Assembly: GCA_023667395.1 (NCBI GenBank)
Contig: JAMPAC010000001.1
Location: 38,615-80,812 of the forward strand
Direction: 5' to 3'
Origin: Blautia sp.
Lineage (GTDB): Bacteria; Bacillota; Clostridia; Lachnospirales; Lachnospiraceae
DNA: 42,198 bases
Part shown: in pieces, positions 1 through 42,198 of the stretch
Numbering within the stretch: the stretch's first letter is position 1
Layout of the letters: every line of letters begins with the position of its first letter
Position numbers and translations under genes: made by a program
The notes under the pieces: model-generated
Databases searched by the model: none
What the model was told of the DNA's origin: nothing
The model's input: only the letters and a program-made list of their open reading frames with translations

Positions 1-44
1 TTCTAATCACTTATCATAGGAGATCTTAATTTACAGAAATTATT

Positions 45-767
45 TCACACACTCTCATATTTCAAATGAGCCTGATGTTCCATCCTGATTACTATTTCAG
101 AAAAAATGTGAAAAAGCGCTTCATAGCCGCTTGCCATTTCATCCAAACCAAATGCGTCCCTATCCGGTAATTTGATCTTAAAACACATATTTTCCAACGA
201 TAGAATAAGTTTCAATTGCTTATTTTCAAATAATTCTCCCAAAACGTTTTCCAGCCAGTTAAACCACCTTTCAATATCCTCAACCGTTTCTTTTTCCTCT
301 TTTTCTCTTGCAATCAGTTTTTCAAAATATAAGTATATTAATAACTGGCCAAATGAACGATTCATTTTTTCTGTGGGGCGTTTTATCTCGCTTATATCTA
401 CAACTTCAACTGCCATCGATTTGTTTATTTCAAATTTTCTATCCGAAGGAAAGTATATCTGCATGAACTCCCCCCGTTTATAAGATTTATACATTTCTTT
501 TCCATCAATATCATTTGGCAAACTGCTTTTTATTTTTATTTCATCTGAAGAAATACCAAAATCAAACTGCTCCCAAGTTGAACCGCCAAATTCCCAACCA
601 TGAATCCCTACCGATCTGCTGATTGCATTAAGCACTGTTGTTTTCCCACACCCATTAACTCCTGTAAGTATTAAATGCTTCATCTCATTCTGTGACAATT
701 TGATTTCAATATTCCTCAAATGCCTGATTTGCAAAATATCTATTTCCGTAAAAAATATCCGCTCCAT
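45..767 (-). CDS. AAA/ABC-type ATPase fragment next to type I R-M
   Basis: 240 residues. The N-terminal half of an SMC-like AAA ATPase is visible: beta strands followed by a Walker A motif GVNGCGKTT (residues 36-44), and near the C-terminus an ABC-signature-like stretch DEMASGYEALF. The protein stops about 20 residues after that stretch, so the Walker B (LIDE-type) and H-loop segments that family members of roughly 400 or more residues carry are absent. The 44 bases left in the window after the stop do not encode a recognisable Walker B in any frame. It lies 46 bp behind hsdS on the same strand with a GAGGTCAGG ribosome site, so it is probably the last gene of the R-M operon. ATPases beside type I systems often act in phage defence; that role is inference, and as it stands the protein should not hydrolyse ATP. 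Confidence 0.7.
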   Translation of the reverse strand: MERIFFTEIDILQIRHLRNIEIKLSQNEMKHLILTGVNGCGKTTVLNAISRSVGIHGWEFGGSTWEQFDFGISSDEIKIKSSLPNDIDGKEMYKSYKRGEFMQIYFPSDRKFEINKSMAVEVVDISEIKRPTEKMNRSFGQLLIYLYFEKLIAREKEEKETVEDIERWFNWLENVLGELFENKQLKLILSLENMCFKIKLPDRDAFGLDEMASGYEALFHIFSEIVIRMEHQAHLKYESV

Positions 768-813
768 CCTGACCTCTTTTCTTTATTTCAAATCTCATAT
801 GGCAGTTTTCATT

Positions 814-2082
814 TCAATCTTTAAAGCCAACTTGTCCATTCATTAACAACGGCAACAAAAAATCACGCAATGATACAAGTTCTCTATTTTCTGCAATTCT
901 GCTTTTCATTGCCATCCATATACTATCTATCTTTTCGTTAAATGCCAAAATATATTTCTCTGTAGGTATAACAAACCTTATACTTCTTAAAGTGCTTTGA
1001 TTGACATTCTGCATGATCGTTCCCCCAGATGTTGTTGCTGTCGTATTCTCATAATCTTTTAATTTATATGCTAAGTATTTGCGGTACTGATCAGATTTTA
1101 GACTTAAACAAATAATAAAGCCACAATAAATTATATCTTCAATATCATCTTCCAAAATTCTAATTGCTCCGGGTATTCCACTTCTGGCAATAAGTATATC
1201 ATTTCGTTGTATTAGATAATTCTTCGCTACTTTGGCATTCAAATAGATGTCATCCATATCCGCTCTCTCTAATAACAATGATGTATTAGACATATTTCGT
1301 ACATTAACTATTTTATACTTTTTATTTCCAACCTCATCCTTACTATAATTTATTCCATTGCTTAATGTTCCAAAATCTTCCAATCCCCTAACTTCCCATC
1401 CTACTGGAACCTTTTTCTGCAGTTCTTCATTCCATACCATCCTTCCACCAGAAGACCTATACGGTTTTCCTTCTTCATCAGGAAACTCATATTGCAGAAA
1501 CCAATAACTATAAATTGTTTTGGCCATTGATTCCAATTCCATAGCGATTTTATTATTATTCCTTATCCTACACTCTATCGCATAAAATAAGTCTCCAATT
1601 TTTACTTGGGTATCATAATCCGGCAATTGCAATATTATATCCGAAAATATTTTATCATTGAAACTGGCTCTTAAAGTCATGACTGCTTTTGCATTTATAA
1701 TCTTTCTAAAAAATATACTTCTCAAATAAAACGCCATAAACTTATCATATGTTATATCCTTTTGCAATGGTCTAAGTCTTTTTGCGAACCCACTGAATGT
1801 AGCATTGGGGTAGTCTTGAACCGCCACACCACTCATTGCTAATTCATCAATCACTTCACTCGTTCTTGTCAGAAAAATATCCCCTTTTTTCACTGAATAT
1901 CTTTCCTGTTCTTCCGCAGAAGTATCCATTTTTTCCATTAACTTTTCTGGCAAAACAGGATTATTATATATATCCTTATAAGATAAAAACGGTGCCCCAT
2001 GTCCTGCCTGCGCTTTTGTTGTACTTATTCCTGAATCCATACGGTATAATTCACTAAACCTGTACTCCTTAAGTTTCCTCAT
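814..2082 (-). CDS. hsdS: Type I restriction-modification specificity subunit HsdS
   Basis: 422 residues, normal length for a two-domain HsdS. The target recognition domain TRD1 spans roughly residues 1-170. It is followed by the conserved central helical region containing YSYWFLQYEFPDEEGKPYR, then TRD2 (about 230-385, beginning VPVGWE) and the C-terminal conserved helix ending RDFLLPLLMNGQV. HsdS sets the bipartite DNA sequence that the HsdM and HsdR subunits methylate or cleave. The start ATG overlaps the end of hsdM by 14 bp and is preceded by GGGGGAG at 7-nt spacing, so the two are translationally coupled. No second hsdS fragment, recombinase or inverted TRD repeat is visible nearby, so phase variation by inversion is not supported within this window. 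Confidence 0.95.
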   Translation of the reverse strand: MRKLKEYRFSELYRMDSGISTTKAQAGHGAPFLSYKDIYNNPVLPEKLMEKMDTSAEEQERYSVKKGDIFLTRTSEVIDELAMSGVAVQDYPNATFSGFAKRLRPLQKDITYDKFMAFYLRSIFFRKIINAKAVMTLRASFNDKIFSDIILQLPDYDTQVKIGDLFYAIECRIRNNNKIAMELESMAKTIYSYWFLQYEFPDEEGKPYRSSGGRMVWNEELQKKVPVGWEVRGLEDFGTLSNGINYSKDEVGNKKYKIVNVRNMSNTSLLLERADMDDIYLNAKVAKNYLIQRNDILIARSGIPGAIRILEDDIEDIIYCGFIICLSLKSDQYRKYLAYKLKDYENTTATTSGGTIMQNVNQSTLRSIRFVIPTEKYILAFNEKIDSIWMAMKSRIAENRELVSLRDFLLPLLMNGQVGFKD

Positions 2083-3748
2083 ACTTCAACTCCCCCAACC
2101 CCTTCTCAATCTCCTCCTCCAACTCTTTCCCTTCCGCAAACAATTTCCCCAGCCTGTCCGCATACGCTTTCATCCTCTGCTCAAAGGCTTCCTGCGACAA
2201 TTCCACAAACTCAATCTTCACTTCAAAATACTGCCCTGCAGACAAAGAATAATTTTTCTCCGCAATCTGCTCATAAGTAACGGACACGCTGAAATCCTCC
2301 ACCACATCCTGCTTGATAAATGTATCCTCTATTTTCTGCACTTCCTCGGCTCGCAAAACGGTTTTCTGATTCTTTCCCTCTTTCCGCTTTTCTCCCAATT
2401 TAGACGCGTCGATCAGCATAATATTCCCATCCTTATTGGACTTGTCTATAAAGAGAACTGATACATTTGTCCCTGTATTCGCAAAAATATTAGACGGCAT
2501 GGAAATCACACCTTTCAGCCAGTGGCGGTCAACTATTGTCTGGCGCACCGTCTTTTCAATGCCGGATTGAGCCGTTATAAATCCCGTAGGGACAACAATG
2601 GCCGCTTTCCCATTCTCTTTTAAACTCCAGAGAATATGCTGGATAAAACATAAATACACGCTCATAGATTCCTTTTTCTTGTTTGGAATCTTAGGCACTC
2701 CTGCGAAAAATCTCTTGATCCCATCCCTGACCTCAGAATCCTCCCACTTCTGCTCGATCGTATTTCTGGTAGAAGAAAAGTCCATTTTAAAAGGCGGATT
2801 GGAAGTAATATAATCAAACTGCTTTACTCCCGAACCGGGATCATGGGCTATATTGTAATGGGCAGGCGTTTCCAGTGTATCGCCCTCAATAATATTATCC
2901 AGACTGTTTGTAAGTCCGTTAAGCAGCATGTTTGTCCGGAGAAATCTGGATGATTTCCCGGAGATATCCTGTGTATAGACCTGCGCCTTATCACCAAAAC
3001 TGCCTTTCCCCAAAGCATTAGCCAGATGAAGCACCAGGGAGCCGGAACCAGCCGAAGGATCGTATATATCATAAATCTTATCTTCCACTGGTGACATTTC
3101 TACCAGAATCTTTGCAATGATAGCAGATATAGCCTGCGGTGTGAAATACTCCGCATACACCCCGCTGGCAACATTATAGTCTTTGATCAGGTGTTCGAAG
3201 ATTGCGCTGTAAAAGTCAAAATTATTTTTAAACGCTTCGCCGAAGTCAAACTTATCCTGACTGATGATACCGAAAATATTTTTGGCAAAGTTGTTTCGCT
3301 TCGATGCCTCCACATTTTCCGTGACCCTGGTAAACAATGGTTTCCTTCCGCCATCCGCCGTATCGATGCCGAATTCCTCATTCTCCTGATAATTGGAAAT
3401 CCTTTCCAGCGCGTCATCAAGAAGTTTGTAGAAATCATTATTTCCAACTTTATTGATCAGACACTCTATGGTGTCTTCATATTTAAAAGCAACATCCTGC
3501 GGATAAGTGTCATAAAATCCCGCAAACATATTCTCATCCTGTAATACTTCTTCTATACTTATACCCATTTCATCCGCAAAGTCTTTCATGTTTGCCATGA
3601 ATTTATCATTTAAGAATTTATACAGGAATACGGAAGTAATCACTACTTCCTCACTGGCCTGATTAGACAATCCGTTAGTCTGACATAATCCTTTCATCTC
3701 GTCAATCATCTGTTTTATCTTGTTCTCTAAAGTATATATATCCGGCAT
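2069..3748 (-). CDS. hsdM: Type I restriction-modification DNA methyltransferase HsdM
   Basis: 559 residues, typical length. It has an N-terminal HsdM helical domain (about 1-160) and an N6-adenine methyltransferase domain. The SAM-binding motif DPSAGSGSL lies near residue 230 and the catalytic NPPF motif near residue 315. It transfers a methyl group from SAM to adenine at the site chosen by HsdS. The ATG has an upstream AGGAG at 9-nt spacing and follows the hsdR stop by 12 bp; its 3' end overlaps hsdS. The order hsdR-hsdM-hsdS on one strand indicates a single operon. No frameshift is seen. Confidence 0.97.
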   Translation of the reverse strand: MPDIYTLENKIKQMIDEMKGLCQTNGLSNQASEEVVITSVFLYKFLNDKFMANMKDFADEMGISIEEVLQDENMFAGFYDTYPQDVAFKYEDTIECLINKVGNNDFYKLLDDALERISNYQENEEFGIDTADGGRKPLFTRVTENVEASKRNNFAKNIFGIISQDKFDFGEAFKNNFDFYSAIFEHLIKDYNVASGVYAEYFTPQAISAIIAKILVEMSPVEDKIYDIYDPSAGSGSLVLHLANALGKGSFGDKAQVYTQDISGKSSRFLRTNMLLNGLTNSLDNIIEGDTLETPAHYNIAHDPGSGVKQFDYITSNPPFKMDFSSTRNTIEQKWEDSEVRDGIKRFFAGVPKIPNKKKESMSVYLCFIQHILWSLKENGKAAIVVPTGFITAQSGIEKTVRQTIVDRHWLKGVISMPSNIFANTGTNVSVLFIDKSNKDGNIMLIDASKLGEKRKEGKNQKTVLRAEEVQKIEDTFIKQDVVEDFSVSVTYEQIAEKNYSLSAGQYFEVKIEFVELSQEAFEQRMKAYADRLGKLFAEGKELEEEIEKGLGELKYEET

Positions 3749-3760
3749 TTTTCAATTCTC

Positions 3761-6700
3761 CTATTTGAATAACTGTATATTGGTATATAAATCATTAAGA
3801 AGCTGGGTGTAAAAACCTTTGATTTTTTCATATAACTTTTCTTTTAAAAGAATTTTTGTCGCTTTTACCTTTACAGAATCCGCAAAATTCTTTCTGCCCT
3901 GGATCACCACAACTTCTTTATCCAGAACATCCTCAATAGCACCATAGATAATAACCAGAGTCCTCTCGATATCCGATTTATCAGCCGGGTATATCTCTAT
4001 GGCATCCTGATAGGTTTTCACAAAAGCATAATTACCTCCGTAAAGCGTGGACAACCTTTCGTTCTCATAATTTATGTTTCTTGCCCGTTCAAGGGCTTCT
4101 AATAGTTCATCCGTTATAGAGTCCAGATCGTTCAGATCGGAAATGGATAAATCATTAAATATTTTTTGCAGAAGTTCATCCAGCTTCCTGATTTTGACAT
4201 CACCTTTATTCTTATTTGTCTTAATCTCATCCTGGATATCCCTGACAACCTTTGAAAATCTTTGGAATGCGGGATTGTCCTGCGTAATCTGCCCCAAATC
4301 CATAATAATAACTTTCACTTTAATGAATTCATACAGGATTTCCACGACTTCATCATTGGAAATAACATCCATCATATCTACCGTGTTCTGGGAAAGATTG
4401 ATAAAATCAATTCTGTCCTGGGTTGCTTTCAAAAGTTTCTTATTCCTGTCTGAATCGATCTGCGCCGCATAATCCATTGCCCTTGACAGGATAAATTCTG
4501 TCTGACATTCTTTAATTCCATTCAAAAGCCTACGGATTTTAAGTAATGTTTCCTTATTGTAAAAAGTCAGCTGCTTTGAAAACCTTTCCAGATTGTCTAC
4601 AGCAATAATATCCTCCAGTTCCTCCAGATACTTATGATATTTCCGGTTAATGTCTTCTTTATCAATAACTAACCCTGAAAGCGAGCCTTCGTTTTCACCG
4701 TTTTCATTGAGATCCGCTTCCAGTTCCTTTATGTACGCCTCAATGGTCTTATCATACTCCTGCTCTATATCCACGAAATCAACAATATATCCATACTTGT
4801 AGACCTTTCCGCTTGGAGCTTTATACGGTCTGTTCACTCTGGAAATTGTCTGCAGGAGCGATTGCGCGTGTGGTCCCCTTAAAAGATACATCTTCTTAAG
4901 GCGCTTTACATCATAGCCCGTGGCAAGCATAAAATTCACGATCAAAATATCAGGAGAAAGTGTTTCCCTGAAATCAAGCTGATTATTTTTATTGATCTGT
5001 TTCTGCTTTGGATCATTCACATCAGTGATCACAAGTCCTGCATTGAGTTTTGAGTTCTGTTTGAACCATTCATACACTTTTTTTGCCTGCGGATTAGTTC
5101 GGCATACGATCATTCCCCCAATAGATGTATCTGAATTCTGTAACCTGAAGTTCACGAAATCTTTCTCGATAAAAGCGCCAAGTGCATCTACATAGGCGTC
5201 CGATTCATAAACGTCCCTGTCTTCAAGCTGACTGTCCTCTATCTCCAAATTCTTCTTGATTTCTGATCTTGCCACAGTATCGATGTTTTCCTTTTTGATT
5301 CTGAGGGTATATCCATCGGCTATTGATTTATCATAAAAATATTTATGGATGTAATCCCCAAATTTCAAATTGGAGCGTTCTTTCTTTGACAGCAGCGGTG
5401 TGCCTGTAAGCGCTATATATACAGCATCCATGTCACAGGTCATAAGATTCTTGAAAAATTCTCCCGTAGAAGAATAACTTCTATGTGCCTCATCCACAAA
5501 GAAAATGCGTTGTACCTTTGCATTGTAATCATTTCTGGCTTCTGGCATCTTACCTTCAAATTTCTGAATATTTACCACGCAAATTTCACCGATTGCCTTA
5601 CTGCCAACATCCGTTGAAAGCGTTTTATTCAGTTCCTTTGTAAATCCCGCTTTATCATCACAATTCACCGTCCTTAGACCCCTGTTTGTAAATTCCATGC
5701 TTGCCTGTGTCAATAAATCAAGCCTGTCCACTACAAAGAAGAATCTGGTGCTGATATCTTTTCCAGCGTAGTAATCTCTGATCACACGATTAGAAAATGC
5801 CGCTATCGCTGTTTTCCCAGAACCCTGTGTATGCCAGATAATTCCGCCTTTACCACCAGAATCCAGCCTTTCGATAATTTTTCTGGTAGCAAAGAATTGT
5901 GGATACCGCATAATATGTTTCTCTGGAATCTGACCATTGATAAACATGATTCCATATTGCAGAAAATACAGAAACCTTTCTTTGTCAAACATTGAAGTCA
6001 CAAAACGATTGCAGGGTGTTGTAAATTTCAAATTTTCAGAGAACTCCGGTGTATCTGTCTCCGCCGGATTATAGCCGCAATCTTTCATCACGAATTTGAC
6101 CATTTCAAGATCAATTTCTTTGTAAGGGTAGTCTTCATGATATTGCTCGCCATCTTCCCTGAAAAACGAAAAGCTGGTATTATTTCCATTGGGAGTAGTG
6201 TAAAACGAACCGGCTTTTACATCTTCCGCATCATCGTCATCTTCATACTCCATGTTATTGGAAAAAGAGACAAGCTGAATCAGATTGAAGAATTTCTTAT
6301 AGTCAGGATTCTGCAATCTTCTGTTTATCATTCTGTCAAATTCTTTCTGTATACCACCATCATTGTTAGGTTTCTTCACTTCCAGAAAAGCAAGCGGCAT
6401 ACCATTCACCAGAATATTTATGTCAGGTCTGAAAGAGCCCTCCTCCGTTCCTTCTATTATGCTAAAAGGCAATTCATCTACTACAGCAAAATCATTTTTC
6501 GCAATGTTTTCAAAGTCAATCAGCTTCACCCTGTCTTGCGGATCAACAAGCCAGTTATAGAATTCTTTTCCCAGATCATTATTTTTGAGCGCATTATAAA
6601 TGTCAGTAATAATAGCCTTAATTTCATCATATGTAAATTTTCTGCCATTGACAGTTTCAATGGCAGACTTAAATCTATTGACAAAAATCTTCGTACTAAA

Positions 6701-6808
6701 GTCTATGTCAATATCATCCGCTCTCAATGACTGATAATCATATCCCAACCTTAAAAACTGAATGGTGGCCGGAATCTTCACTCTGGTATCCTCGTTAAAT
6801 GCTGGCAT
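3761..6808 (-). CDS. hsdR: Type I restriction endonuclease subunit HsdR
   Basis: 1015 residues from the chosen start. An N-terminal PD-(D/E)XK nuclease has PDINILVNGMPLAFLEVKK (D..ExK). It is followed by a superfamily 2 helicase/translocase motor: Walker A HTQGSGKTAIA, DEAH box VDEAHRSY, motif III ALTGTPL, and a second RecA lobe with the SRVNRPYK motif. A long helical C-terminus binds HsdM. It translocates and cuts unmethylated DNA. An upstream in-frame ATG at 6868 exists, but the ATG at 6808 has a clear GGAGG at 6-nt spacing and starts MPAFNEDTRV, a usual HsdR beginning, so it is preferred. It is the first gene of the operon, with a sigma-A promoter just upstream. Confidence 0.96.
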   Translation of the reverse strand: MPAFNEDTRVKIPATIQFLRLGYDYQSLRADDIDIDFSTKIFVNRFKSAIETVNGRKFTYDEIKAIITDIYNALKNNDLGKEFYNWLVDPQDRVKLIDFENIAKNDFAVVDELPFSIIEGTEEGSFRPDINILVNGMPLAFLEVKKPNNDGGIQKEFDRMINRRLQNPDYKKFFNLIQLVSFSNNMEYEDDDDAEDVKAGSFYTTPNGNNTSFSFFREDGEQYHEDYPYKEIDLEMVKFVMKDCGYNPAETDTPEFSENLKFTTPCNRFVTSMFDKERFLYFLQYGIMFINGQIPEKHIMRYPQFFATRKIIERLDSGGKGGIIWHTQGSGKTAIAAFSNRVIRDYYAGKDISTRFFFVVDRLDLLTQASMEFTNRGLRTVNCDDKAGFTKELNKTLSTDVGSKAIGEICVVNIQKFEGKMPEARNDYNAKVQRIFFVDEAHRSYSSTGEFFKNLMTCDMDAVYIALTGTPLLSKKERSNLKFGDYIHKYFYDKSIADGYTLRIKKENIDTVARSEIKKNLEIEDSQLEDRDVYESDAYVDALGAFIEKDFVNFRLQNSDTSIGGMIVCRTNPQAKKVYEWFKQNSKLNAGLVITDVNDPKQKQINKNNQLDFRETLSPDILIVNFMLATGYDVKRLKKMYLLRGPHAQSLLQTISRVNRPYKAPSGKVYKYGYIVDFVDIEQEYDKTIEAYIKELEADLNENGENEGSLSGLVIDKEDINRKYHKYLEELEDIIAVDNLERFSKQLTFYNKETLLKIRRLLNGIKECQTEFILSRAMDYAAQIDSDRNKKLLKATQDRIDFINLSQNTVDMMDVISNDEVVEILYEFIKVKVIIMDLGQITQDNPAFQRFSKVVRDIQDEIKTNKNKGDVKIRKLDELLQKIFNDLSISDLNDLDSITDELLEALERARNINYENERLSTLYGGNYAFVKTYQDAIEIYPADKSDIERTLVIIYGAIEDVLDKEVVVIQGRKNFADSVKVKATKILLKEKLYEKIKGFYTQLLNDLYTNIQLFK

Positions 6809-6850
6809 TTTTATCCTCCAACTCGCTTCCCAAGTAATACTCCCATATCT

Positions 6851-6879
6851 ATAGTATTCCAAAATCACTCTTTAATCAA
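6851..6879 (-). promoter_or_regulatory. Sigma-A promoter for the hsd operon
   Basis: On the minus strand, TTGATT (6879-6874) and TACTAT (6856-6851) are separated by 17 bp. The predicted transcription start is about 35-40 bp before the hsdR ATG at 6808, leaving room for its GGAGG ribosome site. Assigned by consensus match only. Confidence 0.6.
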
Positions 6880-6907
6880 GTTCCCGCTGCAATTTTCCAT
6901 ATCAACG

Positions 6908-7092
6908 GTAACAATTCAGCCCAGGTGATGACTGGCAGCTCAGTGGTTTATGGCTGATGGGACGGCGGCGTCATGCAGTCCTGTAGGACATGCTGACCCT
7001 TTCCTGTAGGAGAACTTGCAGGAATCAGACGGAGATGTGCGACCCTGTCCCTTTATCTGCAAACCAACAAACCACCGGGGCTGAACTGTTAC
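6908..7092. repeat. 185-bp inverted-repeat intergenic element
   Basis: The element sits between the divergent hsdR and the Rpn-family gene. It is bounded by imperfect 15-bp inverted arms, GTAACAATTCAGCCC (6908-6922) and GGGCTGAACTGTTAC (7078-7092), with one mismatch. Inside are further self-complementary pieces: GTCCTGTAGGAC, TTCCTG...CAGGAA, and a second pair of arms around GTGGTTT/AAACCAC. It contains no credible coding frame. The shape is that of a miniature inverted-repeat element or a structured RNA. I cannot tell which from one copy, and no transposase or target duplication is visible. Confidence 0.55.
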
Positions 7093-7136
7093 AACAAGCT
7101 TTTATCCCGCACTGGCAATAAAAAATTATTTTATTA

Positions 7137-7165
7137 TTGACATTATTCTGAAAAGATGTTATTGT
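7137..7165 (+). promoter_or_regulatory. Sigma-A promoter upstream of the Rpn-family gene
   Basis: TTGACA (7137-7142) and TATTGT (7160-7165) are 17 bp apart. The start codon of the next gene is at 7370, implying a long 5' leader of about 195 nt. That leader contains a small CGGCG-TTT-CGCCG hairpin near 7224-7236. Confidence 0.5.
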
Positions 7166-7369
7166 TTTATTAAATTAAGTCATCTTCATTATTTTATAGA
7201 AATTTTAACGACTTAATGTCCTGCGGCGTTTCGCCGTTTATACCCTGTACCACAATTCACAAACTGCATTTTACTTCCCTAGGGTTTTGCGTACTTTTGC
7301 GCATATTGCAAAAATTTGCAATTCCAATGAAGTTAAAATGTCACACCACACATGCAAAGGAGAATGCGT

Positions 7370-8407
7370 ATGAACAGCAAGAACACCAACCATGTATCCA
7401 TCAATCCCATTTCCAACCCCATGGGGCCTGACACATCCCCTGCAACCACCCCTGGCACAGGCCTGGATTCCGCCACCGGCCCTGTCTCCATCCCCATGTA
7501 CAATGATTACCTGTTCCGTGCCCTGCTGCAGCGGAACAACCGCGTCCTGAAAGGGCTGATCTGCTCCCTGCTGCATCTGGACAGCGAACAGGTCCGCACC
7601 GTGTCCATCAGGAATCCCATCGAACTGGGCGATACCATTGACAGCAGGGACTTTTTCCTTGATGTCAAGGTACTGATGAACGACCAGACCTATATCAATC
7701 TGGAAATGCAGGTCATCAATGAGCACAACTGGACAGACCGCTCCCTGAGTTACCTCTGCCGTTCCTTTGACCACCTGGAACATGGCCAGGACTACCGCTA
7801 TGCGAAGCCGACCATCCAGATCGGACTGTTAAATTTTACCCTGTTCCCGGAAAACCCGGAGTTTTATGCCACTTATCAATTCCTCAACGTAAAAAATCAT
7901 ATGCCGTATAGTGACAAACTGCGCCTCTCTGTGTTAGACTTAACTCGTATCGACCTAGCCACCGGGGAAGACAAGTCATACCATATCGACTATTGGGCTT
8001 CCCTGTTTAAGTCCACCACATGGGAGGAAATCAAAATGCTTGCACAGAAAGATGATTTGATCAATGATGCATCCAACACCATCTACCAGCTGACCCAGGA
8101 GGAGAAAATACGATTGCAGTGTGAAGCCCGCGAGGATTACTACCGCCGGCAAAACTATGTGGAAGAAGAGTTTGCCAGGAAAGAAGCCGCCCTTGCCGAT
8201 AAGGATGCTGAACTTGCTAAAAAGGACGCTGAAATTGCTGATAAGAACGCTGAAATTGCTGATAGGAACGCTGAAATTGCTGATAAGGACGCTGAAATTG
8301 CTGATAAGAACGCTGAAATTGCTGATAGGAACGCTGAAATTGCTGATAAGGACGCTGAAATTGCACGCCTAAAAAGGCTTCTGTCAAAAAAAGAAAACGT
8401 AAAATAA
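7370..8407 (+). CDS. Rpn-family PD-(D/E)XK nuclease / putative transposase
   Basis: 345 residues. It resembles the PD-(D/E)XK nuclease family 'transposase' proteins (Rpn/YhgA-like, PDDEXK_2). After a Pro/Thr/Ser-rich leader comes YNDYLFRALLQRNNRVLKGLI, then the nuclease core with LDVKVLMNDQTYINLEMQV, which supplies the D...ExQ catalytic pattern. Known relatives are Mg-dependent DNases that promote recA-independent recombination; many are degenerate. The C-terminus (about residues 275-330) is eight 7-residue repeats of the type IADKDAE, predicted to form a charged coiled coil, followed by a basic RLKRLLSKK tail. The start at 7370 is chosen for its AAAGGAG site at 7-nt spacing rather than the ATG at 7352. 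It is a single gene with its own promoter. Confidence 0.85.
   Translation: MNSKNTNHVSINPISNPMGPDTSPATTPGTGLDSATGPVSIPMYNDYLFRALLQRNNRVLKGLICSLLHLDSEQVRTVSIRNPIELGDTIDSRDFFLDVKVLMNDQTYINLEMQVINEHNWTDRSLSYLCRSFDHLEHGQDYRYAKPTIQIGLLNFTLFPENPEFYATYQFLNVKNHMPYSDKLRLSVLDLTRIDLATGEDKSYHIDYWASLFKSTTWEEIKMLAQKDDLINDASNTIYQLTQEEKIRLQCEAREDYYRRQNYVEEEFARKEAALADKDAELAKKDAEIADKNAEIADRNAEIADKDAEIADKNAEIADRNAEIADKDAEIARLKRLLSKKENVK
8192..8359 (+). repeat. Eight 21-bp in-frame tandem repeats in the Rpn gene
   Basis: Eight consecutive 21-bp units encode heptads (LADKDAE, LAKKDAE, then IADKNAE, IADRNAE, IADKDAE twice over). The last six units form two identical 63-bp copies (8234-8296 and 8297-8359), so copying was recent and preserves the frame. 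Slippage or recombination would change tail length in whole heptads without breaking the frame. Confidence 0.95.
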
Positions 8408-8442
8408 AGAACTCCTCACTTGTCCTAATGACCAGCAGATGA

Positions 8443-8468
8443 ACGGCGCGCGGTTATCCGCACGCCGT
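8443..8468. terminator. GC-rich hairpin between convergent genes
   Basis: A stem formed by ACGGCG(CG)CGG and CCG(CA)CGCCGT around a TTAT loop lies between the Rpn stop (8407) and the condensation-gene stop (8470). The run of T is weak on both strands, so it is a plausible but not textbook bidirectional terminator. Confidence 0.45.
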
Positions 8469-8469
8469 C

Positions 8470-9693
8470 TTACCCGATTCCCTGCACCCCGCCCGAAAGG
8501 ATCGTAATGACCGCCGCGCAAAGGTTCCTTGCCCCTTTTTCCGTATATACGCCCTCCTGGTAATCAAACTGCAGGTTCAACCCACCTTTCTCATTACGGA
8601 GCAGGCTGAACGTCAGATGATTCGGCATGTTTCCCGCCACGCCAAACCGCGCTTTATACCGAAGATCGGTCTGAAAGGAAAACTGATAGAAATAAAACAT
8701 GTATTCGGAAATGGACTCCCCGATCATATTTTCCTCACACAGAACCGTAAGGATATAGTGGAATCCGCATGTACTGTGGGCGGACGCTTCCCCTGCAGCC
8801 GCCTTCACTTTCCGGCACAGTTCCGCAAAGGTATCTTCCGCTTCCACCCGCACCCTGACCGGAACAAACAGCGTATAACATCCCAGCGTATCCATCTGTT
8901 CCAGGGTTCGGTTCAGGCAGGGCATCAGGAACACTGCATCCTTTTTGTCCGTGGCCTGGGCAAGGTAAAACGCGTATGCCGCCGCAAACAGGCAGGGAAT
9001 CGAAATGTTTTCTTTCTCCCCGTAGCTTTCAACCGCCTGCATGATCGTGTCCGGCACACTGTCCCTGTAACTGCTGAACTTCGTCCCGTCTGTTTTCCGG
9101 GAAAAAACAGCCGCTTCAAAATCCGCGTCCAGAAAATAAGATTTCCAGAATTCCTTTTCATCAACAGTGTTCAGGCTGTCTTCCAGATCCGTCACATCTC
9201 CCACATTAAATACGGATGGCACGATCTCCTTGCCTGCCAGCACATCCAGCACCCTCTGCACAAACAGGCTCATACCGTGACCATCCATGATAATATGGTG
9301 AAACCGCACATATAAAAGGACTCCGCCGTCGGTCAGCGGAAACACATTCGCCCGGTACAGGCGGCGTTCCGCGTCCATACGAAGTCTGTCTGAAATATCC
9401 ATGTATCCTTCCACCCAGTCAGCCGAGCGCTCTTTCTCAATATCACATTCGGAAATCTTTCCCTCGCCATAAGAAAGCATCCAGCCGTTTTCTCCCTGAT
9501 ATAAGGAAGCGGTAAACACATCCGCATTATCCAGGACTTTATCCACGGCCTCTTTCACCGCTTCCGGCGTATGATCCGGCAGGTAAAGTTTCAGGGAAAT
9601 CGTATTACCCATACTGTTTGAACATGTCTGATCCGTCATCGTAATTTCGTTCTGGGCTAAATTCAGTCTGCGCATTTGCCTTTCTGCTTCCAT
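8470..9693 (-). CDS. Stand-alone condensation-domain acyltransferase
   Basis: 407 residues, about the size of one non-ribosomal peptide synthetase condensation domain. The family's active-site motif HHxxxDG is present as HHIIMDG (residues 132-138), preceded by a C1-like LNLAQNEITMT near the N-terminus. No adenylation or carrier-protein domain is attached, and none is encoded nearby. Stand-alone members of this fold join an acyl, aminoacyl or alcohol acceptor to an activated donor (PapA, WES and free C domains), but the substrate cannot be deduced. The ATG is preceded by GGAGGG. It follows the LytTR-DUF3021-ABC genes on the same strand after 266 bp, so co-function with that transporter is possible. 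A separate promoter in the gap is also possible. Confidence 0.8.
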   Translation of the reverse strand: MEAERQMRRLNLAQNEITMTDQTCSNSMGNTISLKLYLPDHTPEAVKEAVDKVLDNADVFTASLYQGENGWMLSYGEGKISECDIEKERSADWVEGYMDISDRLRMDAERRLYRANVFPLTDGGVLLYVRFHHIIMDGHGMSLFVQRVLDVLAGKEIVPSVFNVGDVTDLEDSLNTVDEKEFWKSYFLDADFEAAVFSRKTDGTKFSSYRDSVPDTIMQAVESYGEKENISIPCLFAAAYAFYLAQATDKKDAVFLMPCLNRTLEQMDTLGCYTLFVPVRVRVEAEDTFAELCRKVKAAAGEASAHSTCGFHYILTVLCEENMIGESISEYMFYFYQFSFQTDLRYKARFGVAGNMPNHLTFSLLRNEKGGLNLQFDYQEGVYTEKGARNLCAAVITILSGGVQGIG

Positions 9694-9920
9694 GTTGAGT
9701 TCCCTCCGCTATCTTCCCATCCCGCTCCCTGAACTCTTCCGCCTGCTTTCGCTGTCATATGATATAGCTGCCCAGAACCGGACATTTTTCGGGGTAAATT
9801 TATCAGGAGAGTTCAAAGAGAAACAACACTACGCCAAAACGCGGTGTTTTCAATGCCTGTCCTGAACAGCTATCTCCTTTATACTACATATTTCCGCATA
9901 TTTCTACCCTTATGGAACCG

Positions 9921-9948
9921 TTTGCACTTTTTAGGGTATCTTTTGCAG
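9921..9948. repeat. Dispersed 28-bp motif, copy 1
   Basis: TTTGCACTTTTTAGGGTATC followed by TTTTGCAG matches positions 33420-33447 at 25 of 28 bases. Both copies are intergenic and each lies near the start of a different minus-strand transcription unit. The role is unknown; see the finding. Confidence 0.5.
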
Positions 9949-9959
9949 GTGGAAATGTT

Positions 9960-10652
9960 TCAACAAAGAGACGACTTTTTATACAATATGGAAAATACTG
10001 CCCCAAATACGGCGATATTCATAAGGATGACCGCCGCGCTCCGGGCAGGATCTCCTTCCCCCAGATTCCCCGTCAGCACACGGATCTGTTCGGTATAGGT
10101 GAATCTGGCAATCTTTTCAATCCTGTCATTGAACATGGACAGCATGGGCAGAAAGGAAAATACCATCATCACAGGCACTGAGACCGATGTGGCCGCCATC
10201 TGGTTCCTGCTGCCCACGCCTATGGCAGCCCCCATCACGATGGAGGCAATGATTCCTGCTGCCATGACCAGCAGGAACAATGCCCTCTGACCCGCCGTAA
10301 CATTTTCCAGCAGGCTGCAGAAGACCGCCCCTCCCAGCATGCACGCCAGGAACACATAGCTGCCTATCCCCAGAAGATACTGCCACGGCGTGACATCCGC
10401 CATCATCAGGACGCGCAGGGTATTTTTCTCCTTTTCCTCGGAAATGATGGAGGAAACACAGGTCAGGGGCGCCATTCCTATGTACATGGATGCGAACAGC
10501 GTCACGAAAAAGTTCTCCGGCATACCCTCCAGCCGTATCATGTTCACCATAATGACGCCCAGCGCCGGAAACATCGCAAACTGTATCAACACGATTTGAT
10601 TTTTCAGGGTATCCTTTAATTGTTTTTGCATGATCGTTATGATATGTCTCAT
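9960..10652 (-). CDS. ABC-2 type transporter permease
   Basis: 230 residues with about six hydrophobic segments: near 20-40, 50-68, 95-118, 123-145, 155-175 and 205-225. The cytoplasmic loop SIISEEKEKNTLRVLMM is the characteristic EK-rich motif of ABC-2 exporter permeases of the NatB/YhaP kind. It partners the ATPase immediately upstream; its ATG shares one base with that gene's stop (TAATG), so translation is coupled. Predicted role: membrane half of an efflux or export system under the LytTR regulator of the same operon. The substrate is unknown. Confidence 0.85.
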   Translation of the reverse strand: MRHIITIMQKQLKDTLKNQIVLIQFAMFPALGVIMVNMIRLEGMPENFFVTLFASMYIGMAPLTCVSSIISEEKEKNTLRVLMMADVTPWQYLLGIGSYVFLACMLGGAVFCSLLENVTAGQRALFLLVMAAGIIASIVMGAAIGVGSRNQMAATSVSVPVMMVFSFLPMLSMFNDRIEKIARFTYTEQIRVLTGNLGEGDPARSAAVILMNIAVFGAVFSILYKKSSLC

Positions 10653-11476
10653 TATTCGTTCAGCTTCCTTCCTGTAAGATGCAGAAATACCTTTTCCAGA
10701 TCCGGTTCCGACGAATGGATGCTCCGTATTTTCCCCTCCCGCATCATCCGGGCAAGTATATCCGCGTTTTCCCCGGAATTGGCAAGCACGCGTCTTTCGC
10801 CGTTTTCCAGGATCACTTCTATGTTGTTTTCCAGATTATATTTCATGCATATTTCCTCAGGAACGCCCTGTTCAACAATCTTCCCCTCATTCAGCAGAAG
10901 AATGCTGTCGCACAGCTGCTGTGCCTCATGCATATTGTGGGTGGTCAGGAAAATGGTGGTTCCCGAAGCCTTTTCCGCCCGGATCAGTTCATGGATCTTT
11001 TCCGTGGTGGCGGGATCCAGGCCGGAAGCAGGTTCATCCAGGTACAGAATATCCATCTCTTTCAAAAGCGCCCTGCAGAAGTTCACCCGGTTCCGCATCC
11101 CTTTGGAAAGCTTTCCCACCGCCGTCTTCCTGGCGTCCGCCAATTCCGTCCTTTCCAGAAGCTCCTGGATCTTCTGATCCGGTACCTGGTAAATGGCGGC
11201 GAATATCTTCAGGTTATCCCAGACCGTCAGCCTTTCATACAGTCCAAAACTGTCCATCATGATCCCTGCGGCCAGATGTTCTTTTCGCGTCCTGATCATT
11301 CCCGCTGTGGGGGCGATCTGCCCCGTCAGGATATTCACCAGCGTGGTCTTGCCCGCGCCGGAGGGTCCCAGCAGGCCTATCACCCTGCCTTCTTCTATCT
11401 GTAGTGAAATATTGTCCAGAACACATTTTTTCCCAAAAGAATGGGAAAGATGATCAGCCTCCATCAAGATTGCCAT
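10652..11476 (-). CDS. ABC transporter ATP-binding protein
   Basis: 274 residues. It has a canonical nucleotide-binding domain: Walker A GPSGAGKTT, signature LSKGMRNR, Walker B ILYLDEPASGLDP and switch His in TTHNMHEA. A short C-terminal extension ends in SEPDLEKVFLHLTGRKL, typical of ABC-2 exporter ATPases (CcmA/NatA-like). The open frame continues 34 codons further upstream into the 112-bp repeats, but the start at 11476 (MAILMEADHL) has GGAGG 8 nt before it, so the upstream part is judged non-coding. It is an energy-supplying partner of the permease at 9960-10652. The tandem hairpin array separates it from DUF3021 and may affect its expression. Confidence 0.92.
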   Translation of the reverse strand: MAILMEADHLSHSFGKKCVLDNISLQIEEGRVIGLLGPSGAGKTTLVNILTGQIAPTAGMIRTRKEHLAAGIMMDSFGLYERLTVWDNLKIFAAIYQVPDQKIQELLERTELADARKTAVGKLSKGMRNRVNFCRALLKEMDILYLDEPASGLDPATTEKIHELIRAEKASGTTIFLTTHNMHEAQQLCDSILLLNEGKIVEQGVPEEICMKYNLENNIEVILENGERRVLANSGENADILARMMREGKIRSIHSSEPDLEKVFLHLTGRKLNE

Positions 11477-11487
11477 ACAACATGCCT

Positions 11488-11820
11488 CCATTCCAGTGCC
11501 GTCTCTACACTTCAATGCCCCTGCGGGGGAAGAAATTTTCATCTGTACAGACCACAGCTGAAAATTCCTTCCGGGCATTTCCGTTCCGAGACTGTTTTTC
11601 CATTCCAGTGCCGTCTCTACACTTCAATGCCCCTGCGGGGGAAGAAATTTTCATCTGTACAGACCACAGCTGAAAATTCCTTCCGGGCATTTCCGTTCCG
11701 AGACTGTTTTTCCATTCCAGTGCCGTCTCTACACTTCAGCCCCCTTGGCGGGGACGGATTCTTCAGACGCCTGTGCGTCTGAAAATCTTTCCGGGGGCTT
11801 CCGTTCCGAGACTGTTTTTT
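11488..11820. repeat. Three tandem 112-bp hairpin units
   Basis: Units start at 11488, 11600 and 11712. Units 1 and 2 are essentially identical; unit 3 (109 bp) keeps both ends (CCATTCCAGTGCCGTCTCTA and CCGTTCCGAGACTGTTTTT) but has a different middle. Each unit folds on itself: GTCTC with GAGAC outside, AATGCCC with GGGCATT next, and GAATTTTCA with TGAAAATTC inside. In unit 3 the stems are kept by different bases: AGCCCCC with GGGGGCT, and TTCAGACGC with GCGTCTGAA. Frames that read through these units are in all likelihood fortuitous. The array lies between DUF3021 and the ABC ATPase in a five-gene minus-strand block. Confidence 0.9.
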
Positions 11821-11852
11821 ATTCAATTGCCGCTTGCGGCAATTTGTTCCGC
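11820..11852. repeat. 33-bp dispersed palindrome, copy 1
   Basis: The plus strand reads TATTCAATTGCC, a six-base centre GCTTGC, then GGCAATTTGTTCCGC. The same 33-bp frame with only the six central bases changed occurs at 40952-40984. It abuts the third 112-bp unit and follows the DUF3021 stop. A second small hairpin (ATGTGCC/GGCATAT) lies next to it. Confidence 0.75.
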
Positions 11853-11880
11853 CATGTGCCTGAAAGGCATATTGTTCACT

Positions 11881-12369
11881 TCAATGCTTCTGCTCCGTTA
11901 CCTGCTGTTCTTTCAAATGCCGCAGTCCTTCCTCCAGCTGCCTGTTGTCCAGGGATTCCTTCCATGCGGAAACCGCCCAGGCGATGATAAAGCAGAGACC
12001 GAACGAGATCAAAAAGCAGATCCAGCACCTGGGATCGTCAACCGGGAACCAGCCGAAGCAATACGCAAACACCCCTATCAGCGCAATGACCGAAACCAGC
12101 ATTCCTATGGTTCTCTTTGCAATGGACATTTTCCTGATTACCCTGTCCGAAAAAAACAGGAACCTGATCACCATGATACAGACGGAATTCAATAAAAACT
12201 GCAGGATTGTATTTGACGGTATTCCTTCCTTTCCCAGCGCAAACATGGTGGAAAATCCCCTGGCCTCCTCCCCCACCAGATTACATAAAAGGGTGAGCGC
12301 CAGCATGGACGCCCCGAATGCGATCATTGTCTGTGCCATATAGTCCAATATATTTTTCCGCTCTCTCAT
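11881..12369 (-). CDS. DUF3021 family membrane protein
   Basis: 162 residues with four predicted membrane helices: about 13-31, 49-70, 85-107 and 116-134, the last two containing FAYCFGWFP and CFLISFGLCFIIAW. A charged C-terminal tail follows. DUF3021 proteins are habitually encoded directly after a small LytTR regulator and are thought to hold or modulate that regulator at the membrane; the same arrangement is seen here, 23 bp after the LytTR gene. Function beyond this pairing is inference. The stop lies just before the palindromic repeats. Confidence 0.85.
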   Translation of the reverse strand: MRERKNILDYMAQTMIAFGASMLALTLLCNLVGEEARGFSTMFALGKEGIPSNTILQFLLNSVCIMVIRFLFFSDRVIRKMSIAKRTIGMLVSVIALIGVFAYCFGWFPVDDPRCWICFLISFGLCFIIAWAVSAWKESLDNRQLEEGLRHLKEQQVTEQKH

Positions 12370-12392
12370 GATATTTCCCCGCCTTTACCCAC

Positions 12393-12836
12393 TCAGAATT
12401 CTTTCCTCAATAATCCCTTGATATTCTCCGCATACTGCCGCGACACCACCAGCTGCTCACCGTTCATCAATGTCATCAGCAGCCGCCTGTCCAGATATGT
12501 TTTGATGGATTCCACATTTTTCAGGTTCACAATGCACGATTTATTGATGCGGACAAACAGGTACTGCCCCAGCTGCTGCTCCAGTTCATAGAGCCTGCTG
12601 CCGGATTCATACAGTTTATCCGCCGTGTAGAGGAAACACTTTCCATCCACCGACTCTATATACATGATCTTCTCCAGATCCAATACCGTTATCTTTCCCT
12701 CATGGTAAACCGTGATCTGCCTGTCAATGATCCGGAGCGCCGCCACCAGCCTGTCAACCAGGGCGTTATGCTCCCTGCACTTTATGGTGACCACCGTGTC
12801 CTCCATCTCTTCCCGGATCTCTATGTTGATCTTCAA
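12393..12836 (-). CDS. LytTR-domain transcriptional regulator
   Basis: 147 residues. A short N-terminal portion (1-45) without a receiver domain is followed by a LytTR DNA-binding domain (about 45-145) with the typical IMYIESVDGKCFLYT, YELEQQL and FVRINKSCIVNLKNVESI segments. It should bind DNA directly, not by phosphotransfer. The start codon is TTG at 12836, supported by GGGGAGG at 7-nt spacing. It is the first gene of a probable operon with DUF3021 and the ABC transporter pair, which it likely controls, together with itself. Confidence 0.9.
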   Translation of the reverse strand: MKINIEIREEMEDTVVTIKCREHNALVDRLVAALRIIDRQITVYHEGKITVLDLEKIMYIESVDGKCFLYTADKLYESGSRLYELEQQLGQYLFVRINKSCIVNLKNVESIKTYLDRRLLMTLMNGEQLVVSRQYAENIKGLLRKEF

Positions 12837-12869
12837 GCTTTCGCCTCCCCGTCACCTGATGCTTTTTAT

Positions 12870-12898
12870 ATCATATAGGACTGTCCAGCCCTGCGCAA
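12870..12898 (-). promoter_or_regulatory. Promoter of the LytTR operon
   Basis: On the minus strand, TTGCGC (12898-12893) and TATGAT (12875-12870) are separated by 17 bp, about 35 bp before the TTG start. The spacer contains CTGGACAG, and a similar CTGGGCAG...TATATCAT stands before the condensation gene at 9755-9775, which could be a shared control site. Confidence 0.5.
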
Positions 12899-12981
12899 GC
12901 CCCCTGACGGCATGTTGCCGCTTTCAGGGCATGAGTTGCCATGGAATTCCGCAAGAATCATCCTGTAATTTTACTTTTCCA

Positions 12982-13010
12982 TTGACACCGGAAATCCTGT
13001 TACATTAAGA
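12982..13010 (+). promoter_or_regulatory. Promoter upstream of the Uma2 remnant
   Basis: TTGACA (12982-12987) and TTAAGA (13005-13010) are 17 bp apart, about 58 bp before the GCGAGG ribosome site and ATG at 13068. Confidence 0.4.
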
Positions 13011-13067
13011 TGGATTTATCAGGAAATGCTGATCATCACTTCAAAATCAGAAAAGCGAGGTATTCCC

Positions 13068-13463
13068 ATGCCGTTATTAAAGACGAATCCCTGTACCGCA
13101 GAGGACTATTGGAATCTGCCTGACGGACAGCACGCCGAACTGATCGACGGACGGCTTTATAACATGGCTCCGCCAGACAGGATCCATCAGGAACTTTCCT
13201 TTGCCATAGCCAGAAAATTTGCGGATTACATTGACCGCAGGGGCGGTTCCTGTAAAGTGTATCCGGCTCCTTTCGCCGTAAACCTGAACGCAGATGACGA
13301 AACCTATGTGGAACCTGATATCAGCGTCATCTGTGACAAAAATAAACTGACGGATCACGGCTGCAGTGGCGCTCCCGCAATCCTGCCTTTCAGCCAGTCC
13401 ATTGATGTCGGCATTTTTGAAGATCTGAGCGTCCATATTGGCGAACTGCTGCAGGCTCTTTAG
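13068..13463 (+). pseudogene. Uma2 (DUF820) endonuclease-like gene with internal deletion
   Basis: 131 codons from the ATG at 13068, which has GCGAGG 7 nt upstream and gives the usual Uma2 beginning MPLLKTNPCTAEDYWNLPDG. The first 100 or so residues follow the family, with AELIDGRLYNMAPP, and YVEPDISVICD supplying one acidic active-site residue. The next expected block (DWIIEIVSPS...YWIVDP, with the remaining PD-(D/E)XK residues) is missing. The frame instead jumps from HGCSGAPA directly to ILPFSQSIDVGIFEDLSVHIGELL, which belongs at the family C-terminus. Full-length relatives have about 180-190 residues, so roughly 45-50 have been deleted in frame. The product is probably not a nuclease. Recognition of the flanking pieces is from family knowledge. 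Confidence 0.75.
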
Positions 13464-13580
13464 CACAGATACAAATGCACAGCATCAGATAATTCTGCCA
13501 TATCCGCAATCAATACCCCCGCTGCAAGTACAATGCGTCCACAGGACGCTATGGTATTGACCCTCGCGGAAATAAAAATG

Positions 13581-13613
13581 CCGCAAAGTAATTGTCTCAA
13601 AATTACTTTGCGG
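13581..13613 (-). terminator. Rho-independent terminator of the 13.6-14.0 kb gene
   Basis: A perfect 13-bp stem CCGCAAAGTAATT (13581-13593) and AATTACTTTGCGG (13601-13613) with a 7-nt loop. On the minus strand it is followed by CATTTTTATTT. The stem overlaps the stop codon of the minus-strand gene ending at 13603. Confidence 0.75.
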
Positions 13614-14011
13614 TGTCCAGTTCCGCCAGGAACATACCAGCCATTTCCTCTATCCGGGATAAAAATGCCAGCCATTCACTCCATTCGATACCAGGGATAT
13701 ACAAGTCGCCATACGCTTTCACATGACACACACTGATCAGTCTTTCCAGATACTGCCTTTTGACCGGAATGCTGCCGACCTCATACTGGCACAGAATCTG
13801 ATCAATCTCTTTTTCTTCCCTGAAATGCCCGCCTGACCGCAGATACTTTTTTAACTGTAACAGCCCCTCACGATTTCCCGCATCCAAGGACATCATCCCC
13901 TTTCCGGCTCCGAAGTTCCGCAATCCTTTTCTTTGCTTCATCCAGATCCTTACAACTGTTGATTTCATAATAAGCCATCCCACCCCAAAAAGCAACTCCC
14001 GCTTCAATCAT
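13603..14011 (-). pseudogene. Frameshifted conserved hypothetical gene
   Basis: Two overlapping minus-strand frames join into one protein if a single extra base is removed near 13884-13885 (the GG of CTTGGATG on the minus strand). The N-terminal part is MAYYEINSCKDLDEAKKR (ATG at 13978) and IAELRSRKGDDV; the second frame continues LDAGNREGLLQLKKYL to the stop at 13603 and ends AGMFLAELDTAK. Alternatively only the second frame is translated, as a 134-residue protein. The joined protein would be about 124 residues, mostly helical and charged, without membrane segments or known motif. I do not recognise the family. A terminator overlaps its stop, so it was once an independent gene. Confidence 0.5.
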
Positions 14012-14071
14012 CCCCTTGCCAACTGCAACACCATTCCCACCCGACCACATTTTACGCCATATCTTCCCATA

Positions 14072-14282
14072 GCCCGCAGAATACAGGCGGTGGCGTGTCG
14101 TCCTGTTCTGAGCGGACTTTGGGGGACGCACTTAGCGGGGATGAAATCCACTGCCTACGGAGACTTGAACGCGAACGCCCTTTTCGCGTGCTAGTCGGAG
14201 TTGGCAGTTAGTTCAGCACCGCGTTGTCCCGTCCGCACAGAACAGGACGGCGCGCCACCGCCGTCCCTCCGGTTCCATCCCT
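14072..14282 (+). other. Possible decayed mobile-element tail
   Basis: About 300 bp (13979-14282) separate the frameshifted gene and the ABC gene. In one plus-strand frame the segment 14099-14190 reads RPVLSGLWGTHLAGMKSTAY then GDLNANALFAC and a TAG. The frame then reopens with SELAVSSAPRCPVRTEQDG through to the ABC stop. The bases also fold: CACTGCC with GGCAGT, and CGCGAA with TTCGCG. The open frame interrupted by one stop, plus the foldback, suggests the 3' end of a lost insertion element, perhaps of the TnpB-bearing kind. This is weakly supported and no transposase core is present. Confidence 0.25.
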
Positions 14283-16169
14283 CTACACCCCCTGATAATA
14301 CTGCGCCTGGGCATTCCACAACCTTGCGTAAGTCCCGCCCTCCTCCGCCAGCAGTTCCTCATGGCTCCCCAGCTGAACCAGGCGCCCTTTATCAAAGACC
14401 GCAATCTTCTTACAGAACCTGCAGGAAGACAGCCGATGGCTGATATAGACCGCCGTTTTCTCCCCCGCGATCTTGTCAAAATTCGCATAGATCTCCGCCT
14501 CCGCCAGCGGATCCAGCGCCGCCGTAGGCTCATCCAGCAGCACAAAGGGGGATTCCCTGTAGATTGCCCTGGCAATGGCGATCTTCTGGGCCTCGCCGCC
14601 GCTGATCTCCACGCCGGAATCCACATAATCCTGATAGAGATAAGTACGGATCCCCTCATTCTCCTTTTTCAGCTTTGCAAGCCTCTCCCCGAAGCCCACA
14701 TCCTCCAGGCAGCGTTCCACCCTTTCCTCCTCATACTCCGCGGAAGCCGCCACATTCTCCGCCAGCACCAGGGAAAACAGCTGGAAATCCTGGAACACCA
14801 CGGAAAACAGCTTCACGTATTCCTCCTGACGGAATTTCCTGATGTTCACCCCGTTTACCAGGATCTCCCCCTCGTCCGGGTCATAGAGACGGCACAAAAG
14901 CTTGATCATGGTGGTCTTGCCTGAACCGTTCCGCCCCACAATGGCCAGCTTCTCCCCCACGTTCAGTTTCAGGGAAAAATTCCGCAGGGCATAATCCTCA
15001 CTGCCCGGATACCGGAACGAAACATTGCGGAATTCAATGGTATACTGCCCGTCGCTCCTTTTCTCCATGGGCAGGGACCCCTTGTACATCTCGTCCGACA
15101 GGGACAGCAGTTCCAGGATGGACACCTGCTTCCTGGCCGCCAGGGCAAGTTCCTGGAAACGGACCGCCAGCGCCACCACAGCCTCGAACAGATTGGCAAG
15201 GCATCCTGCAAACAGGATCACCGTCCCCACCGGGACTCCTCCCGTCAGTGCCAACCAGGCGATCAGGAAATAGGCTCCCGCCGTACTTAAGCCCCGCATG
15301 GCTCCTCCCGCCGCTCCTGTCCCGGCGGCTCCCACAACAGGTCTATTACAGTAATAATCCTGATACGCCCTGCTCGTCGCCTTGTCATAGGTCCAATGCT
15401 TCATGACCCCATAGGCGTCATAGATCCTCACATCTTTCCCATTTTGATACCGATAGTGCGACAACATGCCAAAGCTCCAGGCAAAATCATAAAGTACTTT
15501 CTTCTCTTCCAGCGTGGGAATATGAAACATCATATACTGCGTGATCTTCTGGTAACGCCTGTAGACCCTCATACCCAGAAACGTCAGGAGCGCCATGCCT
15601 GTCAGGATACAGGCCGATGGAAATGCATTCCCGCCTCCCAGATACCGGAATACCGATGCTCCCGCCGCCACCGCGCCCACCAGCCGTAACAGGTAGCCGA
15701 TGAGACGTTCCCCCTGCCAGAAAATGGTATAGATCCCCGCTCCCCAGTTACTGTCCCTTTGAATCTGCTCCTGTATCTCCTTAAGCCTGGGACTGTCCAG
15801 CATGGAAAAATCCAGTTCTGTCAGCTTTGCGTCCTGCATGGCATCATAGCGCCTTGCGATCAGGCTCCTCTTCACCGAGATGGATGCTTTCAACGCACTG
15901 GACGCCGCCCTCAGGATACCCAGCAGGATGCAGACCCACACCGCCGTCCTCACCAGCTCCCATAGATCCCCTCCCGCCGTCAGGCTGTTCACCACATATC
16001 CGGACAGGATCAAGGCCCCGTATTCTATGACAGTCTGGAGCAGGCAGTCCATGACCTGCCAGGGAAGATAGCTTTTGTCCATGCCCTGTATCAGCTTCAG
16101 CACTGCACGGATCTTAGCCATATTTTGCCTGAAAGTAAGCTTCTTTAAAAGTTCTGATTCCTGCATCAT
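14283..16169 (-). CDS. ABC exporter half-transporter, fused membrane and ATPase domains
   Basis: 628 residues: six-helix exporter membrane domain (about 40-330) followed by a nucleotide-binding domain (about 370-620). The latter has Walker A GRNGSGKTT, signature ISGGEAQK, Walker B VLLDEPTAALDP with its catalytic Glu, and switch His in YISHRLSS. Its ATG lies inside the last codons of the preceding ABC gene (ATGA overlap, 16166-16169), so the two halves are made together and probably form a heterodimer. No C39 peptidase domain is present, so it is not a bacteriocin-processing exporter by itself. Substrate unknown; drug, lipid or peptide export are possible. The neighbouring two-component genes suggest signal-dependent export or resistance. 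Confidence 0.92.
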   Translation of the reverse strand: MMQESELLKKLTFRQNMAKIRAVLKLIQGMDKSYLPWQVMDCLLQTVIEYGALILSGYVVNSLTAGGDLWELVRTAVWVCILLGILRAASSALKASISVKRSLIARRYDAMQDAKLTELDFSMLDSPRLKEIQEQIQRDSNWGAGIYTIFWQGERLIGYLLRLVGAVAAGASVFRYLGGGNAFPSACILTGMALLTFLGMRVYRRYQKITQYMMFHIPTLEEKKVLYDFAWSFGMLSHYRYQNGKDVRIYDAYGVMKHWTYDKATSRAYQDYYCNRPVVGAAGTGAAGGAMRGLSTAGAYFLIAWLALTGGVPVGTVILFAGCLANLFEAVVALAVRFQELALAARKQVSILELLSLSDEMYKGSLPMEKRSDGQYTIEFRNVSFRYPGSEDYALRNFSLKLNVGEKLAIVGRNGSGKTTMIKLLCRLYDPDEGEILVNGVNIRKFRQEEYVKLFSVVFQDFQLFSLVLAENVAASAEYEEERVERCLEDVGFGERLAKLKKENEGIRTYLYQDYVDSGVEISGGEAQKIAIARAIYRESPFVLLDEPTAALDPLAEAEIYANFDKIAGEKTAVYISHRLSSCRFCKKIAVFDKGRLVQLGSHEELLAEEGGTYARLWNAQAQYYQGV

Positions 16170-18100
16170 GAAAACGCCTCCCTCTCTCTGGCCGCTTTCG
16201 CGTAATAACTGCTCTGCACCTGGAACATCTCCGCGTATTTCTGTCCCCTGTCCAGCAGTTCCTGATGGGTTCCCTCCTCCACGACCCTGCCACCCTCCAG
16301 CAGCAGGATCCTGTCCGAAAACCGGGTGCTGGCAAGCCTGTGGGAGATGAAAACCGCCGTCTTGTCCTTCGAAAATTTCAGGTAACTATCGTAAACCTCG
16401 CTCTCCGCAATGGGATCCAGCGCCGCCGTGGGCTCGTCCAGAACCAGTACGGGCGCATCCTTATAAAGCGCCCTGGCAAGAAGGAACCGCTGCTCCTGTC
16501 CTCCCGACAGTTCCATCCCTTCTTCGTCGATCTCCTTGCCGTAATAGGAGTCCGGTGAGAAACCCCTTTTCGTGAAAAAGTCTTTCAGCCCTGCGTCCTC
16601 CAGCGCTTTCCAAACCCTTTCCCTGCTCCAGTCCTTTTGCAGTGAGACAGAATCCCCCACAGTAAAGGGCGGCAGGAATTTCTCCTGGAATACTGCGGAA
16701 AAAAGCTGATACACTTCCGCCCTGGGAAACTCCCTTCTGTCAATGCCGTTTAACAGGATGCGCCCCTCCTGGGGTTCATAGATACCGCACAGAAGCTTTA
16801 CGAAAGTGGTCTTTCCCGCGCCGTTTACGCCCACCAGGGCTATCTTTTCTCCCCCGCGTATGGTCAGGTTGAAATGCCGGAATATCTGCCCGGAGGGATC
16901 CGCATCCCCATCGGCATAGGAAAAGGACACGTCCTGAAAAGTGATCTCTATAGGCCTCGTCAATTCCCCGATATGCCTTGCAGCCTTTTGGACACCGCTC
17001 CCTGCCTTTTCTCCCAAAAGCATGCTTTCCAGCGTTTCCTCCGCCGCCACGCTCCCCAGAGCATCCTCCGGCAGTTCCAGGTAGGCCCTGTAATAATTCA
17101 GGTCATTGCTGCCCATCCGGAGCATTCCCACACTTGCTATAATGCTCTCCACGAACCCGGAAAAGCCTGTAATGGCTCCAAAATACAGCACAAAATCCCC
17201 GGCTCCGATGGCGCCCCGGAACACCTGCCAGATCAGGTAAGCGTATGCGCCGGCATCCCTGATCACAGTCAGCGCGCCGTTGACCTGAACATACAGACTT
17301 TCCGACCTACGCTTGGTCTTCTCCTGTTTTTTAAGTTCCGCAAACACCTTGTCCAGCAGCCCGTTCAGCCAGGCCTTCATCCCAAAGATCCTGATCTCCT
17401 TGGCCGCCCTCACATCCCCCATGACCCGGCTGCTGAGATAACGCCTGCGCCTTCCCAGATCCGCATCCGAGGCGCGGAACCGCTCCAGACATTTGATCTT
17501 GGAAAAATTCAGGGCATACTGCACCAGGGACAGCGCCAGCAATGATACCACCATAAGAGGATTCAGGATCCCAAGCACGGTACTGTAGAGCATAAAGCTG
17601 ATGATATTCTGGACAATATCCATGGTTCCATAGGTGATCCTGTACAGGCTGCTGTTATCCCCCATGGCCATGCCCTCGAAACCTTTCTGGTACAGTTCCC
17701 TTACTTCCTTTCTTTCCGTATCCCGATAACGCACCCGCAGGCTTTTCAGGAAAAGACCTGACATCATATCTCTTCTCCTGGTGTTATAGAGATAATATTT
17801 GCCCTCGCTCACGCCATCATAAAGCGCCTGCAGGAGCATGAACAGCAGCCCCAGTCCTCCCAGCTTCCAGACAAGCTGCCCTATGTCCGCTCCTCCCGTC
17901 ACCAGATCCAGGGCGACCTTGGGGAGGTAGATCCTGATATAGGGCATTGCCGCCCCCACCAGGATCTCCGCCAGCGCGAGCCACAGAAAGAACGGAACCT
18001 GCTTCCGGTAAAACCGGAAACACCATATGATATTCTGCGGTATGGAATAATGTCTTTCATAAGGTGAAGATGCCGTTTTTGTTGTTTTTGCTTCTTTCAT
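16166..18100 (-). CDS. ABC exporter half-transporter, partner subunit
   Basis: 644 residues with the same layout: membrane domain (about 30-350), then ATPase domain with Walker A GVNGAGKTT, signature LSGGQEQR, Walker B VLVLDEPTAALDP and switch His in FISHRLAS. Both halves keep their catalytic residues, so neither ATP site is obviously degenerate. An insert of about 25 residues (AEETLESMLLGEKAGSGVQK) links the two domains. The start at 18100 has GGGAG about 10 nt upstream and is preceded by an extended -10 promoter and a terminator, so the exporter pair forms its own transcription unit downstream of the brnTA insertion. Confidence 0.92.
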   Translation of the reverse strand: MKEAKTTKTASSPYERHYSIPQNIIWCFRFYRKQVPFFLWLALAEILVGAAMPYIRIYLPKVALDLVTGGADIGQLVWKLGGLGLLFMLLQALYDGVSEGKYYLYNTRRRDMMSGLFLKSLRVRYRDTERKEVRELYQKGFEGMAMGDNSSLYRITYGTMDIVQNIISFMLYSTVLGILNPLMVVSLLALSLVQYALNFSKIKCLERFRASDADLGRRRRYLSSRVMGDVRAAKEIRIFGMKAWLNGLLDKVFAELKKQEKTKRRSESLYVQVNGALTVIRDAGAYAYLIWQVFRGAIGAGDFVLYFGAITGFSGFVESIIASVGMLRMGSNDLNYYRAYLELPEDALGSVAAEETLESMLLGEKAGSGVQKAARHIGELTRPIEITFQDVSFSYADGDADPSGQIFRHFNLTIRGGEKIALVGVNGAGKTTFVKLLCGIYEPQEGRILLNGIDRREFPRAEVYQLFSAVFQEKFLPPFTVGDSVSLQKDWSRERVWKALEDAGLKDFFTKRGFSPDSYYGKEIDEEGMELSGGQEQRFLLARALYKDAPVLVLDEPTAALDPIAESEVYDSYLKFSKDKTAVFISHRLASTRFSDRILLLEGGRVVEEGTHQELLDRGQKYAEMFQVQSSYYAKAAREREAFS

Positions 18101-18132
18101 ATCGTTTCATCTCCCTTGGTCATGTTTTATAC

Positions 18133-18143
18133 AGTATACCACA
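18133..18143 (-). promoter_or_regulatory. Extended -10 promoter of the ABC exporter pair
   Basis: The minus strand reads TGTGG then TATACT (18138-18133), a TGn extended -10 element, about 33 bp before the ATG at 18100. The -35 region is poor. It begins right after the terminator at 18160-18190. Confidence 0.5.
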
Positions 18144-18159
18144 TTTTCATTTTTTCCAT

Positions 18160-18190
18160 AAAAAAATGCACGAACGGTTTCATTCGTGCA
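18160..18190 (-). terminator. Kinase terminator now detached from its gene
   Basis: On the minus strand TGCACGAA, an 8-nt loop, TTCGTGCA and seven T form a textbook terminator. Its first arm is made of the last two kinase codons plus bases of the stop region. Because of the 26-bp duplication, this copy now lies beyond brnTA instead of directly after the kinase gene ending at 18777. Confidence 0.8.
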
Positions 18191-18205
18191 CAAGCGGCAG
18201 CATAA
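18180..18205. repeat. 26-bp direct repeat, left copy (kinase 3' end)
   Basis: TCATTCGTGCACAAGCGGCA followed by GCATAA is identical to 18777-18802. On the minus strand it spells the last kinase codons MLPLVHE and the stop. Here it is not attached to a kinase reading frame. Confidence 0.95.
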
Positions 18206-18247
18206 AAATCATTTTTCACATGCTATCCATCTCATTATATCTGGTCA

Positions 18248-18427
18248 TTACGCGTTTTTCTTGCGATTTCTCTGCACCACGGCGCTCTTAAACGCTTTCA
18301 TCATCGCCGGAGACAATTCCTGACAGTCTTCATCAAAAACAATGGGATGCTTCTTTGCTTCCTCTACCTCCCTGATCTGTTGTTCTGTAGGTCCCTGTCC
18401 ATTTTCAATAATATATGTCCTGGTCAT
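18248..18427 (-). CDS. brnA: BrnA-like antitoxin
   Basis: 59 residues from the ATG at 18427, which has AAAGGA 9 nt upstream. The gene starts within the last codons of brnT (23-bp overlap). The sequence MTRTYIIENGQGPTEQQIRE continues with EEAKKHPIVFDEDCQELSPAMMKAF, which resembles the BrnA-type antitoxin: a short N-terminal toxin-binding part and a ribbon-helix-helix-like C-terminus. It neutralises BrnT and represses the operon in known systems. Small size and toxin partner support the call; the family match is by pattern only. Confidence 0.75.
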   Translation of the reverse strand: MTRTYIIENGQGPTEQQIREVEEAKKHPIVFDEDCQELSPAMMKAFKSAVVQRNRKKNA

Positions 18428-18683
18428 AATATAGTGTCCTTTCCATATCCGTTGCAAGTCTGGCTGAAATCAATCTAATCGCTTCTTTTCTTTCTGTAAA
18501 TACCACAAACAAAACATCCCCAACCCGGCCTATCGCAATATATCTGTCTTCATTAACGCTATGTTCAAAATCAAACATTTCTATATAATTCGGATCGTCA
18601 AAAACGTGTGCTGCTGTTTCAAAGGATATCTTATGCTTTTCTTTATTTATAATGTTTTTATCCTCATCCCATTCAAATTTCAT
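18405..18683 (-). CDS. brnT: BrnT family ribonuclease toxin
   Basis: 92 residues, full length for BrnT. The opening MKFEWDEDKNIINKEKHKIS is followed by FETAAHVFDDP, then DRYIAIGRVGDVLFVVFTER and IRLISARLAT. This is the diagnostic BrnT pattern (WD..K...N..KHgv.F.eA..vF.D) with its conserved Lys/His/Arg residues. BrnT is a type II toxin that cleaves RNA and is held by BrnA. A good AAAGG ribosome site precedes the ATG, and an extended -10 (TGCTATGAT, near 18712-18717 on the minus strand) gives it its own promoter. The pair lies within a 571-bp block flanked by 26-bp direct repeats, so it arrived as a unit. Confidence 0.9.
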   Translation of the reverse strand: MKFEWDEDKNIINKEKHKISFETAAHVFDDPNYIEMFDFEHSVNEDRYIAIGRVGDVLFVVFTERKEAIRLISARLATDMERTLYYDQDIYY

Positions 18684-18776
18684 TCTACTGCCTTTCTCGT
18701 TTCTTTATCATATCATAGCACAAAACAAAGAGTTTTACACTGCCTTTTCAACAAAAATAATTTTGGGACAGCAACC

Positions 18777-18802
18777 TCATTCGTGCACAAGCGGCAGCAT
18801 AA
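18777..18802. repeat. 26-bp direct repeat, right copy (in kinase gene)
   Basis: Identical to 18180-18205. This copy is the true 3' end of the kinase gene, stop codon TGA at 18779-18777 included. Confidence 0.95.
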
Positions 18803-19523
18803 CCTCCGTCACAAAGACGTTTTCCTCGTCCTGCCTGTCAATATAGCCCTGGTAGCGTTCCACCACCCTGTCCACGCGCATCAGTCCGAAGCCGTGGGAG
18901 CGGCTGTCCTTGCCGGACAGGTAGCGGATCTTCTTCCCCGCCAGGGCAACCTTACCCTTCACCCTGCCCTCCGTGGAATTGATGATATAAATATAAAGCT
19001 GCCCCTTTAAGATATCAATATATACCCTGATAAACCGCTTTGTCTCATCCCCGATCTTCATACAGGCTTCCATGGCATTGTCCATCAGGTTCCCGATGAT
19101 CAGGGAGAAATCCACTTCCGGCACAGGCAGCGCTCTCGGCACGATAGCCTTGGCGTCCACCGCGATATTCCTTGCCCTCGCCAGGGAAATCTTGCTGTTC
19201 AGCGCCGCGTCGATCATCACGTTTCCGGTCTTGACCACCGTGTCCACCGTGGTCAGGTCGGCGTCCAGTTCCCCCAGATACTCTTCCAGCTTATCCAGTT
19301 CCCCCATGGAAAGGTACGCTTTCATGGTCTGGATATGGTTATGATAGTCATGCCGCCAGCCCCTGGTCTGACGGTACATATTTTCCACTTCCTCGCAATG
19401 CTTCTCCAACAGATCGTTCTGATACCGCGAAATACGCCTGTCCACCAGACGTATCATGTAATACCTGCCTCCTGTCACTGCCACGGCAAGCAGAACAATT
19501 CCCCCAAGCACATACCAAATCAT
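18777..19523 (-). CDS. GHKL sensor histidine kinase, short membrane-anchored form
   Basis: 248 residues. A single N-terminal membrane helix (about 1-20) and a short coiled segment are followed by the H-box RGWRHDYHNHIQTM (phospho-accepting His), the N-box NLMDNAMEAC and the G-box HGFGLMRV. This is the GHKL/SPOB-like class of AgrC-type kinases. The usual six-helix sensor domain is missing, so an external peptide sensor is not obvious; it may sense through the exporter or the membrane. The ATG lies 4 bp after the response-regulator stop, so the pair is co-transcribed. Its stop and original terminator were separated by the brnTA insertion. Confidence 0.9.
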   Translation of the reverse strand: MIWYVLGGIVLLAVAVTGGRYYMIRLVDRRISRYQNDLLEKHCEEVENMYRQTRGWRHDYHNHIQTMKAYLSMGELDKLEEYLGELDADLTTVDTVVKTGNVMIDAALNSKISLARARNIAVDAKAIVPRALPVPEVDFSLIIGNLMDNAMEACMKIGDETKRFIRVYIDILKGQLYIYIINSTEGRVKGKVALAGKKIRYLSGKDSRSHGFGLMRVDRVVERYQGYIDRQDEENVFVTEVMLPLVHE

Positions 19524-19527
19524 CTTT

Positions 19528-20238
19528 TTACCTGTCTTTCCTGCTGAATCTATCTATAAACGCCCTGTTCACTGTCCGGTAAAGCCTCCTGCTGACAGGG
19601 ATCCCGGTTCCATCGTCAAAGACCAGGGCTTCCGCCGTGATCCTGTTCAGGTTGGAAATATTGCACAGATAAGACCTGTGGCATTTCACAAACCCTTTCT
19701 CCCCCAGTTCCTTTTCCAGCTTCGACAGGCTGCTTGCGCAGAACAGCTTCTCCCCGCCTGCAAGGCCAAGTTCCGTGTTGTGCCCTGCGGCCTCACAATA
19801 ATTGAGCGCCTCCAGGGGCAGCTTCCGCACGCCGTCCAGTGTCTCCGCCACCAGAAATTCCGCCGCCTCATGCCGCCGGAACGCTTTGTCCAGGCAGGCG
19901 GAAACTTTCTCCCCGGAAAGAGGTTTCAAAAGATAATTCAGCGCTTCCACCTCATATCCCTCCTGCATGTAATCGGCAACCCCCGTGGTGAAGATCACCG
20001 GCACTCTGGCGTCCTTTTCCCGCAGTCTCCTGATCATCTCCATGCCGTCCATGCCCGGCATCTGGATATCCGCAAACACTGCATCGGCGGGCTCATCCTC
20101 CCACTGGAAGAGAAAACTTTCGGCGCTGGCATAGATCTTTACGCTGACCGGAATGTCGTTTTTCTTTCCCCAGCTTTCGATATATTGTTCCAACAGTCTG
20201 CCCTGGGCGGCTTCATCCTCCACGATCGCCAGCTTCAT
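19528..20238 (-). CDS. LytTR-type response regulator (AgrA/LytR class)
   Basis: 236 residues. The receiver domain (about 1-120) has acidic pocket EDE near the start, phospho-acceptor Asp in ADIQMPGMDG and the conserved Lys in YLLKPL. A LytTR DNA-binding domain (about 130-230) carries CHRSYLCNISNLNRI. It pairs with the GHKL kinase that follows. The likely target is the adjacent ABC exporter or its own promoter, by context only. The ATG follows AAAGGGG, and a consensus promoter lies upstream. Confidence 0.92.
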   Translation of the reverse strand: MKLAIVEDEAAQGRLLEQYIESWGKKNDIPVSVKIYASAESFLFQWEDEPADAVFADIQMPGMDGMEMIRRLREKDARVPVIFTTGVADYMQEGYEVEALNYLLKPLSGEKVSACLDKAFRRHEAAEFLVAETLDGVRKLPLEALNYCEAAGHNTELGLAGGEKLFCASSLSKLEKELGEKGFVKCHRSYLCNISNLNRITAEALVFDDGTGIPVSRRLYRTVNRAFIDRFSRKDR

Positions 20239-20270
20239 TGTGCCTGTGTCCCCTTTCCTGTAATATCAAA

Positions 20271-20299
20271 ATAATACTATATTTGTGACATATCAGCAA
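20271..20299 (-). promoter_or_regulatory. Promoter of the two-component operon
   Basis: On the minus strand, TTGCTG (20299-20294) and TATTAT (20276-20271) are 17 bp apart, about 33 bp before the ATG at 20238. The rest of the 232-bp gap to hicA is AT-rich. Confidence 0.65.
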
Positions 20300-20401
20300 C
20301 TTCATTTTTTTCGTATATTATCGTATTTTCCCTTTAATGGTAATTTCATTCATCAAAAATTCATATTGCGGTTATCCATTACTTATGCTATATTTTTATT
20401 G

Positions 20402-20429
20402 TTGAAAGATATTTCACTTTCATTATTTT
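20402..20429 (+). promoter_or_regulatory. Probable hicAB promoter
   Basis: TTGAAA (20402-20407) and TATTTT (20424-20429) with 16-bp spacing, upstream of the AGGAAGGA ribosome site of hicA. A weak match. Confidence 0.35.
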
Positions 20430-20470
20430 CTAATTTTCTATAACTGATCTGCAGGAAGGACTATTTGACC

Positions 20471-20719
20471 ATGCCCACAACAGAAAAATTATACATATCA
20501 ATAATGAGTGGAACACAAGATAAAAACATAAAATTTCGGGATTTACAGAAGTTACTCGATATATTGGGTTTTGAACACCGTATTAAGGGCGACCATTTTA
20601 TATACTATTATGGCAATCTTCCAGAAAATATAAATATACAACCCAGCAAAAATATGGCGAAACCATATCAGGTCAAACAGATAAGAAGCTATTTATCAAA
20701 ATATCATATAAAACTGTAG
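20471..20719 (+). CDS. hicA: HicA-type mRNA interferase toxin
   Basis: 82 residues. It has the HicA double-stranded-RNA-binding-like fold pattern: KFRDLQKLLDILGFEHRIKG, then GDHFIYYYGN carrying the conserved catalytic His, and a basic tail with NMAKPYQVKQIRSYL. HicA cleaves mRNA when free of HicB. The ATG at 20471 has AGGAAGGA 10 nt upstream; a TTG two codons earlier is only 4 nt from that site and is less likely. The toxin-first order with hicB 12 bp downstream is the usual one. Confidence 0.85.
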   Translation: MPTTEKLYISIMSGTQDKNIKFRDLQKLLDILGFEHRIKGDHFIYYYGNLPENINIQPSKNMAKPYQVKQIRSYLSKYHIKL

Positions 20720-20731
20720 GAGGTATGAAAA

Positions 20732-20941
20732 ATGTATAAGTATGAACGCATTGTTTACTGGTCTGCCGATGATAATGCATTTATCGTTGAAGTTCCTGAA
20801 CTTCCCGGCTGTATGGCAGATGGGGAAACCGTTGAGGAAGCAATAAAAAATTCCGAATTGATCATCAAAGAATGGATTGAAGTCGCAGTCGAAAGAGGCA
20901 TTGATATCCCCGAACCCAAGGGACGCCTGATGTACGCATAA
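20732..20941 (+). CDS. hicB: HicB-type antitoxin
   Basis: 69 residues, the short HicB form. The partial RNase H fold signature YWSADDNAFIVEVPELPGC is followed by ADGETVEEAIKNSELIIKEW and an abrupt C-terminus, PEPKGRLMYA, with no separate DNA-binding domain. It binds and blocks HicA. AGGAGG stands upstream of the ATG. The gene ends next to a shared terminator that also serves the convergent kinase gene. Confidence 0.9.
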   Translation: MYKYERIVYWSADDNAFIVEVPELPGCMADGETVEEAIKNSELIIKEWIEVAVERGIDIPEPKGRLMYA

Positions 20942-20945
20942 ACGC

Positions 20946-20967
20946 AAATGGGGCGAAAGCCCCATTT
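20946..20967. terminator. Bidirectional terminator between hicB and the APH gene
   Basis: A perfect 9-bp stem AAATGGGGC / GCCCCATTT with a GAAA tetraloop. It overlaps the stop codon of the minus-strand gene (20966-20968). T-runs are short on both sides. Confidence 0.7.
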
Positions 20968-21805
20968 ATCGCATCTCCCTGTACAACAACTGCCAGTCCT
21001 CATCCCAGACAAGTTCCAGTTCCTGCCAATCCACTTCATCGCCGTCCTCCATGCGCCAGACATTTGCCAGAACCGTCTCCATGTAAAAAAGCTTCCTGAT
21101 ATCCGCCGCCGGATACCCTGAATGCTCCCCGATCAGCCGGATCACTTCCCCGATATGCCGCCTGTCCGGACATCCATGCTCCGTATCCAGTTCATTCAGT
21201 ATAAATCTGGGCAGATCCATGATGGCAGGCCCCACAACGCCCTTGGGATCGATCATGGCATAGCTTCCGTCCGCTCTCAGCAGCATGTTATCATGGTGCA
21301 GGTCGCCATGCAGGAACGCCCTGTCAGGATATTTCTCAAACATTTCCGCGCAGAATGAACGGGCGCGGGAGGCCATATCCTCCGCCACACCATGGCAGGC
21401 ACAATATTCACAGATCCGCTCCAGCCAGTCCAGATAGGTTTCGCCGGAATCCGCAGGCAGGTGTATCTCCCGGAATACCTGCAGGAAGCATTGTATCCTC
21501 TTTTCCAGGGACGCTTCCCTGCGAAGCGCCGTCCCCGGCAAAATACGTTCCTCCAGAAGCAGCCCGCTTTCCCCGTCATACGCATATACCTTACAACTGC
21601 AGCGCCCTGACAGCCGCGCCAGCATCCGGTACTCGGATCCCAGCTGCTTTCTGTTCTGATCGATCTTCAGGATGACCGGGCCGAAAACCTCCGACTCCGC
21701 GCGGAAAACCGCCTTTTCCGCATGTTCATAGACCACTTCCAACCGATCCAGTTTCCATTGTTTTACCGCAAGATATTTCTTATCCTGCATATCAAATCCC
21801 TTCAT
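20966..21805 (-). CDS. APH(6)/hydroxyurea-type phosphotransferase
   Basis: About 279 residues. The kinase-like fold of the aminoglycoside/hydroxyurea phosphotransferase family is shown by LHGDLHHDNMLLR (Brenner-type catalytic loop with Asp and Asn) and AMIDPKGVVGPAIMDLPRF (metal-binding Asp). The DPKGVVG block is particular to the APH(6)/streptomycin-kinase branch. It would phosphorylate a small hydroxylated molecule with ATP; real antibiotic resistance cannot be claimed from sequence. Several in-frame starts exist (GTG at 21832, ATGs at 21823, 21805 and 21790). 21805 is chosen for the AGGAG just before it, though 21790 is possible. It starts just after the end of the hypothetical gene upstream. 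Confidence 0.85.
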   Translation of the reverse strand: MKGFDMQDKKYLAVKQWKLDRLEVVYEHAEKAVFRAESEVFGPVILKIDQNRKQLGSEYRMLARLSGRCSCKVYAYDGESGLLLEERILPGTALRREASLEKRIQCFLQVFREIHLPADSGETYLDWLERICEYCACHGVAEDMASRARSFCAEMFEKYPDRAFLHGDLHHDNMLLRADGSYAMIDPKGVVGPAIMDLPRFILNELDTEHGCPDRRHIGEVIRLIGEHSGYPAADIRKLFYMETVLANVWRMEDGDEVDWQELELVWDEDWQLLYREMR

Positions 21806-21833
21806 GCTGCTCCTGCCGTCCATAGACCACACA

Positions 21834-22460
21834 TCAGATCAAACGTTCCCTGCAATACCGCCGCACATACTCGTAGATATCCCCGCCTTTCACGCTTGCA
21901 AACCCGCCGCTGTGCTTATGGGAAAGTTCTTCCTCCGTCCTGGCCAGGGCGCTCTCAAGGTCTCCTGAGACGATATCACAGAGGATGATGTTCAGATGGT
22001 TGACAGGTTCATGCCCCTGCACCAATGCCTTAAAATCCTCAATGGTCTGTAACTGTCCGCAATATCCCGCGATCTTCTCGTTTGCGCCCGCAAAGGCCTG
22101 CTCCAATACGGATTCCGCCTCCTCTACCGCAGCAATCGGTATCTTCCACTCTTCCAGTCGAAAGCCGTAGGGCACAAAAGCCGCGTTCACATGGAAACTG
22201 AAAGGTTTTTTGTGCGCCTCCTCTTTCATCTCAAAAACTTCCCAGAACGCTTCATCCAGGGCAATGGGTTTTACATCGATCTTCATCCGGATATGATCAT
22301 GCGTATTGGATACAAAGAGCGTATACAGCCAGCCGTCATGGACGCAATAGGGCGTTCCCCCAATTATCTTATATCCGTACTTTTTACTGAGCGGCTTTAA
22401 AAAGTCTTTTTCTATCGCCTTTTTCAACTCGCGTTTGATTCTCAATTCTTCCTGCGTCAT
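21834..22460 (-). CDS. Conserved hypothetical protein
   Basis: 208 residues from the ATG at 22460, which is preceded by AGGAGG. It is a soluble, mixed alpha/beta protein with the motif KKYGYKIIGGTPYCVHDGWLY and a later HLNIILCDIVSGD stretch; no membrane helix or catalytic motif is evident. The overall look (a helix, then strands reporting on an input protein) resembles DUF4304-like proteins, but I do not assign it. It directly precedes the APH-like kinase on the same strand and may be co-expressed with it. Confidence 0.7.
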   Translation of the reverse strand: MTQEELRIKRELKKAIEKDFLKPLSKKYGYKIIGGTPYCVHDGWLYTLFVSNTHDHIRMKIDVKPIALDEAFWEVFEMKEEAHKKPFSFHVNAAFVPYGFRLEEWKIPIAAVEEAESVLEQAFAGANEKIAGYCGQLQTIEDFKALVQGHEPVNHLNIILCDIVSGDLESALARTEEELSHKHSGGFASVKGGDIYEYVRRYCRERLI

Positions 22461-22557
22461 ATTGCCTCCTGTAACTCCTGACCAGCTTTTATCTGCCATC
22501 TTGAAAGGGGTGGCTCATGCGAATCACATTACACATCGGTAAATGATCGTAAAGAGC

Positions 22558-22608
22558 AACAACCGCCACTCGGCAAAGTGAACGGTTGTTTAAATAAGTA
22601 ATTATTTA
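22558..22608. repeat. Pair of palindromes in the 22.5-22.7 kb gap
   Basis: AACAACCG (22558-22565) pairs with CGGTTGTT (22583-22590), followed immediately by the palindrome TAAATAA-GTAA-TTATTTA (22591-22608). They could be remnants of terminators beside the XRE fragment. Nothing else is evident in the gap from 22461 to 22680. Confidence 0.45.
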
Positions 22609-22679
22609 ACTTCTTGTACAAAGCTAACCGCTTGTCGCAGTGCTTCTTTCTGTTTATATTATAGGCAAAGGCTTTATAA

Positions 22680-22836
22680 ATGTCAACAAGACAATTGCTC
22701 AAATTAGGAATTGACCATAAGACATTGGATTCATTGAAAAAGGGCAAAAACATAACTTTACTGACTGTAGAAAAATTAGCAACGGCTTTGGAATGTACTC
22801 CAAATGATATTTTTACTTTCCGTCCAGACCCATGAG
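22680..22836 (+). pseudogene. XRE/Cro-family regulator remnant
   Basis: The plus strand from the ATG at 22680 encodes MSTRQLLKLGIDHKTLDSLK, then KGKNITLLTVEKLATALECT, the recognisable HTH of a small Cro/C1-type regulator. Two defects are visible. The first 15 or so residues of the usual protein are absent, with a TAA directly before the ATG. An extra C in the CTCCC run at 22799-22802 shifts the frame, giving a TGA at 22806; if one C is removed the frame continues PNDIFTFRPDP and stops at 22834-22836, exactly as family members end. It is a decayed gene, probably left from a mobile element. Confidence 0.75.
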
Positions 22837-22898
22837 AACATATCCCAAACGGTCTTAGAAAGGGAATCCCACAGGCTCCGAAAAGCCGCAGGATTCCC

Positions 22899-22927
22899 CA
22901 AAAAATGAGCCTGAAAAACAGGCTCAT
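22899..22927 (-). terminator. tRNA-Pro terminator
   Basis: A perfect 9-bp stem ATGAGCCTG / CAGGCTCAT with a five-base loop, followed on the minus strand by six T. It lies 7 bp after the tRNA-Pro 3' end. A second stem (GGGAATC/GATTCCC, 22862-22898) lies beyond. Confidence 0.85.
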
Positions 22928-22933
22928 TAATCG

Positions 22934-23008
22934 TCGGGGTGACGTGATTCGAACACGCGGCCTCCTGGTCCCAAACCAGGCGCTCTAGCCAAGCTGAGCC
23001 ACACCCCG
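22934..23008 (-). tRNA. tRNA-Pro (UGG)
   Basis: Cloverleaf on the minus strand: acceptor CGGGGTG/CACCCCG, D arm GCTC/GAGC, anticodon stem CCTGG/CCAGG with loop TTTGGGA (anticodon TGG), and T arm with TTCGAAT. The discriminator is A and CCA is not encoded. Confidence 0.97.
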
Positions 23009-23020
23009 AAAGATATCCTA

Positions 23021-23049
23021 AGTATATCCAATCGCCAAAAATATGTCAA
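23021..23049 (-). promoter_or_regulatory. tRNA-Pro promoter
   Basis: TTGACA (23049-23044) and TATACT (23026-23021) on the minus strand, with 17-bp spacing. This is a near-consensus promoter 13 bp before the tRNA 5' end and abuts the yfcE stop codon. Confidence 0.85.
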
Positions 23050-23050
23050 G

Positions 23051-23527
23051 TTATAGATAGTAAATTTTGTACCTGGCCTCACTTCCCTGCTTCAGTTCCA
23101 TGATTATGTAAGAGGGGCGTCGCCCCTCCTGCCTGGGATAGGAGAGGCTTCCGGGGTTCAGCGCCGTGACCATGCCGGACACATCCACCACCGGACGGTG
23201 GGTATGCCCGAAACACACAATGTCCATGCCTCTGGCCACCGCCTCCCGCATGATGGTCTCCCTGCCCATGGACACATAATAATTGTGCCCGTGGGTGACC
23301 CATATCTTATATCCCTCGATTTCCAGCACCCGCTCCCTGGGCAGATCCGAAAAGAAATCATTGTTGCCCAGCACGATCTCCACCGGACAGTCCGCCGCCT
23401 CCGTAAGCGCATACTCGCAGCCCTCGCCATCCCCGCAATGGATGACCAGATCCGGTTTTACCTGTTTCACCACGATAAAATAATTTTCATTCTTCTTATG
23501 AGTGTCACTGACAAGTAATATTTTCAT
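23051..23527 (-). CDS. yfcE: YfcE/MJ0936-type metallophosphoesterase
   Basis: 158 residues, family length. Metal-binding motifs of the calcineurin-like phosphoesterase fold are in order: DTH near residue 8, HCGDGEG (GD) near 30-36, GNND near 54-57, HGH near 79-81 and FGHTH near 107-111. It hydrolyses phosphodiesters in vitro; the cellular substrate is unknown. Its start overlaps the end of rdgB by 23 bp, as is common in Clostridia, and it is the last gene of the operon running from 26353. Confidence 0.92.
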   Translation of the reverse strand: MKILLVSDTHKKNENYFIVVKQVKPDLVIHCGDGEGCEYALTEAADCPVEIVLGNNDFFSDLPRERVLEIEGYKIWVTHGHNYYVSMGRETIMREAVARGMDIVCFGHTHRPVVDVSGMVTALNPGSLSYPRQEGRRPSYIIMELKQGSEARYKIYYL

Positions 23528-24119
23528 ATCGCTTCCATTCCTCTTTCATAAGCCTGAGTGCTTTACCCCTGTGACTGACCTCATTCTTTTCCGCCTCTGT
23601 CAGTTCCGCCGTGGTTTTCCGGAATTCCGGAACATAGAAGATGGGATCGTATCCGAAACCGTTTTCTCCCTTTTCCTCATAGCCGATCCGCCCCTCTATT
23701 GCCGCCCTCACCGTCAGTTCCCCGCCATCCGGCAATACTGCGGCAATGGCGCATACAAAGCGGGCTGTCCGCTGTTCGTCGGGAACGCCCTCCAGACGCC
23801 GGATCAGGTCGGCGTTCTTGACACGGTAGGAGGTATCTTCCCCCAGATATCTTGCGGAATAGATGCCCGGCTCCCTGCCCAGGTAATCGATCTCCAGGCC
23901 GGAATCATCCGCCATGACGATATCCCCGTCCTCCGCCAGGGATGCCACCGCCCTGGCCTTGATCAGCGCGTTTTCCTCGTAAGTGCTCCCGTTTTCCTCA
24001 ATATCCATCCGGATCCCGGCGTCTTTCATGGATACAACCTCCAGTCCGGTATCCTCCATGATCGCGCGGATCTCCCGTATCTTACCCTCATTCCCCGTTG
24101 CGAAAACAATTCGTCCCAT
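23505..24119 (-). CDS. rdgB: XTP/dITP diphosphatase (RdgB/HAM1)
   Basis: 204 residues from the ATG at 24119 (GGAGG 9 nt upstream; an in-frame ATG at 24155 lies inside the previous gene). The HAM1 signature is clear: IVFATGNEGKIREI at the start, MADDSGLEIDYLGREPGIYS for metal and substrate binding, GFGYDPIFYVPE, and SHRGKAL near the C-terminus. It removes ITP, dITP and XTP from the nucleotide pool by cleaving to the monophosphate and pyrophosphate. It lies 4 bp after the amidase-like gene and overlaps yfcE. Confidence 0.96.
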   Translation of the reverse strand: MGRIVFATGNEGKIREIRAIMEDTGLEVVSMKDAGIRMDIEENGSTYEENALIKARAVASLAEDGDIVMADDSGLEIDYLGREPGIYSARYLGEDTSYRVKNADLIRRLEGVPDEQRTARFVCAIAAVLPDGGELTVRAAIEGRIGYEEKGENGFGYDPIFYVPEFRKTTAELTEAEKNEVSHRGKALRLMKEEWKRYENITCQ

Positions 24120-24123
24120 ATTT

Positions 24124-25185
24124 CTAATCCTCCAGTCTCTGACAGCTTTCCTCAATGGCGTTTATGATGCCTTCCGCCAACCTTTCCAGATAAGCCTCCT
24201 GCTGTAACAGATTACGTTCTTTATCATTGGACAGATATCCCACGGACAGCTGCACCGCCGGAACACCGATCTCTTGCAAAATATTGTCTTCCTCTGCCGG
24301 CATCAATCCCCGGGCGCGGTTGCTGGAAGCGATAGTCACATTCCGGGTCACAATATCCGCCAGATTCACATTTCCAAAACCGGGAATGAAATACTCTTCA
24401 TTATAGTAGCACTGAATGCCATACATGCTCTCGTCCGCAGGGTTTTCCGCAGCGCCGATCCTGATATAGAAATCCGCATCCAGCTCCCTCACCAGCGTCA
24501 TTCTTTCCTCCGCGGACACTTCCACATCCTCGGTTCTGGTAAAATATAATTTTACATCGGACAACACACAATCCGCCTGAACCATTTTCGCGATCTGCAG
24601 CGCCAACTCCTTTTCTTTGTATACGTAGCTGCACAACCCGGTCTCACTGCCGCCGCCCACAGGATCTATGACTACGATAAAAGGATACATATCCCCCGGC
24701 TTACAGCCTGCCACCTCCAGAACATGGCCGTTCATGGTACTGTGGTATTCCTGCAGGCTGTCCATGGCGAATTTTAAAAGTACTCCATCCGGCTGTATCT
24801 CGTATCGTGCCTCCAAAATACCCGAAGTGTCCCCGCTGACAGCATTTTCCCCATAAAACTGCACGTCCTCGCTCCGGATGTAAACCCACAGTTCCCTCTC
24901 CATGTAGCGGTTCTCCATGATCACATCTTCCGCCCTCACATTTTCCGGCAATGGAATCACAAAACTGCCGTCGTTTTCGGTGGGACGCAGTTCCAGCGCA
25001 TGATCCGCCTGCGCAATACCGGCGCTCAGTCCCGCCTGATTCTGGGGCATATCGGCGATCACAATGGTCTTATGGGCGGAAAAATGCAGCATGACTGCCA
25101 TGGATACAATAAAAAGCACGATCCACAACGCCAGCGTGATCCTCATATTCAATTTTTCCGGATCAATCCGCTTTGTTTCCATCAT
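24124..25185 (-). CDS. Membrane-anchored amidase_3-like protein lacking zinc ligands
   Basis: 353 residues from the ATG at 25185 (AGGAG 8 nt upstream). There is one membrane helix near residues 15-33, an extracytoplasmic linker/beta region (about 40-165), then an N-acetylmuramoyl-L-alanine amidase (Amidase_3) fold. The fold is clear from FIVVIDPVGGGSETG, KEKELALQIAKMV and VPAVQLSVGYLSNDKE. However the normal DPGHGG is DPVGGG, the second ligand SIHANA is RIGAAE, and the catalytic VETGF is LSVGY. Two of the three zinc ligands and the catalytic Glu are therefore replaced; only the KEKEL Glu remains. It is probably a non-catalytic cell-wall-binding or regulatory protein. It lies between the methyltransferase and rdgB genes, overlapping the former. 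Confidence 0.85.
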   Translation of the reverse strand: MMETKRIDPEKLNMRITLALWIVLFIVSMAVMLHFSAHKTIVIADMPQNQAGLSAGIAQADHALELRPTENDGSFVIPLPENVRAEDVIMENRYMERELWVYIRSEDVQFYGENAVSGDTSGILEARYEIQPDGVLLKFAMDSLQEYHSTMNGHVLEVAGCKPGDMYPFIVVIDPVGGGSETGLCSYVYKEKELALQIAKMVQADCVLSDVKLYFTRTEDVEVSAEERMTLVRELDADFYIRIGAAENPADESMYGIQCYYNEEYFIPGFGNVNLADIVTRNVTIASSNRARGLMPAEEDNILQEIGVPAVQLSVGYLSNDKERNLLQQEAYLERLAEGIINAIEESCQRLED

Positions 25186-26353
25186 TTTCCTCACTCCTAC
25201 GCTGCACTTTACCGTGCTTCGGCGGCTTGGGTCCCAGGAACTGATAATAATACGCTTTTATCATCCCGTTGTATACCTTACGGTTCTTATCCGCTTTCCG
25301 CCCGATATCCTGCTCCGCCCGCTCATAGGCGCTGATCAGGTACATGCTCCAGGAATCCAGTTCCCGGAAACGCTGTCCCAGGGTACTGTACAGCGCGGGC
25401 AGTTTTTCCTTTTCCTGCATCCTCTCGCCATAGGGAGGGTTCGTGATCAGGAAGCCGTACTTTTTCGGATGGCTCAGCTGTTCCACGCTCCGTCTCTGGA
25501 AATGGATCAGGCCGTCCACTCCCGCAAGCTTCGCGTTCTGCCTTGCCATGGACACCATTTCATTATCAATATCATACCCCTGGATGTCGGGATCAATATG
25601 TAAATCCACCATTTCCCGGGCTTCTTCCAGGGTATCGTCCCAGTTTTGCCTTCCTATGATATGCGGCCAGTTCTGTGCCGTAAAACCCCGGTTCATGCCC
25701 GGCGCCATTCCCGCCGCCATCATGGCCGCCTCAATGGGAAAAGTGCCGCTGCCGCAAAAGGGATCCACCAGGATCCGATCCCTGTTCCAGGGTGTCAGCA
25801 TGATCAGCGCCGCCGCCAGATTTTCCGCAATGGGCGCCATTGCGGTGAGTTTCCTGTAACCCCGCTTATGTAGGGATTCCCCCGTACTGTCCAGCGCCAC
25901 GGTAACTTCATCTTTCATCAGGAAAACCCGCAGGGGAAAACTTTCCCCGCTCTCCTCGAACCACCCCGTCCGATAGACGCCTTTCAGACGTTCCACCATG
26001 GCCTTTTTCATAATGGACTGGATATCGGAGGGACTGAAAAGCCTGGATTTCACGCTGGCGGCTTTCGCCACCCAGAACTTCCCGTCCCTGGGAATATAGT
26101 CCTCCCAGGGAAGATTCCTGGTTCCCTGGAACAATTCCTCAAAGGTTTCCGCGTGAAAACTTCCGATCTTGATCAGCACCCGTTCCGCTGTGCGCAGGAA
26201 AACATTGGCGCGGCAAAGCGCTTCCTCGTCGCCCCAGAACGTGACCCTGCCGTCGGCAACCTCCGTAATGTCATACCCAAGGTCAATGATTTCTTTTTTT
26301 AAAACGGACTCCAGGCCAAAATGGCATGGAACGATCAATTCAAACTTACGCAT
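25163..26353 (-). CDS. THUMP-domain RNA guanine-N2 methyltransferase (RlmL/YpsC family)
   Basis: 396 residues. The N-terminal ferredoxin-like and THUMP RNA-binding part (about 1-155) is followed by a Rossmann methyltransferase. The latter has DPFCGSGTFPIEAAMM (SAM site, near 197-212) and the catalytic LITNPPYGERM (near 303-313). Members methylate guanine N2 in 23S rRNA using SAM; which guanine is unclear, so no symbol is given. A basic tail (PKPPKHGKVQRRSEEN) is typical of the Firmicutes form. First gene of the operon with the amidase-like gene, rdgB and yfcE; a near-consensus promoter precedes it. Confidence 0.93.
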   Translation of the reverse strand: MRKFELIVPCHFGLESVLKKEIIDLGYDITEVADGRVTFWGDEEALCRANVFLRTAERVLIKIGSFHAETFEELFQGTRNLPWEDYIPRDGKFWVAKAASVKSRLFSPSDIQSIMKKAMVERLKGVYRTGWFEESGESFPLRVFLMKDEVTVALDSTGESLHKRGYRKLTAMAPIAENLAAALIMLTPWNRDRILVDPFCGSGTFPIEAAMMAAGMAPGMNRGFTAQNWPHIIGRQNWDDTLEEAREMVDLHIDPDIQGYDIDNEMVSMARQNAKLAGVDGLIHFQRRSVEQLSHPKKYGFLITNPPYGERMQEKEKLPALYSTLGQRFRELDSWSMYLISAYERAEQDIGRKADKNRKVYNGMIKAYYYQFLGPKPPKHGKVQRRSEENDGNKAD

Positions 26354-26395
26354 AATTCTCCTCTTTCATTTTCTTTATCCGGCAAACACAGCAAT

Positions 26396-26424
26396 AGTAT
26401 ACAATTTTTTCGGAAATATGTAAA
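26396..26424 (-). promoter_or_regulatory. Promoter of the THUMP methyltransferase operon
   Basis: TTTACA (26424-26419) and TATACT (26401-26396) on the minus strand with 17-bp spacing, about 43 bp before the ATG at 26353. The -35 box touches the terminator stem of the upstream small gene. Confidence 0.75.
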
Positions 26425-26447
26425 TAGGGACACCGAAGTGTCCCTAT
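26424..26447 (-). terminator. Hairpin after the N/Q-rich gene
   Basis: A perfect 10-bp stem ATAGGGACAC / GTGTCCCTAT around a CGAA loop, 13 bp after the stop at 26461. The trailing T-run (TTTACATATTT on the minus strand) is modest. Confidence 0.6.
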
Positions 26448-26460
26448 CGCCAGGAATGCC

Positions 26461-26592
26461 TTAGTAGTTGTTGTTCTGGCTGTTCTGGTTCTTATTCTGG
26501 TTGTTGTTCTGATTCTTGTTGTTCTGATTGTTCTGGTTCTGGTTGTTCTGATTCTGATTGTTGTTCTGGTTGCTGTTCTTACAATTATCCAT
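26461..26592 (-). CDS. 43-residue Asn/Gln-rich small protein
   Basis: ATG at 26592 preceded by GAGGAAG, stop TAA at 26461. The protein begins MDNCKNSNQNNNQNQ and ends QNSQNNNY; 24 of 43 residues are Asn and 10 are Gln, with three Lys, two Ser, one Cys, one Asp and a terminal Tyr. It is low-complexity, without hydrophobic core or signal peptide. The codons mix AAC and AAT while CAG is always used for Gln, which argues for selection on protein sequence over a simple DNA repeat. The gene has its own 5' hairpin (GCCGC/GCGGC, near 26609-26622) and 3' hairpin. I do not know its function; similar short N/Q-rich proteins are prone to self-assembly, but that is inference. Confidence 0.7.
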   Translation of the reverse strand: MDNCKNSNQNNNQNQNNQNQNNQNNKNQNNNQNKNQNSQNNNY

Positions 26593-26718
26593 TTTCTTCC
26601 TCACATCCCGCCGCTCATGCGGCTTAAATACAGGAGCGTAAACATTGCCTGTGCTCCATAAAATTGTTGGTTACAGGAAGTAGTATGGCAAAACGCACAA
26701 AAATTTATACATTTTTTC

Positions 26719-26769
26719 TTAGTACTTTGGTACTATTTCCATATTGCATTTTTGTGACTAAAGTACTAC
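26719..26769. promoter_or_regulatory. Inverted-repeat operator-like site
   Basis: TTAGTACTTTGG (26719-26730) and CTAAAGTACTAC (26758-26769) are inverted copies (10 of 12 bases) 27 bp apart. The left arm is also part of its own small palindrome, AGTAC-TTTG-GTACT. The right arm overlaps the -10 box of the plus-strand promoter at 26744-26772. Confidence 0.45.
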
Positions 26770-26772
26770 AAT
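26744..26772 (+). promoter_or_regulatory. Plus-strand sigma-A promoter for candidate small RNA
   Basis: TTGCAT (26744-26749) and TACAAT (26767-26772), 17 bp apart. No plus-strand coding frame with a ribosome site follows; the next downstream feature is a terminator at 26842-26882. Confidence 0.55.
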
Positions 26773-26778
26773 AAACTT

Positions 26779-26882
26779 GTAAGAGATGAACCCCTATCAT
26801 CATCTTACTACCCCTTATATATTAATATTTATACTCCCCTCATTTTGGGCCGTCGGTTTTCCGGCGGCTCAAAATCTTTTTA
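26779..26882 (+). ncRNA. Candidate ~104-nt C-rich small RNA
   Basis: Between the promoter at 26744-26772 and a strong terminator, the predicted transcript starts with an 11-bp stem (GTAAGA-GATGA with TCATC-A-TCTTAC, one bulged base). The loop carries ACCCCTA. An AU-rich linker with ACCCCTT and TCCCCTC follows. The 3' end is a terminator: ATTTTGGGCCG with CGGCTCAAAAT, inner CGG/CCG, then CTTTTT. Exposed CCCC stretches are typical of Firmicutes small RNAs that pair with ribosome-binding sites. Prediction only; it occupies most of the 310-bp gap between the N/Q-rich gene and the DUF1700-like gene. Confidence 0.45.
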
Positions 26883-26902
26883 CGCCAAAACCGTATGGCT
26901 CT

Positions 26903-27340
26903 TTAATTCACCCAGTCCCTGAAAAATTTTACCACGCCCATCACAGCCATGATAATGATCATGGGCAGAAGTATGGGCGAAAGCAAAGACAGCAGCGACA
27001 TTACCGCGCTGAAGATCAGTACGATGATAAGGATCCCGAAAATAAGCCATATCCATACCGGCATACGCTTCCGCTGGCGTCCCTGAGGTTCCTCCGCCCC
27101 GCCGTATTCCTGGTATTCCTCCGTTCCGACAGTTTCTTCCTGGGCGCTGGCAGTGATAATGGTACGGGCGATCAGCCTGGGATCCCCCAGCGCCGCCAGC
27201 ACTTCTTCCTCGCTTCTTCCCTTGCGGACTTCCGTGTTAATATAATCCTCATAGTACCGGATATTGTCTGTGATCACATTGGCGGGCGCCTTTCCGTTCA
27301 GGGCAAGGCGCAGTTTTTCTATAAATTCCTGTCTTGTCAT
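26903..27340 (-). CDS. DUF1700/HAAS-type small membrane protein
   Basis: 145 residues from the ATG at 27340 (GGAGGAG about 11 nt upstream; an in-frame ATG at 27385 is also possible). The N-terminal HAAS-type helical module, MTRQEFIEKLRLALNG to YYEDYINTEVRKGRSEEEV and LGDPRLIARTI, is followed by an acidic linker and two close membrane helices (about 92-115 and 118-135). DUF1700 proteins are often paired with PadR-like regulators, but none is adjacent here. It follows the DUF6171 gene by 45 bp. Role unknown. Confidence 0.75.
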   Translation of the reverse strand: MTRQEFIEKLRLALNGKAPANVITDNIRYYEDYINTEVRKGRSEEEVLAALGDPRLIARTIITASAQEETVGTEEYQEYGGAEEPQGRQRKRMPVWIWLIFGILIIVLIFSAVMSLLSLLSPILLPMIIIMAVMGVVKFFRDWVN

Positions 27341-27385
27341 CCGATTTTCCACTCCTCCGCTCGTTACTGTGTCGGATCCGTCCAT

Positions 27386-27664
27386 TCATTGTGACCTATC
27401 CCATTTTCCCCAGGGGCAGGCGTTTTTTGCCACCGCAGCTTTCAGTTCCACATAACACCCGCATTTCCTGCACATGCCCTGCAGCAGCATCCCGCATTCC
27501 CTGCAAATGCCAAGCCGCTCCTCATACAGCCGCTCCGCCGCCCTGATATCCGGATCCATATTCTCAATATAGTCTTTCAGGGAGCGGAAATATTCTTCCT
27601 GATCCGCCATCTCCCTGAGCAGGCACCGTTTACAGATTCTGGGATTTTCTGTCTCCTGTTCCAT
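27386..27664 (-). CDS. DUF6171 family zinc-ribbon-like protein
   Basis: 92 residues from the ATG at 27664 (GGAG 6 nt upstream; longer in-frame starts reach 27769 but run into the tRNA-Arg flank). It has paired cysteines suited to two metal sites: CKRC near residue 12, CREC near 54, CRKCGC near 64-69 and a final Cys before PWGKWD. Between them is a helical region, EEYFRSLKDYIENMDPDIR. The family is common in Lachnospiraceae and its function is not known. Confidence 0.75.
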   Translation of the reverse strand: MEQETENPRICKRCLLREMADQEEYFRSLKDYIENMDPDIRAAERLYEERLGICRECGMLLQGMCRKCGCYVELKAAVAKNACPWGKWDRSQ

Positions 27665-27784
27665 TGTATGCTCCATTATCCGCGGCAAACACGCGAAAAC
27701 GCACCTGATAAAAAAGAAGCGGGAACGCCAATTTTTAAAGCTTTCCCGCCACTCATACCAAACGTGCATAAACGCACATACTAA

Positions 27785-27858
27785 CGTGCGTTAGAGGATT
27801 CGAACCCCCGACCTTTTGGTCCGTAGCCAAACGCTCTATCCAGCTGAGCTAAACGCAC
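27785..27858 (-). tRNA. tRNA-Arg (ACG)
   Basis: Minus-strand cloverleaf: acceptor GTGCGTT/AACGCAC, anticodon stem TTTGG/CCAAA with loop CTACGGA (anticodon ACG, read as ICG after deamination), T loop TTCGAAT. Discriminator G; CCA not encoded. Confidence 0.97.
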
Positions 27859-27880
27859 AAGTGTTACTATAACACTAAGT

Positions 27881-27909
27881 ATAATAACCTCTCCACGGCA
27901 AAAAGTCAA
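27881..27909 (-). promoter_or_regulatory. tRNA-Arg promoter
   Basis: TTGACT (27909-27904) and TATTAT (27886-27881) on the minus strand, 17-bp spacing. A small palindrome GTGTTA-CTA-TAACAC lies between it and the tRNA. Confidence 0.75.
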
Positions 27910-27918
27910 GCACTTTTT

Positions 27919-29898
27919 TTACTGCGCATTCTGTACGGAAAACAACGTTTTCTCATAATTTCTTTCCATTAAATGATTATATTGCAGGATCTGATACCGC
28001 TTTACCATTTCCTCTTCCCGCAATCCATCTATGGATCGATGGGATAGCTCAGGATATTGCTTCTGCATCTGCAATATGAATTTGTAATACGGCGGCAGAT
28101 TCACACCGGCGCATTCCATAACAGCCGCCCCGAGATAATTGGCGCTCATATCGCCATATTCCGCAAAATCCACGTCATAATTTGCCCAGATCACATAGGG
28201 CGTGATATATTTCAGAGCCTGCTGCTCTTCCTCTGTCAGGCCGCTGTCCTGAAATATGGCATGATAAAAATCGTTGTTCAGATTCGGCTGATGATCCCCA
28301 AACATGCAGATGATGACCGGTTCATCCACTCCCTGAAAATACGCGATCAATTCCTCAAAGGCGGCATCCGTCACCCGCATCAGGTTCAGGTAAGTCTCCA
28401 CATCGTAAATAAAACCCGCTTCCTCCGCGGCCGTATTGCCGATCTTCTCGACGTTCAACAGGATTTCCGTATTTCCATAATAGTCGGCATGGTTCTGTAT
28501 TGTCACATCGAAAAGGAAAAGCGGGACATTTTCCTCCTTATGTTCATACCGCCAGATGATCTCATCAAAATTGCACTTATCGGAAATAAAATTTCCCACA
28601 TAATGATATTCCGTCTCAAACCCAGTGATATCTATAAATTCTTCAAATCCCAGGTTCCGATATACGTTATCCCTGTTCCACGCGTTCCCGCCGCTGGGAT
28701 GCATGGCCATGGTATGATAGCCCTGCTCCTGAAGCACGCGCGCAAGGGAATACATTTCATGATTCACCTGCAGCTGATAGGGGATTGCGGAAGGCGCCAG
28801 AAATGCCAGGCTGTCGCCTGTCAACACTTCAAATTCCGTATTTGCCGTAAGCCCGCCCAGTATCTCCACATAAGTATTCCCTTTGATCGTATTTTCCGAC
28901 ATAGAGTCCACAAAGGGCATAAAATCCTCGGATGTTTCCAGATTGCCCAGTACGCGCAGGTCTGACCATGCCTCATTCATGATAAGGATGATATTGGGAT
29001 TATCCGTCTGATCCTCTTCCAGAACCTGATAAACCCCGTCTGTTTCTGATGCGATCTGCAGCAATGTCTTTTCCGAATATCCCTCCGGCTTTTCCATTGA
29101 CATTTCACGCATACTGATGCCAAAGTTCAGCAGGAAACCGTTCAGCGGCTCATTCACTGACACATTCCAGTAATGCCCCTGCAGTCCGTGATCCTCCAGG
29201 TAATCCGATCTGCTCCAGAAACAATAAAAGAATAAAACGTATGCCAGGGCGGCTATCGTCACCGTAATATGGTATTTTTTCCCTTTTCCGGGTATCTCGC
29301 ACCAGAAACCCAGGGCAATGAAAAAAAGGAAATAGAGGATACTGTACCATAATTCAAGCCCCATGGTCAATTTGTAATTTTTCAGAACCGAAGCCGCCGT
29401 TCCCGCAGCCATCAGGTCATTTATGCTCAGGCTGCTCCCCCGGAACTGATTGACATAATAATTGATCAGGAACAGGATCAGCAGCAGGATACCTCCCCCG
29501 CCCAGGGCAAAGCGGGAATGCTGGGACACCAGCAGCAATATGGCGTAGACCAAAAGGATGATCAGCACATTGGCGAGCACCGCCCCGCCCTGAAGTTCGC
29601 TCATATCATGAACGGGTATTTCTATCCGCTGGAACATTTTTTCAGGAATGACGAGCAGGTAGACCAAAACGGCCGGCAGCGCCAGGTATAAGTTTTTGGG
29701 CCGCGGGCAGACTATCAGCGCGCTTATGGCCAGACACAAAAAGGAAAAAATGAGAAACCGCTTATTGAGCCCATCATATAAATAGTGGAAAGATGCCGCA
29801 TACAACCCTGCGAAAACCACCAGAGCCAGCGCCAGTCTCCCCTTTCTCTTCCAGATATCTTCACCGTAGACCTTTATCCCTTGTAATATAGCATGCAA
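27919..29898 (-). CDS. LtaS-like sulfatase-fold phosphoglycerol/phosphotransferase
   Basis: 659 residues. The N-terminal half has several membrane helices (about 20-270); the extracytoplasmic sulfatase-fold domain follows. It shows NIILIMNEAWSD (metal-binding Glu), GGLTANTEFEVLTG (nucleophile Thr, as in LtaS) and CMFGDHQPN (metal-binding Asp/His). The family transfers phosphoglycerol or related groups to cell-surface polymers such as lipoteichoic acid. The start is TTG at 29898: AAGGAG sits 9 nt upstream, whereas the next upstream in-frame TTG (29916) lies before that site. Last gene of the operon with the chemotaxis and GT-C genes, 64 bp after the former. Confidence 0.88.
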   Translation of the reverse strand: MHAILQGIKVYGEDIWKRKGRLALALVVFAGLYAASFHYLYDGLNKRFLIFSFLCLAISALIVCPRPKNLYLALPAVLVYLLVIPEKMFQRIEIPVHDMSELQGGAVLANVLIILLVYAILLLVSQHSRFALGGGGILLLILFLINYYVNQFRGSSLSINDLMAAGTAASVLKNYKLTMGLELWYSILYFLFFIALGFWCEIPGKGKKYHITVTIAALAYVLFFYCFWSRSDYLEDHGLQGHYWNVSVNEPLNGFLLNFGISMREMSMEKPEGYSEKTLLQIASETDGVYQVLEEDQTDNPNIILIMNEAWSDLRVLGNLETSEDFMPFVDSMSENTIKGNTYVEILGGLTANTEFEVLTGDSLAFLAPSAIPYQLQVNHEMYSLARVLQEQGYHTMAMHPSGGNAWNRDNVYRNLGFEEFIDITGFETEYHYVGNFISDKCNFDEIIWRYEHKEENVPLFLFDVTIQNHADYYGNTEILLNVEKIGNTAAEEAGFIYDVETYLNLMRVTDAAFEELIAYFQGVDEPVIICMFGDHQPNLNNDFYHAIFQDSGLTEEEQQALKYITPYVIWANYDVDFAEYGDMSANYLGAAVMECAGVNLPPYYKFILQMQKQYPELSHRSIDGLREEEMVKRYQILQYNHLMERNYEKTLFSVQNAQ

Positions 29899-29962
29899 TC
29901 GTATATACTCCTTCAACCGTTTTCATCATACGCAGTGAATAACATACTTCCAGGCACAGGGA

Positions 29963-31432
29963 TCATCGCATATCCTGGATCTTCTGTGCGCCCTCGTTCA
30001 TTTCGTCCACGATCCTGCTGACGGAATCGACCATCCGGGAATTCTCGTCGCAGACATTGTAAGTCTCGTTGGCATGGGCGGATATTTCCTCGGTAATCGC
30101 TGAGATCGTCTGGATATTTTCCACAATATCCCCATTGGCGCGCGCCAGTTCCTCGATGATAGCCAGCAATTCCTCCGTGCGCCTGCTGGTATCCTCCGTT
30201 CCCCTGGAAATTCCCACAAAGTTATTCTTTACCACATCCGTGCTCTCAACATTCGCCGCATTGCTTCTGGTGACCACATCCACCGCCTGGGACACATGCT
30301 CCAGTTCCTGGTTGATATTTCCGATCAGGCCGGTAATATTGGTGGTAGCTGTCTGTGTCTGATTTGCCAGTTCGGCAATCTGGCCTGCCACCACGGCAAA
30401 TCCCTTACCTGCGGCTCCCGCACGGGCTGCCTCAATGGAGGCGTTCAGCGCCAGCAGACTGGTATTGTCCGCGATACTGCTGATCGCCTCAATGATGGTA
30501 TTCATCTGGCTGGTATAGGCGCCCAGTTCTTCCATTTTCGCCAATACTTCCGCATTGGCCGCCTTGGATTCTTCCACATGGCTCACGAGGACATCCATAT
30601 GTTCCCGGCCTATGGTCACTTTCTGCGCCGTATCGCTTATATTCATCTCGATCTGCGCCGCTGTCTCCTTTACCTTGCCGATATGTGCCTGTATCTGCTC
30701 GGTACGCTGCATCTGCACCTGTATGGATTCCGCCGTCTCCACGCTGCCCGTGGTCACTTCTCCCATGGCGTCATGCACCTTTGACACGGAACCTCCCAGG
30801 TCGGACATCTGTCGGGTGACCTCGGCAATATTGGTGATCATTTCCTGGGAAACCGTCAGGACATTATTCACCAGCCTTTCCGTTTCCTCCGTCTGAGCCT
30901 TGATCTGCTCCAGTTTATGCCTGTTGACCCTGGTCACTGCCACAGTCGTCATGACCATAAACACTACCGTGAGAAACGTCGCCGCCACCCTGATCTCCAC
31001 ATCGGGAATCTCAGCCGCCGTATATCCCACCGTCATCGCATGATAGGCCACAAAAGCCACGTTTCCAAAAAAGGCGAAAAGGCCGATCAGGACATTAAAG
31101 CGTACATCCATATACAGGATGATAACTATAAACATAGGAAACGCGTATGTGAAAGGCGTCGCGCTGGTGGTAGTGAAGATAACGAACAGATACAAAATGC
31201 CGTAAGTAATACCAATGATGTGTTTGATAGCGCCGCTCTCCGGGTTTTTCACAAAAATGACCCACTCAGCCACCACGGGAGCAACTGTCAGCACAGCGAA
31301 AATGGCAAAATAACCGATCGTCCTGGCCCCTTTGAACACCTCCAGCAAATACGCGAGGAACAGCACCGTGTCAATGATGGTGTGCCCTATGAGCGCTGTC
31401 CTGTTCACATACTTTTTCTCTGAAAACTTCAT
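29963..31432 (-). CDS. Methyl-accepting chemotaxis protein, membrane-sensing type
   Basis: 489 residues. The N-terminal 180 residues are mainly hydrophobic (about six membrane helices) with no sizeable extracellular sensor domain and no recognised HAMP. The long helical signalling domain follows, with the conserved hairpin tip LLALNASIEAARAGAAGKGFAVVA near residue 330-350. It presumably works through CheA/CheW, none of which is in the window. Start ATG with AGGAGG 8 nt upstream. Its location between two envelope-polymer genes is unusual and suggests that it may sense membrane or envelope state. Confidence 0.9.
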   Translation of the reverse strand: MKFSEKKYVNRTALIGHTIIDTVLFLAYLLEVFKGARTIGYFAIFAVLTVAPVVAEWVIFVKNPESGAIKHIIGITYGILYLFVIFTTTSATPFTYAFPMFIVIILYMDVRFNVLIGLFAFFGNVAFVAYHAMTVGYTAAEIPDVEIRVAATFLTVVFMVMTTVAVTRVNRHKLEQIKAQTEETERLVNNVLTVSQEMITNIAEVTRQMSDLGGSVSKVHDAMGEVTTGSVETAESIQVQMQRTEQIQAHIGKVKETAAQIEMNISDTAQKVTIGREHMDVLVSHVEESKAANAEVLAKMEELGAYTSQMNTIIEAISSIADNTSLLALNASIEAARAGAAGKGFAVVAGQIAELANQTQTATTNITGLIGNINQELEHVSQAVDVVTRSNAANVESTDVVKNNFVGISRGTEDTSRRTEELLAIIEELARANGDIVENIQTISAITEEISAHANETYNVCDENSRMVDSVSRIVDEMNEGAQKIQDMR

Positions 31433-31471
31433 GGCTTTTTCCTCCTGGTATAAATGATATCAAGATTTGGC

Positions 31472-33316
31472 CTACTGCTCAAAATAGTACAGATAAAACG
31501 GATACGTGGCAATCTGGTTCTCGCCGTATACCGTCACGGATACGCCGTCATGCTCCAGTTCATCCAGCGTTTCCTGCCCCAGTTCGTAAGGGTTGAAATA
31601 CCAGAACCGATCCGCTTCCGCCATCCTGTAATCCCCGTTCACGATTTCATTATCGTGATAGTAATGGGAAAGTACCGTCCAACCCAGATGCTTTACACCG
31701 TTAGTCACCAGTTTCATATCCGGATCCGGAATGCCTATGATATCCAACGTCTTCCCCGTTTTTTCGTCCTGCTCTTTCACCAGTGCGCTGTAATCACGGT
31801 AATTGCCTGTTCCTATCGCCAGCAGGATACAGATCAGACACACCAACGCCGCCCTGCCAAAGCTTTCCAGATGCGGGAGTCCCAGCTTTTTCCCCTGTTC
31901 CCTTAGCAGTTCCAGCACGCGGCTGCTGCCTATAATGAGCAGGCAGAACGTGACCGCGCTCAGGGGATACATATAGCGCGCCACCAGCACAGGCGCCATG
32001 ACCAGGCACAGGAAATAGGCGAATGCAACCGTTCCCACTATGGTCAGCAGACCCACCGCTATGGAAAAAGTCTCGTCTTTCCACTGTTTCATGCCCGGCG
32101 TATGGATTTCCAGGGAAACATCCTCTTTTCCCTTTTCCATATGCAGGATCCCTGAATCCGCAAGCAGTATGAACGCGGACATAACGATCAAAAGCGGGGC
32201 GATGATCTTTGCCATCCCAGTGCTTCCCATCACCATTTCCAGGACAGGATCCAGCCCCAGGACCTCCGTCACCCACCAGCTATGGCTCACGTTCCGGATC
32301 GCTGTGGCAAGAAAGAACAGCCATGGGCTGTACCCTGCCACAAAGGCGAGGATGGCCCCCAGACCTTTCAGCCAGGTCTTTCCCCGCTTCCTGACCCACA
32401 CCGCCGCTCCAGTAAAGAACAGGATCAGCCCTGCGGTCACCAGGGCATAGTAATGGGAGTAGGCACCCGCCAATCCCCAGAGGACCATGCCGATCCATGC
32501 CGATTTCCTCCCGCTGCTGATCACCCGGCTGGAACAGTAAAAACAGGCTGTCACGCAGAAAAATGCCAGCGCATACATACGGATCTCCAGGTTATACTCC
32601 AGGCAGGAAGCTCCCAGACCGGAGATCACTATGAAGAACGTTGCCGGAACAGTGCCGTATCTCTTGCGGAACCAGAATAACGCCAGCAGAAGTCCCGCCG
32701 CAAAAGGCACCAGGGATGCCAGATGGCACACCGGAACCGTAAAGCCAAACAGTTCCCCGAACAGTTTCAGCCAATAATAGTACAGGGGCGGATGACTATC
32801 CCAGAAATACATGATCTGCAGGATACCATACATGCTTGCCTCCGCCGTGCCCGTGGAAAAGGCCTCGTCCCCCCACACCACGTTGTCAAACATCAGGCTC
32901 ACATTCAGGCACACCACAAACAGAGCCAGCACATACGGCAGGATGGGACAGACATATTTCCGGCAAAAGACCGCCGGTTTCCAGCGTCCAAACTGCTCCC
33001 AGTCCACCCGGACAACAAACTTCTTTTTCAGATAAGCCCATTCTGCAAATGCCACCAGGAGCGCGCTTCCCGTCAACAGGAAAATATACTTCAGCGCAAA
33101 CCCGGCGGAACGATCCATCTTCTCCCAGAAAGAAGTGTCCTCGTCACTGAACACCGCAAGCAGGATCGCGGACAGAAATGTTATGGCAAGCAGATAGATC
33201 AAATACCGGAGAACCGTTTCTCCCTTTCCCCTTCTGTCATCCCTGTTATAACACTTCCGCAGCACATATGGTAAAATGGGTATCAGCAACGTAATCAGGA
33301 CCGCCTGGATCTGCAT
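31472..33316 (-). CDS. GT-C membrane glycosyltransferase (GT39/ArnT-like)
   Basis: 614 residues with ten or more predicted membrane helices. The first large loop has VVWGDEAFSTGTAEASMYG, whose Asp-Glu pair matches the catalytic acidic motif of the GT-C (GT39/ArnT/PMT) family. SHPPLYYYWLKLFG follows, another family hallmark. It should move a sugar from a polyprenyl-phosphate donor to an acceptor outside the membrane. A C-terminal soluble tail (about 500-614) resembles the small domain of such enzymes. Of three possible ATGs (33331, 33322, 33316) the last has AGGAG 7 nt upstream. First gene of the operon with the MCP and LtaS-like genes. Confidence 0.85.
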   Translation of the reverse strand: MQIQAVLITLLIPILPYVLRKCYNRDDRRGKGETVLRYLIYLLAITFLSAILLAVFSDEDTSFWEKMDRSAGFALKYIFLLTGSALLVAFAEWAYLKKKFVVRVDWEQFGRWKPAVFCRKYVCPILPYVLALFVVCLNVSLMFDNVVWGDEAFSTGTAEASMYGILQIMYFWDSHPPLYYYWLKLFGELFGFTVPVCHLASLVPFAAGLLLALFWFRKRYGTVPATFFIVISGLGASCLEYNLEIRMYALAFFCVTACFYCSSRVISSGRKSAWIGMVLWGLAGAYSHYYALVTAGLILFFTGAAVWVRKRGKTWLKGLGAILAFVAGYSPWLFFLATAIRNVSHSWWVTEVLGLDPVLEMVMGSTGMAKIIAPLLIVMSAFILLADSGILHMEKGKEDVSLEIHTPGMKQWKDETFSIAVGLLTIVGTVAFAYFLCLVMAPVLVARYMYPLSAVTFCLLIIGSSRVLELLREQGKKLGLPHLESFGRAALVCLICILLAIGTGNYRDYSALVKEQDEKTGKTLDIIGIPDPDMKLVTNGVKHLGWTVLSHYYHDNEIVNGDYRMAEADRFWYFNPYELGQETLDELEHDGVSVTVYGENQIATYPFYLYYFEQ

Positions 33317-33365
33317 TTTCATTCTCCTCATATTTCAGTAAATGTCTTTCGCGATTTACCCCAAA

Positions 33366-33394
33366 AGTTTAACACAAATTCTATCCTGTTGCAA
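33366..33394 (-). promoter_or_regulatory. Promoter of the GT-C/MCP/LtaS-like operon
   Basis: TTGCAA (33394-33389) and TAAACT (33371-33366) on the minus strand with 17-bp spacing, about 50 bp before the ATG at 33316. The 28-bp dispersed motif lies just upstream of it. Confidence 0.6.
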
Positions 33395-33419
33395 GACAGG
33401 ACATGGACAGAAAACATAT

Positions 33420-33447
33420 TTTGCACTTTTCAGGGTATTCTTTGCAG
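33420..33447. repeat. Dispersed 28-bp motif, copy 2
   Basis: TTTGCACTTTTCAGGGTATT then CTTTGCAG; 25 of 28 bases match 9921-9948. It lies between the divergent GT-C operon and sufC promoters, so it could act on either. Confidence 0.5.
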
Positions 33448-33484
33448 TGATAAAAAAAAGGTATGGTTTTCATTCCATATGTGA

Positions 33485-33490
33485 TATACT
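33485..33490 (+). promoter_or_regulatory. Extended -10 promoter of sufCB
   Basis: TGATATACT (TGn-TATACT) about 42 bp before the sufC ATG. No good -35 is present, which is compatible with an extended -10 or an activator-dependent promoter. Confidence 0.45.
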
Positions 33491-33531
33491 TTAAGAGCCA
33501 CTTATCAGGCAGAATTCAGGAGGTATCCATT

Positions 33532-34287
33532 ATGTTGGAATTACAGAATCTCTCCTTTCAGGTATCTGGCGATTCGGACGCCCAAAAGGAGATCATCAAA
33601 AATATCAACCTGACTTTCGGGGATCATGCCTTTATCGCTATCACCGGGCCTAACGGCGGCGGAAAATCCACCCTTGCCAAGCTGATTATGGGAATCGAAA
33701 AGCCCACTTCCGGCAGGATTTTATTCAATGGCACGGATATCACCGGACTGTCCATCACGGAACGGGCCAACCTGGGCATCAGTTTTGCTTTCCAACAGCC
33801 CGTGCGGTTCAAGGGCATCAAAGTCAGGGATCTGATCACGCTGGCGGCAGGCAGTAACATCAATTTCTCCGCAGCCTGCGATTACCTCTCCAGGGTGGGG
33901 CTCTGCGCCAGGGATTACATCAACCGGGATGTGGACGCCAGTCTGTCCGGCGGGGAACTGAAGCGTATCGAGATCGCCACCATCATCGCAAGGAACACAC
34001 CCCTGGCGGTGTTTGACGAACCGGAAGCCGGCATTGACCTGTGGAGTTTCAATAACCTGATCCAGGTATTTGAGGAACTGCACAGTGCCACCGATAACTC
34101 CCTCATCATCATTTCCCATCAGGAGCGCATTTTAAATATTGCGGATGAGATCGTGGTTCTGGCGGAGGGTTCCGTACAGGCCAGGGGCCACAGGGAGGAT
34201 ATCCTCCCCGAACTGTTAAACGATACGGGCGGGTGCAGGGCTGCAACGGTTCAGGGTCAGATAAATTGCACCGGAAAAATACAGTGA
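33532..34287 (+). CDS. sufC: Fe-S assembly ATPase SufC (minimal SUF type)
   Basis: 251 residues from the ATG at 33532 with AGGAGG 8 nt upstream. It is an ABC ATPase with Walker A GPNGGGKST, signature SLSGGELKR, Walker B LAVFDEPEAGIDLW and switch His in IISHQERIL. The EAGIDLWSF stretch after Walker B and lack of a membrane partner distinguish SufC from transporters. It powers the SufB scaffold for Fe-S cluster assembly. SufB follows after 95 bp on the same strand. Confidence 0.93.
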   Translation: MLELQNLSFQVSGDSDAQKEIIKNINLTFGDHAFIAITGPNGGGKSTLAKLIMGIEKPTSGRILFNGTDITGLSITERANLGISFAFQQPVRFKGIKVRDLITLAAGSNINFSAACDYLSRVGLCARDYINRDVDASLSGGELKRIEIATIIARNTPLAVFDEPEAGIDLWSFNNLIQVFEELHSATDNSLIIISHQERILNIADEIVVLAEGSVQARGHREDILPELLNDTGGCRAATVQGQINCTGKIQ

Positions 34288-34302
34288 ATGCCTGCGCGTA
34301 AG

Positions 34303-34332
34303 CCAAACACGGGGGAAACACCATGTGTTTGG
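34303..34332 (+). promoter_or_regulatory. Hairpin between sufC and sufB
   Basis: CCAAACAC (34303-34310) pairs with GTGTTTGG (34325-34332). There is no T-run, so it looks like an mRNA processing or stability element inside the sufCB message and not a terminator. Confidence 0.4.
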
Positions 34333-34382
34333 GGCTGGTTCTGAAAGCTGACTCAAAATTTAGAAACAGGGGGTCATAAACT

Positions 34383-35300
34383 ATGGACGATATACAGAAA
34401 AATCTGCTGGAACAGGTGGCGGGGCTTCATGAAATGCCCGCCGGGGCGTACAATATCCGCGCCAACGGGAAAAGCGTTGACCGCTCCACCACCGCGCATA
34501 TCGATATTGTCACCAAGGAGGATAAGCAGGGCATCGATATCATCATCAAGCCCGGCACCAGAAAGGAAAGCGTGCACATTCCCGTGGTGCTCAGCCAGAG
34601 CGGCCTCACCGAGATGGTCTACAACGACTTCTATGTGGGCGACGACTGCGACGTCACCATTGTGGCGGGCTGCGGCATCCACAACAGCGGCGACAGCGAC
34701 AGCCGCCACGACGGCATACATTCTTTCTTTATTGGAAGGAACTCCCATGTAAAATATGTGGAAAAGCACTATGGCAGCGGCGACGGCAAAGGGGAGCGCA
34801 TCATGAACCCTGAGACCGTGGTGGAACTGGGTGAGAACAGCTTCATGGAGATGGAGACCGTGCAGATCAGGGGCGTGGACTCCACCAAACGTTCCACCAC
34901 CGCCACCCTTTCGGACGGCGCCAAGCTGATCGTCACCGAGAAGCTGATGACACACGGCAGCCAGACCGCCGAGACCGCCTTTCAGGTGGACTTAAACGGC
35001 GTGGGCTCCAGCGCCAACATCATTTCCCGCTCCGTGGCAAGGGACGATTCCAGGCAGCTGTTCCTCTCGAAGATCAACGGCAACAACCGCTGTGCCGGGC
35101 ACTCCGAATGCGACGGCATTATCATGGACCGGGCTAAAATCAGCGCCATACCGGAGATCACCGCCAACGACCTAGACGCGGAACTGATCCACGAGGCAGC
35201 CATTGGGAAGATCGCGGGGGAACAGATCGTCAAGCTGATGACCCTGGGGCTTACTGAGGAGCAGGCGGAAGCCCAGATTGTAAACGGATTTTTAAAATAA
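34383..35300 (+). CDS. sufB: Short SufB/SufD-like Fe-S scaffold protein
   Basis: 305 residues, much shorter than classical SufB (about 470-500), but with the beta-helix core recognisable from SGLTEMVYNDFYVGDDCDVT, ERIMNPETVVELGENSFMEM and CAGHSECDGIIMDRAKISAI. EITANDLDAELIHEAAIGKI is the conserved SufB/D C-terminal block. The Cys and His of CAGHSECDG and the Glu-His pair ELIHEA correspond to cluster-binding or catalytic positions. With sufC alone and no sufD, sufS or sufU near, this is the two-gene minimal SUF-like arrangement (SMS-type) known from anaerobes. A cysteine desulfurase must be supplied elsewhere. The ribosome site is AGGGGG. Confidence 0.9.
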   Translation: MDDIQKNLLEQVAGLHEMPAGAYNIRANGKSVDRSTTAHIDIVTKEDKQGIDIIIKPGTRKESVHIPVVLSQSGLTEMVYNDFYVGDDCDVTIVAGCGIHNSGDSDSRHDGIHSFFIGRNSHVKYVEKHYGSGDGKGERIMNPETVVELGENSFMEMETVQIRGVDSTKRSTTATLSDGAKLIVTEKLMTHGSQTAETAFQVDLNGVGSSANIISRSVARDDSRQLFLSKINGNNRCAGHSECDGIIMDRAKISAIPEITANDLDAELIHEAAIGKIAGEQIVKLMTLGLTEEQAEAQIVNGFLK

Positions 35301-35315
35301 CAGCATAAAATCAGG

Positions 35316-35372
35316 CCTCCGAGACAGAATAGTATTCAATATATAATATTGAATCCAGATCGGAGGTCTTTT
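35316..35372 (+). promoter_or_regulatory. Terminator-like hairpin enclosing the nifJ ribosome site
   Basis: CCTCCGA (35316-35322) pairs with TCGGAGG (35360-35366), and inside this ATTCAATAT pairs with ATATTGAAT (35334-35342 with 35346-35354). Six T follow directly, then the nifJ ATG at 35375. The 3' arm is the nifJ Shine-Dalgarno (CGGAGG). It can therefore end sufCB transcripts and, in read-through RNA, hide the nifJ ribosome site. Confidence 0.7.
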
Positions 35373-35374
35373 TT

Positions 35375-38300
35375 ATGTCCAATACTTTCAATAAAAATCA
35401 CACAAATGACACGCGTTCCCTGCAGACCATAGACGGCAACCATGCCGCCGCCCATGTGGCCTATGCCTACAGCGAGGCGGCCGCCATCTATCCCATCACC
35501 CCCTCCTCCCCCATGTCGGAACTCTGTGACCAATGGGCGGGGGCGGGGCGGCCAAACATCTGGGGGCAGCCCATGACCGTGGCACAGATGCAGTCCGAGG
35601 CGGGAGCCGCCAGCGCCGTCCACGGCGCCCTTTTAAGCGGCGCCCTTGCCACCACATTCACTTCCTCCCAGGGACTGCTGCTGATGCTGCCCAACCTGTA
35701 CCGCATGGCAGGGGAACTGCTTCCGGGCGTGATCCATGTGGCCGCCAGAACCATCGCCACCCATGCCCTCTCCATCTTCGGAGATCACTCCGATATTTTT
35801 GCATGCCGCCAGACCGGCTGCGCCATATTTGCCTGCGGCAGCGTCCAGGAGACCATGGATCTGTCCCCCGTATCCCACCTTGCCGCCATAGAGGGGCGCG
35901 TTCCTTTCCTGAATTTCTTCGACGGCTTCCGCACCTCCCACGAACTGCACAAGGTAAGGGTCTGGGATTACGGGACGTTGAAATCCATGCTTTCCATGGA
36001 GTCCGTGGCGCGCTTCCGGGAAAACTGCCTCCATCCCCATCACGGAAAGGTCTACGGCTCCGCCCAGAATCCTGATATCTTCTTCCAGGCCAGGGAGGCC
36101 TCCAATCCCGTCTACGCCGCGCTGCCCGGTATTGTGGAAAAGCAGCTTGCCAAGATCAATCAGACCATCGGAACGGATTACGGCCTGTTCAACTATTACG
36201 GCCATCCATCCGCAACACATGTTATTATTGCCATGGGAAGCGTCTGCGAGACCATCCGGGAATATCTGGAAACTGTTCCGGACCAGCCCTATGGCCTGAT
36301 TGCCGTCCATCTGTACCGCCCTTTCAGCGCCAGGCATCTGAAAGCAGCGCTGCCTGCGTCCGTGGAACAGATCACCGTCTTAAGCCGCACCAAGGAGCCC
36401 GGCGCTCCCGGCGAGCCGCTGTTCCTGGACGTGGCTACAGCCTTGCAGGGAATGCCTTACCGCATCCTGTCGGGGAGATACGGCTTAAGCTCCAAGGACA
36501 CCACTCCGGCACAGATTGCCGCCGTGTATTTAAATAACAGTCGTTCTGATTTCACTGTGGGAATTGAGGACGACGTGACCCATCTGTCGCTGCCCGTACC
36601 GCCCATCGCCAACACCGCTCCCCCTGACCTGACGGCCTGCAAATTCTGGGGGCTTGGCGGGGACGGCACGGTCAGCGCCACCAAGAATATCATCAAGATC
36701 ATCGGGGACAACACGGAACTGTCCGCACAGGGCTATTTTGAATATGACTCCAAAAAATCCCGGGGGCTTACCATCTCCCACCTGCGCTTCGGCAAAAGCC
36801 CCATCCACAGCGCGTACCTGGTAGAGCATGCGGATTTCGTGGCGTGCCACAACCCCGTCTATCTGCATAAATATGATATGGTGCAGGATCTGAAAGATGG
36901 CGGCGCTTTCCTGCTGAACTGTTATTTCCGGGAGGAAGAACTGGAAGAATACCTGCCGGATACGGTAAAGGCTTACCTGGCAAAACATCACATCCGTTTT
37001 TATATCATAGACGCCATCCGCATCGGCAAGGAGATCGGCCTGAACAACAAGATCAGCACCATCCTGCAGGCCGCTTTCTTCGCCGTTTCCGGACTGCTTC
37101 CCCCGAAAGAGGCGAAGCGGCTGATGAAAGAGGCAGCCGCCAAAAGCTATGGGAAAGCGGGCGGCGACATTCTGCGGATGAATGAGGAGGCCATTGACAG
37201 GGGATTTCAGGAGGTATATGAGGCTGCGCTGCCGGAGGAATGGGGACGGCTGGCGGAGGAGGATTCGCCCTGGGCAAGCGGTTCCTCCGGTGATTCCCAG
37301 CGGAAAAATTCCCTGGATAACCCTCCCCTGCCTGACCGCCCGGAAACGCTTTCCTATGTGGAAAACATCCAGCAGCCCGTCACTGACCAGCGTGGGAATG
37401 AACTCCCCGTGTCCGCCTTCCTGCCCTATGCGGACGGCTTTACCCCGCCCGGAACCACAGCCCACGAGCGGCGCAATGTGGCCACGGAGATCCCGGTGTG
37501 GAAACCGGAAAACTGTATCCAGTGCAACCGCTGTTCCTTTGTGTGCCCCCATGCGGTGATCCGCCCCGCCGTGCTGAAAAAGGACGGTTCGCAGCCGGTT
37601 CCCGAAGGGATGGCAACTCTCCCCATGGCAGGCATGGAGAATCATACTTTCTCTGTGGTGATCTCCGACGCGGACTGTACCGGCTGCGGAACCTGCGCCG
37701 CCGTCTGCCCTGGAAAACAGGGGAACAAGGCGCTGGAAATGGTTCCCATCGCGGAACACGAGGAGAGACAGCAGTACTTCGATTTCGGGAAGCCCCTCCT
37801 GCCCTGCAGGGAGGCTGCGGAGAAATTCAGGACAGATACGGTCAAGGGCAGCCAGTTCCTGCGCCCTTACATGGAATTTTCCGGCGCATGCGCGGGCTGC
37901 GGTGAAACGCCCTATGTGAAGCTTCTGACCCAGTTGTTCGGAGACCGCATGTTCATAGCCAACGCCACCGGCTGCAGTTCCATCTGGGCAAATTCCGCTC
38001 CCTCCTGCGCCTATACCGTGGATGATGAGGGAAAAGGGCCTGCCTGGTCCAACTCCCTCTTTGAGGACGCCGCCGAATTCGGCTACGGTATGCTGCTGGC
38101 ACAGGAAGCCGCCGCAAAGCGGGGAGATGACAGGGACACCATACAATGGGTCATCGGCGGCGACGGCTGGGCATACGACATCGGTTTCGGCGGCCTGGAC
38201 CACGTTCTTGCCAGCGGGAGGAATATCAACCTGCTGGCGCTGGACACGGAAGTCTACTCCAACACCGGCGGCCAGGCCTCCAAGGCCACTCCCCTGGGCT

Positions 38301-38794
38301 CCACCGCCAAATTCGCCTCCGGCGGCAAGACCACCCGGAAAAAGGACCTGGCTTCCATGGCCATGACCTACGGCAACGTCTATGTGGCGCAGGTCGCCAT
38401 GGGGGCGGACTTTAACCAGACGTTGAAAGCATTTACGGAGGCCGCCGCCTATCCCGGTCCCTCCCTGATCATCGCCTACGCCACCTGCATCGCCCACGGC
38501 ATACGCAGCGGCCTGGGCTCCACCCCACATGAGGCGAAAAAGGCGGTGGACAGCGGCTATTTCCACCTGTTCCGCTTTAATCCCATGTTAAAAGAGGAGG
38601 GAAAAAATCCTTTCACCCTGGACAGCGGGGAACCGAAACTGGATTATGAGGAATTCCTAAACGGAGAGATCCGCTATGACGTGTTGAAACGCCAGAAACC
38701 GGAACAGGCCAAGCGTCTGTTTGCGCAGGCCGAGAAGCAGGCAAAAGAACGCTACGAATATTTAAAAAGGCTTACAACGCTTTATGCGCCATAA
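35375..38794 (+). CDS. nifJ: Pyruvate:ferredoxin (flavodoxin) oxidoreductase
   Basis: 1139 residues, close to the usual 1170. Domains run in order: pyrimidine-binding domain with TIDGNHAAAHVAYAYSEAA and YPITPSSPM; domain II/III; and a two-cluster ferredoxin insert, CIQCNRCSFVC near 711 and CTGCGTCAAVC near 768. Then come the proximal cluster CAGCGETPY near 837 and TPP-binding GGDGWAYDIGFGG with DTEVYSNTGGQ. A late Cys lies in YATCIAHGI. It converts pyruvate and CoA to acetyl-CoA and CO2, reducing ferredoxin. The start has GGAGG 8 nt upstream. Its 3' end overlaps the convergent aminotransferase gene by 13 bp, with no terminator between. Confidence 0.98.
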   Translation: MSNTFNKNHTNDTRSLQTIDGNHAAAHVAYAYSEAAAIYPITPSSPMSELCDQWAGAGRPNIWGQPMTVAQMQSEAGAASAVHGALLSGALATTFTSSQGLLLMLPNLYRMAGELLPGVIHVAARTIATHALSIFGDHSDIFACRQTGCAIFACGSVQETMDLSPVSHLAAIEGRVPFLNFFDGFRTSHELHKVRVWDYGTLKSMLSMESVARFRENCLHPHHGKVYGSAQNPDIFFQAREASNPVYAALPGIVEKQLAKINQTIGTDYGLFNYYGHPSATHVIIAMGSVCETIREYLETVPDQPYGLIAVHLYRPFSARHLKAALPASVEQITVLSRTKEPGAPGEPLFLDVATALQGMPYRILSGRYGLSSKDTTPAQIAAVYLNNSRSDFTVGIEDDVTHLSLPVPPIANTAPPDLTACKFWGLGGDGTVSATKNIIKIIGDNTELSAQGYFEYDSKKSRGLTISHLRFGKSPIHSAYLVEHADFVACHNPVYLHKYDMVQDLKDGGAFLLNCYFREEELEEYLPDTVKAYLAKHHIRFYIIDAIRIGKEIGLNNKISTILQAAFFAVSGLLPPKEAKRLMKEAAAKSYGKAGGDILRMNEEAIDRGFQEVYEAALPEEWGRLAEEDSPWASGSSGDSQRKNSLDNPPLPDRPETLSYVENIQQPVTDQRGNELPVSAFLPYADGFTPPGTTAHERRNVATEIPVWKPENCIQCNRCSFVCPHAVIRPAVLKKDGSQPVPEGMATLPMAGMENHTFSVVISDADCTGCGTCAAVCPGKQGNKALEMVPIAEHEERQQYFDFGKPLLPCREAAEKFRTDTVKGSQFLRPYMEFSGACAGCGETPYVKLLTQLFGDRMFIANATGCSSIWANSAPSCAYTVDDEGKGPAWSNSLFEDAAEFGYGMLLAQEAAAKRGDDRDTIQWVIGGDGWAYDIGFGGLDHVLASGRNINLLALDTEVYSNTGGQASKATPLGSTAKFASGGKTTRKKDLASMAMTYGNVYVAQVAMGADFNQTLKAFTEAAAYPGPSLIIAYATCIAHGIRSGLGSTPHEAKKAVDSGYFHLFRFNPMLKEEGKNPFTLDSGEPKLDYEEFLNGEIRYDVLKRQKPEQAKRLFAQAEKQAKERYEYLKRLTTLYAP

Positions 38795-39951
38795 GCCTCC
38801 ACACTCTTTTTTAAACGGTTCAGCCCGTCCCTGAGACGTTCCCTGGGGCAGGCGGGGTTCATTCGGATAAACTGCCTGCCGCAGCTTCCGTACTCCTCCC
38901 CTTCCGTCAGGTACAGCCCGCTGTCCTGGCGGATGAACCTGCATAATTTCTCCGCATCCTTCGTGACCGCGCCACAGTCCAGCCATAAAAGATAAGTGGC
39001 ATTGGAGGGCACTACTTTGATCATGGGAAGATTCTCTCTGATAAATTCCCGCACCAGCCGCTTATTGTCATAAAGGTATTGTCTTAACTCCTCCAGCCAG
39101 TTCTCCCCTTTTTCAAAAGCCGCCACCGCAGCCCCTATGGCAAAGGCGTTTGGCTCCGCTACCTCGTCAGTATTTAAACCGCGATTTAACTTATGGCGGA
39201 TTACCGGGTCAGGAACCATCACAGCCGCCGTCTGCAGCCCCGCCAGGTTAAAGGTCTTGGTAGGCGCCATACAGGTAACGCTGTTATTCCGGCATACCTC
39301 CGACACGGATGCGAAAGGCACATACTCACATCCGGGATCCGTCAGGTCACAGTGGATCTCATCGGAGAGCACCAGCACATGATGTCTGGCGCACAACTCG
39401 CCGACCCGGGCAAGGGTTTCCCTGTCCCATATTTTCCCCACGGGATTATGGGGATTGCATAACAGCATCAGCGTGGTCTGGGGATCCGCAAGCTTCTCCT
39501 CCAGATCCACGAAATCCATGGAATACTGCCCGCCGTCGTAAATCAGGGGACTCTCCAATATATTACGCCCGTTATTTCTAATGGAATTGAAAAAGATGTT
39601 GTATACCGGCGTCTGCACCAGCACATTTTCACCCACTGTGGTCAGCTTTCTCACCGCGCTGGAAATGGCGGGCACCACGCCGGTACAGAAGATCAGCCAG
39701 TCCTTTTCCATGGCGAACCCATGGCGGCGCTTCCACCAGCGGATGTACGCCTCGTACCAGTCCTCCGTCACCACATGATAGCCGAAAATACCGTGCTCCG
39801 CCCGCGCCCTGATGGCCTCCAGCACCTCGGGAGCCGTCTCAAAATCCATATCCGCCACCCACATGGGCAGTTCCCCCGCCGGTACGTCCCACTTCAAAGA
39901 ACCCACGCCCCGCCGGTCAGTCATTTTATCAAAGTCATACATATTTATCAT
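38782..39951 (-). CDS. MalY/PatB-type PLP aminotransferase / C-S lyase
   Basis: 389 residues from the ATG at 39951 (AAAGG 4 nt upstream; 39942 and 39966 are alternatives). Fold type I PLP enzyme: YDFDKMTDRR and SLKWD at the start, PMWVADMDF, TGVVPAISSA, NPHNPVGK, SDEIHCDL (PLP-ring Asp) and the PLP Lys in APTKTFNLAGL. The C-terminal Arg lies in RQFIRMNPACP. This is the PatB/MalY branch, which cleaves cystathionine-like C-S bonds to a thiol, pyruvate and ammonia; plain transamination is also possible. It overlaps the end of nifJ convergently. Multiple hairpins separate it from DUF3737. Confidence 0.92.
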   Translation of the reverse strand: MINMYDFDKMTDRRGVGSLKWDVPAGELPMWVADMDFETAPEVLEAIRARAEHGIFGYHVVTEDWYEAYIRWWKRRHGFAMEKDWLIFCTGVVPAISSAVRKLTTVGENVLVQTPVYNIFFNSIRNNGRNILESPLIYDGGQYSMDFVDLEEKLADPQTTLMLLCNPHNPVGKIWDRETLARVGELCARHHVLVLSDEIHCDLTDPGCEYVPFASVSEVCRNNSVTCMAPTKTFNLAGLQTAAVMVPDPVIRHKLNRGLNTDEVAEPNAFAIGAAVAAFEKGENWLEELRQYLYDNKRLVREFIRENLPMIKVVPSNATYLLWLDCGAVTKDAEKLCRFIRQDSGLYLTEGEEYGSCGRQFIRMNPACPRERLRDGLNRLKKSVEAYGA

Positions 39952-39969
39952 CAAGCCTTTCCCCATCCC

Positions 39970-40061
39970 GAAAGAATCGCCCCAGCGATTCTTTCAACTG
40001 CTTTAGCAGTTTGGGAACATAGAATTTCTAAGACATCGTATTTTGATGTCTTAGAAATTCT
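39970..40061. repeat. Cluster of three perfect hairpins
   Basis: Three stems in 92 bp: GAAAGAATCGC/GCGATTCTTTC (11 bp, 39970-39995), AACTGC/GCAGTT (6 bp, 39996-40011) and AGAATTTCTAAGACATC/GATGTCTTAGAAATTCT (17 bp, 40021-40061). The last includes the DUF3737 stop codon. None has a clear T-run on the minus strand, so they resemble dispersed palindromes or RNA-processing sites more than ordinary terminators. Confidence 0.85.
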
Positions 40062-40941
40062 TTCCGTCTTTTTCCCATGGCGCATGGTCGGAGGTCTTCC
40101 CAATTTCCCCCGCCTCGATCTTCGTCTGGTCGATCTTTACTTTCCTGCCGTCCATGATCAGTTCCCCGATCCTGTCCGCGCGGATGACGCCGCCCTTTGG
40201 ATTGAACACGCTGTCCACCTTTCCCACGATCTCCACATCAGCCTGGGAATACTCAAAGGCAAGGGTGGTATTGATCAGGCGGCAGTTCTTCATCACCAGA
40301 TTGTCAATATAGCACATTCCCTGCAGACTCTCTATGGTGCAGTTCACAAGCGTGATATTCCTGGAATTCCATCCCAGGTATTCCCCGGAAATAAAAGAAT
40401 CATACACCGTGATATTGTCCGCGTTCCAGAAAGAGTCCTTGGAAAGCATCCTGGAATGGCGGATCTCAACATCAGAAGCGCCGTCAAAGGAATAGTTCCC
40501 CACCAGGGAAAAATCCATTGCCTTTACATTCCTGCAGTTCATGGCAAAATAATCTCCCTTTGCCGTCACATGATCCATCCGGATATCCTCGCAGTTCCAT
40601 AAGGTCTCCGCAGCATTGGGAAACGACACGTTCTTCAACACGATATTTTTAGCCCGCCTGAAATTCTTCGGCGCCTCGATAATGGTATCCGTGACCGAAA
40701 TATTCTCCGTATACCAGATTCCCGCCCGCGCCATATCAAACAGCGTGCAGTCTCTCATGACCACGTTTTTGCTGTACCACAAAGGATACTTCCATCGGAA
40801 CAAGGTGTTGTCGATCTCCAGGTCGGAACTCTCTTTCAAAGGCGATTCTCCATCCGCAAAGGTACAATAGCTGATATGGCTGTCCCTTTCCTGAAAAAGC
40901 GCCCTCTCCCCCGTCAAAAACTGCTGATTGATCTCTTTCAT
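40051..40941 (-). CDS. DUF3737 family beta-helix protein
   Basis: 296 residues. Repeating units of about 20-24 residues of the type NITVYDSFISGEYLGWNSRN, VVMRDCTLFDMARAGIWY and NIVLKNVSFPNAAETLWN give a right-handed beta-helix, as expected for DUF3737. There is no signal peptide, so the protein is cytoplasmic. Function unknown for the family. The ATG is preceded by AGGAGG at 5-nt spacing, and a 33-bp palindrome sits just before this site. Confidence 0.88.
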   Translation of the reverse strand: MKEINQQFLTGERALFQERDSHISYCTFADGESPLKESSDLEIDNTLFRWKYPLWYSKNVVMRDCTLFDMARAGIWYTENISVTDTIIEAPKNFRRAKNIVLKNVSFPNAAETLWNCEDIRMDHVTAKGDYFAMNCRNVKAMDFSLVGNYSFDGASDVEIRHSRMLSKDSFWNADNITVYDSFISGEYLGWNSRNITLVNCTIESLQGMCYIDNLVMKNCRLINTTLAFEYSQADVEIVGKVDSVFNPKGGVIRADRIGELIMDGRKVKIDQTKIEAGEIGKTSDHAPWEKDGKNF

Positions 40942-40951
40942 GTTGTCCTCC

Positions 40952-40984
40952 TATTCAATTGCCTGTTATGGCAATTTGTTCCGC
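40952..40984. repeat. 33-bp dispersed palindrome, copy 2
   Basis: The same frame as 11820-11852, differing only in the six central bases (TGTTAT here, GCTTGC there). In the minus-strand transcript it forms a hairpin immediately before the DUF3737 ribosome site, 15 bp after the DegV stop. Confidence 0.75.
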
Positions 40985-40999
40985 TCTCTCCACGGTTTT

Positions 41000-41845
41000 T
41001 TATTCCGAAACCGCAAAGAAAGCGATTCCTATGGCTCCCGGCCCTATGTGCGTGCCGATGGCGCCGCCTACGCTGGCAGGCACTGGACGATCCACGATAC
41101 CTTTCCACAAGTTCTCATGATCGTCAATATATTTCTGTATGACCACATCCGTCAACCCCGTATATGCCAGGATAAAAGGCATATCATAATCCACTCCGTT
41201 GGCACGGGCGATTTCTTCCGCCAGCAGGTTGTTGCCCTGTTTGGAACCCCTCGCCTTGCCCAGGACAACCACCTCGCCGCCCTGGATCGCAATGACGGGC
41301 TTGATGGACAACAGGCTTCCGGCTGCTGCCGCCGCCTTTGAGATCCGCCCGCCCTTTTTCAGATATTCCAGCGTATCCAGCAGCGCGATCAGGCGGATAT
41401 TTTTCTTTTCTTTTTCAAGCTTTTCCGCGATTTCTTTCGCTGAAAGCCCCTGGTCTTTCAGCCGGAGCGCGTATTCCACCAGAATACGTTCCCCAAGGCT
41501 GGCATTCTCGCTGTCTACGATGTGCACGCTTTCCTGATAGTTTTCCGCCCCGATATTTGCGCTCTGATAGGTACCGGAAAGCTTGGACGAGATCGTTATA
41601 ACGATTACTTCGTCACCCTGTTCCGCTGCCGCCTTATACGCCTCCTCAAAAACAACAGGCGGTATCTGGCTGGTCACGGGAAGTTCATCACTCTCGATCA
41701 GTTTCTCATAAAACTCCCTGTGGGACAGATTGACGCCATCCTGATACTCCTTTGAATCAAAAGATATTATAATAGGAAGAATGACCAGATCCTCCCTCTC
41801 ATTATCCACGATATCCGAACACGAATCCGTAATGATCTTAACCAT
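41000..41845 (-). CDS. DegV family fatty-acid-binding protein
   Basis: 281 residues, family length. It starts with the DegV signature KIITDSCSDI, followed by VTSQIPPVVFEEAY, ISSKLSGTYQSA and the C-terminal GGAIGTHIGPGAIGIAF. DegV/FakB-like proteins hold a fatty acid for phosphorylation by FakA; no fakA is adjacent. The ATG has AAGGAGG 4 nt upstream and lies directly after the terminator of the tRNA cluster. Confidence 0.95.
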   Translation of the reverse strand: MVKIITDSCSDIVDNEREDLVILPIIISFDSKEYQDGVNLSHREFYEKLIESDELPVTSQIPPVVFEEAYKAAAEQGDEVIVITISSKLSGTYQSANIGAENYQESVHIVDSENASLGERILVEYALRLKDQGLSAKEIAEKLEKEKKNIRLIALLDTLEYLKKGGRISKAAAAAGSLLSIKPVIAIQGGEVVVLGKARGSKQGNNLLAEEIARANGVDYDMPFILAYTGLTDVVIQKYIDDHENLWKGIVDRPVPASVGGAIGTHIGPGAIGIAFFAVSE

Positions 41846-41863
41846 GTTACCTCCTTGCGTAGT

Positions 41864-41888
41864 AAAAAAGCTTAGATTCCTCTAAGCT
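41864..41888 (-). terminator. Terminator of the tRNA cluster
   Basis: AGCTTAGA / TCTAAGCT (8 bp, TTCC loop) followed on the minus strand by a T-run, 47 bp after tRNA-Asp and before the degV ribosome site. Confidence 0.8.
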
Positions 41889-41934
41889 GAAATGATAGTG
41901 ATATTCATTATGCCAAAATGGGGATACCCCATAA

Positions 41935-42008
41935 CGACCCAGATCGGACTCGAACCGACGACCTCCGCCGTGACAGGGCGGCGCTCTAACCAACTGAGCC
42001 ACTGGGCC
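41935..42008 (-). tRNA. tRNA-Asp (GUC)
   Basis: Minus-strand cloverleaf: acceptor GGCCCAG/CTGGGTC, anticodon stem CCGCC/GGCGG with loop CTGTCAC (anticodon GTC), T loop TTCGAGT. Discriminator G; no encoded CCA. Confidence 0.97.
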
Positions 42009-42044
42009 AAAATCATATCTTACTGCGGTGAGATCACTCTCCAA

Positions 42045-42118
42045 TGGACCTTCGGGGACTCGAACCCAGGACCGACCGGTTATGAGCCGGTTGCTCTAAC
42101 CAACTGAGCTAAAGGTCC
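42045..42118 (-). tRNA. tRNA with CAU anticodon (Met or Ile2)
   Basis: Minus-strand cloverleaf: acceptor GGACCTT/AAGGTCC, anticodon stem ACCGG/CCGGT with loop CTCATAA. An initiator tRNA is excluded by the paired acceptor start and the stem sequence. The CTCATAA loop fits tRNA-Ile2 (lysidine-modified) as well as elongator Met; sequence alone does not settle it. Confidence 0.9.
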
Positions 42119-42148
42119 GCATACCCTTTCGGGACAAAAATTACAAAA

Positions 42149-42198
42149 TGACTCCAACGGGAATCGAACCCGTGTTACCGCCGTGAAAGGGCGATGTC
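42149..42198 (-). tRNA. tRNA-Glu (UUC), partial at window edge
   Basis: The 3' 50 nt are present: anticodon loop CTTTCAC (anticodon TTC) in stem TCGCC/GGCGG, variable loop, T arm ACGGG-TTCGATT-CCCGT and acceptor half GGAGTC with discriminator A. The 5' half lies outside the window. Confidence 0.93.

Follow-up and report, generated by a model that had tools for sequence, protein, structure and literature searches.

Three tandem units, each able to fold into a hairpin, lie between a DUF3021-like gene and an ABC transporter ATPase gene in the genome of Blautia sp. (Lachnospiraceae), and raise the question of whether they form an RNA that belongs to this operon or are local copies of a structured element with a wider distribution, on which strand such an element would act, and what it would do there. 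We addressed this question in a 42,198-nt stretch of DNA from assembly GCA_023667395.1 (contig JAMPAC010000001.1), hereafter the window. An earlier note on the window had proposed compensatory stem changes between the units, selection for structure, and a location either within the minus-strand mRNA of the operon or in antisense RNAs of the plus strand, and had suggested a covariance-model search of related genomes. A blastn search of the source genome with the array as query gave at least 45 matches (40 of 127 candidates were scored), and 67 units were gathered from 39 loci and the window, 40 of which were used to build a covariance model, R1. The search with R1 revealed many dispersed copies with preserved structure, both in the source genome and in related genomes.

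The array and its neighbouring genes

The tandem array is present as the earlier note described it, with two identical 112-bp units followed by a variant unit (Table 1), and the replacement of the stem AATGCCC/GGGCATT in this variant, together with an altered inner stem, was also found. Read on the minus strand, and hence as RNA, a unit runs AAAACAGTCTC...GAGACGGCACTGGAATGGAGG; in unit 1, the CTGGAAT end is followed at once by the GGAGG Shine-Dalgarno (SD) sequence of the ABC ATPase gene, with the start codon 8 nt further on. That the array ends at this SD supports its location within the operon mRNA on the minus strand. The sequence GAGACTGTTTTT, previously read as the plus-strand end of each unit, does occur there, but it is really the reverse complement of the conserved 5' end of the minus-strand unit. 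R1 reports units 1 to 3 and gives no match at a fourth, truncated unit, inside which the stop codon of the DUF3021-like gene is located.

Table 1. Features of the array and its flanking genes, in window coordinates (bit scores of units refer to R1).
Feature	Position	Strand	Basis or remark
Unit 1 (SD-proximal, complete)	11487..11598	-	R1 120.2 bits; unit 1 is itself part of the model
Unit 1 ends: 5' AAAACAG; 3' tail GGCACTGGAAT		-	
Unit 1 P1, GTCTC/GAGAC	11501-11505 with 11588-11592	+	
Unit 1 P2	11514-11520 with 11573-11579	+	
Unit 1 P3	11528-11547 with 11553-11572	+	
Unit 2, identical to unit 1	11599..11710	-	Sequence comparison, R1
Unit 3, outer ends as in units 1 and 2, other interior subtype	11711..11818	-	R1 105.9 bits; unit 3 is itself in the model
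Unit 3 P2, AGCCCCC/GGGGGCT; inner stem TTCAGACGC/GCGTCTGAA		-	
Unit 3 5' A-run	reaches about 11822	-	
Fourth unit, 5'-truncated, with two mini-hairpin modules	about 11820..11893	-	By eye against the family
Mini-hairpin module AATTGCCGCAAGCGGCAATT, between a unit's P1 and 3' tail	11825..11844	-	
Second mini-hairpin, ATATGCC...GGCACAT, within the truncated unit	11854..11872	-	By eye
GGAGG SD of the ABC ATPase gene, directly adjoining the unit 1 tail GGAAT	11485..11489	-	
ABC transporter ATPase gene (Pfam ABC_tran), downstream	10652..11476	-	Start at 11476
DUF3021-like gene, upstream	11881..12369	-	24.0 bits, just below the 24.7 cut-off
LytTR DNA-binding domain gene, further upstream	12393..12836	-	

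The best relative of unit 3 among the scored blastn matches is a copy on another contig (92% identity over 108 nt), while unit 2 reaches only 79%; we therefore regard unit 3 as a representative of another interior subtype rather than as unit 1 altered in place. The compensation previously read from the three units is real at the level of the family, where it appears as covariation, but is not a simple record of change within this array. Two other repeats were observed elsewhere in the window, including (i) a 21-bp coding tandem repeat of about 8 copies at 8193-8364, which specifies an IADKNAE-like peptide, is possibly variable in length, and lies close to where the PDDEXK_2 family gene at 7352-8407 ends, and (ii) low-complexity repeats of the GTTGTTGTTCTGATT type, with several periods, at 26467-26571.

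Structure, covariation and strand

The units share an architecture consisting of a 5' ACAG, a long hairpin of 33-34 base pairs that is interrupted by an 8-nt bulge on its 3' side, and a tail, CGGAACTGGAATAGGAGG; the tail and the 5' ACAG are kept across subfamilies while the stems change. In an alignment of 40 units, standard pairs occupied 94.6% of 1289 cells and double changes were found at 23 of 33 pairs. The covariation score of this alignment was 0.286, as compared to 0.146 for shuffled alignments (none of 500 reached the native score) and 0.056-0.099 when the pairing partner was slid, where the reference structure, taken from one member, is favoured over the slid versions and the 40 units are mutually related. 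A further 25 units, found with R1 in other species, were aligned and folded independently of the model. This second alignment has largely different stem sequences and nevertheless folds to one hairpin with an 8-column 3' bulge, the architecture of the source genome, with double changes at 22 of its 34 pairs. Covariation beyond that of shuffles, combined with tolerance of G.U pairs on the sense strand, characterizes these units as a structured RNA and bears out the selection for structure that had been proposed from three units.

With regard to strand, G.U pairs outnumbered A.C mismatches in the mRNA-strand reading by 50 to 17 and by 57 to 7 in the two alignments; the corresponding lean per pair was 11/15 (p = 0.12, alignment A2) and 13/15 (p = 0.007, alignment A3), and a single pair supplies 24 of the G.U cells in each alignment. 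Given this excess, selection most likely acts on folding of the mRNA strand. When compared to dinucleotide shuffles, units 1, 2, and 3 folded with z scores of -3.95, -3.95, and -4.02 on the minus strand and of -2.95, -2.95, and -3.71 on the plus strand. The suggestion of plus-strand antisense RNAs was not supported, as G.U exceeds A.C on the minus (mRNA) strand and copies adjoin SDs in that orientation. A single plus-strand terminator-like match was found in unit 3 (the region total was 4, versus 1.6 in shuffles), while the strand asymmetry argues for the other strand, so that a plus-strand role as terminator or antisense RNA is disfavoured.

Units also carry inserted mini-hairpins, roughly 18-28 nt long, at recurring places, with their palindromes kept and their letters differing, and such modules end about a quarter of arrays (24/99); CAATGTGCC...GGCACATGG inserts are seen, for example, in the unit at L310:4159-4291.

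Copy number, position and turnover

R1 identified 132 matches in the source genome, which form 99 arrays when grouped at a gap of ≤150 nt (75 single, 17 double, 5 triple, and 2 quadruple), with a unit length of about 106-117 nt without inserts. A co-oriented start codon within 60 nt, followed by a frame open for at least 60 codons or to the end of the stretch, was found for 95 of the 99 arrays (94 ATG, 1 GTG); one of these 95 passes is spurious, representing a 5-codon frame at a contig end, while among the four arrays that failed, two have an ATG with masked bases directly behind it and the other two precede another degenerate unit. Under a stricter test, which demanded an ATG together with an SD-like string under the same frame rule, 88 of 95 arrays passed on the same strand, as compared to 1 of 95 in a mirror control (opposite strand, other end) and 295 of 4000 random positions (7.4%). 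The tail adjoins the SD directly in 70 of 95 arrays. A same-strand upstream frame of at least 80 codons ends no more than 400 nt away or inside the array in 91 of 95 cases, which fits operons but is weak by itself. The family is thus non-coding, high-copy and intergenic, as MITEs are, with nearly all of its 99 arrays just 5' of start codons.

Twenty downstream proteins, about half of which were chosen as recognisable-looking, were scanned; proS, truB, radA, pyrD, prfA, obgE, cmk, purA, and gltA scored above the cut-off, while best matches below it included pcrA and clpB (both truncated where the stretch ends), ATP synthase subunit c, Hsp18, spoIIIAG, and transporter ATPases, among others. No functional class was common to these 20 proteins, and the coherent downstream gene class expected of a riboswitch or gene-specific leader was therefore not found among them. 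As copies precede many unrelated genes, the ABC/LytTR operon context of the array in the window is incidental.

Among relatives, R1 matches were found in 8 of 61 genomes, all 8 within the genus, and in 6 of 299 genomes drawn across the family (the source genome is included in both counts; in the family-wide survey 12 candidates were scored per genome, and the counts are lower bounds); 24 genomes from 24 other families of the order gave 0 matches. Carriers are patchily distributed and most have many copies, with few in G001 (6), G025 (3), and G237 (1). A tail-plus-SD string (≤1 mismatch) had 58 occurrences in the source genome, 27 in G014, 20 in G019, 28 in G020, 38 in G077, and 24 in G248, 1-5 in G001, G062, G021, G026, G336, and G345, and 0 or 1 in 13 genus members without R1 matches; a reversed control occurred 0 or 1 times. 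The exact string CGGAACTGGAATRGGAGG was found in at least 116 stretches of the named genome collection. By hand count, the 80 stretches listed came from 36 assemblies, 34 of which are labelled Lachnospiraceae, Lachnoclostridium, Acetatifactor, [Clostridium] symbiosum, Clostridia, or plain bacterium; a Bathyarchaeota and an Oscillatoria record among those listed are likely chance matches. With these two outliers left out, R1 gave 103 matches at E ≤0.01 in 64 of the remaining 78 loci (hand count). Versions that share the architecture but diverge in sequence are carried by other Lachnospiraceae.

Rfam 15 gave no match at the array at gathering level, nor up to E 10 in 541 bases, and no match at the element in 17 loci with homologues, in agreement with the earlier note's failure to recognise an RNA class. 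The element had no match in plasmids and phages by distant blastn, nor its exact tail pattern in viral contigs. A search of open-licence PMC papers identified analogues and no description of this hairpin family, which is apparently undescribed.

To follow individual sites, orthologues of cmk, proS, and truB were located in 39, 40, and 41 of 41 genus genomes, respectively, and the 30 best loci of each were compared; G001 and G062 were also set against the source genome at three further arrays, including one before purA. All six sites are devoid of R1 matches in these two relatives, whose matches across the whole genome number four strong and two weak in G001 and four weak in G062. By eye, G001 appears to retain remnants that have lost the hairpin at proS and truB, with no recognisable trace at cmk, and several more distant genus members have, before proS, a differently spelled sequence with a similar tail at its end. 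At purA, the SD and start (AATGGAGGAAAATCATGG) are common to all three genomes while the sequence in front differs, and the remaining two sites are empty or hold other sequence in G001 and G062. Copies thus come and go between close relatives (the genomes compared represent one per species), and the remnants in G001 indicate that part of the difference reflects loss rather than gain. Element-free related sites are too diverged for a target-site duplication to be read. In a nearest-neighbour comparison of 70 of the 103 matches and one unit from each of 40 loci of the source genome, the nearest relative lay at another locus of the source genome for 36 of its 40 units, while it lay in the same genome for 15 of 44 units from other genomes, a lower share that reflects subfamilies common to several species.

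Different repeats were also observed at or near the sites examined. A repeat of about 170 bp lies between two genes at L310:7737-7909 and recurs over a dozen times in the close relative G001 (blastn); at L364 (about 1959-2245), the G001 site orthologous to one array has an unrelated AT-rich, GAAGAGACTTCATAGT-like tandem repeat before the same gene; and another small hairpin of G001 (GCCGCC...GGCGGCATGGCGGGAAG-like), located upstream of two sites (L371 and the cmk locus), perhaps represents a further SD-near repeat family.

Origin and function of the family

Our preferred reading, held with moderate confidence, is that the array belongs to a high-copy, lineage-specific repeat family that is non-autonomous and BOX/MITE-like and that persists 5' of SDs in mRNA sense. 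Counting against this reading, no target-site duplication, donor element, parent insertion sequence or mobility gene was encountered, and the comparison of one genome per species showed no insertion within a species. By analogy, the family would work most like BOX or MITE-type structured repeats. In the available part of the source, BOX, RUP, and SPRITE of Streptococcus pneumoniae are regarded as parasites whose structure is likely to influence the genes transcribed with them, and some of these repeats are reported as shown to be transcribed (PMC3049150). They resemble the present family as small, interspersed, structured repeats of a Gram-positive host that are, in the same part of that source, nearly absent from most relatives (PMC3049150); by description rather than by sequence, they differ from it in that each copy of the present family forms a single long hairpin with covarying stems, lies in mRNA sense and mostly has its tail against the SD, and in that the subfamilies have very different stem sequences across species. 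ERIC and Correia/NEMIS MITEs are likewise non-coding, high-copy, and intergenic, and form stable stem-loop transcripts that alter mRNA decay in published cases, according to the available part of PMC10969869; by contrast, the conserved, unpaired ends ACAG and GGAACTGGAAT are not inverted repeats of each other, and the copies are positioned at SDs.

A genome-wide regulon, in which the leader would bind a hypothetical trans-acting RNA-binding factor and thereby control translation of about 100 genes at their SDs, appears rather unlikely, even though several observations fit it. Copies adjoin SDs in the sense orientation only, the tail and the 5' ACAG are the parts that stay constant among subfamilies, and genomes tend to carry many copies or none. 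In addition, the tail reads GGA-ACT-GGA-ATA-GGA-GG, with a GGA motif every 6 nt, and GGA motifs are of the kind bound by CsrA-type proteins. A precedent is provided by the TAACTGA repeats of Beggiatoaceae, which lie just upstream of start codons and for which S1, Csp, or Csr are named as candidate binders in the available part of the source (PMC4679880); the SD docking of the present family recalls this position, although those repeats are heptamer direct repeats rather than a 110-nt covarying hairpin. Arguing against a regulon, the 20 scanned downstream genes lack a common function, and orthologous genes of close relatives lack the element or have other sequence in its place.

RNA-mediated retroposition, in which element RNA would be copied back into DNA from its 3' tail, in a SINE-like manner, next to SD-like purine tracts, would yield constant 3' ends, 5'-truncated copies, and head-to-tail arrays. 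The broken copies bear on this directly. A local profile search of fetched stretches of the source genome, with loci chosen by the tail string left out, identified 121 complete copies, 7 internal deletions, 2 fragments, 29 copies that lack the 5' part with the 3' end intact, and 6 with the reverse; among the four of these 6 that were looked at, one lies at a contig end, two do show a 3' side, and one truly lacks it. Furthermore, inspection by eye shows frequent truncation of the unit at an array's 5' end, the window included, and resolved copies are in mRNA sense. While this asymmetry fits retroposition, a pattern search for the 5' end found 133 places (0 in a reversed control), and 12 R1-negative places were examined among the matches listed; in several of these, both termini remain while the hairpin has been lost between short GGAA/CGGAAC repeats. 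Plain deletion between such direct repeats, together with selection for the SD side, can thus explain the asymmetry as well. Adjacent units were at least 90% identical in 16 of 26 pairs, at 12 of 21 loci, indicating that many arrays are made by local tandem duplication, which fits these pairs better than retroposition does. We therefore downgraded 5' truncation as proof of reverse transcription and consider retroposition improbable. A SINE-like retroposon homing to SDs, by which a 110-nt structured RNA was written before about 100 genes, would accordingly be a long shot; if true, it would have become a common leader of unrelated genes, including housekeeping ones.

A slightly more doubtful explanation still is that these are intercistronic processing or stabilisation stem-loops shaped by host selection only, with their similarity due to gene conversion rather than mobility. 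The position between an upstream frame and an SD agrees with this, and stem-loops between operon cistrons act in the selective RNA processing and stabilisation (SRPS) described for Clostridium cellulolyticum (PMC4423207). In the available part of that source, however, the stem-loops lie at the 3' ends of highly transcribed genes and are not described as one homologous repeat family (PMC4423207), whereas the shared ends of 99 arrays, the similarity among units of the source genome (36 of 40), and the differences between close relatives at the same sites point to copying.

REPs are much shorter than the unit of about 110 nt, and movement of a REP-like element by an IS200/IS605-type Y1 transposase (RAYT) via a single-stranded DNA hairpin is very improbable: the imperfect hairpin with its one-sided bulge, the short conserved motif at its foot, the high copy number, and the intergenic, tandem arrangement do recall REP/BIME elements, but the copies sit at SDs and neither a Y1 that goes with carrier genomes nor a hairpin of REP size was found. 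Of 12 genomes with R1 matches, 5 gave a Y1_Tnp (PF01797) match, as did 7 of 13 without; the domain was not detected in the source genome (G000), G001, G019 (80% complete), G021, G077, G345, or the weakly matching G062, and hence in 6 of 11 R1 genomes when G062 is left out. Showing no association with R1 carriage and being undetected in the source genome, a Y1 transposase was rejected as the mobiliser.

Returning to the BOX/MITE-like repeat family, small non-coding repeats would have spread as non-autonomous elements, and copies in mRNA sense would persist immediately 5' of an SD, in the interval that separates it from the upstream stop codon (or leader). Each copy would presumably be transcribed together with its gene and fold into one long, self-contained hairpin, such that the single-stranded tail would run into the SD and the hairpin would separate the SD from the upstream cistron. 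The predicted unpaired probability of SD and start, calculated for 61 arrays selected by length, was 0.573 for native units, 0.532 after shuffling of the unit, and 0.579 with no unit; native exceeded shuffled in 43 of 61 arrays (p = 0.0009) and was no different from no unit (p = 0.48), and the effect on accessibility is small. Because the hairpin pairs within itself, the SD and start codon thus stay about as accessible as they would be without it, which may explain why a repeat is tolerated at this position. The hairpin would be expected to act as a 5' boundary that is neutral to helpful for the downstream cistron, through mRNA stabilisation or insulation, rather than as a ligand switch. Conservation of structure across the family exceeds what a purely parasitic repeat would need, and thus leaves room for a host function.

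The putative spread of the family raises the question of its mobility. If the preferred reading is true, about a hundred genes of this Blautia sp., several of them housekeeping genes, would have gained homologous structured leaders that adjoin their ribosome-binding sites, as would genes of related species with different sequences, which would provide a natural experiment, by site and by species, on the effect of a hairpin placed just 5' of an SD.
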